From Paenibacillus algicola (GTDB lineage: Bacteria > Bacillota > Bacilli > Paenibacillales > Paenibacillaceae), in the NCBI RefSeq assembly GCF_005577435.1, contig NZ_CP040396.1:1918501-1982500 (forward strand): a DNA stretch of 64,000 nucleotides, given 5' to 3'. The notes under the pieces were generated by a model. The model made no database searches and was not told the origin of the DNA. It was given only the letters and a program-made list of their open reading frames with translations. Below, piece after piece: positions 1-64,000 of this stretch (positions are counted from its first letter, which is position 1; each line of letters opens with the position of its first letter). The position numbers and the translations under genes were made by a program.

Positions 1-247
1 CGGTGTCATCATCATTTTGTTTCTATGTGCGTTTCCCGGCATCAAGATCCTGGCGCTGGCACTCATTTATAACCTGGCCTCGGCCATCATGCAGCCACTG
101 GGTGATACGCCGATCGTGAAATGCCTGCAGGCTATTGGCAAAACCATGCTATATGTGTTTGCAGCGCTGGCCGCAGTCAGTCTGATGTTCTTTCTGGCCA
201 TTACGATTCTCTTATCAGCAGCCAACATTACGGTCATGATGCGATAG
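1..247 (+). CDS. spoIIIAE: Stage III sporulation protein AE, C-terminal part
   Basis: This frame is open from the left edge, so only the last 81 or so residues are present. The visible part is strongly hydrophobic, with about two membrane spans, and ends in SAANITVMMR. In the SpoIIIA family, AE is the multi-pass membrane component of the mother-cell channel (the feeding tube that keeps the engulfed forespore active). The identity rests mainly on position: spoIIIAF, AG and AH follow directly in the usual order. The gap to spoIIIAF is short, with no terminator, so it belongs to the same operon. The N-terminal three quarters lie outside the window. Confidence 0.88.
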   Translation, partial: GVIIILFLCAFPGIKILALALIYNLASAIMQPLGDTPIVKCLQAIGKTMLYVFAALAAVSLMFFLAITILLSAANITVMMR

Positions 248-274
248 CGGTGTGAAATGGAAGGGAGGGATGTC

Positions 275-1048
275 ATGGATTGGCTGAGTGAATGGCTGAG
301 AAACGTCATCCTGATTGTGATCTTTGCAGCGCTGGTAGAGCTGCTGCTGCCTGGAAATTCCATGCAGCGCTATGCGCGTCTTGTGCTGAGCCTTATGGTT
401 CTGCTGGCGCTGCTGCAGCCGATCCTCCAGCTCTTTCATGAGGCACCCGAGGTAAGGCTGGCAGAGCAGCTGGAGTCGATTGAGCAGGGCTCAAAGCAGG
501 CGCAGACAGGTCTCGCACAGATCCTGGCACAGGCAGAGGACATCAAAGAGACGCGAGAGCGGCAAAGCCTCCAATGGGCCGCCGAGCAGGCAGCCCTGGA
601 GATGAAGAAGGAGATTGCAGCGGAGACAGGAGAAGAGCCGGAGGCGGTCGAGGTGTCGCTGCTGCTGCAAGAAGCCGGTAGGGGATCTGAGCCTGAGCCT
701 GTGATTTCATCGGTAGTCGTCAGGCTGAGGCCGCCCGGGGAGAACATGAACAACGTACAGACTCCTTCCGGGAGCGGTCGTAAAGATATAGAGCCGGTTA
801 GCATTGACCCGGTTGTTATTGAAGTGGAGCAGCGCCCAGATGACTCCGAGCAAGAGGTCTCTGCCCAGCCCTATGGCGCTGAACAGGAAGCGTGGCTGAA
901 GGCGCAGGAAGCTGCGGTGAAGAAGCTGCTTCGCGCTTCATGGAGCATTCAAGAGAAGAACATCACGGTTACGGCAGAAAATAAGCTGAAGGAGGGGGCC
1001 CGTATTGGGAAAGTGGAGCAAGAAGCTGGAGCAGTGGCTGGGCGGTGA
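275..1048 (+). CDS. spoIIIAF: Stage III sporulation protein AF
   Basis: This is a component of the SpoIIIA-SpoIIQ channel between mother cell and forespore. The protein has 257 residues. Two membrane spans lie near residues 8-25 and 33-52, followed by a long Glu/Gln-rich, probably helical region and a C-terminal domain. I chose the ATG at 275 because GGGAGGG lies just upstream at 263-269; the in-frame ATG at 257 has no ribosome site. The product is longer than the roughly 206 residues I recall for B. subtilis, with the excess in the middle region (about residues 140-200). Its end overlaps the spoIIIAG start by 44 bases, which suggests translational coupling. Confidence 0.88.
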   Translation: MDWLSEWLRNVILIVIFAALVELLLPGNSMQRYARLVLSLMVLLALLQPILQLFHEAPEVRLAEQLESIEQGSKQAQTGLAQILAQAEDIKETRERQSLQWAAEQAALEMKKEIAAETGEEPEAVEVSLLLQEAGRGSEPEPVISSVVVRLRPPGENMNNVQTPSGSGRKDIEPVSIDPVVIEVEQRPDDSEQEVSAQPYGAEQEAWLKAQEAAVKKLLRASWSIQEKNITVTAENKLKEGARIGKVEQEAGAVAGR

Positions 1049-1643
1049 GAACGGCGGGGCGAAAAAAATGCAAACCCTGCGCTGGCTTATTATTCTCGGG
1101 CTGCTGGGAGTGGCCATGATGCTGTTCAATTCCTTTGTGAACGTCAAGAAGCTGGATCACGAAAATATCGGGCGGGAGCCGCCAGATAACCCCGCGTCTA
1201 CGCTGGCGGCACCTGCACCGGACCCAGGCGGCAGTCCATTTGGGAATATTGAGCAGGAGTTTGAAACAAGGACCCGGGTCATGCTGGAGCAGATCGTCGG
1301 TGTCGGCGCCGTGGATGTGATGATTACGGTGGAATCCACAGAAGAGATTATTGTACAGCGCAACGTTAAGGATTCCCAGGAGCTGACTGAGGAGAACGAT
1401 GCCGGAGGCGGCAAGCGGCATGTAACGAGCTATACCCGGGACGGTGAGATTGTAACGTATGAGTCATCGGGTGAACAGACCCCTATTGTGACCAAGCGGA
1501 TCAAGCCGCAGGTGCGCGGAGTGCTGATCGTGGCCAAGGGGGCTGAGAATGAGGTTGTCAAAAGCTTGATTGTTGATGCTGTTCAAAGAGGACTCAGTGT
1601 ACCAAGCTATAAGATTTCAGTCGTGCCGCGCAAGCAGGAGTAA
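1005..1643 (+). CDS. spoIIIAG: Stage III sporulation protein AG
   Basis: This is a ring-forming component of the SpoIIIA channel. The family carries a ring-building motif related to the secretion and flagellar ring proteins EscJ/PrgK and FliF. The protein has 212 residues: a basic N-terminus (MGKWSKKLEQ), one membrane span near residues 25-46, and a C-terminal extracytoplasmic domain from about residue 80 with the typical KRIKPQVRGVLIVAKGA stretch. The start is TTG at 1005, supported by AAGGAGGGGG just upstream; no better start fits. It lies inside the spoIIIAF end and 50 bases before spoIIIAH. Confidence 0.9.
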   Translation: MGKWSKKLEQWLGGENGGAKKMQTLRWLIILGLLGVAMMLFNSFVNVKKLDHENIGREPPDNPASTLAAPAPDPGGSPFGNIEQEFETRTRVMLEQIVGVGAVDVMITVESTEEIIVQRNVKDSQELTEENDAGGGKRHVTSYTRDGEIVTYESSGEQTPIVTKRIKPQVRGVLIVAKGAENEVVKSLIVDAVQRGLSVPSYKISVVPRKQE

Positions 1644-1693
1644 GTGAAACCAGAGTGATTCCAAGTGTTATTTTAAAGGAGGAAGTGTTCAAA

Positions 1694-2458
1694 ATGAATA
1701 ACAAAAGACAAACGATTTGGCTCGTATCCATGTTAAGCCTGATGGTTGTGCTCTCAGCGTATTATCTGTTCACGGAGGACGCCGGACCCGCGGCTCCGCC
1801 GGTGGCAGAGCGGACGCAGGATTTTGGTCTGCAGGCCCAGGGTGATGAAATTGTCGTCCATGAAGTGGTGGAGGAAGGTGTAGACGGCGATGCCGGCAAG
1901 TCTGAGGATGCGGCAGTCGGCAGTGACACAGATACCTCCAAGGCCAATGGCGAGGCTGCCGATGAAACCGGAAATCCCGCTCAGCCGGAAGCAGGCTCAG
2001 AGGATACCGCTGTGAAGGAGGATACCGCTGTGAATGAGACCGGGAAGGAAACGGCCAAATCCGAGGATGAAATTCTCGAAGAGGTGGCCCAGGTACAGGC
2101 TGGCTCGTCATCCGCCAAGCTGGAGTCGTATCAGCTGGACCGGGCGAACAAGAATATGCAGCTGCATGAGGAGCTGATGGCTAAGCTGGGGGATCAGAAC
2201 ACGACGCCGGAAGAAACCGCCAAAGTGACCAATGACCTTAACAGCCTGGAGGAAAAAGAATCCATTCTGTGGTCCATCGAGGAGAAGCTGCAGCAGCAAT
2301 TTGAGAATGCTGTAGTGAAGGAGGAGAACGATCGTTACAACGTTGTCGTTCTGAGCGAAGGGCTGGATGCCAAAAATGCTGCAGGCATTGTCAGCATGGT
2401 CATGAAGGAGCTGAATGTTTCCCAGGATAAGATCAGTGTCCAATATGTAACGCCTTAA
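1694..2458 (+). CDS. spoIIIAH: Stage III sporulation protein AH
   Basis: This is the mother-cell membrane protein whose extracellular domain binds SpoIIQ of the forespore, locking the two membranes during engulfment and forming the channel. The protein has 254 residues: one N-terminal span (about 8-25), an acidic low-complexity linker rich in Glu, Asp, Thr and Ala (about 40-130), and a C-terminal ring-building domain ending VMKELNVSQDKISVQYVTP. The start is the ATG at 1694, preceded by AAAGGAGGAAGTG; an upstream in-frame start at 1655 lacks a ribosome site. It is the last gene of the operon, followed by an inverted repeat at 2487-2521. Confidence 0.92.
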   Translation: MNNKRQTIWLVSMLSLMVVLSAYYLFTEDAGPAAPPVAERTQDFGLQAQGDEIVVHEVVEEGVDGDAGKSEDAAVGSDTDTSKANGEAADETGNPAQPEAGSEDTAVKEDTAVNETGKETAKSEDEILEEVAQVQAGSSSAKLESYQLDRANKNMQLHEELMAKLGDQNTTPEETAKVTNDLNSLEEKESILWSIEEKLQQQFENAVVKEENDRYNVVVLSEGLDAKNAAGIVSMVMKELNVSQDKISVQYVTP

Positions 2459-2486
2459 GACTCCTTTGCTCCTGATATGAAGCTGT

Positions 2487-2521
2487 GGAAAGAGTCCGGG
2501 ATAAAGACTTGGACTCTTTCC
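2487..2521 (+). terminator. Hairpin ending the spoIIIA operon
   Basis: There is a perfect 11-bp inverted repeat, GGAAAGAGTCC at 2487-2497 and GGACTCTTTCC at 2511-2521, with a 13-base loop. The bases after it are only moderately T-rich, so termination may be partial. It separates spoIIIAH from accB. Its 3' arm overlaps the proposed accB -35 region. Confidence 0.6.
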
Positions 2522-2544
2522 ATTTCTTCGGTTTATGATATAAT
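2517..2544 (+). promoter_or_regulatory. Sigma-A-type promoter for accBC
   Basis: A consensus -10, TATAAT, lies at 2539-2544. It is preceded by TG at 2536-2537, making an extended -10. A weak -35 (TTTCCA, 2517-2522) stands 16 bases upstream. Downstream, CTGTCA at 2562-2567 and TGACAG at 2579-2584 form an inverted repeat in the leader. The promoter separates fatty-acid synthesis genes from the sporulation operon. Confidence 0.6.
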
Positions 2545-2608
2545 ACGTTAAGTTATTGACACTGTCATAAGCTGAGTTTGACAGATCGTGAAGGAGTGAG
2601 AGTTGAGA

Positions 2609-3100
2609 ATGTTCAAGTTAAGCGAGATTAAGGAATTGATCGAGCTTGTGGATCAAACTTCTATTCAAGAGCTCGAAATCGAAAATGAAGGCACCCGCCT
2701 GTCCATCAAGAAGCCGGGGAATCCTGAAGTCGTCAGCTACCAGGCTGCACCTCAGGCTTATGCAGTACCGCAGCCTTTCCAACCACCTTCGCAGGCTCCA
2801 AGCCAGGCTCCTGCGACAGCTCCTGCTGAGCCGTCTGCAGCCGCAGATGCAGCTAGCTCCCTACATAAGATTGTGTCACCTATGGTTGGAACGTTCTACA
2901 GCTCCCCGTCTCCGGAAGCGCCGCCGTTTGTCAGCACTGGCGATAAGGTGGGCGTTAAATCCACCGTATGTATTATTGAAGCGATGAAGCTGATGAATGA
3001 GCTGGAAGCTGAGATCAAGGGTGAAGTCGTTGAAGTCCTCGTTCAGAACGGTCAGCTGGTCGAGTTTGGTCAGCCGTTGTTCCTGGTGAAGCCGGATTAA
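2609..3100 (+). CDS. accB: Acetyl-CoA carboxylase biotin carboxyl carrier protein
   Basis: This carries the biotin that shuttles carboxyl groups from biotin carboxylase to carboxyltransferase in malonyl-CoA synthesis, the first step of fatty-acid synthesis. The 163-residue protein has a short N-terminal domain (MFKLSEIKELIELVD), a Pro/Ala/Gln-rich flexible linker at about 44-85, and a biotinyl domain with EAMKLMNE; the biotinylated lysine is about residue 127. AAGGAG at 2591-2596 would also allow a TTG start at 2603, 6 bases downstream. I prefer ATG 2609 because the product then begins as in relatives. accC follows after 60 bases. Confidence 0.94.
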   Translation: MFKLSEIKELIELVDQTSIQELEIENEGTRLSIKKPGNPEVVSYQAAPQAYAVPQPFQPPSQAPSQAPATAPAEPSAAADAASSLHKIVSPMVGTFYSSPSPEAPPFVSTGDKVGVKSTVCIIEAMKLMNELEAEIKGEVVEVLVQNGQLVEFGQPLFLVKPD

Positions 3101-3160
3101 TCGCCTCCATCCGAATCACACCATTTCACGACAACGACAAGTTCGAAGGAGGTAAACTGC

Positions 3161-4504
3161 ATGACTTTCCAAAAAGTGCTGATTGCAAACCGCGGCGAAA
3201 TTGCGGTGCGCATCATTCGTGCGTGCCGGGAAATGGGCATTTCCACGGTTGCTGTATATTCCGAGCCGGATCATGATTCCCTTCATGTCAAGCTGGCGGA
3301 TGAAGCCTACTGCATAGGTCCCACCCTGTCCAAGGACAGCTACTTGAACATTACAAATATTATGAGTGTCGCCACACTGACAGAGTGTGACGCGATTCAT
3401 CCCGGCTACGGCTTTCTCGCTGAAAACGCTGACTTCGCTGAAATTTGCGAGTCTTGCAATATTACGTTCATTGGCCCTTCGGCGGATGCCATTTCCAAAA
3501 TGGGCGACAAGGCGGTGGCCAAGCAGACAATGAAGGATGCCGGCGTGCCTGTTATTCCCGGCTCCGATGGCCTGGTAGAGGATCTGAACGAGGCAGTTAT
3601 GATCGCGCGGGATATCGGCTACCCTGTTATTATCAAGGCCACGGCCGGCGGCGGTGGCAAAGGCATCCGCATCGCGGATGACGAGGAATCCCTGATCAAG
3701 CAGATTACTACTGCGCAGCAGGAAGCCCAGAAGGCATTCGGCAATGCTGGCGTTTATCTGGAGAAGTTTCTAACCGGCATGAAGCACGTTGAAATTCAGA
3801 TTATTGCGGACCGTCATGGTAATGCCGTGCATTTGGGAGAGCGTGACTGCTCCGTTCAGCGCCGCCGTCAGAAGCTCGTAGAGGAAGCGCCTTGTCCGGT
3901 GCTGACTCCAGAGGTTCGGGAGCGCATGGGGAAGGCAGCGGTCCGTGCAGCAAAGGCTGTTCATTACTCTGGGGCCGGTACGCTGGAATTTCTGCTGGGA
4001 CCGGATGATCAGTTTTATTTCATGGAGATGAATACAAGGATTCAGGTCGAGCATCCTGTAACCGAGATGATTACCGGGGTTGACCTGATCAAAGAGATGA
4101 TTTCCGTGTCCGAAGGGCATCCACTGTCCTTCAAGCAGGAAGAGGTCGTGATTAACGGCTGGTCTATGGAATGCCGGATCAATGCGGAGAATCCCGACAA
4201 AGGCTTTATGCCGGCACCGGGCAAAATCCAGTTCTATCTTCCTCCTGGCGGCCCGGGCGTTCGCGTGGACAGCGCGGCTTATCCGGGATACACGATTACG
4301 CCTTTTTACGATTCCATGATTGCCAAGCTGATTGTCTGGGCTCCGACCCGGGAAGAAGCCATCGCCAAGATGAAGCGTGCTTTGGTGGAGTTTGAGATCG
4401 AGGGTATTCATACTACGATTCCTTTTCACCAGAAGCTGTTGAACCATCCGGTTTTTCTTCAGGGTGACTTCGACATCAAATTCCTGGAGGATCACGAGGT
4501 GTAG
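3161..4504 (+). CDS. accC: Acetyl-CoA carboxylase biotin carboxylase subunit
   Basis: This is the ATP-dependent carboxylase of the biotin on AccB. The 447-residue length is usual. The protein begins [20 protein letters not shown], the hallmark N-terminal biotin carboxylase domain. The central ATP-grasp domain has the Gly-rich loop [14 protein letters not shown], followed by [16 protein letters not shown] with its metal and bicarbonate residues. The C-terminal domain contains [24 protein letters not shown] precedes the ATG at 3161. It is cotranscribed with accB, while a new promoter occurs downstream at 4523. Confidence 0.97.
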
Positions 4505-4522
4505 GTCTTCCAAGGGTATGGT

Positions 4523-4551
4523 TTGTCAAGGAATGTGGCAGATGATATAGT
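4523..4551 (+). promoter_or_regulatory. Sigma-A promoter of the Asp23/AmaP cluster
   Basis: TTGTCA (4523-4528) and TATAGT (4546-4551) are separated by exactly 17 bases. TG at 4543-4544 gives an extended -10. It lies between accC and the Asp23-family gene, so the three-gene cluster can be expressed apart from accBC. Confidence 0.65.
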
Positions 4552-4617
4552 AGGTTTAATGTGTGCATGCTGTATCTGCTCGGATATTAATTTGAAATTG
4601 AAAGGTGTGTCGTGACT

Positions 4618-5037
4618 ATGGCAGATTCATTGCAGACGCCGACCGAATTTGAACGGACGGATATCGGTCAGATCCAGATCTCACCGGAAGTCATCGAGGT
4701 TATTGCGGGACTGGCTACGGTAGAGGTTAAAGGCGTGGCTGGAATGAGCGGCGGCTTTGCCGGCGGCATTGTCGAACTGCTCGGCCGCAAGAACCTCTCC
4801 AAGGGAGTTACGGTTGAAGTGGGCCAGCGCGAAGCTGCTGTTGATGTATCCGTGATCGTAGAGTACGGTCACCGGCTGCCCGAGGTAGCCAGTGAAATTC
4901 AGCGCAACGTAAAGCGCTCCATTGAGAATATGACTGGACTGAATGTGGTGGAAGTCAATGTGCATATCCATGATGTGCATTTTGCCAAAACCAGCGAGAA
5001 GCATGAGGATCCGGACCATATCCAGCGAGTGAAATAA
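4618..5037 (+). CDS. yqhY: Asp23/Gls24 family envelope stress protein YqhY
   Basis: This is a member of the Asp23/Gls24 family (DUF322), abundant proteins linked to cell-envelope stress and, in B. subtilis, to control of acetyl-CoA carboxylase. The 139-residue protein contains VEVKGVAGMSGG, a central beta-sheet core (VTVEVGQREAAVDVSVIVEYG) and a conserved end with NVVEVNVHIHDVHF. The start is ATG 4618 after AAAGGTGTG; a GTG at 4612 is also in frame but too close. The position after accBC and before nusB matches B. subtilis. Here the gene is followed by two membrane-protein genes that could anchor it. Confidence 0.88.
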   Translation: MADSLQTPTEFERTDIGQIQISPEVIEVIAGLATVEVKGVAGMSGGFAGGIVELLGRKNLSKGVTVEVGQREAAVDVSVIVEYGHRLPEVASEIQRNVKRSIENMTGLNVVEVNVHIHDVHFAKTSEKHEDPDHIQRVK

Positions 5038-5102
5038 GTTACTTATTGAGCCCTTGACGGTTGTCGAGGGTTTCATCTAATTTTAAGGAGGCTGTGCTGT
5101 TC

Positions 5103-5642
5103 ATGGCTAAAATCCTGGACCGCTTTATGCTTTTTATTTACAGCTTGAGCATCGGCGCTATATCCATCGTTGCCATCCTCCTGCTGAGCGGTGTTATTCC
5201 CTATGATCTGACCTTCGACCAGGAACAAGTGCTGTTTCTTAGCTGTATCATTACAGCGGCTGTTCTTCTGCTGATGAGTATCCGGTTCTTCTATATCTCC
5301 ATCCGCCGTGATCGCACAACGACAAATTCCATTGATCAGCGCACTGAATATGGAGATATTCAGATTTCTGTGGAAACGATCGAGAATTTGTGCCTGAAGG
5401 CTGCTTCCCGTGTTCGGGGAGTTCGGGATCTAAAGGCAAGAATCAAGGTATCCCAGGCAGGCCTGGACATTACGATTCGCGCTGTGGTAGATGGCGAGGA
5501 ATCCATCCCGGCCCTGACCACCGAGGTTCAGAAGCAGGTCCACGATTTCGTGGAGGATACAACAGGAATACCGGTTTCCGGCGTCGCCGTGTATATTGCA
5601 AACGTGGTTCAGGCGCCCAGCTTCAAGAGCCGCGTAGAATAG
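5103..5642 (+). CDS. amaP: AmaP-like membrane anchor with Asp23-like domain
   Basis: The N-terminus has two membrane spans (about residues 9-29 and 42-61). A soluble part follows, with GDIQISVETIENLCLKAASRVRGVRDLKARIKV. In staphylococci, AmaP anchors Asp23 at the membrane, and this gene has the same architecture. AAGGAGG lies upstream at 5085-5091, 11 bases before the ATG at 5103. The length is 179 residues. It sits 65 bases after the yqhY stop and 16 bases before a DUF2273 gene, the arrangement expected for a membrane-bound Asp23 complex. B. subtilis lacks this gene at the locus, as far as I recall. Confidence 0.82.
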   Translation: MAKILDRFMLFIYSLSIGAISIVAILLLSGVIPYDLTFDQEQVLFLSCIITAAVLLLMSIRFFYISIRRDRTTTNSIDQRTEYGDIQISVETIENLCLKAASRVRGVRDLKARIKVSQAGLDITIRAVVDGEESIPALTTEVQKQVHDFVEDTTGIPVSGVAVYIANVVQAPSFKSRVE

Positions 5643-5658
5643 AGGTGAGCTTCTTCGG

Positions 5659-5892
5659 ATGTCATGGAAAGCGATATGGGAGAGTCACGGAGGACGAATC
5701 TTTGGTGTGGCCAGCGGTCTGGTCTGTGGGTTCATTTATTTAGCATTTGGATTTTGGGATATGCTGTTCTTTGCATTTGTGGTATTTATCGGCTACACCT
5801 TCGGTAAACGAAGTGATCTTCGTCAAGGCCCCCTGTATCGCTGGCAGGAATGGGGGCGCTGGTTGACGGAGCGGTGGCGGCTGTTTAAATGA
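5659..5892 (+). CDS. Small DUF2273 membrane protein
   Basis: A 77-residue protein with two membrane spans (about 13-30 and 31-48) and a basic tail. The start MSWKAIWESHGGRIFGVASG is typical of DUF2273 proteins, which occur next to Asp23 and AmaP genes in Firmicutes. The ATG follows AGAGGTGAGC. It is the last gene of the cluster, with a long hairpin and T-run 3 bases after the stop. Function is unknown; the context points to the Asp23-AmaP membrane assembly. Confidence 0.8.
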   Translation: MSWKAIWESHGGRIFGVASGLVCGFIYLAFGFWDMLFFAFVVFIGYTFGKRSDLRQGPLYRWQEWGRWLTERWRLFK

Positions 5893-5895
5893 AGC

Positions 5896-5985
5896 CCTGT
5901 GATATGCCTTCCTTTTTGGCAAATGCGAGAAGACCACTCTGTCCGTTCGCACAGCGAAAAAGAAAGGTGCATCACAGGTTTTTTT
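5896..5985 (+). terminator. Terminator after the DUF2273 gene
   Basis: CCTGTGAT at 5896-5903 pairs with ATCACAGG at 5971-5978, and further pairing continues inside (TGCCTT with AAGGTGCA). Seven T residues follow at 5979-5985. The enclosed loop is long, so the hairpin may contain substructure. It separates the Asp23 cluster from nusB. Confidence 0.7.
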
Positions 5986-6049
5986 CATATAGGGATATAC
6001 TAAGCTTTATATTAACTGGGATTCAAAAGGTCCAAGCAGGAGGAAACAC

Positions 6050-6517
6050 ATGAAAAGACGTGTCATCAGGGAAATTGCAGTTCAAAGCTTGTATCAAATG
6101 GAAATGAACGATGTACAGAGCGGGGAAGCCGTTGCCATGCTGCTGTCTGAAGCAGCCGAGGAGAATGAGACCGAGCGCAGCATAGACGGCGATGAAGACA
6201 GCGTCCGCGATACCCTGCTTCAGCTTGTTAACGGCTGCTGGAAGGTGAAAGACAGCGTGGATGGTGTGCTGACAGACTATTTGAAGGGCTGGCAGGTTAG
6301 CCGTCTGTCTCGCGTAGACCGTCAAATTTTGCGTCTGGCTGTCTATGAGATGGTCTACCGTGATGACGTGCCTGGCAAGGTGGCCGTGAATGAAGCGATC
6401 GAGCTGTCCAAGCATTTTGGCACGGAGGAGTCAGGCAAGTTCGTCAATGGCGTACTGGGGAAAATGCTTCAGGATCTGGAGCAGGTAACGGCACGCCTGG
6501 AAGGCTCTGCCGAGTAG
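6050..6517 (+). CDS. nusB: Transcription antitermination factor NusB
   Basis: An RNA-binding factor that acts with NusE (ribosomal protein S10) in rRNA antitermination. The 155-residue, all-helical protein starts MKRRVIREIAVQSLYQMEM (typical R-x-x-A-x-Q-x-L-Y-Q motif) and ends with the conserved VNEAIELSKHFGTEESGKFVNGVLGKM block. AGGAGG precedes the ATG at 6050. A terminator stands upstream and folD begins 84 bases downstream, the same order as in B. subtilis. Confidence 0.96.
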   Translation: MKRRVIREIAVQSLYQMEMNDVQSGEAVAMLLSEAAEENETERSIDGDEDSVRDTLLQLVNGCWKVKDSVDGVLTDYLKGWQVSRLSRVDRQILRLAVYEMVYRDDVPGKVAVNEAIELSKHFGTEESGKFVNGVLGKMLQDLEQVTARLEGSAE

Positions 6518-6601
6518 CAGCGCAGCCAGAACGAACTAATAGCAGCAGTCCAGGTTTACGATTCCACGATTTCAATTTCAATGACAAGGGAGAGGCTTGA
6601 A

Positions 6602-7459
6602 ATGAGTGCAAACGTAATTAGCGGAACACAGGTGTCGCAGGAAATTCGGGAGACCATCAAGGAGGAAGTCAAGGAGCTTGCAGGCAAGGGTGTCACTCCC
6701 GGTCTGGCTGTTGTACTGGTCGGCGAAGACCAGGCTTCCCAGGTTTATGTCCGCAATAAAGCAAAGGCCTGCGAAACGCTCGGCTTTTATTCCGAGGTGC
6801 ACCGTCTTGAGGCATCAACCAGTCAGGAGGAGCTGCTTGCGCTGGTGGACAAGCTGAACCAGAACAAGCAGATTCACGGCATTCTCGTGCAGCTGCCGCT
6901 GCCAAAGCATATTGAGGAGAAAGCGGTGATTGACGCGATTGCTGTTGAAAAAGACGTAGATGGCTTCCATCCCGTTAACGTGGGTAACCTGGTCATCGGA
7001 GAGGACAGCCTGCTTCCTTGTACGCCGGCAGGGGTTATTGAATTGATCAAACGCACCGGTTTAACGCTTGAAGGCAAGCACGCCGTTGTTATCGGGAGAT
7101 CCAATATTGTCGGCAAACCCGTATCCCTGCTGCTGCAGCGGGAGCATGCAACCGTAACGATGTGTCACTCCCGCACGGCTAATATGCAGGAGATCGCAAG
7201 ACAGGCTGACGTTCTCGTGGTCGCCATTGGTATTGCGAACAAGGTGGATGCTTCCTACATCAAGCCGGGCGCCGTTGTCATTGATGTAGGCATCAACCGT
7301 CTGGACAGCGGCAAGCTGGCGGGCGATGTGGATTATGAATCCGCTAAAGAGGCTGCCGGCTATATTACTCCGGTTCCCGGCGGTGTGGGCCCGATGACAA
7401 TCACCATGCTGATGCAGAACACGCTGCTGGCGGCGAAGCGCCTGAACGGGCTGGCCTAA
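6602..7459 (+). CDS. folD: Methylenetetrahydrofolate dehydrogenase/cyclohydrolase
   Basis: A bifunctional enzyme interconverting 5,10-methylene- and 10-formyl-tetrahydrofolate in one-carbon metabolism. The 285-residue protein shows the signature PLPKHIEE, the catalytic YVRNK segment (Tyr and Lys), the nucleotide-binding [13 protein letters not shown], and the terminal [23 protein letters not shown] 6602 is preceded by AAGGGAGAGG; the upstream in-frame ATG at 6581 lies before this site and is rejected. The stop codon overlaps the xseA start. Confidence 0.97.
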
Positions 7460-8832
7460 TGATGAAACCGGCCGAGCCGCAGCGCGTTCTTTCCGTCAAG
7501 GACTTGAACCGCTATATCCGGATGAAAATGGACGGAGATCCCCGGCTTTCGGACGTGTGGATTCGGGGAGAGATTTCGAATTTTACGCATCATTCCAGCG
7601 GTCACATGTATTTCACGCTCAAGGATGAGGGCAGCCGTGTCAAGTCAATCATGTTCTCGGCTCACAACCAGAAGCTTCCCTTTATTCCGAAGGAAGGTGC
7701 CCGGGTTATTGCTCGAGGTAATGTGACGGTGTATGAACGGGATGGACAGTATCAGTTCTACGCCACTCACATGCAGCCGGACGGGATCGGATCCTTGTAT
7801 TTGGCCTTTGAGCAGCTAAAAAAGAAGCTTGAAAGTGAAGGGCTGTTCTCCGCGGAGCGCAAACGCCCTATACCCTCTTACCCTCAGACGATCGGGGTTA
7901 TTACCTCGCCCACCGGCGCTGCGGTCAGGGACATCATGATTACACTTCGACGCCGTTATCCACAGGCTAAAGTGGTGCTTTACCCCGTGCTGGTGCAGGG
8001 GAAGGGGGCTGCGGCCTCGATCGTCAAGGGTATTACGGTGCTGAATCGGCTGCAAGAAGCAGAGCTGCTCATCGTAGGCCGGGGCGGCGGCTCGCTTGAA
8101 GAGCTGTGGGCCTTTAACGAGGAGCCGGTGGCGAGAGCTATTTATGCTTCCGGAATACCTGTCATTTCTGCAGTAGGTCATGAGACGGATTTCACCATCG
8201 CGGATTTCACGGCTGACCTCCGGGCGGCGACCCCGACAGCGGCCGCCGAGCTGGCTGTTCCCAATCAGCTGGAGCTGAAGGAAAGGCTGCGGGAACGGGA
8301 GAAGCAGCTCCGGCAGAGCCTGCAGCAGTCCCTTCGCAGAAGGCGTGAACAGCTGTCCTCGCTGCAACGCTCTCCGGCACTGGTGCATCCTCGCCGCTAC
8401 ATGCTCCGGCATGCCGAGCGGCTGGATCTGCTCAAAGTGCGGCTGCAGGGCAGTCTGCAGGGACATACACGCTACAGCCGGGAGCGCTTGGCTTCTCTGA
8501 ATCAGGGATTGGTTCGGCTGAATCCGAAGGTTCAGGCCGAGGCGGGACGCAGGAGAAAGGATGACGCCAGCGATCAGCTAAAGCAAGCGATGCAGTTTAT
8601 TTTGCGGTCGAAACGACAGGAGCTTCTATCAAGAATCCGCCATCTGGATGCACTCAGTCCACTGAAGGTCATGTCGCGCGGCTACAGCCTGGTCTATGAT
8701 GAGCACGAAAGTCGGCTGATCAAGAAGACGAGCGAGGTTCAGCCCGGCGATCTGGTTCAGGTCAAGGTCAGTGACGGCTCTTTGCAATGTCAAATCTGGG
8801 GAATCAAGGAGGAGAAGGAACATGTCGAGTGA
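7459..8832 (+). CDS. xseA: Exodeoxyribonuclease VII large subunit
   Basis: The catalytic subunit of the single-strand-specific exonuclease VII. The 457-residue protein has an N-terminal OB-fold (to about 100, with VWIRGEISNFTHHSSGHMYF), then the catalytic domain with GVITSPTGAAVRDI, GRGGGSLEELWAFNEE and SAVGHETDFTIADF, then a long coiled-coil region (about 270-390) and a C-terminal beta segment. It starts on the last base of the folD stop; ATG 7462 is an equal alternative. xseB overlaps its end by 11 bases, so the two subunits are likely made together. Confidence 0.96.
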   Translation: MMKPAEPQRVLSVKDLNRYIRMKMDGDPRLSDVWIRGEISNFTHHSSGHMYFTLKDEGSRVKSIMFSAHNQKLPFIPKEGARVIARGNVTVYERDGQYQFYATHMQPDGIGSLYLAFEQLKKKLESEGLFSAERKRPIPSYPQTIGVITSPTGAAVRDIMITLRRRYPQAKVVLYPVLVQGKGAAASIVKGITVLNRLQEAELLIVGRGGGSLEELWAFNEEPVARAIYASGIPVISAVGHETDFTIADFTADLRAATPTAAAELAVPNQLELKERLREREKQLRQSLQQSLRRRREQLSSLQRSPALVHPRRYMLRHAERLDLLKVRLQGSLQGHTRYSRERLASLNQGLVRLNPKVQAEAGRRRKDDASDQLKQAMQFILRSKRQELLSRIRHLDALSPLKVMSRGYSLVYDEHESRLIKKTSEVQPGDLVQVKVSDGSLQCQIWGIKEEKEHVE

Positions 8833-9076
8833 AGCAGAGATGAGCTTTGAGGAAGCAATGGAGCAGCTGGAGCTGATTGTCGGCCAGCTGGAGGATGGAG
8901 ACGTGCCTTTGGAGAAAGCCATAGATCTGTACCAGAAGGGAATGAAGCTATCCCAGCTGTGCAGCCAGAAGCTGGAGCAGGTCGAACAAAAAATCGAGAT
9001 GGTCGTGGAGGAAGGCGGAGAGGTTAAGCGCCGTCCGTTCGGCACATCCATGGAGGAGTCGGGTGAGCTTGAATAA
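8822..9076 (+). CDS. xseB: Exodeoxyribonuclease VII small subunit
   Basis: A small helical subunit that wraps the large subunit's coiled coil. The 84-residue protein contains SFEEAMEQLELIVGQLEDGD and LEKAIDLYQKGMKL, the family hallmark. AAGGAGGAGAAGGA inside the xseA end precedes the ATG at 8822; longer in-frame starts lie within xseA and lack a site. It overlaps xseA by 11 and ispA by 14 bases. Confidence 0.95.
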   Translation: MSSEAEMSFEEAMEQLELIVGQLEDGDVPLEKAIDLYQKGMKLSQLCSQKLEQVEQKIEMVVEEGGEVKRRPFGTSMEESGELE

Positions 9077-9974
9077 CCGGTTGACGCTGGAGCAGTATAT
9101 GCAAGAAATCGGGGGCCTGATGAATGATCAGCTGGGCAGCTTCCTGCCATCACAGTGGAGTGTGCCGCAAAGCTTGCAGGAATCCATGTCCTACTCCCTG
9201 ATGGCGGGAGGCAAACGGATGCGGCCGCTGCTTGTGGTCGCCGCCTGCGAGGCAGGCGGCGGGAAGCGGGAGGCTGCGCTTCCGGTAGCCTGCGCAGTTG
9301 AAATGGTGCATACATACTCTTTAATTCATGATGATCTCCCGGCCATGGACGATGATGACTTTCGACGCGGCAAGCCGACGAATCATAAGGTGTTCGGTGA
9401 GGCGGCGGCTATATTGGCCGGGGACGCTCTGCTCACCCATGCATTTTACAGTGTCGTTCAAGCCTCTAGGCAGCACGGGGTCCCTGCTGATGCAGTGCTC
9501 GCTATTGTCGAGGAGCTCTCGGAGTACGCCGGCCCGAGGGGCATGGTCGGAGGTCAGGTGGCTGATATGGAAGGCGAGCAGGGCCTTACGAATCTGGAGC
9601 AGCTGGAGTATATTCACCTCCACAAGACCAGTGATCTGATCATGTTCTCGCTGCTGGCTGGCGGCAGAATCGCTGGTGTGGAGGAGAATGCGCTGCAGGC
9701 ACTGCGAACGTTCGGTCATCATCTGGGGCTGGCTTTTCAAATTCAAGATGACATTCTGGATCTGACCGGAGATGAAGCCAAACTGGGCAAAAAGGTACAA
9801 AGCGACGTCAAGCAGCAGAAGGTTACGTATCCGTACTTTATCGGCCTGGAGGCTTCACAGCAGAAGGTAGAGCAGCTAACTCGGGAAGCGAAGGAAGTTA
9901 TTGAAGGTGCGGGATTAAAGGATGTTCAGCGTCTTTTGGAAATTGCCGATTATCTGATGTCCCGGGACCACTAA
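9063..9974 (+). CDS. ispA: Polyprenyl synthase (farnesyl diphosphate synthase type)
   Basis: Condenses isopentenyl diphosphate with allylic diphosphates to make farnesyl diphosphate for quinones and the undecaprenyl carrier. The 303-residue protein contains GGKRMRP, the first Asp-rich motif DDLPAMDDDDFRRGKPT and the second motif FQIQDDILDLTGD. The start is GTG 9063, with GGAGG six bases upstream inside xseB. It forms an operon with xseA and xseB. dxs, which supplies its precursors, follows behind its own -10 element. Confidence 0.95.
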   Translation: MSLNNRLTLEQYMQEIGGLMNDQLGSFLPSQWSVPQSLQESMSYSLMAGGKRMRPLLVVAACEAGGGKREAALPVACAVEMVHTYSLIHDDLPAMDDDDFRRGKPTNHKVFGEAAAILAGDALLTHAFYSVVQASRQHGVPADAVLAIVEELSEYAGPRGMVGGQVADMEGEQGLTNLEQLEYIHLHKTSDLIMFSLLAGGRIAGVEENALQALRTFGHHLGLAFQIQDDILDLTGDEAKLGKKVQSDVKQQKVTYPYFIGLEASQQKVEQLTREAKEVIEGAGLKDVQRLLEIADYLMSRDH

Positions 9975-10003
9975 GCGCGATGTACATGCAAGCGGTTTTT
10001 TTG

Positions 10004-10012
10004 TGATATAAT
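10004..10012 (+). promoter_or_regulatory. Extended -10 promoter element before dxs
   Basis: TGA-TATAAT (10004-10012) is a consensus extended -10 about 46 bases before the dxs start. No good -35 is visible at the usual distance. A T-run (9996-10002), preceded by a short GC-rich stretch, could also end some upstream transcripts. Confidence 0.5.
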
Positions 10013-10057
10013 GTCTAATGTCTATAAACTTAACCAAGGAAAGCGGGGAGATTCATT

Positions 10058-11965
10058 GTGCTGCTTCCAACAATACAGCAACCGGAGCATTTAAAAACAC
10101 TGTCGGTTGAGGAACTGGTCGAGCTGGCGGCCGAAATCCGCCAGTTTCTAATCGAAAAGCTATCGGTAACCGGCGGACATCTTGCATCGAATCTGGGAGT
10201 GGTGGAGCTCACGCTGGCCTTGCATTATTGCTTTGACAGTCCTTCCGATAAAATGATCTTTGATGTGGGCCATCAGGCTTATGTTCATAAAATATTGACT
10301 GGGCGCAAGGACCAGTTTGACACGCTCCGTAAATACAAGGGGCTGTGCGGCTTCGTCAAGCGCACCGAGAGTGAGCATGACGTTTGGGAAGCGGGCCACA
10401 GCAGCACCTCGCTGTCTGCAGCGATGGGCATGGCGCTCGCTCGTGATTTGAAGGGCGGCAGCAACCGCGTCGTAGCCGTAATCGGGGATGGAGCTTTAAC
10501 CGGCGGCATGGCGTTTGAAGCATTGAACCATATTGGCCATGAGAAGAAGAAGCTGATGGTCATTCTGAATGATAATGAGATGTCGATCGCCCCAAATGTA
10601 GGTGCGATGCACAATTATTTGAGCAAGATTCGCTCAGACCGCCACTACCTTCGAGCGAAGGATGAGGTGGAGAGCCTGCTCAAGCGGATTCCGGCGATCG
10701 GAGATCGTCTCGCCAAGACGGCACAGAACGTAAAGGACAGCCTGAAGTATATGATGGTGCCGGGGATTCTTTTTGAAGAGCTGGGCTTTACTTATCTGGG
10801 ACCCGTAGACGGGCATGATCTGGGCAAGCTGATGGATACACTGCGCCAGGCGGATAATGTGGACGGACCGGTGTTCATTCATGTAATTACGACAAAGGGC
10901 AAGGGATACCATCCTGCAGAGAACGATTCGCATAAATGGCACGGGATCTCTCCTTACAAGATTGAGTCCGGACAGGTATTGAAATCCGTGGGTAATCCGC
11001 AATATACGGATGTGTTCGGCGCGACACTGGTGGAGCTGGGCAAGCAGGATGATCGTATTGTCGCTGTAACTCCGGCCATGCCGGGAGGGTCGGGGCTCAT
11101 TCCTTTCAGCAAGGAATTCCCGGACCGAATGATTGATGTCGGTATCGCAGAGCAGCATGCAGCGACGATGTGCGCGGCCCTGGCTATGGAAGGGATGAAG
11201 CCGGTGTTTGCGGTGTACTCTACCTTTATGCAGCGTGCGTATGATCAGATTGTGCATGATATTTGCCGGCATAACGCCAATGTGATGTTCGCGATTGACC
11301 GGGCCGGCTTTGTCGGTGCCGACGGAGAAACCCATCAAGGGGTATACGATATCGCATTTATGCGTCACATTCCCAACCTTGTCATGATGATGCCGAAGGA
11401 TGAGAATGAGCTTCGTCATATGATGTATACGGCGCTTGAATACAATGATGGCCCGATTGCATACCGTTATCCGCGCCTGAGCGGATTGGGTGTAAGCCTG
11501 GACGAAGAGCTGCGGACGATCCCGATCGGTTCTTGGGAGAAGCTGAGCAGTGGAGAGGGCTGTGCTATTCTGGCGGCAGGACCTATGGTGCAGCTGGCTG
11601 AGACGGCCGCTGATATGCTGAAGCGTGAAGGGGTTCAGGTACAGATCGTAAACGCGCGGTTTATGAAACCGCTGGATACGGGAATGCTGGATCAACTGGC
11701 GACTTCCCACACTGCGATGATCGTGCTGGAGGAAGCTTCTCAAGCAGGCAGTCTTGGCAGCGCCGTGCTGGAGTATTTTGCAGAGCAAGGGGCTTATGAT
11801 GCTGTCGTTTCCCTGATGGGAATTGAGGACCGCTTCATTGAGCACGGCAGTGTCGAGCAGCAGAGGGCAGAGGTAGGCTTAACTGCCGAAGCAGTATGCG
11901 CACGGGTAAGAGAACTGACTGCACCTGCGGTCGGTGCGCGGAACAAGCGCAGTGTCTCATCCTAG
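10058..11965 (+). CDS. dxs: 1-Deoxy-D-xylulose-5-phosphate synthase
   Basis: A thiamine-diphosphate enzyme for the first step of the MEP isoprenoid pathway, joining pyruvate and glyceraldehyde 3-phosphate. The 635-residue protein has [13 protein letters not shown], the TPP motif [15 protein letters not shown] ending in [12 protein letters not shown], and the transketolase pyrimidine domain with [20 protein letters not shown] and [15 protein letters not shown]. The start is GTG 10058 behind a GGGGAG site. The C-terminal tail after about residue 620 is Ala/Arg-rich and not conserved. tlyA follows 22 bases later. Confidence 0.97.
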
Positions 11966-11987
11966 TATCAGAGCTTAGGAGCATAGC

Positions 11988-12863
11988 ATGGATTCCATAC
12001 AAAAAGAACGCATTGATCTTTTGCTCGTAGAGCAGGGGTTTTATGACAGCCGGGAGAAGGCGAAGGCCGCCATTATGGCCGGCCTCGTCTATGCCGGAAC
12101 AGAACGGATCGAGAAAGCGGGAATGAAAATTCCCCGCTCGGCCGAGATTCGGGTAAAGGGTGCACTGCACCCTTATGTAAGCCGTGGGGGACTTAAGCTG
12201 GAGAAGGCTATTCGGACCTTCGGACTGGATCTAAAAGGAGTAAGCATGCTGGACATCGGATCTTCTACCGGCGGCTTTACAGACTGCGCGCTTCAGCATG
12301 GAGCTTCGTACGTCTATGCCATTGATGTCGGGTACAATCAGCTGGACTGGTCGCTGCGCAATGACGATCGTGTCCAGGTGATGGAACGGACGAATTTTCG
12401 CTATATGACGCCAGAAGAGCTGAAGGGTCCGAGTCCTGATTTTGCGAGCATTGATGTATCGTTTATCTCACTTAAGCTCATCCTGCCCGTCCTGAAGGTG
12501 TTAATTGGTAAGCCGGGAGATGTCGCTGCGCTGATCAAGCCCCAGTTCGAGGCCGGACGGGAGAAGGTGGGCAAATCCGGTGTGGTCCGGGATCCCAAGG
12601 TTCACCGGGAGGTGCTTCAAGAGGTGCTCGGATTTGCAGCACAGCTTGGCTTCAGCCTCAAGGGACTTACTTTTTCGCCCATTACCGGCGGTGAAGGAAA
12701 TATTGAATTTCTGGCGCATTGGGCAGTGACTGCCGATGAGCCGGGCCTGCTGACGGAAGCACCGGAGCAAGAGAAGGAACATATTCCTGAGGCTCTGAGC
12801 AAGCTGATCGAGGATACGGTCAAACAGGCGGCTCATACATTCACGGGAAACTCATCGAAATGA
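11988..12863 (+). CDS. TlyA-family rRNA 2'-O-methyltransferase (YqxC)
   Basis: An S4-domain protein with an FtsJ/RrmJ-type methyltransferase domain. TlyA proteins methylate ribose of cytidines in 16S and 23S rRNA; older annotation calls them hemolysins. The S4 RNA-binding part covers about residues 5-65 (RIDLLLVEQGFYDSREKAKA). The SAM-binding motif is LDIGSSTGGFTDCALQHGA (about 88-106), followed by SIDVSFISLKLILP. AGGAGC precedes the ATG at 11988. The position between dxs and argR matches B. subtilis yqxC. A hairpin overlaps the stop codon. Confidence 0.93.
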   Translation: MDSIQKERIDLLLVEQGFYDSREKAKAAIMAGLVYAGTERIEKAGMKIPRSAEIRVKGALHPYVSRGGLKLEKAIRTFGLDLKGVSMLDIGSSTGGFTDCALQHGASYVYAIDVGYNQLDWSLRNDDRVQVMERTNFRYMTPEELKGPSPDFASIDVSFISLKLILPVLKVLIGKPGDVAALIKPQFEAGREKVGKSGVVRDPKVHREVLQEVLGFAAQLGFSLKGLTFSPITGGEGNIEFLAHWAVTADEPGLLTEAPEQEKEHIPEALSKLIEDTVKQAAHTFTGNSSK

Positions 12864-12875
12864 TGGGTTTCTTTT
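12847..12875 (+). terminator. Hairpin overlapping the tlyA stop
   Basis: GAAACTCATC (12847-12856) pairs with GATGGGTTTC (12862-12871) with one G-U pair, and TTTT follows. The stem includes the last tlyA codons. It may attenuate transcription into the next genes. Confidence 0.5.
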
Positions 12876-12936
12876 GTTGAAATAAAGGAGTTCACTTTTT
12901 CATTCACGAATTACACCTCTTGAGGTGAAACCAAAA

Positions 12937-13419
12937 ATGCATGAAAACATCGACAGGGTGCTCATGGTGGTTTTGGCGGTTATGGCAGCAGGAGTCGTGC
13001 TGTGGCGGTTGAATCGGTGGCTGACGTCTCCGCAAACGGCCGTCTTTACGACGGTGCCTATTCACAAACAGATTGAGGATCATCCGGCGCTTGAGCTGCT
13101 TCTGCAGGAGGGTTATGAGGTTATAGGCGGAAAGGTAAAGATCAATCTTTCTTTTCAGATCGGGGCACAGGAGGTGTATAGCCGCCTGTTCGTGGATTAT
13201 GTAGCCTCCGATGAGGAGGGGCAGCTTTACCTGGTCAAGCTCTCGCGCGAGCGAATGGCGATGGACTGGAGCGGGGCTTCAGTAAGGGACCGGCTTATGC
13301 CGGTGCTGCTGATGTACCCGGACTGTGCCGGACTCCTCTATGTCGATGATCAGCAGGGAACGGTTCGGAAAGTAACGATGGAGTGGACAGATGAAATGTG
13401 GAGCAAGAATCATTATTAA
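12937..13419 (+). CDS. Membrane-anchored protein of unknown function
   Basis: A 160-residue protein that I cannot assign to a named family. It has one N-terminal membrane span (about residues 8-27), then a soluble domain of about 130 residues. The segment from SRLFVDYVAS to QLYLVKLSRERM, followed by GASVRDRLMPVLLMYP and GLLYVDD, loosely recalls the core of PD-(D/E)XK nuclease-like folds; the acidic residue before the Lys is replaced by Val, so activity is doubtful. That comparison is speculative. ATG 12937 follows TTGAGGTGA with eight bases between. It lies between tlyA and argR. Confidence 0.75.
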   Translation: MHENIDRVLMVVLAVMAAGVVLWRLNRWLTSPQTAVFTTVPIHKQIEDHPALELLLQEGYEVIGGKVKINLSFQIGAQEVYSRLFVDYVASDEEGQLYLVKLSRERMAMDWSGASVRDRLMPVLLMYPDCAGLLYVDDQQGTVRKVTMEWTDEMWSKNHY

Positions 13420-13446
13420 GGGGCAAGCTCAGGAGGGTCTGGTAAC

Positions 13447-13896
13447 ATGAAGGGACAACGCCATATCAAAATCCGGGACATTATTACTCATCAGGAGATC
13501 GAGACGCAGGATGAGCTGGTTGAAGCACTGCGCGACGCAGGCTTTCAGGTCACACAGGCGACGGTATCAAGGGATATCAAGGAGCTGCTGCTGATCAAGG
13601 TCCCGATGGATGACGGACGATACAAATATTCCATGCCGACGGACCAAAGGTATAATCCCGTGCAGAAGCTAAAGCGGGCCTTGGTAGACAATTTTGTGCA
13701 TATTGACAGAACGGGTAACCTGGTTGTCATGAAATGCTTGCCAGGGACGGCAAATTCCGTCGCGGTGCTGCTTGACAACATGGAATGGTCACATATTATG
13801 GGAACGATATGCGGCGATGACACGATACTCATGATCTGCCGGACCGAAGAAGACAGCGAGACCGTCGTCACGCAAATCATGGGGTATATTTCCTGA
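13447..13896 (+). CDS. argR: Arginine repressor ArgR/AhrC
   Basis: A transcription regulator of arginine metabolism that binds arginine as a hexamer. The 149-residue protein has an N-terminal winged helix (about 1-70, with [20 protein letters not shown]) and a C-terminal oligomerisation domain carrying [14 protein letters not shown], where the GDD motif contacts arginine. AGGAGGGTCTGGTAAC precedes the ATG at 13447. As in B. subtilis, the gene sits just before recN and away from arginine biosynthesis genes. Confidence 0.96.
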
Positions 13897-13927
13897 TTAT
13901 CATATTCCAGCGTGGAGGTGCTTCATT

Positions 13928-15670
13928 ATGCTAGCAACCTTATCGATCCGCAACTTGGCTGTTGTTGAATCGGTGGATGTACAGTTTTTTCCGGGCTTTC
14001 ATGTACTGACGGGTGAAACGGGAGCGGGAAAATCCATTATTATTGATGCGCTTGGACTTGCGGCGGGCGGGCGGGGTTCTGCAGATCTGGTCCGTTACGG
14101 CTGTGACAAATCAGAAATTGAAGCCTTATTCGACCTCACGCCGCAGCATCCGGTATGGGAAACCTTGGAGAGGCTGGGGATTGAGGGGCATCCGGAGGAG
14201 CATTTGCTCATTCGCAGGGAGCTGACCGCCCAAGGGAAAAGCACATCCCGCATTAATGGCCAGCTGGTGAATCTCAGCATGCTTCGGGAGGTTGGAGAGC
14301 AGCTTATCAACATTCACGGGCAGCATGAGCATCAGAGCCTGCTGCGCCCGGATCGTCATCTCAGCCTGCTGGACACCTACGGAAGCTCTGTCATTGGTCC
14401 GCTGAAGCAGCGATACCAGGAGCAATACAGCTCTTATCTCCGAGTGGATAAAGAGCTTAACGAGCTGCTGGAGACCAGCCAGAAGGCGTATCAAATGCTG
14501 GATATGTATCGTTATCAGCTGGAAGAGATCGCTGCCGCCAAGCTTCGCACCGGTGAGGATGAAGAGCTCGGTGAGGAGCGCTTGAAGCTGTCACATAGCG
14601 AGAAGATGATGGACTCGGTCAGCGGTGCTTACGATATTCTGTTCGGCGCGAGCGGTCTAGAGTCCATTAGCCGGGCCTTGAACCGGGTGGAGGATGTAGC
14701 GGGCTACGATGAGAAGGAATTAAAGCCTATTCTGGAGCAGCTGCAATCCGCCTACTATCAGCTGGAGGATGCAGTATTCCAGCTACGTGACTACCGCGAT
14801 GGGATTGAGTTCAATCCCGATCGTCTCAGTGAGATTGATGACCGCTTGAACACCATATCCAGTCTTCGCCGGAAATACGGGGATAATGTAGAGCAGATTC
14901 TGGAATACTACAAGAACATTGAGAAGGAAAGTAATCTTCTGGAGAACAAGGATGAGCATCTGGAGAAGCTGCGGGAAGAGCGGGAGATTTTGCTTCAACA
15001 GCTGCTGGGGACTGCAGAAGAGCTGTCCAAGGCTCGCCGTAACATGGCAGCCAGCCTTGCCGTTCAGGTGGAGCATGAGCTAAAGGATCTTCAAATGGAG
15101 AGAACTTCACTGGAGGTAAAGATCGAGCTGCAGCTGGATCCTTCCGGCGGCGTCGAATATGGTGGCCAAAAAATCCGCCTAAGCCGGCATGGAATAGACA
15201 GCGTGGAATTTCTCATCTCTCCAAACCCCGGCGAGCCGCTGCGGCCGTTGGCCAAAATTGCTTCCGGCGGCGAAATGTCCCGGATCATGCTGGCTATGAA
15301 GAGTATTTTTGCAAGACATGACCAGATTCCGGTGCTGATCTTTGATGAGGTAGACACGGGAGTGAGCGGACGCGCAGCCCAGTCTATTGCCGAGAAGCTG
15401 TTTATCCTGGCGAGAAGCTGTCAGGTATTCTCCATCACCCATCTGCCGCAGGTGGCGTGCATGGCAGATCATCAATACTTGATCGAGAAAAGACTGGATG
15501 AAGGAAGAACGATGACGCAGGTGGAGCCACTGCAGGAGAAGGGACGGGTGGAAGAGCTCGCCCGGATGCTGGGTGGCGTGGAAATCACTAAAAAAACACT
15601 TCATCATGCCCAGGAAATGCTGAATTTGGCGAAGGCGCAAAAAGCTTCCCGGCAGCCTGCGGGTCAATGA
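13928..15670 (+). CDS. recN: DNA repair protein RecN
   Basis: An SMC-like ATPase acting early in double-strand-break repair. The 580-residue protein begins with the N-terminal ATPase half, with Walker A GETGAGKSI (about residues 34-42). It continues with a long coiled-coil middle (about 150-380) and the C-terminal half with ASGGEMSRIMLAMKS, Walker B VLIFDEVDTGVSGR and the D-loop. The SITHLPQVACMADHQY segment is characteristic. GTGGAGGTG precedes the ATG at 13928. spoIVB follows after about 100 bases. Confidence 0.97.
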   Translation: MLATLSIRNLAVVESVDVQFFPGFHVLTGETGAGKSIIIDALGLAAGGRGSADLVRYGCDKSEIEALFDLTPQHPVWETLERLGIEGHPEEHLLIRRELTAQGKSTSRINGQLVNLSMLREVGEQLINIHGQHEHQSLLRPDRHLSLLDTYGSSVIGPLKQRYQEQYSSYLRVDKELNELLETSQKAYQMLDMYRYQLEEIAAAKLRTGEDEELGEERLKLSHSEKMMDSVSGAYDILFGASGLESISRALNRVEDVAGYDEKELKPILEQLQSAYYQLEDAVFQLRDYRDGIEFNPDRLSEIDDRLNTISSLRRKYGDNVEQILEYYKNIEKESNLLENKDEHLEKLREEREILLQQLLGTAEELSKARRNMAASLAVQVEHELKDLQMERTSLEVKIELQLDPSGGVEYGGQKIRLSRHGIDSVEFLISPNPGEPLRPLAKIASGGEMSRIMLAMKSIFARHDQIPVLIFDEVDTGVSGRAAQSIAEKLFILARSCQVFSITHLPQVACMADHQYLIEKRLDEGRTMTQVEPLQEKGRVEELARMLGGVEITKKTLHHAQEMLNLAKAQKASRQPAGQ

Positions 15671-15772
15671 TTGACAGTTATAAAAGGGTGGGGGCAAGGT
15701 TAACTTAAAGGTACGCAATTGGCGACCAACCTTTTCGTCAAGCGAAAGAAGAAAAAGGGAGCGTGACAGCCA

Positions 15773-17107
15773 TTGAACCCCAACCTCAAGAGAAAGCTGC
15801 TCGGAATGCTGATGGCCTTCTTTCTTTGCTTTGTTGCCGCTGCTGAGCCTGTTCAATCCTTCTCCAGGCTGCCGGATCATATTTCCATGTTCAGCGGACA
15901 GCAAGGAAAGCTGCAGCTGGCAATGCCTGTACAGGCGGTGGCCTCTGTGGATCGGCCGGAAGTCGTTCAGGTTAACGGCTCCTTTCATCATGCCCAGCAG
16001 GTTTCTTTGCGCAATCCGATTCAGCTGACCTCACAGCAGGCCGGGAGCGCCCAGGTTAAACTGAAATTATTTGGTACCATTCCTCTCAAGACCGTGAACG
16101 TCGATGTCATGCCCGAACTTAAAGTAGTTCCCGGCGGACAGACGATTGGCGTGAAGGTCAAATCTGCCGGCATTCTCGTTGTCGGACATCATCTGGTTCA
16201 TGGGGGCAGTGGCGGGAAAGCTTCTCCGGGAGAAAGCGCCGGCTTGAAGCTGGGTGATCTGCTGACATCCATGAACGGTGTGCCCCTGGATAATGTCACC
16301 AAAGTGGCTGCCATTGTGGACCAGGCGGGAAAAGCCAACAAGCCGCTGAACATTATTTTTAAGCGTGACGGCCATGAAATGCGAACGAAGCTGTCTCCTG
16401 CTTTTGACGAACAGGATCAGACCTGGCGCCTGGGCCTGTACATTCGGGATTCTGCAGCGGGTGTCGGGACATTAACCTTTTACGCGCCTCATCAGAAGGT
16501 GTATGGAGCCTTGGGACATGTCATTACCGATATGAATACCCAGACCCCGATTGAGGTCGGAAGCGGTGAGATTCTTCAGTCCAACGTTACTTCCATCTCG
16601 CGCAGCGAAGAGGGAGAGCCGGGTGAGAAACGTGCGCATTTCTTGAAGGACAGCCGTGTGCTGGGTGATGTACAGAGAAATACACCGTTTGGCATCTTTG
16701 GCAAGATGAAGGATAAGCCGGAACACAGTCTTTATCCTGAACCCATTCCGGTGGGATTATCCGGTGAGGTGAAAGTGGGACCTGCCGAAATTCTTACCGT
16801 TGTAGAGGGCCAGCAGGTGGAAAGGTTCAACGTAGAAATCATTCATGTATCCAAGCAGGACGCGCCGGCTACCAAAGGGATGGTGCTCCGGATTACAGAT
16901 CCGCGGCTGATTAAGAAAACGGGCGGGATTGTGCAGGGGATGAGCGGCAGTCCGATTGTCCAGAATGGCAAGCTCATCGGTGCCGTGACGCATGTATTCG
17001 TCAACGATCCGAAATCCGGCTACGGCTGCTTTATCGAATGGATGCTTCAGGACTCCGGAGTGCTTCCGGCGAAACCTGACAGACCCAAAAATCTTAAGGC
17101 GAGCTAA
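15773..17107 (+). CDS. spoIVB: SpoIVB signalling serine peptidase
   Basis: A forespore-made peptidase (family S55) secreted into the intermembrane space, where it triggers pro-sigma-K processing by cleaving SpoIVFA. The 444-residue protein has an N-terminal membrane anchor (about 8-22), a PDZ domain (about 120-200, with SAGLKLGDLLTSMNG) and the peptidase domain with GALGHVITD and the catalytic serine in GMSGSPIV (about residue 393). The start is TTG 15773, preceded by AAAGGGAG. No confident forespore promoter was found in the gap after recN. A terminator overlaps its stop. Confidence 0.93.
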   Translation: MNPNLKRKLLGMLMAFFLCFVAAAEPVQSFSRLPDHISMFSGQQGKLQLAMPVQAVASVDRPEVVQVNGSFHHAQQVSLRNPIQLTSQQAGSAQVKLKLFGTIPLKTVNVDVMPELKVVPGGQTIGVKVKSAGILVVGHHLVHGGSGGKASPGESAGLKLGDLLTSMNGVPLDNVTKVAAIVDQAGKANKPLNIIFKRDGHEMRTKLSPAFDEQDQTWRLGLYIRDSAAGVGTLTFYAPHQKVYGALGHVITDMNTQTPIEVGSGEILQSNVTSISRSEEGEPGEKRAHFLKDSRVLGDVQRNTPFGIFGKMKDKPEHSLYPEPIPVGLSGEVKVGPAEILTVVEGQQVERFNVEIIHVSKQDAPATKGMVLRITDPRLIKKTGGIVQGMSGSPIVQNGKLIGAVTHVFVNDPKSGYGCFIEWMLQDSGVLPAKPDRPKNLKAS

Positions 17108-17123
17108 CGCCTTAAGATTTTTT
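17089..17123 (+). terminator. Strong terminator of spoIVB
   Basis: AAATCTTAAGGC (17089-17100) and GCCTTAAGATTT (17109-17120) form a perfect 12-bp stem with an 8-base loop and T-run. The stem includes the end of the spoIVB coding sequence. A-residues upstream make it nearly symmetrical. It isolates spo0A transcription from spoIVB. Confidence 0.85.
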
Positions 17124-17207
17124 GTCGATTGCAGGCGAATTAGAGGGTAAATTGAAATAAAATATTAATTATAAATCAGGAATTGAAAAAAATAAAGAAA
17201 AATAATT

Positions 17208-17244
17208 TTCGACAGAAGGAATTTAAACCCCGTTGTCGAAATCC
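17208..17244 (+). promoter_or_regulatory. spo0A promoter region: sigma-H site with two 0A boxes
   Basis: Two copies of the Spo0A box TGTCGAA are present in opposite orientation: TTCGACA (reverse complement) at 17208-17214 and TGTCGAA at 17234-17240. GAAGGAATT (17215-17223) fits the sigma-H -35 consensus RnAGGAwWW. GTCGAAA (17235-17241), 11 bases on, nearly fits the -10 RnnGAAT. The forward 0A box therefore overlaps the -10. This matches the autoregulated sigma-H promoter known for B. subtilis spo0A. The surrounding sequence is very AT-rich. Confidence 0.78.
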
Positions 17245-17300
17245 TTATCAAGATAATTTGGACATGAATAATCCAGGTGATCATAAAGGAGGAGCATCAA

Positions 17301-18110
17301 TTGCAAAAGATCGAAGTGTTACTGGCTGATGATAACCGCGAGTTTACAAATTTGTTAGGGGAGTATATTTCGGAACAACCAGATATGGTGGTCAGCGGTA
17401 TTGCGTATAACGGCGACGAGGTACTAAGCATGATCCAGCAGACCGGCAAGGTGCCGGATGTACTTATTTTGGATATTATTATGCCTCATCTGGACGGATT
17501 GGGCGTGCTGGAGCGGCTTCGGGAGATGAACCTTTCTCCGCAGCCGAAGGTCATTATGCTGACGGCATTCGGCCAAGAGAATATTACGCAGCGTGCTGTC
17601 CAGCTGGGCGCATCTTATTATATTCTGAAGCCTTTTGACATGGAAGTACTGGCCAGTCGAATCCGCCAGCTGGTTGGAGTATCCGGAAGCCTGGCAGGCT
17701 CCTCTTCTTTTGCTGCCTCTACATCCAAGGCCAATGTGGTTCCTATGGGCAAGGGCAAGAATCTGGATGCTAACATTACGTCCATTATTCATGAAATCGG
17801 AGTTCCAGCGCATATTAAAGGCTATCAATATTTGCGTGAAGCCATTACAATGGTGTACAACAACATTGAAATTTTGGGTGCCATCACCAAGACGCTGTAT
17901 CCAGCGATCGCAGAGAAATTCAAGACCACGCCTTCACGCGTCGAGCGTGCTATCCGCCACGCGATTGAAGTAGCCTGGACCCGCGGCAATATTGACAGCA
18001 TCAGCCATCTATTCGGTTATACGATTAACATCAGCAAATCCAAGCCAACCAACAGCGAATTCATAGCCATGGTGGCGGACAAGCTGAGAATTGAGCATAA
18101 GGTGTCTTGA
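17301..18110 (+). CDS. spo0A: Sporulation master response regulator Spo0A
   Basis: Phosphorelay-activated transcription factor that commits cells to sporulation. The 269-residue protein has a receiver domain (acidic DD at 10-11, phospho-acceptor Asp about 58 in [12 protein letters not shown], conserved Thr and Lys in VIMLTAFG and YYILKPFD). A variable linker (about 125-150) leads to the DNA-binding effector domain with [19 protein letters not shown], the recognition helix for TGTCGAA boxes. The start is TTG 17301 with AAAGGAGG eight bases upstream; a GTG at 17277 is rejected because that site lies after it. It stands alone behind its own promoter. Confidence 0.98.
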
Positions 18111-18235
18111 AAGGGTTAGGGGCAGTGAGCTGACACACTTAAGGTGTGGATCATACGTCATTTCTTGTAGATGGGGAGCGAGGAGCTTACCGCACAGGAG
18201 GTGGCGTATTTCATTCTAACGGAGGGGACGAAAAC

Positions 18236-18448
18236 ATGAATAAGGAAACGAATGAATCGCGGCTTGGCCGCTATCAGGAGCTGCTGACTCAAGGAAAGCT
18301 GACCGAGGAGGCTGCCGCATGGATACTGACATTGATCCAGGAGCTGGATGCATTGGAGGAGCAGAACTATAAGCTGCGCAAAGCGGCGCTAAGGGCGTCC
18401 CGGCAAGACGTGATGTCCACAAGGCTAAAAGAAGCGCTATACGAGTAA
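18236..18448 (+). CDS. Small conserved-looking protein of unknown function
   Basis: A 70-residue soluble, helix-prone protein starting MNKETNESRLGRYQELLTQG with two amphipathic helices separated by EEAAAWILTLIQELD. I do not recognise the family. GGAGGGG lies eight bases before the ATG at 18236, and a terminator follows. The in-frame start at 18146 has no good site. Its location 125 bases after spo0A suggests possible co-expression, but no function can be read from the sequence. Confidence 0.65.
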   Translation: MNKETNESRLGRYQELLTQGKLTEEAAAWILTLIQELDALEEQNYKLRKAALRASRQDVMSTRLKEALYE

Positions 18449-18484
18449 AGTGAGCGATCCTAAGGTATAAGGTCGATAGAGCAC

Positions 18485-18520
18485 AAAAAACACCGGGAAG
18501 CTCACGCTGCCGGTGTTTCC
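18485..18520. terminator. Bidirectional terminator between convergent genes
   Basis: AAACACCGG (18488-18496) and CCGGTGTTT (18510-18518) form a 9-bp stem, with an A-run on one side and T-rich bases on the other. It lies between the plus-strand gene ending at 18448 and the minus-strand DUF2627 gene ending at 18558, so it can serve both. Confidence 0.75.
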
Positions 18521-18557
18521 TTCAGTCTGGTCATGATCTGCATGAAAACCATGTACC

Positions 18558-18836
18558 TTAATGCTTGCGTTTCTCCTTGAACCGGGGGCCGACATAATTC
18601 CGCTTCCGGTCGCGAAACAGCACCCAGCCGGCCAAAAATCCGATACCGAGAATGAATAGGATCAGTCCGCCGCCAAAGGTCAGCCAATTAAAGCTCTTAT
18701 GAAGCGCAGTATCATCACCGTGCACAGCGATATATAGAAACAGAGCATCTTTCATCATGAGGAAGCCCTTCATAGCCATAAACCCAGGAATGACCAGAAT
18801 AAGAATGGCAATAAATCGGGAGATCAGCAATTTCAT
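18558..18836 (-). CDS. DUF2627 membrane protein (YqzF-like)
   Basis: A 92-residue protein with two membrane spans (about 5-25 and 52-75) and a basic tail. MKLLISRFIAILILVIPG and WLTFGGGLILFILGIGFLAGW match my memory of the DUF2627 family (B. subtilis YqzF, also near the bkd genes). I chose the ATG at 18836 with AGGTAGTGAT upstream; an in-frame ATG at 18857 would add seven residues. It diverges from lpdV. Role unknown. Confidence 0.75.
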   Translation of the reverse strand: MKLLISRFIAILILVIPGFMAMKGFLMMKDALFLYIAVHGDDTALHKSFNWLTFGGGLILFILGIGFLAGWVLFRDRKRNYVGPRFKEKRKH

Positions 18837-18916
18837 ATCACTACCTGCCTTGTCCATAGAGTCTTCCTTATCATACCTGTTTCCAGACACACTGTCTATT
18901 TGAAAGAGACTGACAT

Positions 18917-18944
18917 TTGTAATCATTCTAAAAGAGAGTAAAAT
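18917..18944 (+). promoter_or_regulatory. Candidate sigma-A promoter for lpdV
   Basis: TTGTAA (18917-18922) and TAAAAT (18939-18944) are spaced by 16 bases, 39 bases before the lpdV start. I looked for the sigma-L (-24/-12) promoter that drives the B. subtilis bkd operon and saw none here. Confidence 0.45.
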
Positions 18945-18982
18945 AACAAGAGGATCAAGTACATAACGGGGGTGCCTTACAA

Positions 18983-20404
18983 TTGACGATAACATGTGAT
19001 GTTGCTGTACTCGGCGGGGGAACGGGTGGTTATACAGCGGCGATCCGGGCGGCTCAGCTGGGGAAATCTGTCGTGCTGATTGAGCAGGACAAGCTGGGTG
19101 GAACCTGTCTGCATCGCGGATGTATCCCGAGCAAGGCTCTTCTGAGAAGTGCCGAAATGTATGCAGAGATGAATCAAAGCGAAGCTTACGGCATTGAAGC
19201 TGATGGCGTTCGCCTGTCCTTCAGCAAGGTCCTGCAGCGCAAGGACAACATTGTCGGGAAGCTGCATCAGGGCGTTCAATATTTAATGAGCAAAAATAAA
19301 ATTCAGGTCATATATGGAAAGGGACGTGTCATCGGACCGTCCATATTCTCGCCTCGCAGCGGAGCCGTGGCGGTGGAGCTGCCGGATGGTGAGATGGAAA
19401 CGGTCGTGCCGTCTCATCTCATTATCGCTACAGGCTCCAGCCCGCGGGAGCTGCCGGGTCTGGTCCCGGACGGTCAGCGCATTATGGACAGCAGTCATGC
19501 CCTGCAGATGGAACGTTTGCCAGAATCTATCTTGATTGTGGGAGGCGGAGTGATCGGCGTAGAGTGGGCTTCTATGCTGAATGATTTCGGAGTCCGGGTT
19601 ACTCTGGTGGAGGCCGCGCCCCGGCTGCTGCCAGCCGAGGATGAGGATATCAGCCGCGAGCTGAGAAAGCATCTTTCTGAGCGGGGAGTGAACATCTGGA
19701 CGGATGCATATGTTCAGACCGATACATACGAAGTGCGGGGAGAAGAGGTCTGCATCCAGATTGTAAAGGACGGAGTACAGCACGAAATGCGGACAAGCAC
19801 GATTCTAGTATCCGTTGGCAGAAAAGGAAACGCGGATCAGATCGGTCTGGAAAATACGGATGTTTCCGTGACGGACGGCGTGATTTCCGTGAACAAGCAT
19901 ATGCAGACGACAGAGCCGCATATTTATGCCATCGGCGATGTCATTGGCGGGCTTCAGCTGGCCCATGCTGCGGCTCATGAAGGACTGGTGGCGGTACAGC
20001 ATCTGGCTGGTCAGCCGCTGCATCCTTATCGCAGTGAATGGATTCCCAGATGCGTGTACACTCGTCCTGAAACAGCCAGCGTCGGGCTCACAGAGAAGGA
20101 AGCCAAGGCACAGAATGACAAGCTCAAGATCAGTAAGATCCCGTTCTCAGCCAACGGTAAGGCTCTCATTCAAGGGGCTGCCGAAGGCTTCTGCAAGGTG
20201 ATCGCGAATGCGGAGACTGATGATATTCTAGGGGTTCATATCATTGGACCTCATGCTACGGAGTTCATTGGGGAAGCCGCCCTGGCACAGGTGCTCGATG
20301 CTGCAGCCACAGAAGTGGGCTATGTCGTCCACAGCCATCCGACGCTGTCTGAAATCGTAGGCGAGGCGATGCTGCATCTGGATGGACGAGCCATTGGAAT
20401 CTGA
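18983..20404 (+). CDS. lpdV: Dihydrolipoamide dehydrogenase (E3)
   Basis: A flavoprotein that reoxidises the dihydrolipoyl groups of the branched-chain 2-oxoacid dehydrogenase. The 473-residue protein has the N-terminal FAD motif VLGGGTGGYTAAIRAAQLG, the redox disulfide in GGTCLHRGCIPSKAL, the NAD motif ILIVGGGVIGVEWASML and the C-terminal interface with His-Glu (HSHPTLSEIVGEAM). The start is TTG 18983 preceded by GGGGGTG. The E1 and E2 genes follow, so this E3 is probably dedicated to that complex. A further promoter and operator precede bkdAA. Confidence 0.93.
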   Translation: MTITCDVAVLGGGTGGYTAAIRAAQLGKSVVLIEQDKLGGTCLHRGCIPSKALLRSAEMYAEMNQSEAYGIEADGVRLSFSKVLQRKDNIVGKLHQGVQYLMSKNKIQVIYGKGRVIGPSIFSPRSGAVAVELPDGEMETVVPSHLIIATGSSPRELPGLVPDGQRIMDSSHALQMERLPESILIVGGGVIGVEWASMLNDFGVRVTLVEAAPRLLPAEDEDISRELRKHLSERGVNIWTDAYVQTDTYEVRGEEVCIQIVKDGVQHEMRTSTILVSVGRKGNADQIGLENTDVSVTDGVISVNKHMQTTEPHIYAIGDVIGGLQLAHAAAHEGLVAVQHLAGQPLHPYRSEWIPRCVYTRPETASVGLTEKEAKAQNDKLKISKIPFSANGKALIQGAAEGFCKVIANAETDDILGVHIIGPHATEFIGEAALAQVLDAAATEVGYVVHSHPTLSEIVGEAMLHLDGRAIGI

Positions 20405-20431
20405 CTAGAGGTGACTCAGAGCAATCCTTCG

Positions 20432-20500
20432 TTTCTTTTTAGACAAAAAGGGATTATAATAAGTTAAAGCCAAGTCTTAGTACCAGGTGTTAATACTAAG
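20432..20500 (+). promoter_or_regulatory. bkdAA promoter with FapR-like operator
   Basis: A consensus TATAAT lies at 20455-20460, with only a weak -35 (TTTCTT, 20432-20437). Immediately downstream, TTAGTACCAGGTGTTAA (20477-20493) closely resembles FapR operators as I remember them (TTAGTACC-NN-GT-NN-TAA). A wider inverted repeat, CTTAGTA (20476-20482) and TACTAAG (20494-20500), encloses it. FapR represses lipid-synthesis genes in Bacillales until malonyl-CoA rises. Placement at the presumed transcript start suits repression. Assignment is by motif only. Confidence 0.5.
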
Positions 20501-20566
20501 TTATAGTGCGCGGTACAGGCACCATATATCTCTTTAACTTGGCTGGATGATGAAGGAGGGATCTTC

Positions 20567-21589
20567 ATGCAAGAAGTAAGCAATTCTTCGAAGACTAGAC
20601 ATGAGCAGCTTGGTTTATCCGATGGCCAAGTGCTGGACATGTACAGATATATGATGATGGCCAGGAAATTTGATGAGCGGAATTTGCTCCTGCAGCGGGC
20701 AGGCAAAATTAATTTTCACGTTTCCGGCATTGGCCAGGAGGCTGCCCAGGTAGGTGCTGCCTTTGCGCTAGACCGCGAGAAGGATTATTTTCTCCCGTAT
20801 TACCGCGACTATGCCTTTGTTATGGCTGTAGGCATGACTCCACGAGAGCTGATGCTTTCCGCATTCGCCAAGGCTGAGGATCCGAACAGCGGCGGACGGC
20901 AGATGCCCGGGCACTTTGGCAGCAAGCGGCTGCGTATTGTGACCGGCTCGAGCCCGGTGACGACGCAGGTGCCGCATGCAGTCGGACTCGCTTTAGCCGC
21001 GAAGATGCAGAATAAGGATTTTGTGTCCTTTGTCACCTTTGGTGAGGGCTCCAGCAACCAGGGGGATTTCCATGAGGGCTGTAACTTTGCCGGGGTTCAC
21101 AAGCTTCCCGTCATTATCATGTGCGAGAACAATCAGTACGCCATCTCTGTGCCGCTTCACAAGCAAATTGCCGGGCGCGTAAGCGATCGGGCTCTGGGAT
21201 ATGGCTTCCCGGGCATTCGCGTAGACGGGAATGATCCGCTGGAGGTGTATGCAGCGGTGAAGGAGGCTCGGGAGCGTGCGGTTCGAGGCGAAGGACCGAC
21301 CCTGATCGAAGCTATGATGTACCGGCTTTCACCGCATTCCACCTCGGATAATGATCTTGCCTACCGGACGAAGGAAGAGGTAGAGGATCATTGGAAGAAG
21401 GATGGCCTGGCAGGCTTTAAGAAGTATTTGGTCGATTGCGGAATCTGGGATGAGCAGAAGGATGAGGACCTCATTGCCCAGCTAAATCTGGAAATAAAAG
21501 AAGCTACCGAATCTGCAGATCGGGCGCCGTTTCCGCTGCCAGAAGATACACTGCGGCATGTTTACGCCGAGAATGAAGGAGGAAACTAA
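20567..21589 (+). CDS. bkdAA: Branched-chain 2-oxoacid dehydrogenase E1 alpha
   Basis: With E1 beta, this decarboxylates branched-chain 2-oxoacids using thiamine diphosphate, feeding acyl-CoA primers for branched fatty acids. The 340-residue protein contains the TPP motif GEGSSNQGDFHEG (GDG type ending in NN further on) and the regulatory-loop region YRLSPHSTSDNDLAYR typical of BCKDH alpha subunits. GAAGGAGGGATCTTC precedes the ATG at 20567. bkdAB follows after two bases. Confidence 0.94.
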   Translation: MQEVSNSSKTRHEQLGLSDGQVLDMYRYMMMARKFDERNLLLQRAGKINFHVSGIGQEAAQVGAAFALDREKDYFLPYYRDYAFVMAVGMTPRELMLSAFAKAEDPNSGGRQMPGHFGSKRLRIVTGSSPVTTQVPHAVGLALAAKMQNKDFVSFVTFGEGSSNQGDFHEGCNFAGVHKLPVIIMCENNQYAISVPLHKQIAGRVSDRALGYGFPGIRVDGNDPLEVYAAVKEARERAVRGEGPTLIEAMMYRLSPHSTSDNDLAYRTKEEVEDHWKKDGLAGFKKYLVDCGIWDEQKDEDLIAQLNLEIKEATESADRAPFPLPEDTLRHVYAENEGGN

Positions 21590-21591
21590 GC

Positions 21592-22578
21592 ATGCCTGTT
21601 ATGGAGTATATCGATGCGATCCGGCTCGCGATGAAGGAAGAGCTGCAGCGGGATGACGCTGTATTCGTGCTGGGTGAGGATGTCGGCGTCAAAGGCGGCG
21701 TTTTTACGACGACGAAAGGATTAATGGAGCAGTTCGGAGAAATGCGAGTCATGGACACTCCTCTTGCTGAATCTGCCATTGCGGGCGTCGCCATTGGAGC
21801 AGCCATGTATGGGATGAAGCCCATTGCAGAAATGCAGTACTCTGACTTCATGCTGCCCGCTACGAACCAGATTATCAGCGAAGCAGCCAAAATCCGTTAC
21901 CGCTCGAACAATGACTGGAGCTGTCCCATCGTAGTCCGCGCTCCGATCGGGGGCGGCATTTTCGGGGGATTGTATCATTCCCAGTGTCCGGAGTCGATCT
22001 TTTTTGGCACGCCCGGCTTGAAGATTGTAGCGCCGTTTACGGCTTACGATGCCAAAGGGCTGTTGAAGGCGGCAGTTCGGGATCCGGACCCCGTGCTTTA
22101 TTTTGAGAACAAGAAATGCTACAAGCTCATTACCGGAGACGTGCCTGAGGATGACTATACCGTTCCGATCGGGAAGGCGAACCTGCTGCGCCAAGGTAAG
22201 GATATTACGGTAATTGGATACAGCCAGCCGCTCTACTTCGTGCTTCAGGCTGCGGAGGAGCTGGAACGGGAAGAGGGCATCACGGCACATGTGCTGGATT
22301 TAAGAACGCTGCAGCCGCTCGATAAAGAAGGAATTCTTGAAGCTGTGAAAGAGACCGGCAAGGTAATGATCGTGCATGAGGATAACAAGACCGGTGGGAT
22401 TGGAGCTGAGGTAGCTGCAATTATTGCAGAGGAATGCCTGTATGAGCTGGATGCGCCTATCACGCGAGTATGCCCGCCGGATGTTCCGGCGATGCCCATC
22501 AGCCCGCCAATGGAGAAGTTTTATATGCTGAATAAAGACAAAATTAAAGAAGCGATGCGCCAGCTGGCGCTTTACTAA
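21592..22578 (+). CDS. bkdAB: Branched-chain 2-oxoacid dehydrogenase E1 beta
   Basis: This beta subunit completes the E1 heterotetramer. The 328-residue protein has GEDVGVKGGVF, the TPP-contacting ETPLAE equivalent (MDTPLAESAIAGVAIG) and the transketolase C-terminal domain with VLDLRTLQPLDKEGIL and EDNKTGGIGAEVAA. GAAGGAGG in the bkdAA end precedes the ATG at 21592. Tight spacing with bkdAA and bkdB supports one transcript. Confidence 0.95.
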   Translation: MPVMEYIDAIRLAMKEELQRDDAVFVLGEDVGVKGGVFTTTKGLMEQFGEMRVMDTPLAESAIAGVAIGAAMYGMKPIAEMQYSDFMLPATNQIISEAAKIRYRSNNDWSCPIVVRAPIGGGIFGGLYHSQCPESIFFGTPGLKIVAPFTAYDAKGLLKAAVRDPDPVLYFENKKCYKLITGDVPEDDYTVPIGKANLLRQGKDITVIGYSQPLYFVLQAAEELEREEGITAHVLDLRTLQPLDKEGILEAVKETGKVMIVHEDNKTGGIGAEVAAIIAEECLYELDAPITRVCPPDVPAMPISPPMEKFYMLNKDKIKEAMRQLALY

Positions 22579-22598
22579 AGCTACAGGGAGTTGTGAGC

Positions 22599-23972
22599 AT
22601 GTCAGAATACGGGAAAATGACGGAGGTTGCGATGCCGCAGCTGGCCGAATCACTAGTGTCTGCCACCATCGGGAAATGGCTCAAGAAGCCGGGGGATCCC
22701 ATTGAGCAATATGAGCCCATCTGTGAAGTGATGACAGATAAGGTGAATGCTGAGATCCCGTCCACACTGGACGGAGTCATGGGGGACATTCTCGCAGAGG
22801 AAGGACGCACGGTTAGTGTAGGAGAAATTATCTGTCTCATTCAAACGCAAGACGCTCCATCCCAGCCGCAGGCACAGTCTGAGGCCATAGGAGAAGGCGT
22901 TCCTGCTGCTACGGCCTCATCAAAGTCTTCAGGAGATGCCTCCATGCGCAACCGGTACTCTCCCGCCGTGCAAGCCCTGGCTTCAGAGCATGGCATTGAC
23001 CTGAGCCGTGTAAACGGTAGTGGGATGGGCGGAAGAATTACCCGGAAAGATGTGATGAAGGCAATGGAGCAACCGGCTCCGGCGGCAGGGGACACTGGAG
23101 ATGTAGCAGTTAGCCCGGCTTCCGCCTCGCCTTTTGAGCCGCGCAAGGAGCCTAATGCTTCGCGCAGCAGCCAGCCATTGGACACAGCCATTCCTGACGT
23201 GCGGCATTCCGGCCTGCATCTTACTGAAATGCCGCGAATTCCGAAGATCGAGGTGGAGCAAGCCGGTTCTGGCCGTTCCGAGCAGTATATTGATGTGACG
23301 CCAATTCGAAATACGATTGCCCGGAACATGCGTCAAAGCGTCTCTGAAATTCCGCATGCCTGGACGATGATCGAGGTCGATGTGACCAATTTGGTTCTGC
23401 TGCGCAGCAAGGTGAAGGATGAGTTCAAGCGCAAAGAGGGAGTCAACCTGACCTACCTTGCTTTTCTGCTGAAGGCGGTCGTCAGTGCGATCAAGGATTA
23501 CCCGATTATGAACTCCTACTGGGCTGTAGACAAGATCGTTGTCAAGCGGGATATCAATCTGTCGCTGGCTGTAGGCACCGAGGACTCTGTGATGACTCCC
23601 GTCATCAAGAATGCAGATCAAAAAAACATTGCCGGCCTTGCCCGGGAAATCGAGGAGCTGGCCCGCAAAACCCGAGAAGGCAAGCTCACGCTGGATGATA
23701 TGCAGGGAGGGACCTTCACGGTGAATAATACCGGGTCCTTTGGCTCTATATTGTCCTATCCGATCATTAACTATCCACAGGCTGCGATCCTCACCTTTGA
23801 ATCGATTGTGAAGAAGCCTGTCGTCATTAATGACATGATTGCGGTCCGGTCGATGGCAAACCTGTGCCTGTCACTGGATCATCGAATTCTGGATGGTGTC
23901 ATTTGCGGACGATTCCTGCAGCGGGTCAAGGATAATCTGGAGGGCTTTACACCGGATACTAAGCTGTATTAA
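22599..23972 (+). CDS. bkdB: Branched-chain 2-oxoacid dehydrogenase E2
   Basis: The dihydrolipoyl acyltransferase core of the complex. The 457-residue protein has one lipoyl domain (about 8-84, lipoyl Lys about 48 in VMTDKVNAEIPS), a linker, a peripheral-subunit-binding domain (about 112-150, SPAVQALASEHGIDLSRVNG), a second Pro/Ala-rich linker, and the acyltransferase domain ending in SLDHRILDGVICGRFL with the catalytic His. ATG 22599 lies eight bases after GGGAG; the GTG at 22593 is too close. lipB follows 32 bases downstream and may lipoylate this protein's pathway. Confidence 0.95.
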   Translation: MSEYGKMTEVAMPQLAESLVSATIGKWLKKPGDPIEQYEPICEVMTDKVNAEIPSTLDGVMGDILAEEGRTVSVGEIICLIQTQDAPSQPQAQSEAIGEGVPAATASSKSSGDASMRNRYSPAVQALASEHGIDLSRVNGSGMGGRITRKDVMKAMEQPAPAAGDTGDVAVSPASASPFEPRKEPNASRSSQPLDTAIPDVRHSGLHLTEMPRIPKIEVEQAGSGRSEQYIDVTPIRNTIARNMRQSVSEIPHAWTMIEVDVTNLVLLRSKVKDEFKRKEGVNLTYLAFLLKAVVSAIKDYPIMNSYWAVDKIVVKRDINLSLAVGTEDSVMTPVIKNADQKNIAGLAREIEELARKTREGKLTLDDMQGGTFTVNNTGSFGSILSYPIINYPQAAILTFESIVKKPVVINDMIAVRSMANLCLSLDHRILDGVICGRFLQRVKDNLEGFTPDTKLY

Positions 23973-24004
23973 TTCATCCCGTTCTGTTGAAGGTGGTAGA
24001 TACA

Positions 24005-24697
24005 ATGACAAAAGCGCTCGATGTGACCTATACGCCTCAGCTGGACTATGCGGCCGCCTGGGACCTGCAGAAAGCACGCGCCTCCCAGATTGATCAGGGA
24101 CAATCGAATGAGGCTTTGATGCTGCTCCAGCATCCGCCTACCTATACCATGGGCTCTCAGCGCCATCCGGAGCATCTGCTTCTGGATGAGCGCGAGCTCA
24201 AGGAGCGGGGAATTACGCTGTTTGAGATTGACCGTGGCGGGGATATTACGTATCATGGCCCCGGGCAGCTGGTCGGGTACCCGCTGCTGCTCCTGGAGGG
24301 AGGCAAGCAGCTGGATCTGCACGGCTATCTTCGCAGCCTGGAGCAGGTCATCATGGACTATCTAGAGCAGTTTGGGATTCAGTCCTGCAGAAAGCCGGAA
24401 TATACGGGGGTCTGGGTCGGTGACGCCAAGATCTGTGCCATTGGGGTGAAGTTTAATAAGGCGCGGCAGCACCGTGGCTTTATTACTAGCCATGGTTTTG
24501 CGCTTAACATTAAGGATCAGGTGAAGCAGGAAGGCTTTGCCGGCATCGTTCCGTGTGGAATTCAGCAGTATGGCATTACCTCGCTGGAAGAGTGTATCGG
24601 AGGGGAAATCGACATGGAGGAAGCGGCCCGGGAGATTACAGCATGCTTCACCCGGGTATTTCCTTATGAGGCTAAGCTGCCGCCTGATTGGTCTTGA
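24005..24697 (+). CDS. lipB: Lipoyl(octanoyl) transferase LipB
   Basis: Transfers octanoate from acyl-carrier protein to lipoyl domains. The 230-residue protein has RGGDITYHGPGQLVGYP, the GDAKICAIGVKF segment with the substrate-binding Lys, the SHGFALNI block, and the conserved Cys in FAGIVPCGI. ATG 24005 follows AAGGTGG by eight bases. Adjacency to bkdB suggests a supply of lipoyl cofactor for the E2 just made. B. subtilis uses LipM and LipL instead of this enzyme type, as I recall. It converges with the small minus-strand gene at 24717-24818. Confidence 0.94.
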   Translation: MTKALDVTYTPQLDYAAAWDLQKARASQIDQGQSNEALMLLQHPPTYTMGSQRHPEHLLLDERELKERGITLFEIDRGGDITYHGPGQLVGYPLLLLEGGKQLDLHGYLRSLEQVIMDYLEQFGIQSCRKPEYTGVWVGDAKICAIGVKFNKARQHRGFITSHGFALNIKDQVKQEGFAGIVPCGIQQYGITSLEECIGGEIDMEEAAREITACFTRVFPYEAKLPPDWS

Positions 24698-24716
24698 AGC
24701 ATGCATTCAGGGGGCG

Positions 24717-24818
24717 CTATGGCACAAGCAGAGGCTCAAGCACAATAAACAGGGTAGAGCCGATCATAGCGGCCAGCATGAGGTAGATGACGATGCGAAA
24801 CCATTTTTTTTGCTGCAT
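24717..24818 (-). CDS. Prli42-like stressosome-associated small membrane protein
   Basis: A 33-residue protein beginning MQQKKWFRIVIYLMLAAM, with a basic N-terminus and a single membrane span, ending in EPLLVP. It resembles Prli42, the short membrane anchor of the stressosome described in Listeria and widespread in Bacillales: KK, then IVYLML-like, then a small hydrophobic segment. A good ribosome site, AAAGGAGTAGCATC, precedes the ATG on the minus strand. It is convergent with lipB and divergent from the peptidase gene. The identification relies on recall of the family pattern. Confidence 0.75.
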   Translation of the reverse strand: MQQKKWFRIVIYLMLAAMIGSTLFIVLEPLLVP

Positions 24819-24922
24819 GATGCTACTCCTTTAATTTTGAGTTCATGAACGGATGCAGGTTGTCCCCGACGGTTCAACGTTTAGACTTATTGTAACTTAT
24901 CAGAGAAAGCGAGGGAAGTCCA

Positions 24923-26047
24923 GTGGTAAACCGGGAACGAATCCTGAATGAATTTATGGAGCTTGTCTCCATTGATAGTGAAACCGGGCACGAGGAACAG
25001 ATCAGTGAAGTACTGAAAGAAAAATTCGGCGCGCTGGGCCTTCAAGTGCAGGAGGATGATTCCAAAGAGCGAACAGGTCATGGCTCGGGCAACCTCATTG
25101 TAACCTGGGAGGCGGAGCAGGCTGAGCATGCTCCCAAGCTCTTATTCACCTGTCATATGGACACCGTAACACCAGGGAAAGGGGTGAAGCCGGAGCTTGG
25201 GGAAGACGGATATATCCGCAGTGACGGAACTACGATCCTGGGTGCGGATGATAAAGCAGGGCTTGCCGCATTGCTGGAAAGCATCCGGGTGGTTCAGGAG
25301 AACAACCTGCCTCATGGTCAGATTCAGTTCGTCATAACAGCCGGAGAAGAGTCTGGACTTGTCGGCTCTCGGGCATTGCAGCCGGATCTGCTTGACGCTG
25401 ATTTTGGCTTCGCCCTTGACTCGAACGGAGAGGTTGGCTCTGTTGCCGTATCGGCGCCTACCCAGGCGCGCATTCAGATGGTCATTCATGGTAGGTCAGC
25501 ACATGCCGGAGTCAACCCCGAGGACGGCATCAGCGCCATTCAGGTCGCCGCAAAGTCGATTGCCGCGATGAAGCTGGGCCGGATCGATAAAGAGACGACA
25601 GCCAACATTGGCAAGTTTCAAGGCGGTGGACCAACAAACATCGTGTGTGACTACGTACAGATTGATGCAGAGGCACGCAGTATCGTCCAGGAGAAGGTAG
25701 AGCAGCAAATCTCGAATATGCGGGAAGCGCTGGAAACGACGGTACGCGAGTATGGAGCCAAAAGTGAGTTTCGCAGCGAAATTATTTACCCGGCATACAG
25801 CTACAACGAGCATGACGAGGTTGTTCAGCTTGCGAAGCGAGCCATTGAGGCGGCCGGCCTGAAGCTTAGCCTGTTTACTTCGGGAGGCGGGAGTGATGCC
25901 AATGTATTTAACGGACTTGGCATTCCGACGGTGAATCTGGCAGTAGGCTATGAGAACATCCATACCACGAAAGAGCGCATCCATGCGGATAATCTTGTAA
26001 AGGCAGCCACAATTGTCCTTTCTCTTTTTCAAGAGACTCAGCATTAA
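24923..26047 (+). CDS. M20-family peptidase (YqjE/PepT-like)
   Basis: A zinc metallopeptidase of the M20/M25/M40 group, similar to the tripeptidase-like B. subtilis YqjE. The 374-residue protein shows the zinc-binding LLFTCHMDTVTPGKG (His-x-Asp), the bridging Asp in ILGADDKAGLAAL, the catalytic Glu pair ITAGEESGL, a dimerisation domain with HGRSAHAGVNPEDG, and NIHTTKERIHADNL near the end. The start is GTG 24923 behind AGGGAAG. It stands alone between the Prli42-like gene and repeat copy A. Substrate is not known. Confidence 0.88.
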   Translation: MVNRERILNEFMELVSIDSETGHEEQISEVLKEKFGALGLQVQEDDSKERTGHGSGNLIVTWEAEQAEHAPKLLFTCHMDTVTPGKGVKPELGEDGYIRSDGTTILGADDKAGLAALLESIRVVQENNLPHGQIQFVITAGEESGLVGSRALQPDLLDADFGFALDSNGEVGSVAVSAPTQARIQMVIHGRSAHAGVNPEDGISAIQVAAKSIAAMKLGRIDKETTANIGKFQGGGPTNIVCDYVQIDAEARSIVQEKVEQQISNMREALETTVREYGAKSEFRSEIIYPAYSYNEHDEVVQLAKRAIEAAGLKLSLFTSGGGSDANVFNGLGIPTVNLAVGYENIHTTKERIHADNLVKAATIVLSLFQETQH

Positions 26048-26066
26048 GGCGCATTAAGAAGCACGC

Positions 26067-26290
26067 AAAAAAAAGGGGCTGTCCCACAGGATCTAGGGTC
26101 TTGCGGGATGGCCTCGTTTGTTGTTGCGAGATGCTCCGCGTACGTAACGTTCCTCCCCTTGCTGTTGCCCCCAAATTTCTTGGTGTGATGGCTTTCGCTT
26201 GCTCATAACCTGTTGAAGAAGACGGCAATAGACCCTAAAAAAGACATGGCGGTGCTGGGATCCCCTCCCTGACTCCACCATGTCTTTATG
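26067..26290 (-). repeat. Repeat element copy A (structured, terminator-like)
   Basis: Read on the minus strand, this copy has four parts. First, a hairpin with AAAGACATGG (26278-26287) pairing with CCATGTCTTT (26240-26249). Second, a conserved 19-nt block at 26216-26234. Third, a variable middle. Fourth, a 47-nt block at 26090-26136 that matches 50126-50172 with one mismatch, running into an imperfect stem and A/T-run at 26067-26074. It begins about 93 bases downstream of the minus-strand gene ending at 26383 and has the same orientation. A 71-codon frame crosses it, but the second copy carries a stop in that frame. It fills most of the 335-base gap here. Confidence 0.8.
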
Positions 26291-26346
26291 TTTTGCTTCA
26301 GATCTCACTCAAGAGAGCTGCCTCTTTAAACAAGAATGTACTTTGA

Positions 26347-26377
26347 TATGCTCCCCCTTGTTATTGTATGGAGCATA
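26347..26377 (-). terminator. Hairpin after the TPR-type gene
   Basis: TATGCTCC (26347-26354) and GGAGCATA (26370-26377) form an 8-bp stem with a 15-base loop, five bases beyond the stop of the minus-strand gene. No T-run follows, so it could protect the transcript end rather than terminate it. Repeat copy A follows. Confidence 0.4.
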
Positions 26378-26382
26378 CTTCA

Positions 26383-27594
26383 CTAGTTTAAGCATGCCGC
26401 CTGGCGGGGGGCTGCTTCTCTTCTAAGCTGGCCCGGTGTCCAGGAGGTATGCCAGCCGCTGCTTTCGAGCACATGCAGCGCACTGTGGATGCATTCCATA
26501 TAACGAACCACCTGTTCTTGAGCCGCGGGTGACGCACACAGCTTCTCAATCCGGGCGGATAACGAGCTTAGTGAAGCCTGAAGGCAGCATGCTGCTTCAC
26601 CGTATTTGGCAAGCATGAGGTGAGGGCTTTGCAAGCGGAGCAGCTTAAACGCACTTGCGCCTTCTGCATATAGATGCTGATCGTACAGCAGCTCGGCGCG
26701 AATCATCTGGATTCTTGCAGCCTCACAATGAGTCAGCTCGGAGCTGCTAAGATGGATATGCTGCAGCCGCTCCAGTGCACTCTTGAAGTACCCTTCCTCA
26801 TAAAGATGTTGTATCAGCCGCAGCTCCCCGCTTCTTCCTTCACGTTGTAATAGCTGCTCGGCCTCAGCAAGCATGCCTAGCGATATAGCCGTGTTAGCCA
26901 TTTGCTGGCGAAAGCTAGGGGCGCTGTCTCCAGCCGGTTCCGGAACAATCCCGTGTAATCTCCACTGGCAGAGCAGCAAGGCATGATTGGCGAAGCTGGA
27001 CTCCTCGGATGTGAGCAGGCTTGGGCTTGCATCCTGACCTTGAAGCCATTGCAGAATCAATGACACGGCATCCTCCAGACGCCGGCACAGAATCAGGCAC
27101 TGAATATGCTTGATTCTGTCTCCGCCTGTCAGAGCAGGCACCGAGTCATAGCAGCGGGCAGCTTCGGCATAAGCACCGATATACATTAAGGCTTCCCCTG
27201 CGGCCTGCGGGGGGACAAGCTGAAGGACATCCTCAGACCTAAAACGCTCGTAAATTTCTGAATCTGACCATTTATTCTTATGAAGCAGCGCGGCCCACTC
27301 CTGTAACGCCGGCAGAATATCGCCGCCTCCCAGCAGCAAGGCTTGTCTGAAGGCTTGATCGGCTTCGGCAGCACGATTTAATTTGGCTTGAATTCTTCCG
27401 TAGTGCATCCATAGCTCCGATGGAGTGGCCTGGCCGGCCGGGTGATGTCCTTGAACCGGTAAATCCAGGGCGGCTGCCTTAAAGCAGGACAGCGCTTTAT
27501 GAAGCCTTCCGCGTCTCTCGTACCACTGACCGAGTGCAAAAGGCTGTGACGGTGCTGGTTCATGTTCGTAATTCCAATCCATAAGTTCTCTCAT
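26383..27594 (-). CDS. TPR-like repeat protein of unknown function
   Basis: A 403-residue soluble, mostly helical protein. Several stretches fit tetratricopeptide-like repeats: PFALGQWYERRGRLHKALSC, MHYGRIQAKLNRAAEADQAF, EALMYIGAYAEAARCYDS, and further helices to the end. No catalytic motif, signal peptide or membrane span is visible. I chose the start at 27594 because GGGAGGTTG lies just upstream; 15 residues could be added from 27639. TPR proteins usually act as scaffolds. It is on the minus strand, like the 50-residue gene upstream, among mostly plus-strand genes. Confidence 0.78.
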   Translation of the reverse strand: MRELMDWNYEHEPAPSQPFALGQWYERRGRLHKALSCFKAAALDLPVQGHHPAGQATPSELWMHYGRIQAKLNRAAEADQAFRQALLLGGGDILPALQEWAALLHKNKWSDSEIYERFRSEDVLQLVPPQAAGEALMYIGAYAEAARCYDSVPALTGGDRIKHIQCLILCRRLEDAVSLILQWLQGQDASPSLLTSEESSFANHALLLCQWRLHGIVPEPAGDSAPSFRQQMANTAISLGMLAEAEQLLQREGRSGELRLIQHLYEEGYFKSALERLQHIHLSSSELTHCEAARIQMIRAELLYDQHLYAEGASAFKLLRLQSPHLMLAKYGEAACCLQASLSSLSARIEKLCASPAAQEQVVRYMECIHSALHVLESSGWHTSWTPGQLRREAAPRQAACLN

Positions 27595-27702
27595 AGGCAA
27601 CCTCCCATGTATAGAACACTCGTAAAGGGAAAAAGTCATGGTGAAAGTACGAAAAAAATAGAAAAAAGTCGAAAAATAAGTATATAGTCCTAAGAATAGA
27701 GG

Positions 27703-27855
27703 TTATTTTTCGCGTTTATACACCATTTTGTCGTGGATCAAATCTTGGATTCGGGCATCTGGACCCCAGGTCTGCTGCCATTGCTTCAGCATGATTTTAA
27801 TCTGCCAGGCCTGTCCCACCCAGTGAATCGAATTTGTGCCGCGATAGCTCTTCAT
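27703..27855 (-). CDS. 50-residue protein of unknown function
   Basis: A short basic soluble protein, MKSYRGTNSIHWVGQAW at the N-terminus and DKMVYKREK at the C-terminus, rich in Trp and Gln. I do not recognise the family. AGAAGGAAACAGGC precedes the ATG on the minus strand, and the frame is closed by TAA. It lies upstream of the TPR-like gene on the same strand, about 108 bases apart, and diverges from nudF. Codon use looks like that of its neighbours. Confidence 0.6.
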   Translation of the reverse strand: MKSYRGTNSIHWVGQAWQIKIMLKQWQQTWGPDARIQDLIHDKMVYKREK

Positions 27856-27882
27856 GCCTGTTTCCTTCTTTCATCGAAAGTT

Positions 27883-27891
27883 TGATATAAT
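27883..27891 (+). promoter_or_regulatory. Extended -10 element before nudF
   Basis: TGA-TATAAT (27883-27891) lies 60 bases before the nudF start. The -35 region is poor. On the opposite strand the same AT-rich stretch could serve the 50-residue gene. Confidence 0.5.
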
Positions 27892-27950
27892 ACACCCTAT
27901 GCAAAAGCATGGTCAGACATGACGTTTTTATACCAAGGAGGTTATTTTAC

Positions 27951-28529
27951 ATGAGCCCATCTGCGGATTCCCGTCACCCCGCGAATGAAGCGCTAGATGA
28001 AAGCACCATTTCCAGCGATTCTATTTTTAATGGCAAGATCATTTCTCTTCAGGTTGATACCGTGATGCTGCCGGATGGCAGTATGGCTACGAGAGAGGTT
28101 GTGCGGCACCCGGGAGCTGTTGCCGTCCTTGCGCTTCATCAGGACAAAATGCTAGTCGTGGAGCAGTATAGGCAGCCCCTTGGCCGGACAGAGGTCGAAA
28201 TTCCTGCTGGCAAGCTGGAGCCGGGAGAGGATCCGCTGGAAGCCGCGAAAAGAGAGCTTCAAGAAGAAACGGGCTACTCTTGCGGAACGATCCGGAAGCT
28301 GCAATCCTTTTACACCTCGCCCGGCTTTGCCGACGAGATCATTCATTTATATCTGGCTGAGGAGCTTCAGGCCGGAGCGATGCAGCCCGACGAGGATGAA
28401 TTCCTGGAGATGACAGAGGTTACGCTGGAGGAGGCGGAGCGCCTGATTCAGGAGGAGCGGATTAGCGATGCCAAAACGATCATGGCTGTCTACGCCTGGA
28501 AAATATACAAGCTGACCGGGAGCCTTTAG
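27951..28529 (+). CDS. nudF: Nudix ADP-ribose pyrophosphatase
   Basis: Hydrolyses ADP-ribose to AMP and ribose 5-phosphate. The 192-residue protein carries the Nudix box GKLEPGEDPLEAAKRELQ followed by EETGY (about residues 86-108), which holds the metal-binding Glu residues. The downstream YTSPGFADEIIHLYLAEEL stretch is typical of the ADP-ribose subgroup. ATG 27951 has AAGGAGG nine bases upstream; the GTG at 27909 does not. The endonuclease Q gene begins on the base after its stop. Confidence 0.93.
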   Translation: MSPSADSRHPANEALDESTISSDSIFNGKIISLQVDTVMLPDGSMATREVVRHPGAVAVLALHQDKMLVVEQYRQPLGRTEVEIPAGKLEPGEDPLEAAKRELQEETGYSCGTIRKLQSFYTSPGFADEIIHLYLAEELQAGAMQPDEDEFLEMTEVTLEEAERLIQEERISDAKTIMAVYAWKIYKLTGSL

Positions 28530-29738
28530 GTGTCCACAGCGAATCTGGATCACCTGCAGCCCTATTATGGTGACTTCCATATTCACATTGGCAGAGCGGG
28601 CAACGGGCAGTCTGTCAAGATCAGCGGCAGCAAAAATCTAACCTTTGAAGCTATAGCCAAAGAGGCCGCGGAGCGCAAGGGCATTCATATGATCGGGATC
28701 ATTGACTGCCATTCTCCTTTTGTACAGGCAGATATTGAGGCTTGCTTGCGCGACGGTGTGATGCAGGAGCTTGCAGGCGGAGGGATTGCCTATGAGAACA
28801 CGGTCATTCTGTTAGGCTGTGAGCTTGAAGTTGCGATTCCGGAGCTGGGAGCCTGCCATGTGCTTGTTTATTTGCGGACGCTTGCGGACATGAAGAGCTT
28901 TACATTATGGATGTCTCGTTCTATGAAAAATGTTCAGCTTAGCTCTCAGCGCTTGTATGTTGAGCCGCGGAGCCTGCAGCGGGAGGTTGCGGAGCGCGGA
29001 GGGCTGCTCATTCCGGCACATATCTTCACGCCGTATAAAGGCCTTTACGGCAGTATGTCAGACCGGATGGAGCGTGTGCTGGACCCTTCACTCATTTTTG
29101 CGGTCGAGCTGGGCTTGAGTGCGGATACCTCTATGGCAGGTTTGCTGTCTGAGCTGGATGAGTTTACGTTTCTGACTAATTCGGATGCCCATTCCCTCTC
29201 TAAAATCGGCCGTGAGTACAATGTCCTGTTATTGGATCATCCGTCGTATGACGAATTTGTTATGGCCATCCAGCGCAAAAAAGGACGACGGGTTGTCCGG
29301 AATTACGGACTGGACCCCCGGCTGGGTAAATATCATCGGACCTTTTGCCGTAGCTGCGGCAGTGTCCTGGAGGAGCATTTCAATCATTCCACACCACATC
29401 GCTGCCCGCTGTGCGGAAGCCTGAACCCCGTTCAAGGCGTGCTGGACCGAATTCTTTCCATTGCGGACCGGAGGGAGCCTGTCGTTCCTGTGCACCGCCC
29501 GCCATATCTTGTTCAGGTACCGCTGGAATTCCTTCCGGGCTTGGGAAAAGTCACGCTGAAACGGCTCCTGGCCGCCTTCGGAAGCGAAATGGCGATCCTT
29601 CATCAGGCTTCTGAAGAGGAGCTTACCAGGACTGCGGGAGAAGCCATTGCTCGTCATATTCTGATGGCTCGCCGCGGTACGCTGCAGCTATCCTCCGGCG
29701 GCGGCGGTGTTTACGGGAGAATTACGAAGCCTAGCTAG
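28530..29738 (+). CDS. Endonuclease Q family protein (YqxK)
   Basis: A member of the PHP-domain family that includes archaeal endonuclease Q, which cuts DNA 5' of deaminated bases, and B. subtilis YqxK. The 402-residue protein has YGDFHIHIG near the N-terminus (metal-binding His residues), PAHIFTPYKG, NSDAHS, a four-Cys zinc site (CRSCGS and CPLCGS, about 271-296), and a helix-hairpin-helix region (EFLPGLGKVTLKRLLAAFG). The start is GTG 28530, directly after the nudF stop, implying translational coupling. Activity on hypoxanthine or uracil in bacteria is inferred from family work. Confidence 0.85.
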   Translation: MSTANLDHLQPYYGDFHIHIGRAGNGQSVKISGSKNLTFEAIAKEAAERKGIHMIGIIDCHSPFVQADIEACLRDGVMQELAGGGIAYENTVILLGCELEVAIPELGACHVLVYLRTLADMKSFTLWMSRSMKNVQLSSQRLYVEPRSLQREVAERGGLLIPAHIFTPYKGLYGSMSDRMERVLDPSLIFAVELGLSADTSMAGLLSELDEFTFLTNSDAHSLSKIGREYNVLLLDHPSYDEFVMAIQRKKGRRVVRNYGLDPRLGKYHRTFCRSCGSVLEEHFNHSTPHRCPLCGSLNPVQGVLDRILSIADRREPVVPVHRPPYLVQVPLEFLPGLGKVTLKRLLAAFGSEMAILHQASEEELTRTAGEAIARHILMARRGTLQLSSGGGGVYGRITKPS

Positions 29739-29745
29739 TTTTATT

Positions 29746-29814
29746 AAAACCTTTCTTTTGGAACCTCGCTTTTCCGTGAAATCTGGAAACCGAGAACAGA
29801 AGAAAGGTTTTTTT
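29746..29814 (+). terminator. Terminator after the endonuclease Q gene
   Basis: AAAACCTTTCTT (29746-29757) pairs with AAGAAAGGTTTT further downstream (about 29800-29811), ending in a T-run. The enclosed sequence of about 40 bases may fold separately. A small palindrome, AAAGGGAACCCTTT, follows. Confidence 0.65.
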
Positions 29815-29871
29815 GCAATAAAAGGGAACCCTTTCTCGCCTTATGCAGTCTTATTGTCAGAGGTGATTGAT

Positions 29872-30021
29872 TTGGACATAAATATTCCATGCATGGATAA
29901 AGATGCGGCGGTTGAGGTGTGCACATTTATGCAATTCGGCGGGAGGTTTACGCCCCGCCGTCATAGGAGGCCAAGCTATGTCATAGAGTGTAGGGAGAGA
30001 CCTTCTGAAAGGAGCGTATAA
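29872..30021 (+). CDS. Possible 49-residue peptide upstream of spoIIM
   Basis: An open frame from TTG 29872, preceded by AGAGGTGATTGAT, which matches the 16S rRNA 3' end well. The product starts with Asp-Ile-Asn-Ile-Pro after the initiator, contains three Cys, and ends in a basic Arg/Pro-rich tail. I recognise no family. The predicted sigma-E promoter for spoIIM lies inside it, which argues against a real gene. Retained at low confidence because the ribosome site is good. Confidence 0.2.
   Translation: MDINIPCMDKDAAVEVCTFMQFGGRFTPRRHRRPSYVIECRERPSERSV
29960..29989 (+). promoter_or_regulatory. Candidate sigma-E promoter for spoIIM
   Basis: CATAGAGT (29982-29989) fits the sigma-E -10 pattern CATA-NNN-T. 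GTCATAG (29960-29966), 15 bases upstream, resembles the -35. spoIIM is sigma-E-dependent in B. subtilis, and the site lies 38 bases before the gene. Confidence 0.45.
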
Positions 30022-30026
30022 TCCCG

Positions 30027-30653
30027 ATGACATGGTTGCGTCAAAGCCTGAAGGACCAGCTGCCGCTCTACGTGTTCGTGGCCGTCCTGTTTCTCGTTGG
30101 CGTGCTGTTCGGGGCGCTAATGGTCAATGCATTGTCCCTGGAGCAGCAGCAGGATCTCGCGGGATATCTTCAGCATTTGTTTGTGAGTCTGGGCGATAGC
30201 GGCAGCGATGCCCCGCCAGACTTCCGCAGCATTGCTGTCCTGCATATAAAGTGGATCGGACTGATCTTCCTGCTTGGTCTGTCGGTAATCGGGCTGCCGG
30301 GCATTCTAGTGCTTGATTTTTTAAAAGGGGTGCTGATCGGCTTCACCGTAGGATACATGGTCGGACAATACGCCTGGAAAGGGCTGCTCTTTGCGCTCGT
30401 TTCTGTCGTTCCGCACAATCTGCTTCTCATTCCGGTGCTGTTAATCAGCAGCGTGGCCGCTATGGGATTCTCCTTGTATATTATACGAAGCCGCCTGCTT
30501 TCCCAGAAGGGAGGAAGCCTGAAGAAGCCCTTTGCCGCTTATGCAGGTGTTATGGCTCTGATGGCCCTGCTAATGCTGGTGGCGGCGTCGCTGGAGACCT
30601 GGATCTCTCCCCAGATGATGAGGTGGGTCGCGCCTTTACTGCTGCCGTCATGA
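30027..30653 (+). CDS. spoIIM: Stage II sporulation protein M
   Basis: A mother-cell membrane protein that, with SpoIID and SpoIIP, forms the peptidoglycan-degrading engulfment complex. The 208-residue protein has about five membrane spans (near 14-33, 74-92, 100-120, 125-150 and 175-195). The WLRQSLKDQLPLYVFVAVLF start is typical. AAAGGAGCG lies upstream of the ATG. Order spoIIM-fur-yqzK-xerD-drm-punA-dacF matches B. subtilis. Confidence 0.93.
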   Translation: MTWLRQSLKDQLPLYVFVAVLFLVGVLFGALMVNALSLEQQQDLAGYLQHLFVSLGDSGSDAPPDFRSIAVLHIKWIGLIFLLGLSVIGLPGILVLDFLKGVLIGFTVGYMVGQYAWKGLLFALVSVVPHNLLLIPVLLISSVAAMGFSLYIIRSRLLSQKGGSLKKPFAAYAGVMALMALLMLVAASLETWISPQMMRWVAPLLLPS

Positions 30654-30678
30654 GGCCCTGTTTGACTGTGAAAACCGT

Positions 30679-30708
30679 TTGACTTTGTTTGTAAAGTCCC
30701 CCTATAAT
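30679..30708 (+). promoter_or_regulatory. Sigma-A promoter of fur
   Basis: TTGACT (30679-30684) and TATAAT (30703-30708) are 18 bases apart, about 50 bases before the fur start. I saw no convincing Fur or PerR box over it. Confidence 0.75.
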
Positions 30709-30756
30709 GAAGGAAGTGACAATTGCGTGCAGTGATTTCCAAGGGGGAGGGGAACG

Positions 30757-31224
30757 ATGGAAGCACGGATCGACAAAATCAAACAGCAGTTACAATCCCA
30801 AGGCTATAAATTAACGCCCCAAAGGGAAGCCACCGTCAGCGTATTGTTGGAGAATGAGGACGATCATCTCAGCGCAGAAGATGTGTTTATGCTCGTCAAA
30901 GAGAAAGCTCCTGAAATCGGCCTGGCGACCGTGTACCGGACCCTGGAGCTCTTGAGTGAGCTGCATGTGGTCGAGAAGATTAACTTCGGTGACGGCGTTG
31001 CCCGGTACGATCTGCGTACAGATACATCGAAGCATCATCACCATCATCTAATATGTACTCAATGCGGAAGCATGGACGAGATCCGTGAGGATTGGCTGGG
31101 ACCTTTGGAGGAACGGCTGGAGAAGGAATTTAATTTTACCGTTCATGATCACCGGCTTGATTTCCACGGCATCTGTTACCGATGCAAGGAGAAGGACAGC
31201 CCGGATCATGGTGAACAGGCCTAA
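30757..31224 (+). CDS. fur: Fur family metal-dependent repressor
   Basis: The ferric-uptake-type regulator. The 155-residue protein has an N-terminal winged helix (about 1-85, GYKLTPQREATVSVL and GLATVYRTLELLSEL). The C-terminal dimerisation domain carries HHHHHLICTQCG and CYRCKEK, the two Cys pairs of the structural zinc site. The sequence alone does not separate Fur from close paralogues such as PerR or Zur, but the position between spoIIM and yqzK is that of B. subtilis fur. GGGGGAGG precedes the ATG. A terminator follows. Confidence 0.92.
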   Translation: MEARIDKIKQQLQSQGYKLTPQREATVSVLLENEDDHLSAEDVFMLVKEKAPEIGLATVYRTLELLSELHVVEKINFGDGVARYDLRTDTSKHHHHHLICTQCGSMDEIREDWLGPLEERLEKEFNFTVHDHRLDFHGICYRCKEKDSPDHGEQA

Positions 31225-31266
31225 CCGGCTATAAAGGAATGGATTAGAAACTCACGCGACAGAACA

Positions 31267-31306
31267 GCCCTCTTGCGGAAAGAACATTTCCGGGAGGGCT
31301 TTTTTT
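31267..31306 (+). terminator. Terminator of fur
   Basis: GCCCTCTTGCGGAAA (31267-31281) pairs with TTTCCGGGAGGGC (31287-31299) with a small bulge, followed by a run of T. The region between here and the next gene at 31491 shows nothing else that I can support. Confidence 0.8.
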
Positions 31307-31490
31307 GAGGCCTTTGAGACTGCGGCGGCGTGAGGGTGATGGAAGCACGGGTTCACGGCTGTCATTTGCGTTTAGTGAATGATAGGCCCTCTGCCAAGCC
31401 AGACCAGGCTCTTCCAAGACGTTCGGTCATACCCGGGACAGATGCTTCATAATCTGGTAGGGATACCATCTGCGTGTAGGGGGTCTGTGA

Positions 31491-31724
31491 ATGATTATTT
31501 CAATTCGAAAAATAGGGGCGTTTCTTCGTTTTACCATGGCGTTTGCGATGCTCACCCTGATGTTTTATGTCCTGCTGGACTGGGCTGGCAGCTGGATGAT
31601 TCCGCCTGATCCGTACCGGGTGCCTGTCGGACATGCAATCAAGGCCTTTAACCCGAATGATCTGCCGAGCCATTCCTTCTCGCCTGGTGATCGGCTCAAG
31701 CTGTATTATTGGTATGGAGAGTAA
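31491..31724 (+). CDS. yqzK: DUF4227 membrane protein YqzK
   Basis: A 77-residue protein with one membrane span (about 12-32, FLRFTMAFAMLTLMFYVLL) and a conserved-looking tail, PYRVPVGHAIKAF, ending with KLYYWYGE. It corresponds in position and type to B. subtilis YqzK (DUF4227), between fur and xerD. GTAGGGGGT lies upstream of the ATG. Function unknown. Confidence 0.85.
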   Translation: MIISIRKIGAFLRFTMAFAMLTLMFYVLLDWAGSWMIPPDPYRVPVGHAIKAFNPNDLPSHSFSPGDRLKLYYWYGE

Positions 31725-31767
31725 AGCGAGTGGTATATGAAGGCGGAGTGAAGGAGCAGAATATGCA

Positions 31768-32670
31768 ATGAAAGAGCACCTGGAAAGCTATATCACGTAC
31801 ATGGCGGACGAGAAAGGCTTGAGTCCCAGCACGCTGGCTTCCTATCGCAATGATATTACAGGATTTATGGAATATGCCGCCGAGCGGGGCACGGAGCATC
31901 TGGTGGATGTAAACCGGACGCAGCTCAGTCTGTATATCGGGCATCTGAAGCAGCAGGGGAGAGCGGTATCCACAGTTATGCGGAGCATCGTATCGCTGAA
32001 ATCTTTTTTTCAATATCTGGTTAGAAATCAGATGCTGCAGCAGGATCCCTCTGTGCATTTGGAATCGCCCAAAGCCGAACGTAAAACGCCAAGCACATTG
32101 ACCATCGAGCAGGTAGACAGCCTGTTGTCAGCCCCTGCTGCAGCAACTGCGTCGGGAGCCCGGGATAAGGCGATGCTGGAGCTGCTCTATGCTGCAGGCA
32201 TTCGCGTGTCGGAGCTTATCAATCTGGATGTGGAGGATGTTCACACCGAGCTGAGATTTATCCGCTGCAAAGGCAGCTCCGGTAAAGAGCGGATTTTACC
32301 GGTGAGCCCACTAGCAGCCCAGTGTGTGAAGCATTATGTAGATGAGCACCGCCTCAAGCTGCTGAAGCAAGAGGATCGTGAACCGGCACTGTTTCTGAAC
32401 AGCCGGGGACAGCGGCTAAGCCGCCAGGGATTCTGGAAAATCCTGAAGAAGTACAGCCAAGAGGCGGGGATTCAGGGAGACATCACGCCTCATACTCTTA
32501 GGCATTCCTTCGCGGTTCATTTGCTGGATAATGGAGCAGATTTACGCTCCGTGCAGGAGATGCTGGGTCATTCTGATTTATCGACGACCCAAATCTACCT
32601 GACGTCCCGCAGAAGCAGCATGAAGGAGGTCTACGACCATTTTCATCCCCGGGCCGGGAAGCCGCAGTGA
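31768..32670 (+). CDS. xerD: Site-specific tyrosine recombinase XerD
   Basis: Resolves chromosome dimers at dif with XerC/CodV. The 300-residue protein has the N-terminal SAM-like core-binding domain (about 1-90) and the catalytic domain. Its catalytic residues are the Arg in AGIRVSELINL, the Lys in CKGSSGKER, H-x-x-R in TPHTLRHSFA, the His in LGHSDLSTTQ, and the nucleophilic Tyr in TQIYLT. AAGGAGCAG precedes the ATG at 31768. It lies 43 bases after yqzK and 72 before drm. Confidence 0.95.
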   Translation: MKEHLESYITYMADEKGLSPSTLASYRNDITGFMEYAAERGTEHLVDVNRTQLSLYIGHLKQQGRAVSTVMRSIVSLKSFFQYLVRNQMLQQDPSVHLESPKAERKTPSTLTIEQVDSLLSAPAAATASGARDKAMLELLYAAGIRVSELINLDVEDVHTELRFIRCKGSSGKERILPVSPLAAQCVKHYVDEHRLKLLKQEDREPALFLNSRGQRLSRQGFWKILKKYSQEAGIQGDITPHTLRHSFAVHLLDNGADLRSVQEMLGHSDLSTTQIYLTSRRSSMKEVYDHFHPRAGKPQ

Positions 32671-32742
32671 TGATCTTGCAATAGACGACCCCCAATTGGT
32701 GTAATGAACGATTCAGACTACAAGGCCAAGGAGTGATTGAAT

Positions 32743-33936
32743 ATGACACTATCCCATACCACACCGTTTCGCAGAATCTGCCTGATTGTTCTTGACAGCG
32801 TAGGGATCGGAGAAGCGCCGGATGCGAATAAGTTCGGAGATGAAGGAGCGCATACCCTGCGCCACATATTAGAGCATAACCCCCATTTACAGCTGCCGAA
32901 TTTGCAGAAGCTGGGACTGGGTAACATTGAAGGTCTGCCGCAGGTAAGTGCTGCGACTCAGCCCAAGGCTTATTTTGGCAAAATGCAGGAGGCTTCGGTG
33001 GGCAAAGACACGATGACCGGGCACTGGGAGCTGATGGGCCTCAAGGTGGAGACTCCGTTTAACACTTACGAGAACGGCTTTCCATCAGCCTTGATTGCTC
33101 AATTCGAGCAGGCGACCGGACGCAAGGTGCTGGGCAACAAGCCGGCCTCCGGCACTGAAATTATTGAAGAATACGGCGAAGAGCAGATGAGGACAGGCTC
33201 CTGGATCGTCTACACATCGGCGGATAGTGTATTTCAGATTGCAGCTCACGAGGAGGTTATCCCGCTGGAAGAGCTGTACCGGGCGTGTGAAATAGCCCGG
33301 ACGCTGACATTGCAGCCGGAATTCTCAGTGGGACGAGTCATTGCAAGGCCCTATACAGGCCAGCCCGGACAATTCAAACGAACGCCAAACCGGCATGATT
33401 ATGCGGTCAAGCCGCCGGAGCCTACCGTAATGAATGCGTTGGCAAGGCAGGAGCTGGATGTAATTGCGGTTGGCAAGATCAGCGATATTTTTACGAATGA
33501 AGGGGTTACGCAATCCTATCCAACCAAGAGCAATCAGCACGGTGTCGAGGAAACGATCAGCCAGCTGACCAAGGATTTCCACGGTCTGCTGTTTACGAAT
33601 CTTGTGGATTTCGATTCGCTGTACGGTCATCGCCGCGATCCAGCAGGCTATGGACAGGCGCTGAAGGAGTTTGATGATGCTCTGCCGGATCTCTTAAATC
33701 AGCTGAAGAACGACGATCTGCTCATTCTGACCGCGGACCACGGGAACGATCCGGTTCATGCCGGGACGGACCATACCCGGGAGCTTGTGCCTTTGCTCGC
33801 ATACAGCCCGGGGCTCATGCAAACGGGAGATCTGGGCTTGAGAAGTACGTTCTCCGATGTCGGCGCCACGATCGCCGATAACTTCAAAGCCAAGATGCCG
33901 GAGCACGGTCAAAGCTTTTTGGAACAACTGAAATAA
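32743..33936 (+). CDS. drm: Phosphopentomutase
   Basis: Interconverts ribose or deoxyribose 1-phosphate and 5-phosphate in nucleoside salvage. The 397-residue protein of the alkaline phosphatase superfamily has [27 protein letters not shown] (catalytic Thr with metal site), [13 protein letters not shown], and [19 protein letters not shown] with the metal-binding Asp and His residues. ATG 32743 lies nine bases after AAGGAG. punA follows, so the pair forms a purine nucleoside salvage unit. Confidence 0.96.
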
Positions 33937-33967
33937 ACACGCTAAACTTTAGGGAGAGGTGCATGAA

Positions 33968-34792
33968 ATGACAGCAACACAAGGTCAAAAGATTCAAGAA
34001 GCAGCAGCTTATATTGCAGGCAAAGGGGGCGTGAAGCCGGAGGTGGGACTGATCCTGGGCTCCGGCCTCGGCGTGCTGGCGGATTTGCTGACAGGTACCG
34101 TGTCAATTCCTTATCACGAAATTCCTCATTTCCCGGTATCGACAGTGGAAGGCCATGACGGCGAGCTGCTGCTGGGATTCATCCAGGAGCGTCCGGTTGT
34201 CATGATGAAGGGCCGTTTTCATATGTATGAGGGCTACGGCCCGGAGCTGACGGCCTTTCCGGTAAGAGTCATGAAGCAGCTCGGCGTGCAGAGCCTGCTC
34301 GTTACGAATGCAGCCGGCGGTGTAAACATGGATTTTGAGCCAGGCAATCTGATGCTGATTACGGATCATCTGAACATGACCGGAGTCAATCCGCTGACCG
34401 GTCCCAATGATCAGTCACTCGGCGTGCGCTTTCCGGATATGTCGGAGGCCTACAGCCGCCGCCTTCGCCGCCTCGCTTTGAGCACGGCGGAGCAGCGCGG
34501 TATTTCGCTGCAGCAGGGCGTGTATGCGGGGCTGCTTGGCCCTACCTACGAGACGCCGGCAGAAATCCGGATGCTGCGCACCCTAGGGGCAGATGCAGTA
34601 GGAATGTCTACCGTTTCAGAGGTTATAGTCGCCCGCCATGCCGGTCTGGAGGTGCTGGGCATTTCCTGCATCAGCAATATGGCAGCAGGCATTCTGGACC
34701 AGCCGTTATCTCATGACGAGGTCATGGAGACCGCGGAAATGGTCCGGGAGACCTTCCTGGATCTTGTGACGGCCATTATTCCTGGAATGTAA
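33968..34792 (+). CDS. punA: Purine-nucleoside phosphorylase
   Basis: Phosphorolytic cleavage of guanosine and inosine type nucleosides, giving ribose 1-phosphate for the phosphopentomutase encoded upstream. The 274-residue protein contains LILGSGLGVLAD, FPVSTVEGHDGELLLG, VMMKGRFHMYEGY and LVTNAAGGVNMDFEPGNLML, signatures of the trimeric PNP family. ATG 33968 lies eight bases after GGAGAGG; the GTG at 33959 is rejected. A strong terminator follows. Confidence 0.95.
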   Translation: MTATQGQKIQEAAAYIAGKGGVKPEVGLILGSGLGVLADLLTGTVSIPYHEIPHFPVSTVEGHDGELLLGFIQERPVVMMKGRFHMYEGYGPELTAFPVRVMKQLGVQSLLVTNAAGGVNMDFEPGNLMLITDHLNMTGVNPLTGPNDQSLGVRFPDMSEAYSRRLRRLALSTAEQRGISLQQGVYAGLLGPTYETPAEIRMLRTLGADAVGMSTVSEVIVARHAGLEVLGISCISNMAAGILDQPLSHDEVMETAEMVRETFLDLVTAIIPGM

Positions 34793-34823
34793 ACGTGACA
34801 ATTACTCGCTAGAACAGAGGCTC

Positions 34824-34858
34824 GGAACCGTGCTTGGTGCACGGTTCCAGGCCTTTTT
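34824..34858 (+). terminator. Terminator of punA
   Basis: GGAACCGTGC (34824-34833) and GCACGGTTCC (34839-34848) form a perfect 10-bp stem with a 5-base loop. TTTTTT follows at 34853-34858. It ends the xerD-drm-punA unit before dacF. Confidence 0.88.
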
Positions 34859-34986
34859 TACATGTCCAAAGAAGTAAATATTATGGTATGCATCTCGGGA
34901 ATTGGAATAATCTAGTGACAACCTGACGACAATGGATTCATAACCGCATCTGCGGCTAGCTGTAACCTATGTCAGGAGGGGACCTC

Positions 34987-36168
34987 GTGAAAAAAACATT
35001 GATAGCCGGTCTGTTAGCGGTTTGCATGCTGCTCCATGCTGCTCCCGGTTATGCTGAAGAAAAGACAGCCGGACAGAACGCGGGCAGTGAGCTGGCTCCG
35101 AATGCGCGCTCCGCGGTGTTGCTGGATGCCGATACAGGCACAATCATTTATGAAAAGAACAGCCATGATAAGCTGCCACCGGCCAGCATTACCAAGATTA
35201 TGACCATGCTGCTGACCATGGAGGCCATTCATGAAGGGCGGCTCAAGTGGACCGATCTCGTTCGCACGAGTGAGTATGCCGCATCCATGGGAGGATCGCA
35301 GATTTTTCTGGAGCCGGGTGAAGAGATGACGGTGGAAGAGATGCTGAAGGGCATTGCGATGGCTTCCGGAAATGATGCCTCAGTGGCTATGGCGGAGAAG
35401 ATTGCCGGGTCGGAGGAAGAATTTGTTCGCATGATGAATGAAAAGGCAGCAGAGCTCGGGATGAAGGATACTCATTTTGTCAACTGTAATGGACTGCCTG
35501 CCGAGAATCATTATAGCTCCGCCCACGACATTGCACTCATGAGCCGTGAGCTGCTGCAATATGAGGGTATTACGAAATATACAGGAGCCTTTCAGGATTA
35601 TTTGCGCAAGGACTCCGAGAAGCCCTTTTGGCTCGTCAATACGAACAAGCTGGTACGCTTCTATGCCGGCGCAGACGGACTGAAAACCGGGTATACGTCA
35701 GAAGCCAAGTTCTGCTTGTCTGCCACAGCGCAGCGGGACGGCCTTCGTGCAGTGGCGGTCGTGCTGGGAGCACCGGATACGAAAATCAGAAATGCTGAAA
35801 TATCTAAAATGTTCGATTACGCGTTCGCCCAGTATCAAATGCATGCCGTGTTCAAAAAGGGCGAGATGCTGGGTACCGTCAAGGTCTCCAAAGGCTCCGA
35901 GCCTCAAATTCAGCTGCAGGCGGAGCAGGATTACCGCGTTCTTGTAAAAAAAGGCGGTAAAACCGAGGAGCTGCGTCATGAGATTGTTCTGCCTGAAAGC
36001 ATTGCTGCTCCGGTCACAGAAGGCCAGGTGCTCGGGACGCTGAAGGTGTATCAGGGAGAGGCGCTGATCAAGGAATTTGAGCTGACCTCCTCCTCAGCAA
36101 TTCAGAGAGCCGGGTTCTGGAAGCTGTTCAAGCGCACGACCCAGCAGCTGTTTCATGTAGATTCATAG
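34987..36168 (+). CDS. dacF: D-alanyl-D-alanine carboxypeptidase DacF
   Basis: A penicillin-binding protein that trims peptidoglycan stems; in B. subtilis it is forespore-specific and shapes the cortex. The 393-residue protein has a signal peptide (about 1-23, cleavage near GYA-EEK), the active-site motif SITK (Ser about 67), SGN in MASGNDAS, and KTG in LKTGYTSEA. The C-terminal domain and amphipathic tail suit membrane attachment. The start is GTG 34987 behind AGGAGGGG. spoIIAA follows with a separate sigma-H-like promoter. Confidence 0.92.
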   Translation: MKKTLIAGLLAVCMLLHAAPGYAEEKTAGQNAGSELAPNARSAVLLDADTGTIIYEKNSHDKLPPASITKIMTMLLTMEAIHEGRLKWTDLVRTSEYAASMGGSQIFLEPGEEMTVEEMLKGIAMASGNDASVAMAEKIAGSEEEFVRMMNEKAAELGMKDTHFVNCNGLPAENHYSSAHDIALMSRELLQYEGITKYTGAFQDYLRKDSEKPFWLVNTNKLVRFYAGADGLKTGYTSEAKFCLSATAQRDGLRAVAVVLGAPDTKIRNAEISKMFDYAFAQYQMHAVFKKGEMLGTVKVSKGSEPQIQLQAEQDYRVLVKKGGKTEELRHEIVLPESIAAPVTEGQVLGTLKVYQGEALIKEFELTSSSAIQRAGFWKLFKRTTQQLFHVDS

Positions 36169-36194
36169 GGGTTTTCTTCTAGTTTTGTCGGGGA

Positions 36195-36223
36195 GCAGGA
36201 AAGTGAAATCACTTCGTAGAAAT
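36195..36223 (+). promoter_or_regulatory. Candidate sigma-H promoter of the spoIIA operon
   Basis: GCAGGAAA (36195-36202) fits the sigma-H -35 (RnAGGAww). GTAGAAA (36216-36222) nearly fits the -10. The -10 and its flank share the GAAATCCTT stretch with the spo0A promoter. A partial Spo0A box, TGTCGGG, lies upstream near 36186. spoIIA is driven by sigma-H and Spo0A in B. subtilis. Confidence 0.6.
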
Positions 36224-36256
36224 CCTTGTTCAAGTCAGGGAGGAGAGTGAGCAAGC

Positions 36257-36610
36257 ATGAATTTAAACGTAGATATGGAGCATCAGCGCCACGTGCTGAT
36301 CGTCAGGCTGTCAGGGGAGCTGGATCACCATACGGCAGATCTGGTCCGAATGCAGCTGGATGAGGCGATTTCACGGCGGCAGACGGAGCATCTGGTGCTG
36401 AGCTTTAAAGAATTGGAGTTTATGGACAGCTCGGGACTCGGTGTAATCCTGGGTCGTTACAAGATTATAAAGCAAAAGGGCGGAAAAATGGCGGTATGCG
36501 ATGTGAAGCCGGCGGTGTACCGCCTGCTGGAAATGTCGGGCCTGTTTAAGATTATGCCGATCTATGAAGACGAGGCTACTGCACTTTCGGGTTTGGAGGT
36601 TGTGTCATGA
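36257..36610 (+). CDS. spoIIAA: Anti-sigma F factor antagonist SpoIIAA
   Basis: A STAS-domain protein that releases sigma-F from SpoIIAB when dephosphorylated by SpoIIE. The 117-residue protein has [14 protein letters not shown] and the phosphorylation site in [15 protein letters not shown] (Ser about 58). GGAGGAGAGTGAG precedes the ATG. Its stop overlaps the spoIIAB start by four bases, matching the coupled spoIIA operon of B. subtilis. Confidence 0.96.
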
Positions 36611-37065
36611 GTGAATCACAAGCACAGCATAATTTCATGACGCTTGAATTCGCGGCAAAATCAGAGAATGAAGGCTTTGCCCGGGTCGCCGTGGCAGCCT
36701 TTATCTCTCAGCTGGACCCAACCATGGATGAGCTGAGTGACCTGAAGACCGTCGTGTCCGAGGCCGTGACCAACTGCATTATTCATGGCTATGACAGTGA
36801 TCCCCAGGGTAAAGTGCGGATTCAAGCGTCCATTGACGGGGACGTTATCACGTTGATTATTGAGGACCGTGGTCAGGGAATTGAGGATCTGGAGATGGCG
36901 AAGCAGCCGCTGTATACCTCCAAGCCGGAGCTGGAAAGATCAGGCATGGGCTTTACGATCATGGAAAACTTCATGGATGAATTCGATGTTGTCAGTGAGC
37001 CGGGATCCGGCACCGCGATCAAAATGAAAAAAAGGATTGAATCCAAGAAAGCTTTGTATAATTAG
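36607..37065 (+). CDS. spoIIAB: Anti-sigma F factor and kinase SpoIIAB
   Basis: A GHKL-type ATPase that binds and inhibits sigma-F and phosphorylates SpoIIAA. The 152-residue protein shows the N-box [14 protein letters not shown], the G1 motif [12 protein letters not shown] and the G2-type [22 protein letters not shown] precedes the ATG, which overlaps the spoIIAA stop. sigF follows after 11 bases, so sensor, inhibitor and target are encoded together. Confidence 0.96.
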
Positions 37066-37076
37066 GGGTTGGACAC

Positions 37077-37832
37077 ATGGATGCCGATGTGAAGAAAGCT
37101 TCGCAGACTTATTTGGACGACGCTGAGGTTAAACGTTTGATCGCACTTAGCCAAAGCGGAGATAATGTGGCCCGGGATACACTGGTGAATTGTAACATTC
37201 GTCTGGTCTGGTCGGTGGTGCAGCGCTTTATGAACCGCGGATATGAGCCGGAGGATTTGTTTCAGATCGGCTGTATCGGACTGCTGAAATCTGTGGACAA
37301 ATTTGATCTCAGCTATGACGTGAAATTCTCAACCTATGCTGTACCGATGATTATCGGCGAGATTCAGCGCTTTCTCCGTGATGACGGGACGCTAAAGGTC
37401 AGCCGCTCGCTGAAGGAAATGGCGAACAAGGTGCGCAAGAAGAGAGACGAGCTCTCCAAGCATCTTGACCGACTCCCGACCGTGAAGGAGGTCGCTGAGG
37501 AGCTGGGCGTCACCCCGGAGGAGGTTGTGTTTGCACAAGAGGCGAACAAGCCTCCCACCTCGATTCATGAAACCGTGTTTGAGAACGACGGAGATCCTAT
37601 TACCTTGATGGATCAGATCGCCGACGAATCTCAGGAACGGTGGTTTGACAAGCTGGCTCTCAATGAGGCCATTGAAGGACTCTCCGAACGGGAGCGGCTG
37701 ATTGTCTACTTGCGGTACTACCGTGACCAGACTCAGTCGGAGGTAGCCTCGCGGCTGGGAATTTCCCAGGTGCAGGTTTCCAGGCTGGAGAAAAAAATTC
37801 TTCAAAACATCAAAAATCAGATTGCCCAGTAG
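37077..37832 (+). CDS. sigF: RNA polymerase sigma factor SigF
   Basis: The first forespore-specific sigma factor. The 251-residue protein has region 2 (RLVWSVVQRFMNRGYEPEDLFQIGCIGL and KFSTYAVPMIIGEI), region 3 (about 110-165) and region 4 with SQVQVSRLEKKIL, the helix-turn-helix for -35 binding. The ATG at 37077 follows GGGGTTGG. It is the last gene of the spoIIA operon and is followed by a terminator. Confidence 0.97.
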   Translation: MDADVKKASQTYLDDAEVKRLIALSQSGDNVARDTLVNCNIRLVWSVVQRFMNRGYEPEDLFQIGCIGLLKSVDKFDLSYDVKFSTYAVPMIIGEIQRFLRDDGTLKVSRSLKEMANKVRKKRDELSKHLDRLPTVKEVAEELGVTPEEVVFAQEANKPPTSIHETVFENDGDPITLMDQIADESQERWFDKLALNEAIEGLSERERLIVYLRYYRDQTQSEVASRLGISQVQVSRLEKKILQNIKNQIAQ

Positions 37833-37837
37833 CGAAA

Positions 37838-37882
37838 GGGCCGTCACTCCAGATGCAGGGTCTGGCAGTGGCGGTCCTTTTT
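37838..37882 (+). terminator. Terminator of the spoIIA operon
   Basis: GGGCCGTCACTCCAGA (37838-37853) pairs with TCTGGCAGTGGCGGTCC (37861-37877) with one mismatch or bulge. TTTTT follows. Confidence 0.82.
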
Positions 37883-37919
37883 GCGATACAAGCCTGGCTT
37901 GAACTGGAAAAGCTTCAAA

Positions 37920-37949
37920 GAGTAGAACCGACTTGAATTTCCCATACTA
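37920..37949 (+). promoter_or_regulatory. Candidate sigma-G-type promoter of spoVA
   Basis: CATACTA (37943-37949) is a good forespore -10 of the sigma-G type. GAGTA (37920-37924), 18 bases upstream, is a one-mismatch fit to GNATA. B. subtilis spoVA is transcribed by sigma-G. It lies 33 bases before spoVAA. Confidence 0.5.
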
Positions 37950-37981
37950 AAAGCAATTTAGCAGTGAAGGAGTGTTTTTGG

Positions 37982-38629
37982 ATGAACAGGAATCCCGCTC
38001 CGACTATATTTGTTCAGCTTCGCAGCCGAATCTCACTTCCGCGCAGTCAGCCTATTATGCTGGGTCAGGTTGCTTTTCTCATCTGTGACCGCGAATGGGA
38101 GGAGCCGCTTCGTAATCTGGTGATCGCTGTGCCCAAGGAGAAGGAAGGCAATCGCCTGCTGCTGGATCTTATTCAGATCATCCCGAAGATTCTGATGCTG
38201 ATCCCTGGTGCCCGCATCGAGCCGATGGGACATAATCATACGCTGATTGAGCTGACGGGAAGAGAGGCCAAGCCGTCCTGGATCTGGTTTCCACTCGTCT
38301 GGCTGCTGCTGTTCTTCGGCTCCGCGCTGACGATTATGAACTTCCACGCGGATGTGAACATGCTGGAGGTGCAGGTTCGGATTGTGGAGATGGTCACCGG
38401 GGAGCGGGATGAGCATCCGTATCTGTTTCAGACGGCATATTCGCTCGGGATCGGCTTCGGGATGACCGTTTTTTTTAACCATCTGTTCAAGAAAAAATGG
38501 AATGAAGAGCCGACCCCGCTGGAAGTGGAAATGTTTCTGTATCAAGAAAATCTTGACCAGTTTGTCGTAGCCGAGGAATATCGCAGCCGCACAACGCATA
38601 TTGGGCCTTCGTCAGGGAGACGGCGGTAA
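37982..38629 (+). CDS. spoVAA: Stage V sporulation protein AA
   Basis: A component of the SpoVA system for dipicolinic acid movement and germination. The 215-residue protein has an N-terminal soluble domain (about 1-90), then two membrane spans (about 95-115 and 145-168). TIFVQLRSRISL near the start and the position before spoVAB identify it. ATG 37982 lies nine bases after AAGGAG. Its last base overlaps the spoVAB ATG. Confidence 0.88.
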   Translation: MNRNPAPTIFVQLRSRISLPRSQPIMLGQVAFLICDREWEEPLRNLVIAVPKEKEGNRLLLDLIQIIPKILMLIPGARIEPMGHNHTLIELTGREAKPSWIWFPLVWLLLFFGSALTIMNFHADVNMLEVQVRIVEMVTGERDEHPYLFQTAYSLGIGFGMTVFFNHLFKKKWNEEPTPLEVEMFLYQENLDQFVVAEEYRSRTTHIGPSSGRRR

Positions 38630-39051
38630 TGCTCAAGCTTCATGATGCACTGTCTATTCTGCTTGGCGTTGCCGGCGGCGTTGCCGTGGGAGGCGGAGTG
38701 ATCGCCCTGATCATCGTGCTGGATATTATTCCGAGGCTGGCTCAGTTAACGCGCACCTATCACCGGGTTCACTGGTACGAGGGTGCACTGATCGGCGGCT
38801 CGCTGATCGGAACACTGGCGGATTTCTGGCATTGGAGTATTCCGTTGGGACGGATTACCAGCACTTTGATCGGATTATGGTGCGGCATCTTTATCGGACT
38901 GCTGGCTGCGGCGCTGACGGAGGTGCTGAATGTCCTGCCGATTCTCGCCAAAAGGCTGAAGATGACAGGGTATTTATTCGGCCTGCTCATGGCGATGGTA
39001 GCCGGAAAGGTCGCAGGCTCACTGTTTGACTGGTTTATTTACAGGCCTTAG
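38629..39051 (+). CDS. spoVAB: Stage V sporulation protein AB
   Basis: A 140-residue integral membrane protein with about four spans, with GVAGGVAVGGGVIALIIVLDIIPRL, a central YEGALIGGSLIGTLADF, and a Gly-rich C-terminus. The family accompanies SpoVAA in sporulating Bacillales; its exact task in dipicolinate channel function is not established. The ATG overlaps the spoVAA stop. In B. subtilis spoVAC would come next; here spoVAF does. Confidence 0.9.
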   Translation: MLKLHDALSILLGVAGGVAVGGGVIALIIVLDIIPRLAQLTRTYHRVHWYEGALIGGSLIGTLADFWHWSIPLGRITSTLIGLWCGIFIGLLAAALTEVLNVLPILAKRLKMTGYLFGLLMAMVAGKVAGSLFDWFIYRP

Positions 39052-39079
39052 CCCATCCCCATCAAGGAGGAGAATGACG

Positions 39080-40717
39080 ATGGAAGAAATGGAAGACAAA
39101 TCGACCGGATTCGGCAGAGATGAGGTTCCCCCGGTTCCGCCAAGCGTCATGAAAGAAATGAAGGAGAAGGCCCATCTGGAAAAAAGAGATGCCGAAACCT
39201 CGGCCAATACAGAGGAATCGGTAGAATACTGGCTGGGAAAGGATGAAATCCCCGTCAGGCTGAAGGATTTAAAGAGCGCTCTGGAGGATATTGTCGGTCT
39301 GAACCGCTCCTTTGACATCGTGCTGCGGGAAATGGTCATCGGAGGCCGAAGCACCGCGATCCTGTTCGTCAATGGCCTGATTAACAGTGACGTGACGACA
39401 TTGATCCTGAACCGGCTGACCCTGCTGGACACCCGGGATTTAAAGTCTCACCCGGTCCAAGCGATCAAGAACCAGTATATTCCGTTCGTTCAGGTAGCTG
39501 ACACGCTGAAGCTGAGCGAGGCGATCAACGAGGCTTTGGTAGGCCAAAGTGCCATCTTTATAGAAGGCGAGAACCGGGCGATTATCCTGGATACCCGCAG
39601 CTATCCGTCGCGTAGTCCGGCAGAGCCGGAGGTGGAGCGAGTCGTCCGCGGAGCGCGCGACGGCTTCACCGAAACCCTGCTCACGAACATCAACCTGATC
39701 CGCAGGCGGGTGCGTGACCCGGGACTGAACTGTGAGATTATGAAGGTCGGACGGCGGACACAGACGGATGTTGCCATTGTTTTTGTGGATGATATCGTCG
39801 ATCAGGTTCAGGTGGAAGCCATCCGCGACAAGATTAACAAGCTGGACTTGGAAGGACTTCCGCTGGCGGACAAGCAGCTGGAGGAGGCCATCGTCAACCG
39901 CGGCTGGCATCCCTATCCGCTCGTCAGATACTCGGAAAGACCCGATGTAGTCGCCTCTCATTTGCTGGAGGGACGGGTCGTGGTTATGGTGGATACATCG
40001 CCCAGCGTGATGATCATGCCGACCACGTTCTTTGATTTATGTCAGCATGCCGAAGAGAACCGGCAGACGCCGTTTATGGGAACGTATTTGCGCTGGATTC
40101 GCTTTGGCGGAATACTGGCCTCCATGTTTCTGCTCCCGCTTTGGATGTTGCTGGTCGTCCATCCCGAGCTCAAGCCGCCTTTTCTCGAGATTCTCGGTCC
40201 GCAGGAGAATGCAAAGCTGCCGATCATTATGCAGTTTCTGATCATTGAGTTTGGTGTGGATCTGCTGCGGCTGGCCGCGGTGCATACACCGACGCCGCTG
40301 GCCTCAGCCATGGGCCTGATTGCTGCCATCCTGATTGGAGACATTGCGGTCAAAACCGGATTCTTCGTCAATGAGGTTATTCTGTATATGGCTGTGGCCG
40401 CGATCGGAATGTTTGCGACACCGAGCTATGAGCTGGGGCTTGCCAACCGTGCTGTCCGTTTGGTGCTGCTGATTGCGGTGGCGCTGTTCGGTGTAAAGGG
40501 CTTTGTCGCGGGGACGACGCTGCTCATTGTGCTGTTGACTACACATCGCTCGTATAACTCCTCCTACCTGTGGCCGTTTATTCCTTTTAGTGCAAAGGCT
40601 ATGGGCGAGGTATTGCTCCGCAAGCCGCTGCTGTATTCCAGAAAACGCCCGTCCATCAACAAAACGAGGGACAACAGCAAGATGGGTCCTGAGATGAAGC
40701 CGGGCAATCAAACTTAA
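39080..40717 (+). CDS. spoVAF: SpoVAF/GerA-family spore germination protein
   Basis: A membrane protein related to the A subunit of germinant receptors; SpoVAF in B. subtilis acts with YqhR-like partners to amplify germination. The 545-residue protein has a long soluble N-terminal region (about 1-310, with RRRVRDPGLNCEIMKVGRRTQTDVAIV) and about five membrane spans (about 340-510) with MPTTFFDLCQHAEENRQTP. ATG 39080 has AGGAGG nine bases upstream; earlier in-frame starts lie within spoVAB. spoVAC, spoVAD and spoVAE are absent between spoVAB and this gene. Confidence 0.88.
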   Translation: MEEMEDKSTGFGRDEVPPVPPSVMKEMKEKAHLEKRDAETSANTEESVEYWLGKDEIPVRLKDLKSALEDIVGLNRSFDIVLREMVIGGRSTAILFVNGLINSDVTTLILNRLTLLDTRDLKSHPVQAIKNQYIPFVQVADTLKLSEAINEALVGQSAIFIEGENRAIILDTRSYPSRSPAEPEVERVVRGARDGFTETLLTNINLIRRRVRDPGLNCEIMKVGRRTQTDVAIVFVDDIVDQVQVEAIRDKINKLDLEGLPLADKQLEEAIVNRGWHPYPLVRYSERPDVVASHLLEGRVVVMVDTSPSVMIMPTTFFDLCQHAEENRQTPFMGTYLRWIRFGGILASMFLLPLWMLLVVHPELKPPFLEILGPQENAKLPIIMQFLIIEFGVDLLRLAAVHTPTPLASAMGLIAAILIGDIAVKTGFFVNEVILYMAVAAIGMFATPSYELGLANRAVRLVLLIAVALFGVKGFVAGTTLLIVLLTTHRSYNSSYLWPFIPFSAKAMGEVLLRKPLLYSRKRPSINKTRDNSKMGPEMKPGNQT

Positions 40718-40767
40718 TCAATACAAACGTTCTGTGTAATAATCCATTTCTTTTTGAGGGTCTTGTC

Positions 40768-40776
40768 TGCTATACT
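40768..40776 (+). promoter_or_regulatory. Extended -10 promoter element of lysA
   Basis: TGC-TATACT (40768-40776) lies 56 bases before the lysA start. The -35 is poor (TTTCTT around 40747). I saw no lysine riboswitch in the short leader. Confidence 0.5.
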
Positions 40777-40831
40777 GTGTAGAATTACTCGATTACCCAT
40801 TTTTAAAATATTGATCGGAGGAATTGCAGGC

Positions 40832-42163
40832 ATGTTTCTACACGGTACTAGCACAATCAATGAGAATGGACATCTTGAAATCGGGGGCTGTGACACTTCA
40901 GAGCTGAAAGCCCAGTATGGCACCCCTCTTTATATTGTGGATGAGCAAGCGGTCAGAGACCGGGCAAGAGAATATATCGAAGCTTTTAAGGCGTCCGGCT
41001 TGAAATTCCAGGTGGCATATGCCAGCAAGGCGTTCTGCGTTATGGCGATGTGCCGTCTGGCAGAAGAGGAAGGCATGTCCCTGGATGTTGTATCCGACGG
41101 CGAGCTGTACACAGCGCTGCAGGCGGGCTTCCCGGCAGAGCGTATTCACTTCCATGGCAACAACAAGACGATCGAAGAGATCGAGATGGCGCTGGACGCC
41201 AAGATCGGCTGCTTTGTTGTCGACAATGAGGTGGAGCTGCACATGCTTCAGGCGATTGCCGCTGAGAAGAAGGTGCAGGTTAAAATTTTGCTGCGCGTAA
41301 CCCCAGGCGTTGAGGCTCACACGCATGAATATATCTCGACCGGCCAGACAGACTCCAAGTTCGGCTTTGATATTGGTAACGGCTCTGCCTTCACGGCTGT
41401 GAAGCTGGCTTCGCAGCAAGACAATCTGGAGCTGCTGGGGCTGCATTCCCATATCGGCTCCCAGATTTTTGAGGTCGAAGGCTTCCAGATGGCAGTTCAG
41501 CGTGTGGCTGAATTTGCGGCTTCGGTAAAGGAACAGCTGGGCGTAACCTTTACTGTCGTCAACCTGGGCGGCGGCTTCGGTATCCGCTACGTGGAAGGCG
41601 ATACTCCGTTGCAGGTGTCCCAATATGTGAAGGCCATTACCGATGCGGTGAAGAATCACTTTGCAGGTATCGCCGAAGAGCTGCCTGAAATCTGGGTCGA
41701 GCCAGGCCGCAGTATCGTAGGCGACGCAGGTACAACACTGTACACGGTTGGCACGAGCAAGGACATTCCAGGGGTTCGGAAATATGTAGCCGTAGACGGC
41801 GGCATGACAGACAACCCGCGTCCGGCTCTGTACGAATCCCGTTATGAAGCCATTCTCGCGAACCGCGCGAACGACAAGGTGGAAGAGACGGTATCCATCG
41901 CCGGTAAATGCTGTGAGAGTGGAGATATGCTGATCTGGGATCTGGATCTGCCGAAGGTGGAGTCCGGTGATTTGCTGGCTGTAGCCTGCACAGGTGCTTA
42001 TAACTATTCCATGGCCAGCAACTACAACCGGATCCGTAAGCCGGCGGTCGTATTCGTGAAGGACGGCCAAAGTGATCTTGTGGTTCGCCGCGAAAGCCTG
42101 GAGGACATCGTTCACCTGGACGTGGTGCCTGAGCGCATCAGCAAGGAAAGTGTCCTGAAGTAA
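40832..42163 (+). CDS. lysA: Diaminopimelate decarboxylase
   Basis: A PLP enzyme converting meso-diaminopimelate to lysine, the last step of lysine synthesis. The 443-residue, fold-III protein has the PLP Lys in VAYASKAFC (about residue 66), LGLHSHIGSQI, the Gly-rich phosphate site NLGGGFGIRY, EPGRSIVGDAG, and CCESGDML with the active-site Cys. ATG 40832 follows GGAGG by ten bases. The order spoVA-lysA is as in B. subtilis. A perfect terminator follows. Confidence 0.96.
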   Translation: MFLHGTSTINENGHLEIGGCDTSELKAQYGTPLYIVDEQAVRDRAREYIEAFKASGLKFQVAYASKAFCVMAMCRLAEEEGMSLDVVSDGELYTALQAGFPAERIHFHGNNKTIEEIEMALDAKIGCFVVDNEVELHMLQAIAAEKKVQVKILLRVTPGVEAHTHEYISTGQTDSKFGFDIGNGSAFTAVKLASQQDNLELLGLHSHIGSQIFEVEGFQMAVQRVAEFAASVKEQLGVTFTVVNLGGGFGIRYVEGDTPLQVSQYVKAITDAVKNHFAGIAEELPEIWVEPGRSIVGDAGTTLYTVGTSKDIPGVRKYVAVDGGMTDNPRPALYESRYEAILANRANDKVEETVSIAGKCCESGDMLIWDLDLPKVESGDLLAVACTGAYNYSMASNYNRIRKPAVVFVKDGQSDLVVRRESLEDIVHLDVVPERISKESVLK

Positions 42164-42191
42164 TTAGCATAACCAATGCATTTCTGGGATG

Positions 42192-42236
42192 AAGGAGGCC
42201 CCTAAGGCGCAGGCCAAGCCGGGCCTCCTTTCCTTT
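42192..42236 (+). terminator. Terminator of lysA
   Basis: AAGGAGGCCC (42192-42201) and GGGCCTCCTT (42221-42230) form a perfect 10-bp stem with a 19-base loop, followed by TCCTTT. Confidence 0.78.
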
Positions 42237-42334
42237 GGGAGAATTATACGATACAATGGACAACGTGAGTCTTTGAGAGCAGTGCTGAGGCCGCTTGATG
42301 AGCGGCTATCATACCGTAAAGGGACGTGATTGGA

Positions 42335-42769
42335 ATGAAAAAAGGAACCATCGAACTCGAAAACGGCGGCATGGTGGAAATTGATTTTCTGCCGGAGGAA
42401 GCGCCAAACACAGTAGCAAACTTTGAGAAGCTGGCGAACAGCGGCTTTTATAACGGACTGAGCTTTCACCGTGTAATTCCGGGCTTTGTGGCTCAAGGCG
42501 GCTGCCCTGTAGGCAACGGCACGGGCGGTCCTGGCTACACCATTAACTGTGAAACAGCTACCAACACTACGAAGCATGAGACGGGTGTACTGTCCATGGC
42601 ACACGCGGGACGCAACACCGGCGGCAGCCAGTTCTTCATCGTCTATTCCCCGCAGCCTCACCTGGACGGCGTGCACACTGTTTTTGGTAAAGTAACCAGC
42701 GGTATGGAGCATGTTAACAATGTGAAGCCTGGCGATAAGATGAAGGAAGTCAAGGTTTGGGAAGCGTAG
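42335..42769 (+). CDS. ppiB: Cyclophilin-type peptidyl-prolyl isomerase
   Basis: A cytoplasmic cis-trans prolyl isomerase that helps protein folding. The 144-residue protein contains [13 protein letters not shown] (catalytic Arg and Phe), [16 protein letters not shown] and [11 protein letters not shown], the core cyclophilin motifs. No signal peptide. ATG 42335 follows AAAGGGACGTG; a GTG at 42326 is in frame but has no better site. It is flanked by terminators, so it is a single-gene unit. Confidence 0.95.
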
Positions 42770-42789
42770 AAACAATATAGCAAGGAAGC

Positions 42790-42829
42790 AGCCCTCTCAG
42801 GCAGTATGTGTCTGAGAGGGCTTTTTTTT
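42790..42829 (+). terminator. Terminator of ppiB
   Basis: AGCCCTCTCAG (42790-42800) and CTGAGAGGGCT (42812-42822) form an 11-bp stem followed by seven or more T. One of the strongest terminators in the window. Confidence 0.92.
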
Positions 42830-42928
42830 GGGCTGATCCTTGCTAAGCGCTTTTCGCCTCATTGTTGCTTTATTAATTTTAAATATGGTAACATGACTTC
42901 ATAGGTTGCAAAGTATAGCTGAATATCA

Positions 42929-43093
42929 TATCCTTCGGGGCAGGGTGAAATTCCCTACCGGCGGTGATGGACGGAGAGTGCACGCTGTGCAGATGTCTCT
43001 TCGAACTCAGTCCGTGACCCGTCTCTACTTCGTAGAGCCGGTGGACCTGGTGCAAATCCGGGACCGACAGTATAGTCTGGATGGGAGAAGGAG
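42929..43093 (+). ncRNA. FMN riboswitch (RFN element)
   Basis: The conserved RFN core is visible: TCCTTCGGGGCAGGGTGAAA opening the aptamer, then TTCCCTACCGGCGGT, the internal AGCCGGTGGAC-like helix, and the closing CCGACAGTATAGTCTGGATG with GGAGAAGGAGA. FMN binding normally folds the downstream leader into a terminator and lowers riboflavin synthesis. A -35-like TTGCTT (42865) and TAACAT (42889) precede it. It controls ribD-ribE-ribBA-ribH. Confidence 0.95.
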
Positions 43094-43279
43094 AAGAGCG
43101 CATAGCACTTTATTTGTGCTGTGCCTCACTGAGAAATCATTGCTTTCCTGTGTGTCAAATTTCACAAAGATAACGATACAAGACTTGCCGGAGGGCATGA
43201 TTGCCTTTCTCTGCTTTTCTTTGCGTTGCTTTGAGCTGTTTATCACCGGAATGATTTTTGGTGTACTCCCATTAAACAT

Positions 43280-43316
43280 GCCCTGATCTGGATAAACCCC
43301 AGACTCAGGGCTTTTT
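43280..43316 (+). terminator. Regulated terminator of the rib leader
   Basis: GCCCTGA (43280-43286) pairs with TCAGGGC (43305-43311), extended by TGG/CCA inside, then five T. It is about 190 bases beyond the aptamer, farther than usual. The spacer (43094-43279) contains a second hairpin, GCATAGCAC with GTGCTGTGC, and is presumably part of the switch. Confidence 0.75.
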
Positions 43317-43374
43317 GTATTCTTAAAGTTTCATTTTGTAACAGCTAGATCATTTCAAAGTGGGTGAATGGGCA

Positions 43375-44520
43375 ATGCAAGTGATGAACGATGAATACTA
43401 TATGGCTCTTGCCCTGGATTTGGCAGACAAAGCGCAGGGACAGACCGGAATCAACCCTGTCGTGGGCTGTGTTGTCGTGAATCAAGGCCGGCTGGCTGGT
43501 GTAGGTACTCATCTGGAGCGAGGAACGCCTCATGCCGAGGTGCATGCGCTCAATATGGCAGGGGAGCTTGCTGCAGGCAGTACGGTCTACGTTACACTGG
43601 AGCCGTGCAGCCATTATGGCAAGACGCCGCCCTGCAGTGAACGTCTGATTGCCGAAGGTGTTTCCCGCGTGGTGATTGCGATGCAGGATCCGAATCCTCA
43701 GGTCGCAGGACGAGGAATCCAGATGCTTCAGGCAGCAGGGATTCAGGTGGAGACGGGCGTCCTGGAGGCGCGCGCTGTGAGCTTGAATGAGGCTTTTATC
43801 AAATATATTACGACCGGTATGCCTTATGTTACCTTAAAGACAGCGAGCACCCTGGACGGCAAGATCGCTTCCAAGACCGGCGACAGCAAATGGATCTCAA
43901 ATGCTGCATCCCGGACCAGAGTGCATACGCTAAGGCACCGGCATCAAGGAATTATGGTGGGCGTATCCACCGTGATTGCCGACAATCCGCAGCTGACCAC
44001 CCGTCTGCCCGTGCCAGGTATTCATCCTATTCGGATTGTGGTGGACTCGAAGCTGCGAATTCCGATGGACAGCAAGCTGCTGCAGGATGGAATCTCACAA
44101 GTGCTGATTCTGACAACCGAGCAGAGTGATGAGGACAAAGCCAAGGCCCTGCAAGAGCTGGGGGCCGAGATTATCTACTGCGGAGCGGGACCGCGTGTCG
44201 ATATGACATCAGCAATGAAGCAGCTGGGACAGCGAGAAATAGCCTCTATTCTGCTGGAGGGCGGGGGCACGCTGAACGGCTCGATGCTGGAGGAGGAGCT
44301 GGTAGACCGGATCATTCTGTTTATTGCTCCCAAAATTGCGGGAGGCCTGGGAGCACCCTCCAGCTTCATGTTCGGAGGCGTCGAGCAGATGAGCGAGGCG
44401 GTCGTCCTGGAGGATTTAAGCATGGAGCAGCTGGAGGATAATATTATGATTTCCGGCAAGCCGGTGTGGAGAAGGGAACTCCTTGACGGACAGGAAAAAA
44501 ACAGCGATAAGGAGGGTTGA
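43375..44520 (+). CDS. ribD: Riboflavin biosynthesis deaminase/reductase RibD
   Basis: Bifunctional diaminohydroxyphosphoribosylaminopyrimidine deaminase and reductase. The 381-residue protein has the N-terminal deaminase domain (zinc site HAEVHALNMAG and PCSHYGKTPPC) and the C-terminal reductase domain (VTLKTASTLDGKIAS, IMVGVSTVIADNP, LLEGGGTLNGSML). I chose ATG 43375; ATG 43384 and GTG 43360 are in frame, and the ribosome site GTGGGTG is modest. First gene of the riboswitch-controlled operon. Confidence 0.94.
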   Translation: MQVMNDEYYMALALDLADKAQGQTGINPVVGCVVVNQGRLAGVGTHLERGTPHAEVHALNMAGELAAGSTVYVTLEPCSHYGKTPPCSERLIAEGVSRVVIAMQDPNPQVAGRGIQMLQAAGIQVETGVLEARAVSLNEAFIKYITTGMPYVTLKTASTLDGKIASKTGDSKWISNAASRTRVHTLRHRHQGIMVGVSTVIADNPQLTTRLPVPGIHPIRIVVDSKLRIPMDSKLLQDGISQVLILTTEQSDEDKAKALQELGAEIIYCGAGPRVDMTSAMKQLGQREIASILLEGGGTLNGSMLEEELVDRIILFIAPKIAGGLGAPSSFMFGGVEQMSEAVVLEDLSMEQLEDNIMISGKPVWRRELLDGQEKNSDKEG

Positions 44521-44523
44521 TCC

Positions 44524-45192
44524 ATGTTTACAGGCCTTATTGAGGAGATTGGAGAAATGCGGCGCATTGGCCGGAACGGTGAGGCTATGGTGCTTGCTAT
44601 ATCGGCTTCCCGGATTATGGATGATCTGAAGCTCGGCGACAGTGTCGCCGTAAATGGCGTCTGTCTGACAGCGACCTCCATAGAGAACGGGTTATTTACA
44701 GTGGATGTTATGCCGCAGACTTACCGCCATACGAATCTGCGAGTGCTGCAGGCCGGCAGTAAAGTGAACCTGGAGCGGGCAATGGCTGCGGGAAGCCGTT
44801 TCGGCGGACATATTGTTCAGGGTCATGTGGACGGCACGGGTGTAATCTCCCGGGTGAAGCCGGATCAGAATGCGGTAATGTATGAAATCGTTCCTCAGGA
44901 TCGGGATATGTTCAGATATATTATTCCACAGGGCTCCGTAACCCTGGACGGAATCAGTCTTACGGTGGTGGATACGACCGAGAGCAGCTTTACGGTATCC
45001 ATTATTCCCCATACGCTTGAGGAGACGGTGCTGGCTTTAAAGAAGGCCGGAGATTCCGTCAATATTGAGAATGACATTCTGGGCAAATACGTAGATCACC
45101 TGCTTCACTACGGATCTCGTACATCAGGTCATCACAAAAGCAAATCTAGCTCTGTCAGCATGGATTATTTGGCGGAACACGGATTCGCATGA
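44524..45192 (+). CDS. ribE: Riboflavin synthase alpha subunit
   Basis: Dismutates two 6,7-dimethyl-8-ribityllumazines into riboflavin. The 222-residue protein shows the internal duplication of the family: [11 protein letters not shown] and [14 protein letters not shown] in the first barrel, [13 protein letters not shown], and [11 protein letters not shown] in the second. AAGGAGGG precedes the ATG, four bases after the ribD stop. The tail after about residue 200 is Ser/His-rich and probably disordered. Confidence 0.96.
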
Positions 45193-45226
45193 GATACAAA
45201 AGCACACAAGAAGGAGGAGGGTTGAC

Positions 45227-46468
45227 ATGCAAGAGCCGTTTCAGTTCCACTCCATTGCCGAAGCGATGGAGGATTTGATGAATGGTAAGGTCGTCATCGT
45301 CGTCGATGATGAAGACCGGGAGAATGAAGGGGATTTTGTAGCGCTGGCAGAAAAAGCGACACCTGAGGTCATCAATTTCATGATTCGTGAAGGCCGGGGC
45401 TTGGTCTGTATGCCTATGACGGCGGAGCGGGCACAGGAGCTGGACCTTAAACCGATGGTGGCGCAGAATACAGATTTTCACGGTACGGCCTTCACGGTTT
45501 CCATCGATCATGTTCAGACGACGACCGGGATTTCAGCTATGGAGCGCTCTATGACGGTACAAGGTATCATGGATCCCACAGCCGGACCTTTCCATTTTCG
45601 CCGGCCGGGGCATATGTTTCCACTGATTGCGAAGCAGGGCGGGGTGCTGCGCCGCGCGGGGCATACTGAGGCCGCTGTCGACTTGGCCCGGATGTGCGGG
45701 TCCTACCCGGCAGGCGTTATTTGTGAGATTATTAAGGAAGATGGAAGTATGGCGAGGCTGCCTGATCTGGTCGAAATCGCCCGTAAATTTGACCTGAAGC
45801 TGATCAGCATCAAGGATATGATCCAGTATCGCAATGCAACCGAGAAGCTAGTGAATCGAGAGGTTTCAGTACGCATGCCGACAGATTATGGTGTGTTTCA
45901 GGCCGTAGCTTACAGTAATGACGTGGATCATAAAGAGCATGTAGCTCTCGTGAAGGGTGAGATTGACGGAGAGAAGCCGGTTCTGGTCCGGGTGCACTCC
46001 GAATGTCTCACAGGGGATGTGTTTCACTCCCACCGCTGTGACTGCGGTCCGCAGTTTGAAGCTGCACTCCGGCAGATCCATGAAGCGGGCAATGGCGTGC
46101 TGCTGTATATGCGGCAGGAGGGCCGGGGCATCGGCTTGATTAATAAGCTGAAGGCCTACAAGCTGCAGGAGGAAGGGCTGGACACCGTCGATGCCAATCT
46201 CAAGCTGGGCTTTCCCGCTGATTTGCGCGATTACGGCATTGGCGCACAGATCCTGAAGGATTTAGGGATTCGCCAGATCCGACTGCTGACCAACAATCCC
46301 CGCAAGATTAAAGGCCTGGAGGGCTATGGGCTGGAGGTCGTGGAGCGGGTCCCGATTCAGATGCCGGAGAATGAGGATAACACCAGTTATCTTCATACGA
46401 AGCAGATGAAGCTGGGTCATATGCTGACCTTTGATGATATTGAGCAAAATGAGGACCAGAACCGCTGA
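45227..46468 (+). CDS. ribBA: Dihydroxybutanone phosphate synthase/GTP cyclohydrolase II
   Basis: A bifunctional enzyme producing both riboflavin precursors. The 413-residue protein begins with the DHBP synthase domain (about 1-200: [26 protein letters not shown] and [13 protein letters not shown]). The GTP cyclohydrolase II domain follows (about 205-400), with zinc site [15 protein letters not shown] and [28 protein letters not shown] precedes the ATG. Third gene of the rib operon. Confidence 0.97.
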
Positions 46469-46557
46469 TCTGCGACAGTAACCGCAATTGTGAAAGCACC
46501 AGCTGATGTTTACTCTTTTAATTCATATAAAATTCATATAAAGAAAGGTTGATATTC

Positions 46558-47025
46558 ATGGCAAATGTATTTGAAGGAAATCTCGTCTCCGAGGGACTGC
46601 GCTACGGCATCGTGGTAGGGCGCTTTAACGAATTTATTACGAGCAAGCTGCTGGGCGGTGCGCTGGATGCACTGAAGCGCCACGGTGTGAAGGAGGAGGA
46701 AACAGATGTGGCATGGGTACCGGGAGCCTTTGAAATTCCTCTGATCGCCCAAAAAATGGCGGAAAGCGGCAAATACGATGCCATCATTACGCTTGGGACG
46801 GTCATTCGCGGCTCTACTACACACTATGATTACGTGTGCAACGAGGTAGCCAAGGGAGTTTCCGCGATCAACCTGAAGACCGGCGTACCGACCATTTTCG
46901 GTGTTGTAACGACAGAGAACATCGAGCAGGCCATTGAGCGGGCAGGCACGAAGGCCGGGAACAAGGGCTGGGATTCTGCAATGGCCGCAATTGAAATGGC
47001 GAACTTGACGAAACAGCTAAAATAG
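46558..47025 (+). CDS. ribH: 6,7-Dimethyl-8-ribityllumazine synthase
   Basis: Forms the lumazine from dihydroxybutanone phosphate and the pyrimidine; the family assembles into capsids. The 155-residue protein has [41 protein letters not shown] (catalytic His) and [27 protein letters not shown] 46558 follows AAAGG by nine bases; the TTG at 46549 is too close. It ends the rib operon, followed by a terminator. A ribT gene, present in B. subtilis, is not seen. Confidence 0.97.
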
Positions 47026-47036
47026 TGCTTATTTAA

Positions 47037-47075
47037 TGTAGTGCTCTTTTACAGGGCACTGCATTTTATTTTTTT
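47037..47075 (+). terminator. Terminator of the rib operon
   Basis: TGTAGTGCTC (47037-47046) pairs with GGGCACTGCA (47054-47063) through ten pairs including two G-U. TTTTATTTTTTT follows. Confidence 0.78.
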
Positions 47076-47093
47076 GTGGCGGGAGGATGGATT

Positions 47094-47885
47094 GTGACCG
47101 TATTGTACAAGCTGGAGACCTTCGAAGGACCGCTGGATCTGCTGCTGCATTTGATTGATCAAGCGGAAATCGATATCCAGAATATCCCCGTCAGTGAGAT
47201 CACGGAACAGTACATGACGTATCTGCAGAGCATGAAGGAGCTGGAGCTGGAAATTACGAGTGAATTTCTGGTGATGGCTGCCACACTGCTGTCGATCAAG
47301 AGCAAAATGCTGCTGCCCAAGCCGCCGGTCATCGAAATGGATGACTTTGATATGGACATGGAGGATGATTTTGATCCCCGTGCAGAGCTGGTGCAGCGGC
47401 TGATTGAATATCGAAAGTATAAGGGCATTGCCCAGCATCTGCACGAGAAGGAATGGGAGCGCAGTCTGATTTATTCCAAAGAGCCGGAGGATCTGTCGCC
47501 GTATATGCCGATCGCCGAGGAGAATCCCGTCCAGGGGCTGCATGCCTCGGATCTGATTGCTGCCTTTCAGCGAGCCTTGAGCAAGGCAGTTAAGCGCACC
47601 TCCTATGCCCGCATCCAGCGGGATGAAATCTCGGTCAAGGACCGGATTCGGGAAGTAGTAAACGTTCTTGCATCTCAAGGGCCGGGAGGCCGGGTTCTGT
47701 TCTCCAGGCTGCTCCATGAGGACATGGTGCGCCATGAGATTGTGGTTACGTTTCTGGCGATACTGGAACTAATGAAGATGAAGCAGATTTTCGCTTTTCA
47801 GGAGAAGCTGTTTGATGACATCGTGATGGAGTGGAGAGGGGAAGTCAAGTTTGATGGATTTACCGAAGCTGAAATCACTTATTGA
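47094..47885 (+). CDS. scpA: Chromosome segregation and condensation protein ScpA
   Basis: The kleisin subunit of the bacterial SMC condensin. The 263-residue protein has the N-terminal FEGPLDLLLHLIDQAEIDI and ITEQYMTYLQ motifs, an acidic middle, and a C-terminal winged helix (about 180-255). The start is GTG 47094 with GGGAGG seven bases upstream; the GTG at 47076 precedes that site. It overlaps scpB by 32 bases, so the condensin partners are likely translated together. Confidence 0.95.
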   Translation: MTVLYKLETFEGPLDLLLHLIDQAEIDIQNIPVSEITEQYMTYLQSMKELELEITSEFLVMAATLLSIKSKMLLPKPPVIEMDDFDMDMEDDFDPRAELVQRLIEYRKYKGIAQHLHEKEWERSLIYSKEPEDLSPYMPIAEENPVQGLHASDLIAAFQRALSKAVKRTSYARIQRDEISVKDRIREVVNVLASQGPGGRVLFSRLLHEDMVRHEIVVTFLAILELMKMKQIFAFQEKLFDDIVMEWRGEVKFDGFTEAEITY

Positions 47886-48459
47886 AGGCCTTTTGTTTCT
47901 CTCGGGAGAAGAAGGGCTGTCCGTGAAGCAGCTGGCCGAAATTACCGAGCAGTCGGCAAAACGGATTACCGATGCGCTGGAGGAGCTGAAGGCGGATTGC
48001 GAAGCGGGAGGGCGAGGCCTTCAAATTGTACGGATTGCAGGCAGCTACAAGCTGGCGACGCGGGCAGAGCATGCCGAGTATTTCGAGCGGCTGGCATATT
48101 CGCCTTCCAGATCCTCGTTATCTCAGGCCGCACTCGAGACGCTGGCAATTGTGGCCTACCGGCAGCCCATTACCCGAGTGGAGATCGAAGAGATCCGCGG
48201 GGTTAAGGCAGAGCGAGCCATCCAGACCTTGTCCAACAAGGGTCTAATCGTTGAAGTGGGGCGCGCAGAGGCCATCGGCCGACCGATCCTGTATGGAACG
48301 ACCAAGGCTTTTCTTGATTATTTTGGCCTGGGCAGCATTCAGGATTTGCCGGAGCCTTCACAGTTTGAGGGCGATGGCGACAGCCTGGAAGAGGAAACCC
48401 AAATGCTGTTTGACAAGCTGGATGAGCAGCAGCTTACTTTGGATGACGTCAATTCATAA
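47854..48459 (+). CDS. scpB: Chromosome segregation and condensation protein ScpB
   Basis: A winged-helix partner of ScpA in the SMC complex. The 201-residue protein contains IEGLLFLSGEEGLSVKQLAE, LATRAEHAEYFERL and ETLAIVAYRQPITRVEIEEI with VKAERAIQTL, all typical. It has an acidic C-terminal tail. I start it at ATG 47854, with GAGGGGA upstream; TTG 47851 is immediately adjacent and cannot be excluded. A clear terminator follows the stop. Confidence 0.95.
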   Translation: MDLPKLKSLIEGLLFLSGEEGLSVKQLAEITEQSAKRITDALEELKADCEAGGRGLQIVRIAGSYKLATRAEHAEYFERLAYSPSRSSLSQAALETLAIVAYRQPITRVEIEEIRGVKAERAIQTLSNKGLIVEVGRAEAIGRPILYGTTKAFLDYFGLGSIQDLPEPSQFEGDGDSLEEETQMLFDKLDEQQLTLDDVNS

Positions 48460-48473
48460 TGTGGACTACCTAG

Positions 48474-48496
48474 AGCCCGGGCTTCCCGGGCTTTTT
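48474..48496 (+). terminator. Terminator of scpAB
   Basis: AGCCCGGG (48474-48481) and CCCGGGCT (48485-48492) form a GC-rich 8-bp stem with a 3-base loop, ending in TTTTT. Confidence 0.88.
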
Positions 48497-48581
48497 GACA
48501 TGCCGTATGATTTCTTTCGTAATTGCCATACTAACCCAGAGAAAAGACAGGCAGTAAGAATCTGGTGCTGGAGGGCATGAT

Positions 48582-49277
48582 ATGAATGCATGGGTTGTTG
48601 GTGGCTTATTTGTAGGAGGATTGCTGCTGGTGTGTGCCTGCCTTGTGCTGGGTTCGACCGTAAAGCTGGGGATTCGGATCAAGCTGGCAGCCCGTCAGTA
48701 CTCCATGGTCATTCATATTCATTCCTTATACGGCTTGTTCAAGAAGACGCTGGAGCTGCCTCTGCATTCCTTCAAAGAGGAAGTGGTAGAGGAGCAGCAG
48801 CCGCCTTCACGCTTCTTCGGGAAATGGATCGATCCGTCGGGTAAATCCGATCCCGATGCACGCTCCCGCCTGGCCTTTCAGGATATGAAGAAGCTGCTTC
48901 AGGCTACGGACGGGTTCAAGACATGGATGCTGAGGTCGGTTCGGATCTTCAACGTGTCTTCCGTGTTCTGGTCTACAAGCCTTGCCCTCGATGATGCAGC
49001 TCAAACGGCCACCGCTTCAGGAGCTCTGTGGGGGATCAAGCATATGATCCTTGGCTGGCTGTCGTATCATGTGAAGCTGCATGGCAAGCCGGAGCTGTTT
49101 ATTATTCCGGATTTTAACGGGCCGCCGCAGCTGTCAAGTGCTCTGGATGTCGATCTGCGCGTAAAGGTATATGCCCTGGTGAAGGCGGGGCTTGCGCTGT
49201 GGATTCGGGTGTGGAGAGTGGAAGGCGGACTTCGGACCTGGAAAAACACCCTGCAGCGAGAGCTGGATCAAGCTTGA
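48582..49277 (+). CDS. DUF2953 membrane protein (YtfI-like)
   Basis: A 231-residue protein with one N-terminal membrane span (about 5-26), then a soluble region with MVIHIHSLYGLFKKTLELP, an amphipathic stretch and a C-terminal membrane-proximal segment. It matches the DUF2953 family, whose gene usually stands next to the GerW/YtfJ gene, as here. GGAGGG precedes the ATG. Role unknown; the pairing with ytfJ suggests a sporulation link. Confidence 0.8.
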   Translation: MNAWVVGGLFVGGLLLVCACLVLGSTVKLGIRIKLAARQYSMVIHIHSLYGLFKKTLELPLHSFKEEVVEEQQPPSRFFGKWIDPSGKSDPDARSRLAFQDMKKLLQATDGFKTWMLRSVRIFNVSSVFWSTSLALDDAAQTATASGALWGIKHMILGWLSYHVKLHGKPELFIIPDFNGPPQLSSALDVDLRVKVYALVKAGLALWIRVWRVEGGLRTWKNTLQRELDQA

Positions 49278-49406
49278 GGCCATGAAACATCGGCATCATC
49301 CTTGGGTCGGCAGGAATCGGCATTACATAGTCTGTTTGCATTAGGGGATGATAAACAGCAGGACCTACTTAAGGCTATATCAAAACAGCGTAAAGGAGTA
49401 ATGATC

Positions 49407-49874
49407 ATGTCCGATCACCCGATTCAAGGCTTGATGCAGACCGCGATGGAAAATATTAAAGCAATGGTCGATGTGAACACCATTGTCGGAGATCCAGTCA
49501 ATACACCGGACGGTACGGTAATTCTTCCGATCAGCAAGGTTGCCTTCGGTTTCGCTGCAGGCGGCAGTGATTATAATTCCAGTTCCGACGGTTCACCGAA
49601 CGGCGGGACACAGAACGGCGGAAAGGCGACACTGCCTTTTGGCGGCGGCAGCGGCGGCGGCGTATCGATCCGGCCGATTGCGTTTCTCGTAGTCGGCAAG
49701 GATGGCGTTCACATCGTTCCGCTGGACAACCAGACGCATCTGTTCGAGCGTATTATTGACTCGACGCCTTACCTGCTGGAGCAGATTCAGTCCATGTTCC
49801 AAAGCAGCAATCAGGGGAATGAAACCGCGAAGGATGCTTCTGGTTCCCAGAACGGTAACGGCCATTCCCATTAA
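49407..49874 (+). CDS. ytfJ: GerW-family sporulation protein YtfJ
   Basis: A forespore protein needed for lysozyme resistance or germination in B. subtilis (GerW). The 155-residue protein starts with HPIQGLMQTAMENIKAMVDV and has VDVNTIVGDPVNTPDGTVILP and a Gly-rich FGGGSGGGVSIRPIAFLVV. The C-terminus is Asn/Gly/Ser-rich. ATG 49407 lies eight bases after AAAGGAG; ATG 49401 is too close. A terminator and then repeat copy B follow. Confidence 0.92.
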   Translation: MSDHPIQGLMQTAMENIKAMVDVNTIVGDPVNTPDGTVILPISKVAFGFAAGGSDYNSSSDGSPNGGTQNGGKATLPFGGGSGGGVSIRPIAFLVVGKDGVHIVPLDNQTHLFERIIDSTPYLLEQIQSMFQSSNQGNETAKDASGSQNGNGHSH

Positions 49875-49885
49875 GCCGAGCCCAG

Positions 49886-49920
49886 CTACAGCGAAGGGGC
49901 TGTCCCCGAAGTAGTTTTTT
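49886..49920 (+). terminator. Terminator of ytfJ
   Basis: CTAC and GTAG enclose GGGG-CTGT-CCCC (about 49886-49914), followed by six T. Its AAGGGGCTGTCCC core resembles the terminal motif of repeat copy A read in reverse, so it may mark the left border of the repeat region. Confidence 0.7.
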
Positions 49921-49963
49921 GAATGACGAGACAGTTCTCTTTATGAAAAATTAGGCCAGTAAT

Positions 49964-50192
49964 GAAGAAATGGCGATGTTGGGGAGGTTATCCCTGCATC
50001 GCCATTTCTGACTTTTGGTCTATTACCGCCTTCTTGAGCAACAAGGGGATTGCATGGAATGTCGTCTTCTAAATCCATGTAGAGATAAAGCTGATCCATG
50101 CACGAATCAGCGGAGAGGACGAAACGAGCATCTCTCAACAACAAACGAGGCCATCCCGCAAGACCCTAGATCTTTTGGGATAGCCTCTTTTT
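49964..50192 (+). repeat. Repeat element copy B (structured, terminator-like)
   Basis: GAAATGGCGATG (49967-49978) and CATCGCCATTTC (49997-50008) form a perfect 12-bp stem whose loop shares GGGAGG and ATCCC with copy A. The conserved 19-nt block is at 50017-50035, and the 47-nt block at 50126-50172. The end is a terminator: GAGGCCATCCC (50147-50157) with GGGATAGCCTC (50177-50187) and six T. It starts about 90 bases after ytfJ in the same orientation. It occupies most of the 399-base gap before dacB, and the rest shows nothing I can support. Confidence 0.8.
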
Positions 50193-50273
50193 TGTGTTTG
50201 GTGAGCATAAGGACATACCTGCAGCCTGTCCCGCATATACTTGTACAACATATCACTTTAGCGGAGGATTCCC

Positions 50274-51497
50274 ATGAAAATAAAACGTAACTTGCAGCTT
50301 AGACTGGCTTCCACATGGCTTCTCGGAGTGCTGCTCCTGCTCGGACCTGCAGGCTTGCCTTTCCCGTTCAGTCTGGCTATGACTGTGCATGCCGAGCGTG
50401 TAGAGCAGCAACTCGCAATGCCATCTCCACCGGGTAATTACGCGGAATCGGCAGCACTGATTGACGTCAGCTCCGGCAGGCTGCTGTACAGTAAAGAAGG
50501 CAACAAAAGGATGCGTGTCGCCAGTCTGACCAAAATCATGACGGCAATCGTCGCGATTGAGCATGGAGATTTGAAATCCCAGGTGAAGGTGAGCAAGAAT
50601 GCTTTCGGCAAAGAAGGCTCCTCATTATTTCTAAAGCTTGGTGAGGAGATGCTGCTGGAGCATATGCTGTACGGGTTAATGCTGAGGTCAGGCAATGATG
50701 CAGCTACGGCTATCGCAGAGCATGTCGGCGGCTCAGAGGAGGGCTTTGTGCTGCTTATGAACGAGAAGGCGGCTGAGCTGGGGATGACGGGGTCCCATTT
50801 TATGAATCCGCACGGACTCGACCATGATGAGCACTATTCAACGGCTAACGATATGGCCAAGCTTACGGCTTACGCGCTGCACAATCCCGATTTCGCCGAG
50901 ATCGTCAAGACCGAGGTCAAGAAGGCGCCCAACCCGAATGAGAGCTGGGATTATAAGTGGAGCAACAAAAATAAAATGCTGCATCTGTATGAAGGTGCTG
51001 ACGGCGTCAAGACCGGCTATACGAAAAAAGCATTACGCTGCCTTGTCAGCTCGGCCACGAGAAACGGACAGCAGCTGGCCGTTGTCACCCTTAATGATGG
51101 GAACGACTGGAATGATCACGGCAAGCTGCTGGATTACGGCTTTGAGCATTTTCAGCTGCATCAGCTGATTCAGGAGGGCCAAGCGGTTCAAGGACAGCCG
51201 CTGAAAGCCGGGAACCGCTTTGCCTATGCACTGCTGCCGGCAGAGCAGGCGCTTGTCAAGAACAAGCTCGTCCTGCACAAAGCGGTGGAGCCGGATCTGT
51301 CGTTCGGGAGAAGAGGGTATATCGAGCTGTCGCTGCATGGTGAAGTGATCGGACGGGTGCCGGTGTACGAAGAAGGCAGCTTGATTCCAAAAGAGCAGCA
51401 GGATGAGGAGCATGCACGCGAAACCTGGCACCAAACAGAGAAGCAAGGCTTCTTAAGGTCTGCAGGGATTGTGCTCCGCAAGTTCTTGGGAGATTAA
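50274..51497 (+). CDS. dacB: D-alanyl-D-alanine carboxypeptidase DacB
   Basis: The spore-cortex carboxypeptidase (penicillin-binding protein 5* type), made in the mother cell in B. subtilis. The 407-residue protein has a signal peptide (about 1-40), the active site SLTK (Ser about 84), SGN in LRSGNDAAT, and KTG in VKTGYTKKAL. The C-terminal domain ends with an amphipathic helix. GCGGAGGATTCCC precedes the ATG. spmA and spmB follow, as in B. subtilis. Confidence 0.93.
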   Translation: MKIKRNLQLRLASTWLLGVLLLLGPAGLPFPFSLAMTVHAERVEQQLAMPSPPGNYAESAALIDVSSGRLLYSKEGNKRMRVASLTKIMTAIVAIEHGDLKSQVKVSKNAFGKEGSSLFLKLGEEMLLEHMLYGLMLRSGNDAATAIAEHVGGSEEGFVLLMNEKAAELGMTGSHFMNPHGLDHDEHYSTANDMAKLTAYALHNPDFAEIVKTEVKKAPNPNESWDYKWSNKNKMLHLYEGADGVKTGYTKKALRCLVSSATRNGQQLAVVTLNDGNDWNDHGKLLDYGFEHFQLHQLIQEGQAVQGQPLKAGNRFAYALLPAEQALVKNKLVLHKAVEPDLSFGRRGYIELSLHGEVIGRVPVYEEGSLIPKEQQDEEHARETWHQTEKQGFLRSAGIVLRKFLGD

Positions 51498-51528
51498 AGA
51501 AGGATCATGTCCGAAAGGGGGAACTAGG

Positions 51529-52173
51529 ATGATAAATGTCATCTGGATGGGAATGATCTTGATCGGATTTATCTTTTCCGCCGTGAACGGGAACATCGAG
51601 GACGTTACCAAAGCCGTCTTCGATGGAGCTCAGACTGGCGTAACCGTATCCTTTGGCTTGATCAGTATTATGGTGTTTTGGCTGGGATTAATGAGGCTGG
51701 CAGAGGATTCGGGCCTCCTGGCGAAGATCGCCCGGTTAATGGGACCGGTAGTAAGGTATTTATTTCCTGACATCCCGAAAAATCATCCAGCCTTCGGCTA
51801 CATTCTATCTAATATGAGCGCAAATCTGTTTGGCCTCGGCAATGCAGCAACACCAATGGGAATCAAGGCCATGCAGGAGCTGCAGAAGCTGAATCCGGAC
51901 AAGGAGCAGGCCTCCCCGGCTATGTGCACCTTGCTGGCATTGAACACCGCGAGCATCACCTTGATTCCGACGACGCTAATCGCGATAAGGATGAATTATC
52001 ATTCCGCTAACCCCGCTGAAATTGTAGGCACGACGCTGATGGCGACAGCGGTCGCTACGCTGGCGGCAATTATGGCTGACCGCTGGTGCAGGCATCGGCT
52101 CATCTCACAATCGAAAAAGAAAAAGCCTCCGGCCTGGCCTCATACCCCGAAAGAGGGTGACGCCCCGTGCTAG
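51529..52173 (+). CDS. spmA: Spore maturation protein SpmA
   Basis: A membrane protein of the nucleoside-recognition (Gate) family needed for spore-core dehydration. The 214-residue protein has about five spans, with FSAVNGNIEDVTKAVFDGAQ, GLGNAATPMGIKAMQEL and LLALNTASITLIPTTLIAIR. ATG 51529 follows AAAGGGGGA. Earlier in-frame starts lie within the dacB end. It overlaps spmB by seven bases. Confidence 0.94.
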   Translation: MINVIWMGMILIGFIFSAVNGNIEDVTKAVFDGAQTGVTVSFGLISIMVFWLGLMRLAEDSGLLAKIARLMGPVVRYLFPDIPKNHPAFGYILSNMSANLFGLGNAATPMGIKAMQELQKLNPDKEQASPAMCTLLALNTASITLIPTTLIAIRMNYHSANPAEIVGTTLMATAVATLAAIMADRWCRHRLISQSKKKKPPAWPHTPKEGDAPC

Positions 52174-52700
52174 AGCTGATGAATCTCATCTCTGTCTGGA
52201 TGATTCCGATCGTGATTGCCTTTATCCCATTGTTCGCTTTCGCCCGCAGGGTACTGGTCTATGAAACCTTCGTGGATGGTGCCAAGGACGGCTTCTCGAC
52301 CGCCATATCCATCATCCCGCATCTTGTCGGTATGATGGTGGCCATTAGTGTGTTCCGCGCTTCCGGCGCGCTGGAGGCCATGACCTCCTGGATGGGCCCG
52401 TTTCTGCTGGGTCTTGGCGTACCGCCGGAAATCATGCCATTGGGTCTGCTTCGCCCGCTGACCGGAACGGGCTCCCTGGCCTATACGACCGAGCTGATCC
52501 ATGTCTACGGGCCGGACTCCATCATCGGCCGGATTGCCTCCACCATTCAGGGCAGCACGGATACTACGCTATATGTACTCACTGTATATTTTGGCGCGGT
52601 CGGGATCCGAAAGGGTCGGTATGCCTTGAAGGTCGGCTTGTTCTCGGACATCATCGGATTTATTGCTGCCATCTTTTTTTGCCTGCTTGTCTTCGGATAA
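52167..52700 (+). CDS. spmB: Spore maturation protein SpmB
   Basis: Partner of SpmA in spore-core dehydration. The 177-residue protein has about four membrane spans, YETFVDGAKDGFSTAISIIP (Gate-family motif), RPLTGTGSLA and STDTTLYVLTVYFGAVGIRK. The start is GTG 52167 inside the spmA end, with GAGGGTGA upstream. No transport substrate is known for the pair. Confidence 0.94.
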   Translation: MLELMNLISVWMIPIVIAFIPLFAFARRVLVYETFVDGAKDGFSTAISIIPHLVGMMVAISVFRASGALEAMTSWMGPFLLGLGVPPEIMPLGLLRPLTGTGSLAYTTELIHVYGPDSIIGRIASTIQGSTDTTLYVLTVYFGAVGIRKGRYALKVGLFSDIIGFIAAIFFCLLVFG

Positions 52701-52795
52701 GGAGGCTTTTTAATTATTTCATAGTGACAGGTATCCATACGCCCTGACCCTCTGTCTCATATACTGTGGCATGTCAGAGGAAATGGAGGGCTCCT

Positions 52796-53143
52796 ATGAA
52801 TTTCGAAGGCTTTATTATCCACCACACGGCTTGTACGGAACGAGATCATCAGGAGGAGGATTGGGATTTTATGATTTTGAGGGATGGGTCGGTAAAAGCT
52901 GCCCCGTCACTTCGGCACCCTGAATATATTCATATCTGTCTGGAGGGTGACTTTAATCTGGAATATAGCTTAATGGATTTCTACCAAAAAAGGCAGCTGT
53001 TTCAAGCCAGCAAAATCATTATTGAGCTGTCCCGGCGCTATGAGATTTCTCCGTTATATTTATTTCCGCACCACGACACCTGTCCCGGTATCAATTTCCC
53101 ATGGAATGCGCTTGTGATTTATCCCGCAGGTGGGTATCATTAG
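52796..53143 (+). CDS. Small amidase_2/PGRP-like protein
   Basis: A 115-residue protein with FEGFIIHHTACTERD near the start, a central HICLEGDFNLEY, and FPHHDTCPGINFPW at the end. These match the zinc-His positions and the terminal His-Asp-x-x-Cys-Pro-Gly motif of N-acetylmuramoyl-L-alanine amidases of the type-2/PGRP fold, in a very compact form. There is no signal peptide or membrane span. Position between spmB and rluB is not one I know from B. subtilis. GGAGGG precedes the ATG. Activity is inferred. Confidence 0.75.
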   Translation: MNFEGFIIHHTACTERDHQEEDWDFMILRDGSVKAAPSLRHPEYIHICLEGDFNLEYSLMDFYQKRQLFQASKIIIELSRRYEISPLYLFPHHDTCPGINFPWNALVIYPAGGYH

Positions 53144-53164
53144 GGATGAGGTGACCTAACAAAC

Positions 53165-53935
53165 ATGGAGAGATTACAAAAAATCATGGCACAGGCCGGG
53201 ATAGCCTCCAGGCGTAAGTGTGAAGAGCTTATTCTGGGCGGCAAGGTGCAGGTGAACGGTGAGACCGTGACAGCACTCGGCACGAAAGCAGACCCGGATC
53301 AGGACGAAATTACGGTATCCGGAAAGCCGATCAAGAATGAGAAGAAAGTCTATGTCATGCTGAATAAACCGAAAGGCGTTATTACCAGCGCTTCCGATCC
53401 GGAAGGCCGTAAGATCGTATCGGATTATTTGAAGGGCGTGCGTGAGCGCGTCTATCCGATCGGACGGCTGGACTATGATACGGAAGGGCTTTTGCTGCTT
53501 ACGAATGATGGCGAATTTGCGAACTTGCTGAGCCATCCGAAGTATCATGTTCCGAAGACTTATCTGGCAACGGTTAAGGGAGTTCCCCACGGGGAGGGGC
53601 TGGACAAGCTTCGTCAGGGTATTATGCTGGAGGACGGCATGACCTCGCCGGCAGAAGTGGAATACAAGGATGTCGATCCTGACAACAAGCAGGCCGTCAT
53701 TTCAATTACCATTCATGAGGGACGTAACCGACAGGTCCGCCGGATGTTCGAGGCGATCAACCATCCGGTAATCCGGCTAAAGCGTATCTCTTATGGAGAT
53801 TTGCTGCTGCAAAATTTAAAGCGGGGCATCTATCGCCACCTGACACCAGATGAGATTAACAGGCTGGTTCAGATGGCAATGTCCGCCAAAAACAGCAAGC
53901 CTGAGGGGAAACGACCTCCACGGCGCAGAACCTGA
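53165..53935 (+). CDS. rluB: Ribosomal large subunit pseudouridine synthase B
   Basis: Modifies a uridine in 23S rRNA helix 89 (position 2605 in E. coli numbering). The 256-residue protein has an N-terminal S4 domain (about 1-60, MERLQKIMAQAGIASRRKCE) and the RsuA/RluB catalytic domain with YVMLNKPKGVITS, GRLDYDTEGLLLLTNDG (catalytic Asp about 103) and EGRNRQVRRMFEA. The basic tail is probably unstructured. The ATG at 53165 follows GATGAGGTGACC. Confidence 0.95.
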   Translation: MERLQKIMAQAGIASRRKCEELILGGKVQVNGETVTALGTKADPDQDEITVSGKPIKNEKKVYVMLNKPKGVITSASDPEGRKIVSDYLKGVRERVYPIGRLDYDTEGLLLLTNDGEFANLLSHPKYHVPKTYLATVKGVPHGEGLDKLRQGIMLEDGMTSPAEVEYKDVDPDNKQAVISITIHEGRNRQVRRMFEAINHPVIRLKRISYGDLLLQNLKRGIYRHLTPDEINRLVQMAMSAKNSKPEGKRPPRRRT

Positions 53936-54051
53936 CACATAATTTTCAAATTGGCTTCCTGTTTTATTGACAATCTTCGTTATAATGTTCATAGGATGTT
54001 CACACCTTATGGAGTTCATGATGAAGGTTGTCATAGAAAGGATGCTGCAGC

Positions 54052-54582
54052 ATGACAGGTAACACGAAAAAATGGGTACAAGTTTTCATCCTGCTGGCAA
54101 TCGTCCTGCTGGGTGTTTATGCTGTAACGACCGTCGTTACAGGAAAGAATAGTGCCCCCAAGGCTGGGGATGACGTGCCGGGCTATAAGCTGCTCGGAAT
54201 GGACGGAGCCGTCCACACGATGGACGAGATGGAGGGCAAGGCGAGGGTCATTAATTTCTGGGGGACCTACTGCGAGCCCTGCGTCCGGGAAATGCCCGCC
54301 CTGCAGGAGCAATGGTTGAAATGGAAGGACCAGGATGTGGTCATTGTCGGCATTAATGTGGGGGAGAAGCCCATGGTGGTCGAGAATTTTGCAGCCAAGA
54401 TGGGTGTGGAATTTCCGATTCTCATGGATCCGGACCGCAAGGCTGTCGAAAGCTTTAGAGTGGGGCCGATGCCGACCACTTTTTTTGTGACGCCGGATGG
54501 AAAGATTGACCGCATTACCATCGGAGAGCTGAACATTGACACCCTGGATAAACAGATCGGGCAGTTGGTGAATGCGAAATGA
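54052..54582 (+). CDS. resA: Thiol-disulfide oxidoreductase ResA
   Basis: A membrane-anchored thioredoxin-like protein that reduces apocytochrome c haem-binding cysteines outside the membrane. The 176-residue protein has one N-terminal span (about 9-30) and the active-site motif NFWGTYCEPCV (Cys 74 and 77), then the cis-Pro region GPMPTTFFVTPDG. AAAGGATG precedes the ATG. A TATAAT lies upstream at 53981. It overlaps resB by four bases, the first of a five-gene res operon. Confidence 0.94.
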   Translation: MTGNTKKWVQVFILLAIVLLGVYAVTTVVTGKNSAPKAGDDVPGYKLLGMDGAVHTMDEMEGKARVINFWGTYCEPCVREMPALQEQWLKWKDQDVVIVGINVGEKPMVVENFAAKMGVEFPILMDPDRKAVESFRVGPMPTTFFVTPDGKIDRITIGELNIDTLDKQIGQLVNAK

Positions 54583-56273
54583 ATGAGCAAACAGGTAACA
54601 GCCGCATCCAGAATACAAAATGCGAGTGCGGCCATCAGAATCCGGTCGGCACCGTGCTGTGCGAGGCGTGCGGCAAGCCGCTGAACGAGGAAGCCGCGGC
54701 GCAGGACCTTTTGGAGATGCGTTATGACGGCGTCGCCAGACGCTCGCAGAAGGACAACCCCGGGGTTATTGACCGCGTATGGAATTTTTTCTCCTCGGTG
54801 AAAGTGGCGATCTATTTAATTACGATCACGACCATCGGTGCCATGCTGGGCTCGATCTATCCTCAGGAAAGCACCTTTTTGAATATTGATGCGTCTGTTT
54901 ATTACCAAGAAAACTATGGGCAGCTGGGCCATATTTATTATCTGCTCGGTTTATCCCATACATATACGTCCTGGTGGTTTGTGCTGCTGCTGGTTCTGAT
55001 CGGGGCTTCGCTCGTCATCTGCAGCCTGGATCGGGTACTGCCTCTGTACAAGGCACTGAGCCGTCAGCGGATTCCAAAGCATCTGTCCTTCCTGAAGCGG
55101 CAGCGTGTGAGTCTTGAGGCTGACATTCATGGAGACGGAGTGCAGTGGGTGGAGCATGTGGCCCCCAAAATCCGCAAAAAAGGATACAGGGTCCGCACGG
55201 ACGGGTCAACACTGCTTGCAGAGAAGCAGCGCTTCAGCCGGTGGGGTCCTTATGTGCTTCATATTGGCTTGATCGTCTTCCTGCTAGCTGTGCTCGCTAG
55301 AGGACTTCCGGGTCTTCATATGGACACGCATATGGCGTTTCCGGAAGGCCAGCCCAAGCTCATCCCGGATACGAGCTACTATTTGCAGAATGACGGGTTT
55401 TCGGTGCAGTTTTACAGTGAAGAGGATCTCCCGAAGGAATTTCAGGGCAAAGGCAAGATTCTGCCCGAGAAATTTGAAACCAAGGCTATCCTTTATGAAT
55501 GCCTTGCGGGCTGTGAGCTTGGAGAGGAGCCTCAGCTGAAGGAAGTCATGCGTCACAATATTGAAGTCAACCATCCCTTGAATTATGAAGGCTTGAAGGC
55601 CTACCAATTTGACTACGATCTCACGCCGACTCTCATCTCGGTGACGCCAGCTTTGACTGACGCGGTGACCGGAGAAGAATATGGGACGTTCAAGCTGGAC
55701 ATGAACTATCCGGAGAAGGCTTACAAGGTCGGGCCCTATACGCTGACCGTGAAGGATCTCTATACGGATTTCGGCTTGAATGCGGATGGAAAGCCGGCCA
55801 ACATGTCGTCGAATCCGAACGCGCCTGCCTTTTTGTTCTTGATCGAGGGTCCTGATCTGCCTGAGACGGGAGTCCAGTATTTCTACTTTCCGAAACAGAT
55901 TGATAAGGAACGCTTTCAGCAGGATGCTCTGAACAGGCAGCTGGGCGGGGGAGAGCTGAAATTTGATCTTCAGGTATCGTCAATGGAGAATGTCGAGCTT
56001 TCAGAATCGACGACCTATCTCAACATTCGGATTGATAAGGCGATGCCGTTTGTGTGGGTTGGAGCAGGCATCGGCATGCTGGGTCTGGTGCTGGGCTTTT
56101 ATTTTCAGCATCGGCGGATTTGGCTCCGGGTGGATCACGGCGTATTGACGTTGGGCGCTCATACGAACAAGAACTGGTTCGGCTTGAGGAGAGAAATTGC
56201 TGCGGTCCTTAAAGAGATGGATCTGGACGTAGATGAGAAGTCATTGGTAAATAACGGGGGGAGCAAAGCATGA
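54579..56273 (+). CDS. resB: Cytochrome c biogenesis protein ResB
   Basis: With ResC this forms the System II haem-handling and ligation complex. The 564-residue protein has membrane spans near 66-86, 126-146, 219-240 and 484-505, and a large extracytoplasmic domain. Unusually, the N-terminus (about 14-33) is a four-Cys zinc-ribbon-like motif (CECGHQN and CEACGKPL) before FFSSVKVAIYLITI. The ATG overlaps the resA stop and its own stop overlaps resC. Confidence 0.93.
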   Translation: MNEQTGNSRIQNTKCECGHQNPVGTVLCEACGKPLNEEAAAQDLLEMRYDGVARRSQKDNPGVIDRVWNFFSSVKVAIYLITITTIGAMLGSIYPQESTFLNIDASVYYQENYGQLGHIYYLLGLSHTYTSWWFVLLLVLIGASLVICSLDRVLPLYKALSRQRIPKHLSFLKRQRVSLEADIHGDGVQWVEHVAPKIRKKGYRVRTDGSTLLAEKQRFSRWGPYVLHIGLIVFLLAVLARGLPGLHMDTHMAFPEGQPKLIPDTSYYLQNDGFSVQFYSEEDLPKEFQGKGKILPEKFETKAILYECLAGCELGEEPQLKEVMRHNIEVNHPLNYEGLKAYQFDYDLTPTLISVTPALTDAVTGEEYGTFKLDMNYPEKAYKVGPYTLTVKDLYTDFGLNADGKPANMSSNPNAPAFLFLIEGPDLPETGVQYFYFPKQIDKERFQQDALNRQLGGGELKFDLQVSSMENVELSESTTYLNIRIDKAMPFVWVGAGIGMLGLVLGFYFQHRRIWLRVDHGVLTLGAHTNKNWFGLRREIAAVLKEMDLDVDEKSLVNNGGSKA

Positions 56274-57523
56274 CATTAATAGATTTTAGCAGTGATGCCT
56301 TTATCGCAGCTTTTTTCTTATACTGCCTGGCCTTTACCTTTTATGGGGTTGCGGTCATGGGCAAGCGTTTTCGAAAGCGGGATCCTGAGGTCCATTTGGC
56401 CAAGTGGGGAAAAATAGCTTTTTACACCGCGGTTCTGGGTCTTATTGGTCACCTGACCTATTTCATAACCCGATGGATCTGGGCCGGCCATGTGCCGGTC
56501 AGCAATATGTATGAATTTATGACCTTTTTATCCATGTCTATTATGGTGGCCTTTATTGTGCTATACATGCTTTATAAGAAATCGCTGCTGGGCCTGTTTG
56601 CACTGCCGCTGACGATTTTGATTATGGCTTACGCAGCTGTATTTCCTCAAGAGGTACAGCCGCTGATTCCTTCGCTGCAGTCCTACTGGCTTGGCATTCA
56701 TGTCACCATGGCTTCCTTGGGAGATGCATTCTTCGCGGTGGGCTTTATTGCAGGTCTGATGCACTTGCTTCGCACAGTAAACTTCAGCAGTGCCGAGCGA
56801 TCAGATCGCAAAGAACAGCGATGGCTGGAATTTTGTATGTTCCTGATCGTGGTTATGATCGGATTTATGGTATCTGTCTACAGCTTCCGTGCGGCGGGAT
56901 ATGAGGCTTCCTTTTCCCAGGTTCAATGGAATGAAAAGCTGCAGCAGGATCAGACCGTTCAGGTGGAGTATGATATGCCGCCGATCGTATCACCCTATAA
57001 CAGTGAGACTATCGCCTTCGACAGCTTCTTGGGCATGAGCAAGCCGCTGTTTCAGGCGCCGTCCTGGATGGAGGGCATCAATGCGGCCCGCAAGCTGAAT
57101 ACGGTGCTCTGGTCTATCCTGAGCGGCTTGGTATTATATGCTTTGATTCGCGTTCTCCTGCGCAAACCTATTGCCCAGTTTATTCAGCCGGCATTGAACC
57201 GGCTCGATCCGGATGATCTGGATGAGATCAGCTACCGGGCTATCGCGATCGGCTTCCCGATCTTTACCCTGGGAGGTCTGATCTTCGCCATGATCTGGGC
57301 CGAAATTGCCTGGGGCCGATTCTGGGGCTGGGATCCGAAAGAAGTGTGGGCGCTCATTACCTGGCTGTTTTACAGCATTTACCTCCACCTTCGCCTGTCT
57401 CGAGGCTGGCAGGGCAAGAACTCCTCCTGGCTGAGTGTGCTCGGTTTTATCGTGGTCATGTTTACGCTGGTGGGTGTCAACTTAATTATTGCAGGCCTGC
57501 ATTCCTACGCAGGTACGGAATAA
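56270..57523 (+). CDS. resC: Cytochrome c biogenesis protein ResC (CcsA-type)
   Basis: The haem-binding ligation subunit of System II. The 417-residue protein has about eight membrane spans and the Trp-rich WGRFWGWDPKEVWALI motif near residue 345, which binds haem. Conserved His residues flank it, as in GHLTYFITRW and the C-terminal AGLHSYAGTE. The ATG overlaps the resB stop by four bases. Confidence 0.95.
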   Translation: MTLIDFSSDAFIAAFFLYCLAFTFYGVAVMGKRFRKRDPEVHLAKWGKIAFYTAVLGLIGHLTYFITRWIWAGHVPVSNMYEFMTFLSMSIMVAFIVLYMLYKKSLLGLFALPLTILIMAYAAVFPQEVQPLIPSLQSYWLGIHVTMASLGDAFFAVGFIAGLMHLLRTVNFSSAERSDRKEQRWLEFCMFLIVVMIGFMVSVYSFRAAGYEASFSQVQWNEKLQQDQTVQVEYDMPPIVSPYNSETIAFDSFLGMSKPLFQAPSWMEGINAARKLNTVLWSILSGLVLYALIRVLLRKPIAQFIQPALNRLDPDDLDEISYRAIAIGFPIFTLGGLIFAMIWAEIAWGRFWGWDPKEVWALITWLFYSIYLHLRLSRGWQGKNSSWLSVLGFIVVMFTLVGVNLIIAGLHSYAGTE

Positions 57524-57625
57524 TATTCAAGTAAAGAATAAGTGGTTAACAAATCAGAAGGGTTCTTAGCGGATGCTACAGGGCTGCTTCTGATTTTCCA
57601 TATGACGAAGAAGGAGTTGTGGCTC

Positions 57626-58345
57626 ATGAGTGATCATGGAAACCGGATATTGGTTGTGGATGATGAGGAGCGCATCCGACGTCTTTTGAAGATGTATTTG
57701 GAAAAAGAGGGGTATGAAATCGAGGAGGCCGAGGACGGGGAGACGGCTCTGCGGAAAGCAACCTCAGAGGACTATGGCTTGATTTTGCTTGATGTCATGC
57801 TTCCGGGTATGGACGGTGTTGAGGTCTGTGCACGTGTGCGACAGGTGAAATCTACCCCGATTCTGATGCTGACAGCCAAAGGCGAGGAGATTAATCGGGT
57901 TCAGGGCTTTGAGGTCGGTGCAGATGACTATGTTGTGAAGCCCTTCAGCCCCCGTGAGGTCATATACAGAGTGAAGGCAATCCTGCGGCGTTCCTCTGCA
58001 ACGGCCTATTTGTCCAAGGAATCCACGTCCAGCAGCAGCAGTATCGTATTTCCGAACCTGGTTATTGAGCATGATGCGCACCGGGTGAGCGCGGGCGGCC
58101 GCGAAATCAACCTGACTCCGAAGGAATATGAGCTGCTTCATTACCTGGCTTCTTCTCCGGATAAGGTCTTTTCCCGGGAAGAGCTGTTGAAGGACGTATG
58201 GAACTATGAGTTTTTCGGCGATTTGCGTACGGTAGATACTCACGTCAAGCGTCTGCGTGAGAAGCTGAACAAAATGTCACCGGAAGCGGCCTCCATGATT
58301 ATGACGGTTTGGGGCGTCGGGTATAAGCTGGAGGTTCCGAAATAA
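57626..58345 (+). CDS. resD: Response regulator ResD
   Basis: An OmpR/PhoB-type regulator of respiration and anaerobic genes. The 239-residue protein has a receiver domain (Asp pair at 12-13, phospho-acceptor Asp 56 in LILLDVMLPGMDG, Lys in DDYVVKPFSP) and a winged-helix DNA-binding domain (about 140-236, NLTPKEYELLHYLAS). ATG 57626 follows AAGGAG by ten bases; longer in-frame starts lack a site. resE begins two bases after its stop. Confidence 0.95.
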   Translation: MSDHGNRILVVDDEERIRRLLKMYLEKEGYEIEEAEDGETALRKATSEDYGLILLDVMLPGMDGVEVCARVRQVKSTPILMLTAKGEEINRVQGFEVGADDYVVKPFSPREVIYRVKAILRRSSATAYLSKESTSSSSSIVFPNLVIEHDAHRVSAGGREINLTPKEYELLHYLASSPDKVFSREELLKDVWNYEFFGDLRTVDTHVKRLREKLNKMSPEAASMIMTVWGVGYKLEVPK

Positions 58346-58346
58346 C

Positions 58347-59774
58347 GTGAAATTCTGGCGTACCCTTGTCGGCAAGCTGTGGATTACAATTACACTGCTT
58401 GTAGCCTGTGTCCTTCTGACGCTGGGACTGTTTCTTCTTCCTTATATCGATACCGTGTTTAATTCCTCCAACTCCGGAGACATCAAGCGGCTCTTCACGT
58501 ATGTATCCATTATCGGCTTTGCGATGACGACCTTCTTCGGTCTGTTCCTGCTTACCAAGATTACACAGCCGATGCAGAAGCTGATTGAGGCTGCCAACGC
58601 GATTCGGCGGGGACGCTATGATACGCGTCTGAAGCTTGTGACCAGCGATGAAATCGGCGAACTGGCGAATACGTTTAATCATATGGCGGCAGAGCTGGAG
58701 ACGACCATCCGAAGCCTGAACCATGAGAAAGAGCATCTTTCGAGCGTACTGCGCAGTATGAGCGATGCAGTGATTACATTTGATAATAATGGCGATGTTA
58801 TTCTTGCGAACCCACCGGGACGACAGGTGATGGAGAATTGGCAGGGCCTGAAATGGGACAAGGATCTGGAGGGCGGCGGATGGGCCGCCGAGGTGATGCC
58901 GGAGCCGCTGATTGCATTGTTCAACAAGACGATGCGGGAGGGGCGTGATCAGATGGCAGATCTGCATGTCAAGCAGGGGGTCTGGGAGGCGCACATGGCG
59001 CCGCTGTATTCGGATGATATCAAGCGCGGAGCGGTTGCGGTGCTGCGAGATATTACGGAGCAGGTGAAGCTGGAGAAGATGAGAACCGACTTCATTGCGA
59101 ACGTGTCACACGAAATCAGAACCCCGCTGTCGATGATGCAGGGCTACAGTGAAGCGCTGCTTGATGGTATGGCAGCTTCACCGGAAGAGAGCCGTGAGCT
59201 CATCCAGGTCATTCATGAAGAGTCCTTACGGATGGGGCGGCTGGTGAAGGATCTGCTGGATCTGACACGGATGGAAGCGGGTCATGCCGAGCTCGACCTG
59301 CAGAAGGTCGATGCCGGGGAGCTGTGTGAGCGGGTAACCCGGAAATTCGCGGTTCGTGCCAAGGAGCAGGACATTGAGCTGACGCTTTACAAGCGCAGTC
59401 AGAATCTGCTGCTGAACGCTGCAGATGAGGACAAGCTGGAGCAGGTGCTGACCAACCTGCTGGATAACGCAATCCGGCACACACCCTCTGGCAAAGGGAT
59501 ATCCATTACACTGGAGCGGATCTCGCTGACCGGCAGCGCGGCGGCCATTCAGTTTGAAGTGTCTGATCAGGGTGTAGGTATTCCTTCTGCTGATGTACCT
59601 TTTGTATTTGACCGCTTCTATAAGGCAGACAAGGCCCGTGTACGCGGTGAAACCGTCGGTACGGGGATTGGTCTAGCCATCGTTAAGAACATCGTAGAGG
59701 CGCACAAGGGACAAATTACAGTGGATAGTGTCGTAGGCGAGGGGACAAGGTTTACCTTTGTTATACCGGACTGA
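58347..59774 (+). CDS. resE: Sensor histidine kinase ResE, short sensor form
   Basis: Partner kinase of ResD. The 475-residue protein has two membrane spans (about 12-33 and 50-70) separated by only about 16 residues, a HAMP domain (about 70-122), a PAS-like domain (about 130-235), the phospho-His in FIANVSHEIRTPLS (His 255), and a HATPase domain (N-box LDNAIRHTPSG, DQGVGIP, GTGIGLAIVKN). B. subtilis ResE has a much larger outside domain, as I recall. The start is GTG 58347. A terminator follows. Confidence 0.92.
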   Translation: MKFWRTLVGKLWITITLLVACVLLTLGLFLLPYIDTVFNSSNSGDIKRLFTYVSIIGFAMTTFFGLFLLTKITQPMQKLIEAANAIRRGRYDTRLKLVTSDEIGELANTFNHMAAELETTIRSLNHEKEHLSSVLRSMSDAVITFDNNGDVILANPPGRQVMENWQGLKWDKDLEGGGWAAEVMPEPLIALFNKTMREGRDQMADLHVKQGVWEAHMAPLYSDDIKRGAVAVLRDITEQVKLEKMRTDFIANVSHEIRTPLSMMQGYSEALLDGMAASPEESRELIQVIHEESLRMGRLVKDLLDLTRMEAGHAELDLQKVDAGELCERVTRKFAVRAKEQDIELTLYKRSQNLLLNAADEDKLEQVLTNLLDNAIRHTPSGKGISITLERISLTGSAAAIQFEVSDQGVGIPSADVPFVFDRFYKADKARVRGETVGTGIGLAIVKNIVEAHKGQITVDSVVGEGTRFTFVIPD

Positions 59775-59840
59775 CAAGCCTGATGGACAACCGCGGTTCC
59801 TGATATTTCCTGCATTCATTTTCAAGTTTCCGACAAAGAC

Positions 59841-59864
59841 GCCTCCTGCAGGGAGGTGTTTTTT
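59841..59864 (+). terminator. Terminator of resE
   Basis: GCCTCC (59841-59846) pairs with GGAGGT (59852-59857), one G-U pair, followed by six T at 59859-59864. It ends the res operon. Confidence 0.7.
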
Positions 59865-59923
59865 GTTGAATGACGCTGTTATTCTTGTTCAACGTGGAAC
59901 AATAGAAGAGGCTGTATACAAAA

Positions 59924-59961
59924 AAAATGTCCTGCGAAAGAAAGATTTCGCAGGACATTTT
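59924..59961. terminator. Bidirectional terminator between resE and serA
   Basis: AAAATGTCCTGCGAAA (59924-59939) and TTTCGCAGGACATTTT (59946-59961) form a perfect 16-bp stem with a 6-base loop, flanked by A and T runs. It is 16 bases beyond the serA stop on the minus strand and can also stop plus-strand read-through. Confidence 0.92.
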
Positions 59962-59977
59962 GCCATGAAGCCAGGAA

Positions 59978-61570
59978 TTAGGAAAGCACGATTTCTTGAG
60001 CGGTGTTCAGGTCGCTGAGGCCAGTCAGCTTCACCAGCACTTCTTTAGGAACGTTCTTGTCCACTGTGAGGAACATAATCGCTTCGCCGCCAATAACTTT
60101 ACGTCCTACCTGCATGGAGGCGATGTTAACATCGTTCTCACCCAGCAGGGTTCCAACGCGGCCAATGATGCCTGGCTTATCGTTGTGGGAGATCAGGATC
60201 TGGTGACCTTGTGGTGCAATATCGACCGGGAACTTGTCCAGACGCACAATACGTTCACCGTACCCGTGCAGTAGGGTGCCGGCTACAAGATGCTCTCCGC
60301 CGTTTTGAGTCTTGAGGGTAACGGTCACGAGATTCGTAAAGCCCTTGGTCTTTGGAGTCTGTGAAACAACCACATGCAGATCGCGGCTCTTCGCGAGATG
60401 CATCGCATTCACGATGTTCACTTCACTGCCCAGATGACGCTCCAGAACACCCTTCACGATATAGCGAGTCAGTGCCTGGGTATCCACCTCAGCCAGCTCG
60501 CCGGCATAATCGACGTGAATTTCCTGGATGGCTTGAGACGAGATTTGAGCAGCAGCACTGCCAAGCTTCTCGCCCAGCGGGAAGTAAGGCTGCAGCTTGT
60601 TCATCACATTCGCAGCAACCAGCGGGAAGTTGACGGCGTTCTTGAACGGCTCGTTCCGCAGGATGTGCAGTACTTGCTCTGATACGTCAATAGCTACATT
60701 TTCCTGAGCTTCAATCGTGGATGCGCCCAGATGAGGGGTCACGATGACTTTCGGATGGCTCAGGAACGGATGATCCGCTGCTGGAGGCTCATGCTCGAAT
60801 ACGTCAAACGCCGCGCCGGCAACGATCCCTTCATCAATCGCCTCCACGAGCGCCAGCTCATCAATAATACCGCCGCGGGCACAGTTCACGATGCGCATGC
60901 CCTTTTTCATAATTTCGAATTGCGGTCTGCTGATCATGTGACGGGTCTCTGGAGTAAGCGGAGTATGAACCGTAATAAAGTCCGCATTCCGGATAATGTT
61001 CTCCACGGAAGAGAGCGTCACTTCCAGCTTCTCCGCGCGTTCTTCAGTCAGGAATGGATCATAAGCAAGAATGCTCATGCCGAAAGCCTTGGCACGGCGG
61101 GCAACTTCACTCCCGATCCGTCCCATGCCCATTACGCCCAAGGTTTTGTTGCGCAGCTCGACGCCGAGGAATGATTTGCGGTCCCAGGTGCCGGACACCG
61201 TCTTCGCATAAGCCTGCGGGATATGGCGGGCAAGTGCAATCATCATGGCGAAGGTATGCTCAGCAGTCGTAATCGTGTTTCCGTCCGGGGCATTGATAAC
61301 GACAATGCCGCGCTTCGTAGCAGCTTCCAGATCAATGTTATCCACGCCAACACCTGCGCGGCCAACCACCTTGAGGCGGGAGCCCGCCGACATAATTTTC
61401 TCAGTCACGCGGGTCTGACTTCGTACAAGCAATGCGTCGTAATCTCCGATAATGGCAGTAAGCTCGTCTTCACTGAGCCCGGTATTTTTGTCTACCTGCA
61501 CATCGGCTGCATCCATCAGCTGCTGAATACCCAGATCACTGATCGGATCCGATACCAAAACTTTAAACAT
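59978..61570 (-). CDS. serA: D-3-phosphoglycerate dehydrogenase
   Basis: First enzyme of serine synthesis. The 530-residue protein has the substrate and NAD-binding domains with GRAGVGVDNIDLEAAT, VMGMGRIGSEVARRA, NCARGGIIDE (catalytic Arg), HEPP with the catalytic Glu, and TPHLGAST (catalytic His). An extra intervening domain (about 320-445) precedes a C-terminal ACT domain with HNDKPGIIGRVGTLLGENDV, where serine feedback occurs in the family. The start at 61570 follows AAGGAGGAAGAG; an upstream in-frame start at 61609 is rejected. A T-box leader controls it. Confidence 0.97.
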   Translation of the reverse strand: MFKVLVSDPISDLGIQQLMDAADVQVDKNTGLSEDELTAIIGDYDALLVRSQTRVTEKIMSAGSRLKVVGRAGVGVDNIDLEAATKRGIVVINAPDGNTITTAEHTFAMMIALARHIPQAYAKTVSGTWDRKSFLGVELRNKTLGVMGMGRIGSEVARRAKAFGMSILAYDPFLTEERAEKLEVTLSSVENIIRNADFITVHTPLTPETRHMISRPQFEIMKKGMRIVNCARGGIIDELALVEAIDEGIVAGAAFDVFEHEPPAADHPFLSHPKVIVTPHLGASTIEAQENVAIDVSEQVLHILRNEPFKNAVNFPLVAANVMNKLQPYFPLGEKLGSAAAQISSQAIQEIHVDYAGELAEVDTQALTRYIVKGVLERHLGSEVNIVNAMHLAKSRDLHVVVSQTPKTKGFTNLVTVTLKTQNGGEHLVAGTLLHGYGERIVRLDKFPVDIAPQGHQILISHNDKPGIIGRVGTLLGENDVNIASMQVGRKVIGGEAIMFLTVDKNVPKEVLVKLTGLSDLNTAQEIVLS

Positions 61571-61694
61571 GGTTTCTCTTCCTCCTTGAACACTTTTGCT
61601 GGAATTCAATATAGAATAAGGTCTGTATGTAAATACAGTCCATTACACCCATAGTTAAGGGGACGCGGTGATGCGGCAAAGAGATTGTAATATT

Positions 61695-61955
61695 AAAAAA
61701 CCCCCAATCTCCATACTACTTCCGTAGTAAGGGACGAGAGTTATTTCGTGGTACCACCCTTATTCACTGCTATCAAGCAGCCTCAAGCGGCCGATCTGGG
61801 CCATGATTGGTAACGGATATCATCCGATTGCGCCTACTTCTCTTTCAGCGAAATATCTCAGGATCGCTCAAGGCACCTATACCCGCCGATTTACACCTGC
61901 CATCGGCTCTCTGAGGAGCATGTGAAGCACCTTGTTTCCATCATCGGTTTTCATC
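61695..61955 (-). ncRNA. T-box riboswitch, serine specifier, upstream of serA
   Basis: On the minus strand the leader has AGAGAGCCGATGG (distal Stem I), GCTGAAAG, and the T-box core AAGGGTGGTACCACG at about 61747-61761. In the specifier loop, AGC (61866-61868, minus strand) is followed by the purine G and then CTGAGA, so it reads as a Ser codon. Uncharged tRNA-Ser should promote read-through. The terminator arm contains TACTAC/GTAGTA and a G-run with six T near 61695. Confidence 0.9.
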
Positions 61956-61969
61956 TTAATTTTTTACAT

Positions 61970-61998
61970 AATGTAACATGGAGGTATCATCGTGTCAA
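61970..61998 (-). promoter_or_regulatory. Sigma-A promoter of the serA T-box transcript
   Basis: On the minus strand TTGACA (61993-61998) and TACATT (61970-61975) are 17 bases apart, a consensus -35 with an acceptable -10. It stands just upstream of the T-box Stem I. Confidence 0.75.
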
Positions 61999-62053
61999 TA
62001 AGTTTTTAGGCTGCTTCAGCCATGACCTTGACCTTGGCAGACAGTAGGTGACT

Positions 62054-62082
62054 TTTACAGGGGGATGGTTTTTTGCTATGAT
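62054..62082 (+). promoter_or_regulatory. Sigma-A promoter of the CPBP gene
   Basis: TTTACA (62054-62059) and TATGAT (62077-62082) are separated by 17 bases, with TGC at 62074-62076 giving an extended -10. It lies 39 bases before the gene and diverges from the serA promoter. Confidence 0.7.
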
Positions 62083-62121
62083 GCTCTTACGGCAAATCTA
62101 TGAATAGACAGGCAGGCTATC

Positions 62122-62709
62122 ATGAAAAAATTCAAATTCAAAATTCAAAAAATAGAGCCTCACCAGCTAACCGACAGACTGCTGCTCATTAATTTGTACT
62201 TAACTCAGGGTTTGACGCTGGTAGCAGCGCTGGTCTGGATTTTATTCCAGCACCGGAATCCGATCCAGCTGCTGGAGCTCTCCGGCAGCTGGAACGTAAT
62301 CTATTGGGGCGCTGGGCTGGCGATCGTTTTATTGGCTGCAGATCTGTTAATATCCCGCGTTTTGCCAGAAAGCAGTATGGACGACGGCGGCATCAACGAG
62401 CTGCTGTTCAAAGGGCGGCCGGTGTGGCATATCGTGGTCATTGCCCTAGTGGTTTCTATTTGTGAGGAGCTTCTGTTCCGGGGAGCCATTCAATTTGCGA
62501 TCGGTCCTTACTGGACAAGTATCCTCTTTGCTTTAATCCATGTGCGTTATTTAAGGCACTGGTTTCCAACAGGCTGGGTGTTTCTCAGCAGCTATGGGCT
62601 GGGTTATATATATATCCAGACCGGCTCGTTGTGGGCGCCGATTGTATGTCATTTCTTGATTGATCTAATATCGGGGCTTGCCATCCGTTTTCGACAACAG
62701 AAAGGATAG
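62122..62709 (+). CDS. CPBP family intramembrane metalloprotease
   Basis: A 195-residue membrane protein with about five spans. The CPBP (Abi, CAAX-protease-like) motifs are clear: EELLFRG (Glu-Glu-x-x-x-Arg) near residue 115, FALIHVRY and HFLIDLI near the end. Members cleave prenylated or other membrane substrates and include bacteriocin-immunity proteins, but no substrate is indicated here. The ribosome site before the ATG at 62122 is weak. The next gene begins two bases after its stop. Confidence 0.82.
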   Translation: MKKFKFKIQKIEPHQLTDRLLLINLYLTQGLTLVAALVWILFQHRNPIQLLELSGSWNVIYWGAGLAIVLLAADLLISRVLPESSMDDGGINELLFKGRPVWHIVVIALVVSICEELLFRGAIQFAIGPYWTSILFALIHVRYLRHWFPTGWVFLSSYGLGYIYIQTGSLWAPIVCHFLIDLISGLAIRFRQQKG

Positions 62710-62711
62710 CG

Positions 62712-63170
62712 ATGGAGAAATTAAGCAGAGTAGAGAAGCATCAGCGCGGACGTAAAAGCTCCAAACCGAAGCCATCGGATAAGAAAACAAGAGATACATC
62801 AAAGACAACACGAAGCCAGGCCTCCCGGACCCGAAAAGAGGCAGTGACTTCAAAGGATCATCATGCTTCTGCATCCAGATCATCAGCTTCAGTGAAGGCC
62901 AGGAAGGCTTCCAACGCTGCAGGCAGCCGCGGGGCTGCAAGAGTCCGCAAGCCAGCCGAAAAGGCATCAGGACAGCCTGCTGCAAAGCCAGCTCCAAAGC
63001 CGGCCTCCGGTGGCTCCAGCACGCCTTCAAGATCCCGAACCTATTCATCTCAGCGTGTGCGGATGAGCAAGTGGTTTGTCAATTCATTAATTATTTTATT
63101 TATGCTGCTGATGGCTGGGCTGCTTTGGTGGGGGCTGGCTGGAGCACCTTCACTGGAGGATATATTTTGA
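62712..63170 (+). CDS. Basic low-complexity protein with C-terminal membrane span
   Basis: A 152-residue protein. Residues 1-118 are rich in Lys, Ser, Arg and Ala, with no hydrophobic segment and strongly positive charge. A single membrane span (about 121-140, FVNSLIILFMLLMAGLLWW) lies at the end. The topology suggests a tail-anchored or DNA/RNA/wall-contacting protein, but no family is recognised. AAAGGATAGCG overlaps the upstream gene's end and precedes the ATG. Four bases overlap the phosphoesterase start. Confidence 0.65.
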   Translation: MEKLSRVEKHQRGRKSSKPKPSDKKTRDTSKTTRSQASRTRKEAVTSKDHHASASRSSASVKARKASNAAGSRGAARVRKPAEKASGQPAAKPAPKPASGGSSTPSRSRTYSSQRVRMSKWFVNSLIILFMLLMAGLLWWGLAGAPSLEDIF

Positions 63171-63982
63171 TACTGTGGATCGTTGCCGGTTTGGCTACAA
63201 TATTAATTTTGTTATGGATATGGATGAGTATAGAGGCTTTTGGATACCGGGTCAGAGAGGAGAGTGTGAGCTCTTCCCGGATTCCGGAAGGCTTTGACGG
63301 GCTTCACATTCTGTTTATTTCGGATATTCACCGGCGCAAGCTGTCTATGGCTTCAATGTCTGACTCATTGGCCCGTGCTGATCTGGTGCTGATTGGCGGT
63401 GATTTGACCGAAAAGGGGGTTCCTTTATCAAGAGTGGAGCACAACTTGAAGATCTTGTCTTCCCATTCACAGGCCTATGCTGTGCTGGGTAATCATGATC
63501 TCAACGCGGGAGCCGTCAAGGTGAAGGAGCTGCTCAGGAGTGCCGGAGTGAGGCTGTTGAAGGACGAAACGCTGGTGCTTGAAAAGGGCGGCGATCACAT
63601 TGCACTGACGGGATATATGCAGCCCAAGACGCGGAAACACCCTTTTAGCAATTATAAGGGAAAAGCCAAAAACGACTCCTATCATATCGTCCTTGTACAT
63701 GATCCCATCTGGATCAAGGGTAGAGCCAAGCTTGGCTGTGATTTAATCTTGTCGGGACATACGCATGGAGGACAGATCGTGCTGCCGCTGCTGGGTGCGA
63801 TTCGCCTGGAACCATTTTATTATCAGAAATACGATTCCGGCTGGTTTGATCTGTACCGCAGCCGAAGGTCTAACGAAGTCATCAAGCTCTTGATCAGCCG
63901 GGGCTTTGGCACGTCTCACATTCCTATAAGACTGTGTTGTCCGTCCGAGTATCATCTGATCACATTAACAAGAACACCCTGA
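63167..63982 (+). CDS. Metallophosphoesterase (YkuE-like)
   Basis: A 271-residue protein with an N-terminal membrane anchor (about 4-22) and a calcineurin-like phosphoesterase domain: FISDIHRRK (Asp-x-His), GGDLTEKG, VLGNHDLN, and LSGHTHGGQIVLPLLG give the two-metal site. Relatives include YkuE and UDP-diacylglucosamine hydrolases; the substrate is unknown. The start is TTG 63167 with GGAGGA six bases upstream, overlapping the previous stop. The frame extends back to 63071, but that part lies within the upstream gene. It ends 18 bases before the window edge. Confidence 0.87.
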   Translation: MILWIVAGLATILILLWIWMSIEAFGYRVREESVSSSRIPEGFDGLHILFISDIHRRKLSMASMSDSLARADLVLIGGDLTEKGVPLSRVEHNLKILSSHSQAYAVLGNHDLNAGAVKVKELLRSAGVRLLKDETLVLEKGGDHIALTGYMQPKTRKHPFSNYKGKAKNDSYHIVLVHDPIWIKGRAKLGCDLILSGHTHGGQIVLPLLGAIRLEPFYYQKYDSGWFDLYRSRRSNEVIKLLISRGFGTSHIPIRLCCPSEYHLITLTRTP

Positions 63983-64000
63983 CCCTCCTTACAAGGAGCC

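What the first reader, a model, noticed from the sequence alone, without database searches (positions are those of the whole stretch)
26067..26290. Undescribed structured repeat, copy A: minus strand, 3' of a TPR-like gene
This segment recurs inverted at 49964-50192. The two share a 47-nt block with one mismatch (26090-26136 against 50126-50172), a 19-nt block with two (26216-26234 against 50017-50035) and a terminator-like end. The 5' hairpin stems differ in sequence, yet each pairs with its own partner: AAAGACATGG/CCATGTCTTT here, GAAATGGCGATG/CATCGCCATTTC there. The loops keep GGGAGG and ATCCC. Stem change with pairing kept suggests selection on RNA structure. A degenerate coding remnant is the main alternative, because some differences look synonymous in one frame. 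I know of no named element of this form.
Basis: seen in the sequence. Interest (0 to 1): 0.72.

Follow-up and report, generated by a model that had tools for sequence, protein, structure and literature searches.

The report
Transposon relics replacing gene terminators
The repeated hairpin is the worn-down remains of a known bacterial jumping gene (IS1182 family) that sits where related bacteria keep the stop signal for transcription of the neighbouring gene, and its own paired hairpins look able to serve as the replacement stop signal.

Summary
Pairing is conserved while sequence changes, but this is no undescribed free-standing RNA. A and B are internally deleted relics of an IS1182-family insertion sequence, 2 of 31 copies counted in this genome, which holds no IS1182 transposase over the family cut-off. 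Full-length elements in relatives (1.9-2.0 kb, NF033551 at 447-449 bits) identify the pieces: the 'terminator-like end' is the left inverted repeat with an inner inverted copy; the '5' hairpin' is a palindrome over the transposase stop codon, read on the opposite strand. Both covary. Relics lie between convergent genes in 19 of 31 cases against 32 of 184 baseline gaps (p = 6e-8). At four sites, 38 of 40 relatives examined have an intrinsic-terminator candidate just after the gene, where this genome has the relic. This fits published IS1272/TnSha1 behaviour: insertion into terminator hairpins with loss of the hairpin. Most likely these elements exchange host terminators for their own, and decayed copies persist as terminators. 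Termination itself is inferred; no RNA data were available.

The parts
26075..26357 (+). Copy A: internally deleted IS1182-family relic, transposase sense = + strand (right boundary approximate)
26075..26115 (+). Copy A hairpin H-L: left inverted repeat GGGGCTGTCCC with inner inverted copy GGGATGGCCTC; terminator-like
   Evidence: in alignment A2 this row was cut 4 bases short
26187..26239 (+).
   Evidence: C1:1944687-1944844 matches bases 28-183 of the L007 copy; compare with full-length relatives
26240..26287 (+). Copy A hairpin H-R: palindrome that in full-length elements straddles the transposase stop codon; terminator-like
26341..26357 (+). Copy A: degenerate right inverted repeat (tentative)
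   Evidence: comparison by eye with other own copies
49896..50187 (-). Copy B: internally deleted IS1182-family relic, transposase sense = - strand
49896..49906 (-). Copy B: right inverted repeat tip
   Evidence: compare
49967..50008 (-). Copy B hairpin H-R
50039..50100 (-). Copy B: remnant of transposase N-terminal coding sequence
   Evidence: C1:1968540-1968600, 90% identity to bases 255-315 of the L007 copy; frame
50147..50187 (-). Copy B hairpin H-L with left inverted repeat
24923..26047 (+). Peptidase_M20-family gene whose stop codon lies 27 nt before copy A; relatives have an intrinsic-terminator candidate there
26383..27639 (-). Gene with weak TPR matches, convergent on copy A
49302..49874 (+). 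Spore_YtfJ gene whose stop codon lies 21 nt before copy B; relatives have an intrinsic-terminator candidate there
50274..51497 (+). D-Ala-D-Ala carboxypeptidase (Peptidase_S11) gene downstream of copy B

Best explanation
Copies A and B are non-autonomous relics of an IS1182-family insertion sequence. The parent element inserts into intrinsic terminators, the host hairpin is lost, and no target duplication is made. It carries terminator-like hairpins near both ends: H-L, made from its own left inverted repeat, and H-R, over the transposase stop codon. In full-length elements a third hairpin, H-U, has a Shine-Dalgarno-like sequence in its 3' arm and an extended -10-like sequence in its 5' arm, so transcripts running in from outside would hide the ribosome site while the element's own transcripts would not. 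After the transposase decayed in this genome, hairpin-bearing ends stayed behind the genes whose terminators they replaced and probably terminate them. SHOWN by sequence: family, anatomy, covariation, position at gene 3' ends, terminator candidates in relatives at four sites. PUBLISHED for the family member IS1272: targeting and loss of stem-loops, several of them terminators. INFERRED: actual termination, the H-U mechanism, and retention by the host.
For: Family: transposases of two full-length relatives hit NF033551 (IS1182) at 449 and 447 bits (cut-off 270) and Pfam DUF772 and DDE_Tnp_1_6. Own genome: 23 matches to NF033551, none over the cut-off. Ends: 33 copies from 8 genomes, 1913-1982 bp, from GGGGCTGTCC-like to GGACAGCCCC-like ends; in one (L190) the computed left boundary fell inside the repeat. 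H-R: long hairpin in 24 of 25 non-redundant relatives; 91% of cells paired, 113 double-changed cells against a mean of 31 and a maximum of 46 in 500 partner shuffles. H-L: 95.9% paired, 13 double-changed cells against 6.5, 0 of 500 shuffles as high. H-U: 97.0% paired, 14 against 6.1, 0 of 500. Position: 19 convergent, 12 co-directional, 0 divergent of 31 relics; baseline 32, 115 and 37 of 184 gaps, p = 6e-8 for convergent. Orthologous sites: terminator candidate after the stop in 9 of 9 (A), 9 of 9 (B), 11 of 11 and 9 of 11 relatives examined. Of 46 gene 3' ends facing a relic within 130 nt, 43 have a candidate inside the relic and 36 only there; 58 of 62 relic strands have one against 25 of 186 shuffles. 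Literature: PMC4923244, PMC5678879 (passages), PMC9208149 (passage: ->IS<- arrangement over-represented for IS1182 among ten families).
Against: No transcript-end data. The scanners are my own; no control set of other genes was scanned, and most genes at operon ends would be expected to have a terminator anyway. The window tool's scan (loop limit 3-8) reports neither H-L nor H-R, only short stems. H-R shows no bias to the transposase strand. Relatives at the tested sites are 66-96% identical in protein, so the exchange is seen by orthology, not at a near-identical empty site; 2 of 11 at the fourth gene lack a candidate and one of the nine counted (L276) is weak. Full-length copies in relatives are less biased: 17 convergent, 16 co-directional, 6 divergent of 39. 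The stretch next to H-R towards the right end is kept in 18 of 31 relics, nearly as often as H-R (21) and slightly more often than H-L (17), so retention of hairpins as such is not proven. In PMC5678879 three of 13 common IS1272 copies had non-inverted-repeat targets and three were unresolved.
Confidence: 0.75

Rival explanations
1. An independent structured non-coding RNA family, transcribed from the strand the reader gave, that merely spreads with or near an IS.
For: Strong covariation; no Rfam family reaches its gathering score at either copy; G-U versus A-C counts in H-R do not favour the transposase strand.
Against: The pieces coincide with the ends and coding sequence of a full-length IS. 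No sigma-70-like promoter in either region, a weak test (0 found, 0.6 and 0.4 expected). H-L favours the opposite strand. At 70% coverage 11 relics keep only H-R, 7 only H-L, 10 both, 3 neither.
Confidence: 0.04
2. Ordinary MITE family: deletion derivatives amplified by a now lost IS1182 transposase, with hairpins kept only because they were part of the parent; no host function.
For: Two copies (L127 and the second copy in L133) share one internal deletion junction, so at least one derivative probably moved in trans. No transposase over the cut-off remains. The stretch beside H-R is kept almost as often as the hairpins.
Against: The segment patterns differ between most copies (junctions were not compared one by one). 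H-R and H-L are kept more often than the right tip (21 and 17 against 10 of 31), and 36 of 46 facing gene ends have their only terminator candidate in the relic within the stretch scanned. It overlaps with the best explanation; the difference is host use.
Confidence: 0.3
3. The palindromes act as DNA (cruciforms recognised during strand transfer), not as RNA.
For: PMC5678879 proposes a cruciform-based model for IS1272. H-R has no bias to the transposase strand in G-U cells.
Against: H-L favours G-U over A-C on one strand (26 to 3), which DNA pairing would not. T-rich sequence follows the stems by inspection. H-R starts well inside the right tip.
Confidence: 0.15

Closest known systems
IS1272 / TnSha1 (IS1182 family, staphylococci; PMC4923244, PMC5678879)
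   Same: Same transposase family; insertion at stem-loops, several confirmed as terminators, hairpin lost, no target duplication.
   Different: The passages I saw do not describe terminators carried by the IS itself, covarying end hairpins, or relics left as host terminators. The IS1272 sequence was not compared here.
Bacterial MITEs with terminator-like sequence such as SPRITE (named in passages of the review PMC10969869)
   Same: Small dispersed intergenic repeats with terminator-like hairpins.
   Different: Here the parent IS, the site exchange and the covariation can be followed.
IS10-type protection from read-through by a hairpin that hides the ribosome site (recalled, not read here)
   Same: H-U in full-length elements has the same logic.
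   Different: Sequence and IS family differ; not tested by experiment.
bcr1 repeats of Bacillus cereus (recalled)
   Same: Dispersed intergenic repeats of similar size with predicted RNA structure.
   Different: Not compared by sequence here.

Membership tests
IS1182 family insertion sequence (full-length parents) | Transposase over the NF033551 cut-off with DUF772 and DDE_Tnp_1_6 | tested here: met
   449 and 447 bits against 270 for the two proteins tested; 44 of 100 genus genomes, own genome included with none, have a match to the L055 protein at E<=1e-50
IS1182 family insertion sequence (full-length parents) | Terminal inverted repeats and a length of about 1.6-2 kb (range recalled) | tested here: met
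   1913-1982 bp with inverted-repeat ends in 33 copies of 8 genomes
IS1182 family insertion sequence (own copies) | Own intact transposase | tested here: not met
   0 of 23 matches over the cut-off in G000; the copies are relics, not autonomous ISs
IS1272-like terminator replacement | Insertion where a terminator hairpin stood, hairpin lost, no target duplication | tested here: inconclusive
   Terminator candidates in 38 of 40 relatives examined at four sites; no near-identical empty site available; absence of duplication judged by eye
MITE | Short, non-autonomous, inverted-repeat-ended copies moved in trans | tested here: inconclusive
   Two copies share one deletion junction; segment patterns differ among most others
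Known Rfam RNA family | Match at gathering score | tested here: not met
   Only an FMN riboswitch and a T-box in the window
Intrinsic terminator | Stable stem-loop followed by a T-rich tract, releases RNA polymerase | tested here: inconclusive
   Shape: 58 of 62 relic strands against 25 of 186 shuffles; the window tool's own scan does not report these hairpins; release not testable here

The most novel reading that the evidence does not exclude
IS1182-family elements practise terminator exchange: they home to intrinsic terminators, the host hairpin is lost, and they bring in covarying two-way terminators that both restore host termination and shield the transposase gene from incoming transcription. 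When the element dies, its end hairpins are kept as the host's terminators, so a genome gradually rewires its transcription stops with transposon ends.
Probability: 0.5. Interest if true: 0.65.

Novelty: new variant of a known kind. Interest (0 to 1): 0.45.

Why it matters
It would explain how an insertion sequence that destroys terminators can be tolerated in many copies, and it gives a testable route by which mobile elements become host transcription terminators. It also warns that covarying hairpins in intergenic repeats can be transposon ends rather than new regulatory RNAs.

Tried and rejected
Rejected: a free-standing RNA gene (see rivals). RNAalifold predicted no structure on the H-R alignment A1; the loop position shifts between subfamilies and MAFFT misregisters the arms. 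I then aligned arms on each hairpin's own best axis, with partner shuffles and slid partners as controls; that choice favours pairing and the controls remove this only in part. The window tool's terminator scan did not report H-L or H-R. A near-identical empty site was not found: the best relatives are about 67-83% identical in DNA at the flanking genes. A genome-contig scan for a 23-base core gave one named genome, Paenibacillus lemnae. The crude axis count for H-U gave 52 G-U to 96 A-C cells with 225 other mismatches, so it was unsuited; on the pairs there are 40 U-G to 3 C-A cells.

Paper searches showed in their listings no paper on IS1182 relics as host terminators or on terminators carried by IS1182 ends. 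Listings were capped (20 of 493, 20 of 118, 20 of 1,811, 12 of 104), and only open-licence papers are held. PMC8450116 was seen in passages and not used.

Rows dropped: two short matches (20 and 28 bp; L138, L147) of 33 before counting 31 copies; L138 later showed an IRL-like hairpin and was used in alignment A2 only. A few further short weak hits were not fetched. L170, without a hairpin, was left out of H-R pair counts; L136, a truncated H-R, of the own H-R strand count; L216 of boundaries and context; the left gene of L130. Copy A's row in A2 was cut 4 bases short. Of 398 plasmid records matched, 40 were listed and 5 inspected.

Full report
OBSERVATION. Every stated match is in the sequence: the 47-nt block has 1 mismatch, the 19-nt block 2, and both hairpins lie at the stated places. 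Searching the window's own genome with copy A gives 59 matches at E<=10, 36 of them at E<1e-4. Merging hits in 31 fetched regions chosen gave 33 places; I dropped two of 20 and 28 bp, leaving 31 copies.

WHAT IT IS. One own copy (L007) holds both ends plus a short stretch of coding sequence. A search of 60 genomes with it, the own genome included, found matches in 32. Full-length elements in relatives encode a protein; the two proteins tested match IS1182 family transposase NF033551 at 449 and 447 bits (cut-off 270), plus DUF772 and DDE_Tnp_1_6. In this genome none of 23 matches to that family passes the cut-off, and a search with a full transposase finds three small pieces. A and B are therefore internally deleted relics. 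In 33 copies of 8 genomes with repeated ends the element is 1913-1982 bp and runs from GGGGCTGTCC-like to GGACAGCCCC-like ends; in one copy (L190) the computed left boundary fell inside the repeat, in another (L182) the right one fell short. Runs of A on the left and T on the right often adjoin and differ in length between copies; no target duplication is evident by eye.

ANATOMY. Read in the transposase direction (plus strand for A, minus for B), H-L is the left inverted repeat pairing with an inner inverted copy, followed by T-rich sequence. Full-length elements then have a leader with hairpin H-U, whose 3' arm holds AAAGGAG followed by a probable TTG start (frame LYIQYTMDQL) and whose 5' arm holds TGGTAAAAT in most. 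H-R is a long palindrome whose 5' arm codes for the last residues of the transposase; in 19 of 24 relatives the first in-frame stop lies at its axis.

COVARIATION. H-R: of 70 instances 25 are non-redundant; 24 fold into a long hairpin (z from -2.3 to -8.5, base-composition shuffles) and one does not (L170, z -0.7). On the 24, 91% of cells pair; 113 cells differ on both sides from the commonest pair, against a mean of 31 and a maximum of 46 in 500 partner shuffles; slid partners pair at 40-54%. H-L (18 non-redundant of 82 instances in relatives, plus 7 rows of this genome): 95.9% paired, 13 double-changed cells against 6.5, 0 of 500 shuffles as high, slid versions 47-61%; the number of pairs with a change on both sides is not exceptional (53 of 500 reach it). 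H-U (34 of 87 instances, 33 distinct in the count): 97.0% paired, 14 against 6.1, 0 of 500; further pair types are not exceptional (374 of 500). Relatedness is not removed by these shuffles. RNAalifold found no structure on the raw H-R alignment.

STRAND. For H-U the pairs give 40 U-G to 3 C-A, though a cruder count gave 52 to 96 with many loop cells. For H-R it is 28 to 45 in relatives and 32 to 43 in own copies, loops included, so the strand is open; T-rich tails on both sides would allow two-way use.

WHERE IT SITS. Of 31 relics 19 lie between convergent genes, 12 between co-directional genes, none between divergent genes. In twenty 20-kb samples of the same genome 32 of 184 gaps of at least 60 bp are convergent, 115 co-directional and 37 divergent (binomial p = 6e-8 for the convergent excess). 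Genes here are open reading frames picked by length, in the same way in both sets. For 39 full-length copies in relatives the counts are 17, 16 and 6, a weaker bias without a baseline of their own. PMC9208149 (passages seen) reports over-representation of the ->IS<- arrangement for ten families, IS1182 among them.

WHAT STOOD THERE BEFORE. At the copy A site 9 of 9 relatives examined have a terminator candidate starting 10-52 nt from the peptidase stop codon; at the copy B site 9 of 9 have one 12-31 nt from the YtfJ stop codon. In several of the latter the sequence beyond it (GGACATACC...CATATACTTGTACAA) continues in this genome just after the relic. At two more relics the counts are 11 of 11 (ilvD-like gene) and 9 of 11 (glucose-1-phosphate nucleotidyltransferase-like gene; both labels recalled), one of the nine being weak. 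The relatives examined were the 9-11 best loci of each search, out of 98 other genomes with a match. No control gene set was scanned. This fits the published behaviour of IS1272 and TnSha1: insertion into hairpins, several confirmed as terminators, with loss of the hairpin and no target duplication (PMC4923244, abstract and passages; PMC5678879, abstract, passages and one section, where three of 13 common copies had other targets and three were unresolved).

WHAT IT PROBABLY DOES NOW. Of 46 gene 3' ends that face a relic within 130 nt, 43 have a terminator candidate inside the relic in their reading direction, 7 of these also one outside, and 3 have none. A control on relic sequence gives 58 of 62 strands with a candidate against 25 of 186 shuffles. 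Retention at 70% coverage in 31 relics: H-R 21, the stretch between H-R and the right tip 18, H-L 17, right tip 10, leader hairpin 10, upstream leader 7, C-terminal coding 5, N-terminal coding 1. The hairpins exceed the right tip, but the stretch beside H-R is kept nearly as often, so selective retention is suggestive only. Host use as terminators is the best-supported reading; no transcript data exist here.

GENERALITY. A more distant IS1182 element in G014 (47% protein identity) also has a left-end hairpin and a long hairpin near the transposase 3' end. Of five named plasmid elements inspected, four (Cytobacillus, Kurthia, Paenibacillus cellulosilyticus, Ligilactobacillus salivarius) have a hairpin with T-rich tail at or just inside the left end and a leader hairpin; three have a clear hairpin after the transposase; the Lactiplantibacillus one gave no clear ends. 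Three of the five lie between convergent annotated genes.

NOVELTY. The element is a relic of a known family, and stem-loop targeting by that family is published. I did not see in the capped listings a description of terminators carried by IS1182 ends or of relics serving as host terminators. The genus assignment to Paenibacillus is an inference from the match in P. lemnae.

Noticed in passing
window 42927-43096 (+): FMN riboswitch at 106.3 bits.
   Followed up: no
window 61727-61953 (-): T-box leader at 96.8 bits.
   Followed up: no
L127 (about base 3095) and L133 reverse strand (about base 3092): Two own-genome copies share the same internal deletion junction between H-R and the leader, so one deletion derivative probably moved in trans.
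   Followed up: partly
relatives' full-length IS1182 elements, e.g. L032:1508-1582, L033:1508-1582: 5' leader hairpin with a Shine-Dalgarno-like sequence in the 3' arm and an extended -10-like sequence in the 5' arm, covarying; looks like protection from read-through.
   Followed up: partly
L138, around 3046-3110 (-): A further IS1182-type left end with a different inner hairpin, in the window's own genome.
   Followed up: no
L134 (2983-3074) and L142 (4427-4497): Two own-genome relics keep the leader hairpin but neither end hairpin.
   Followed up: no
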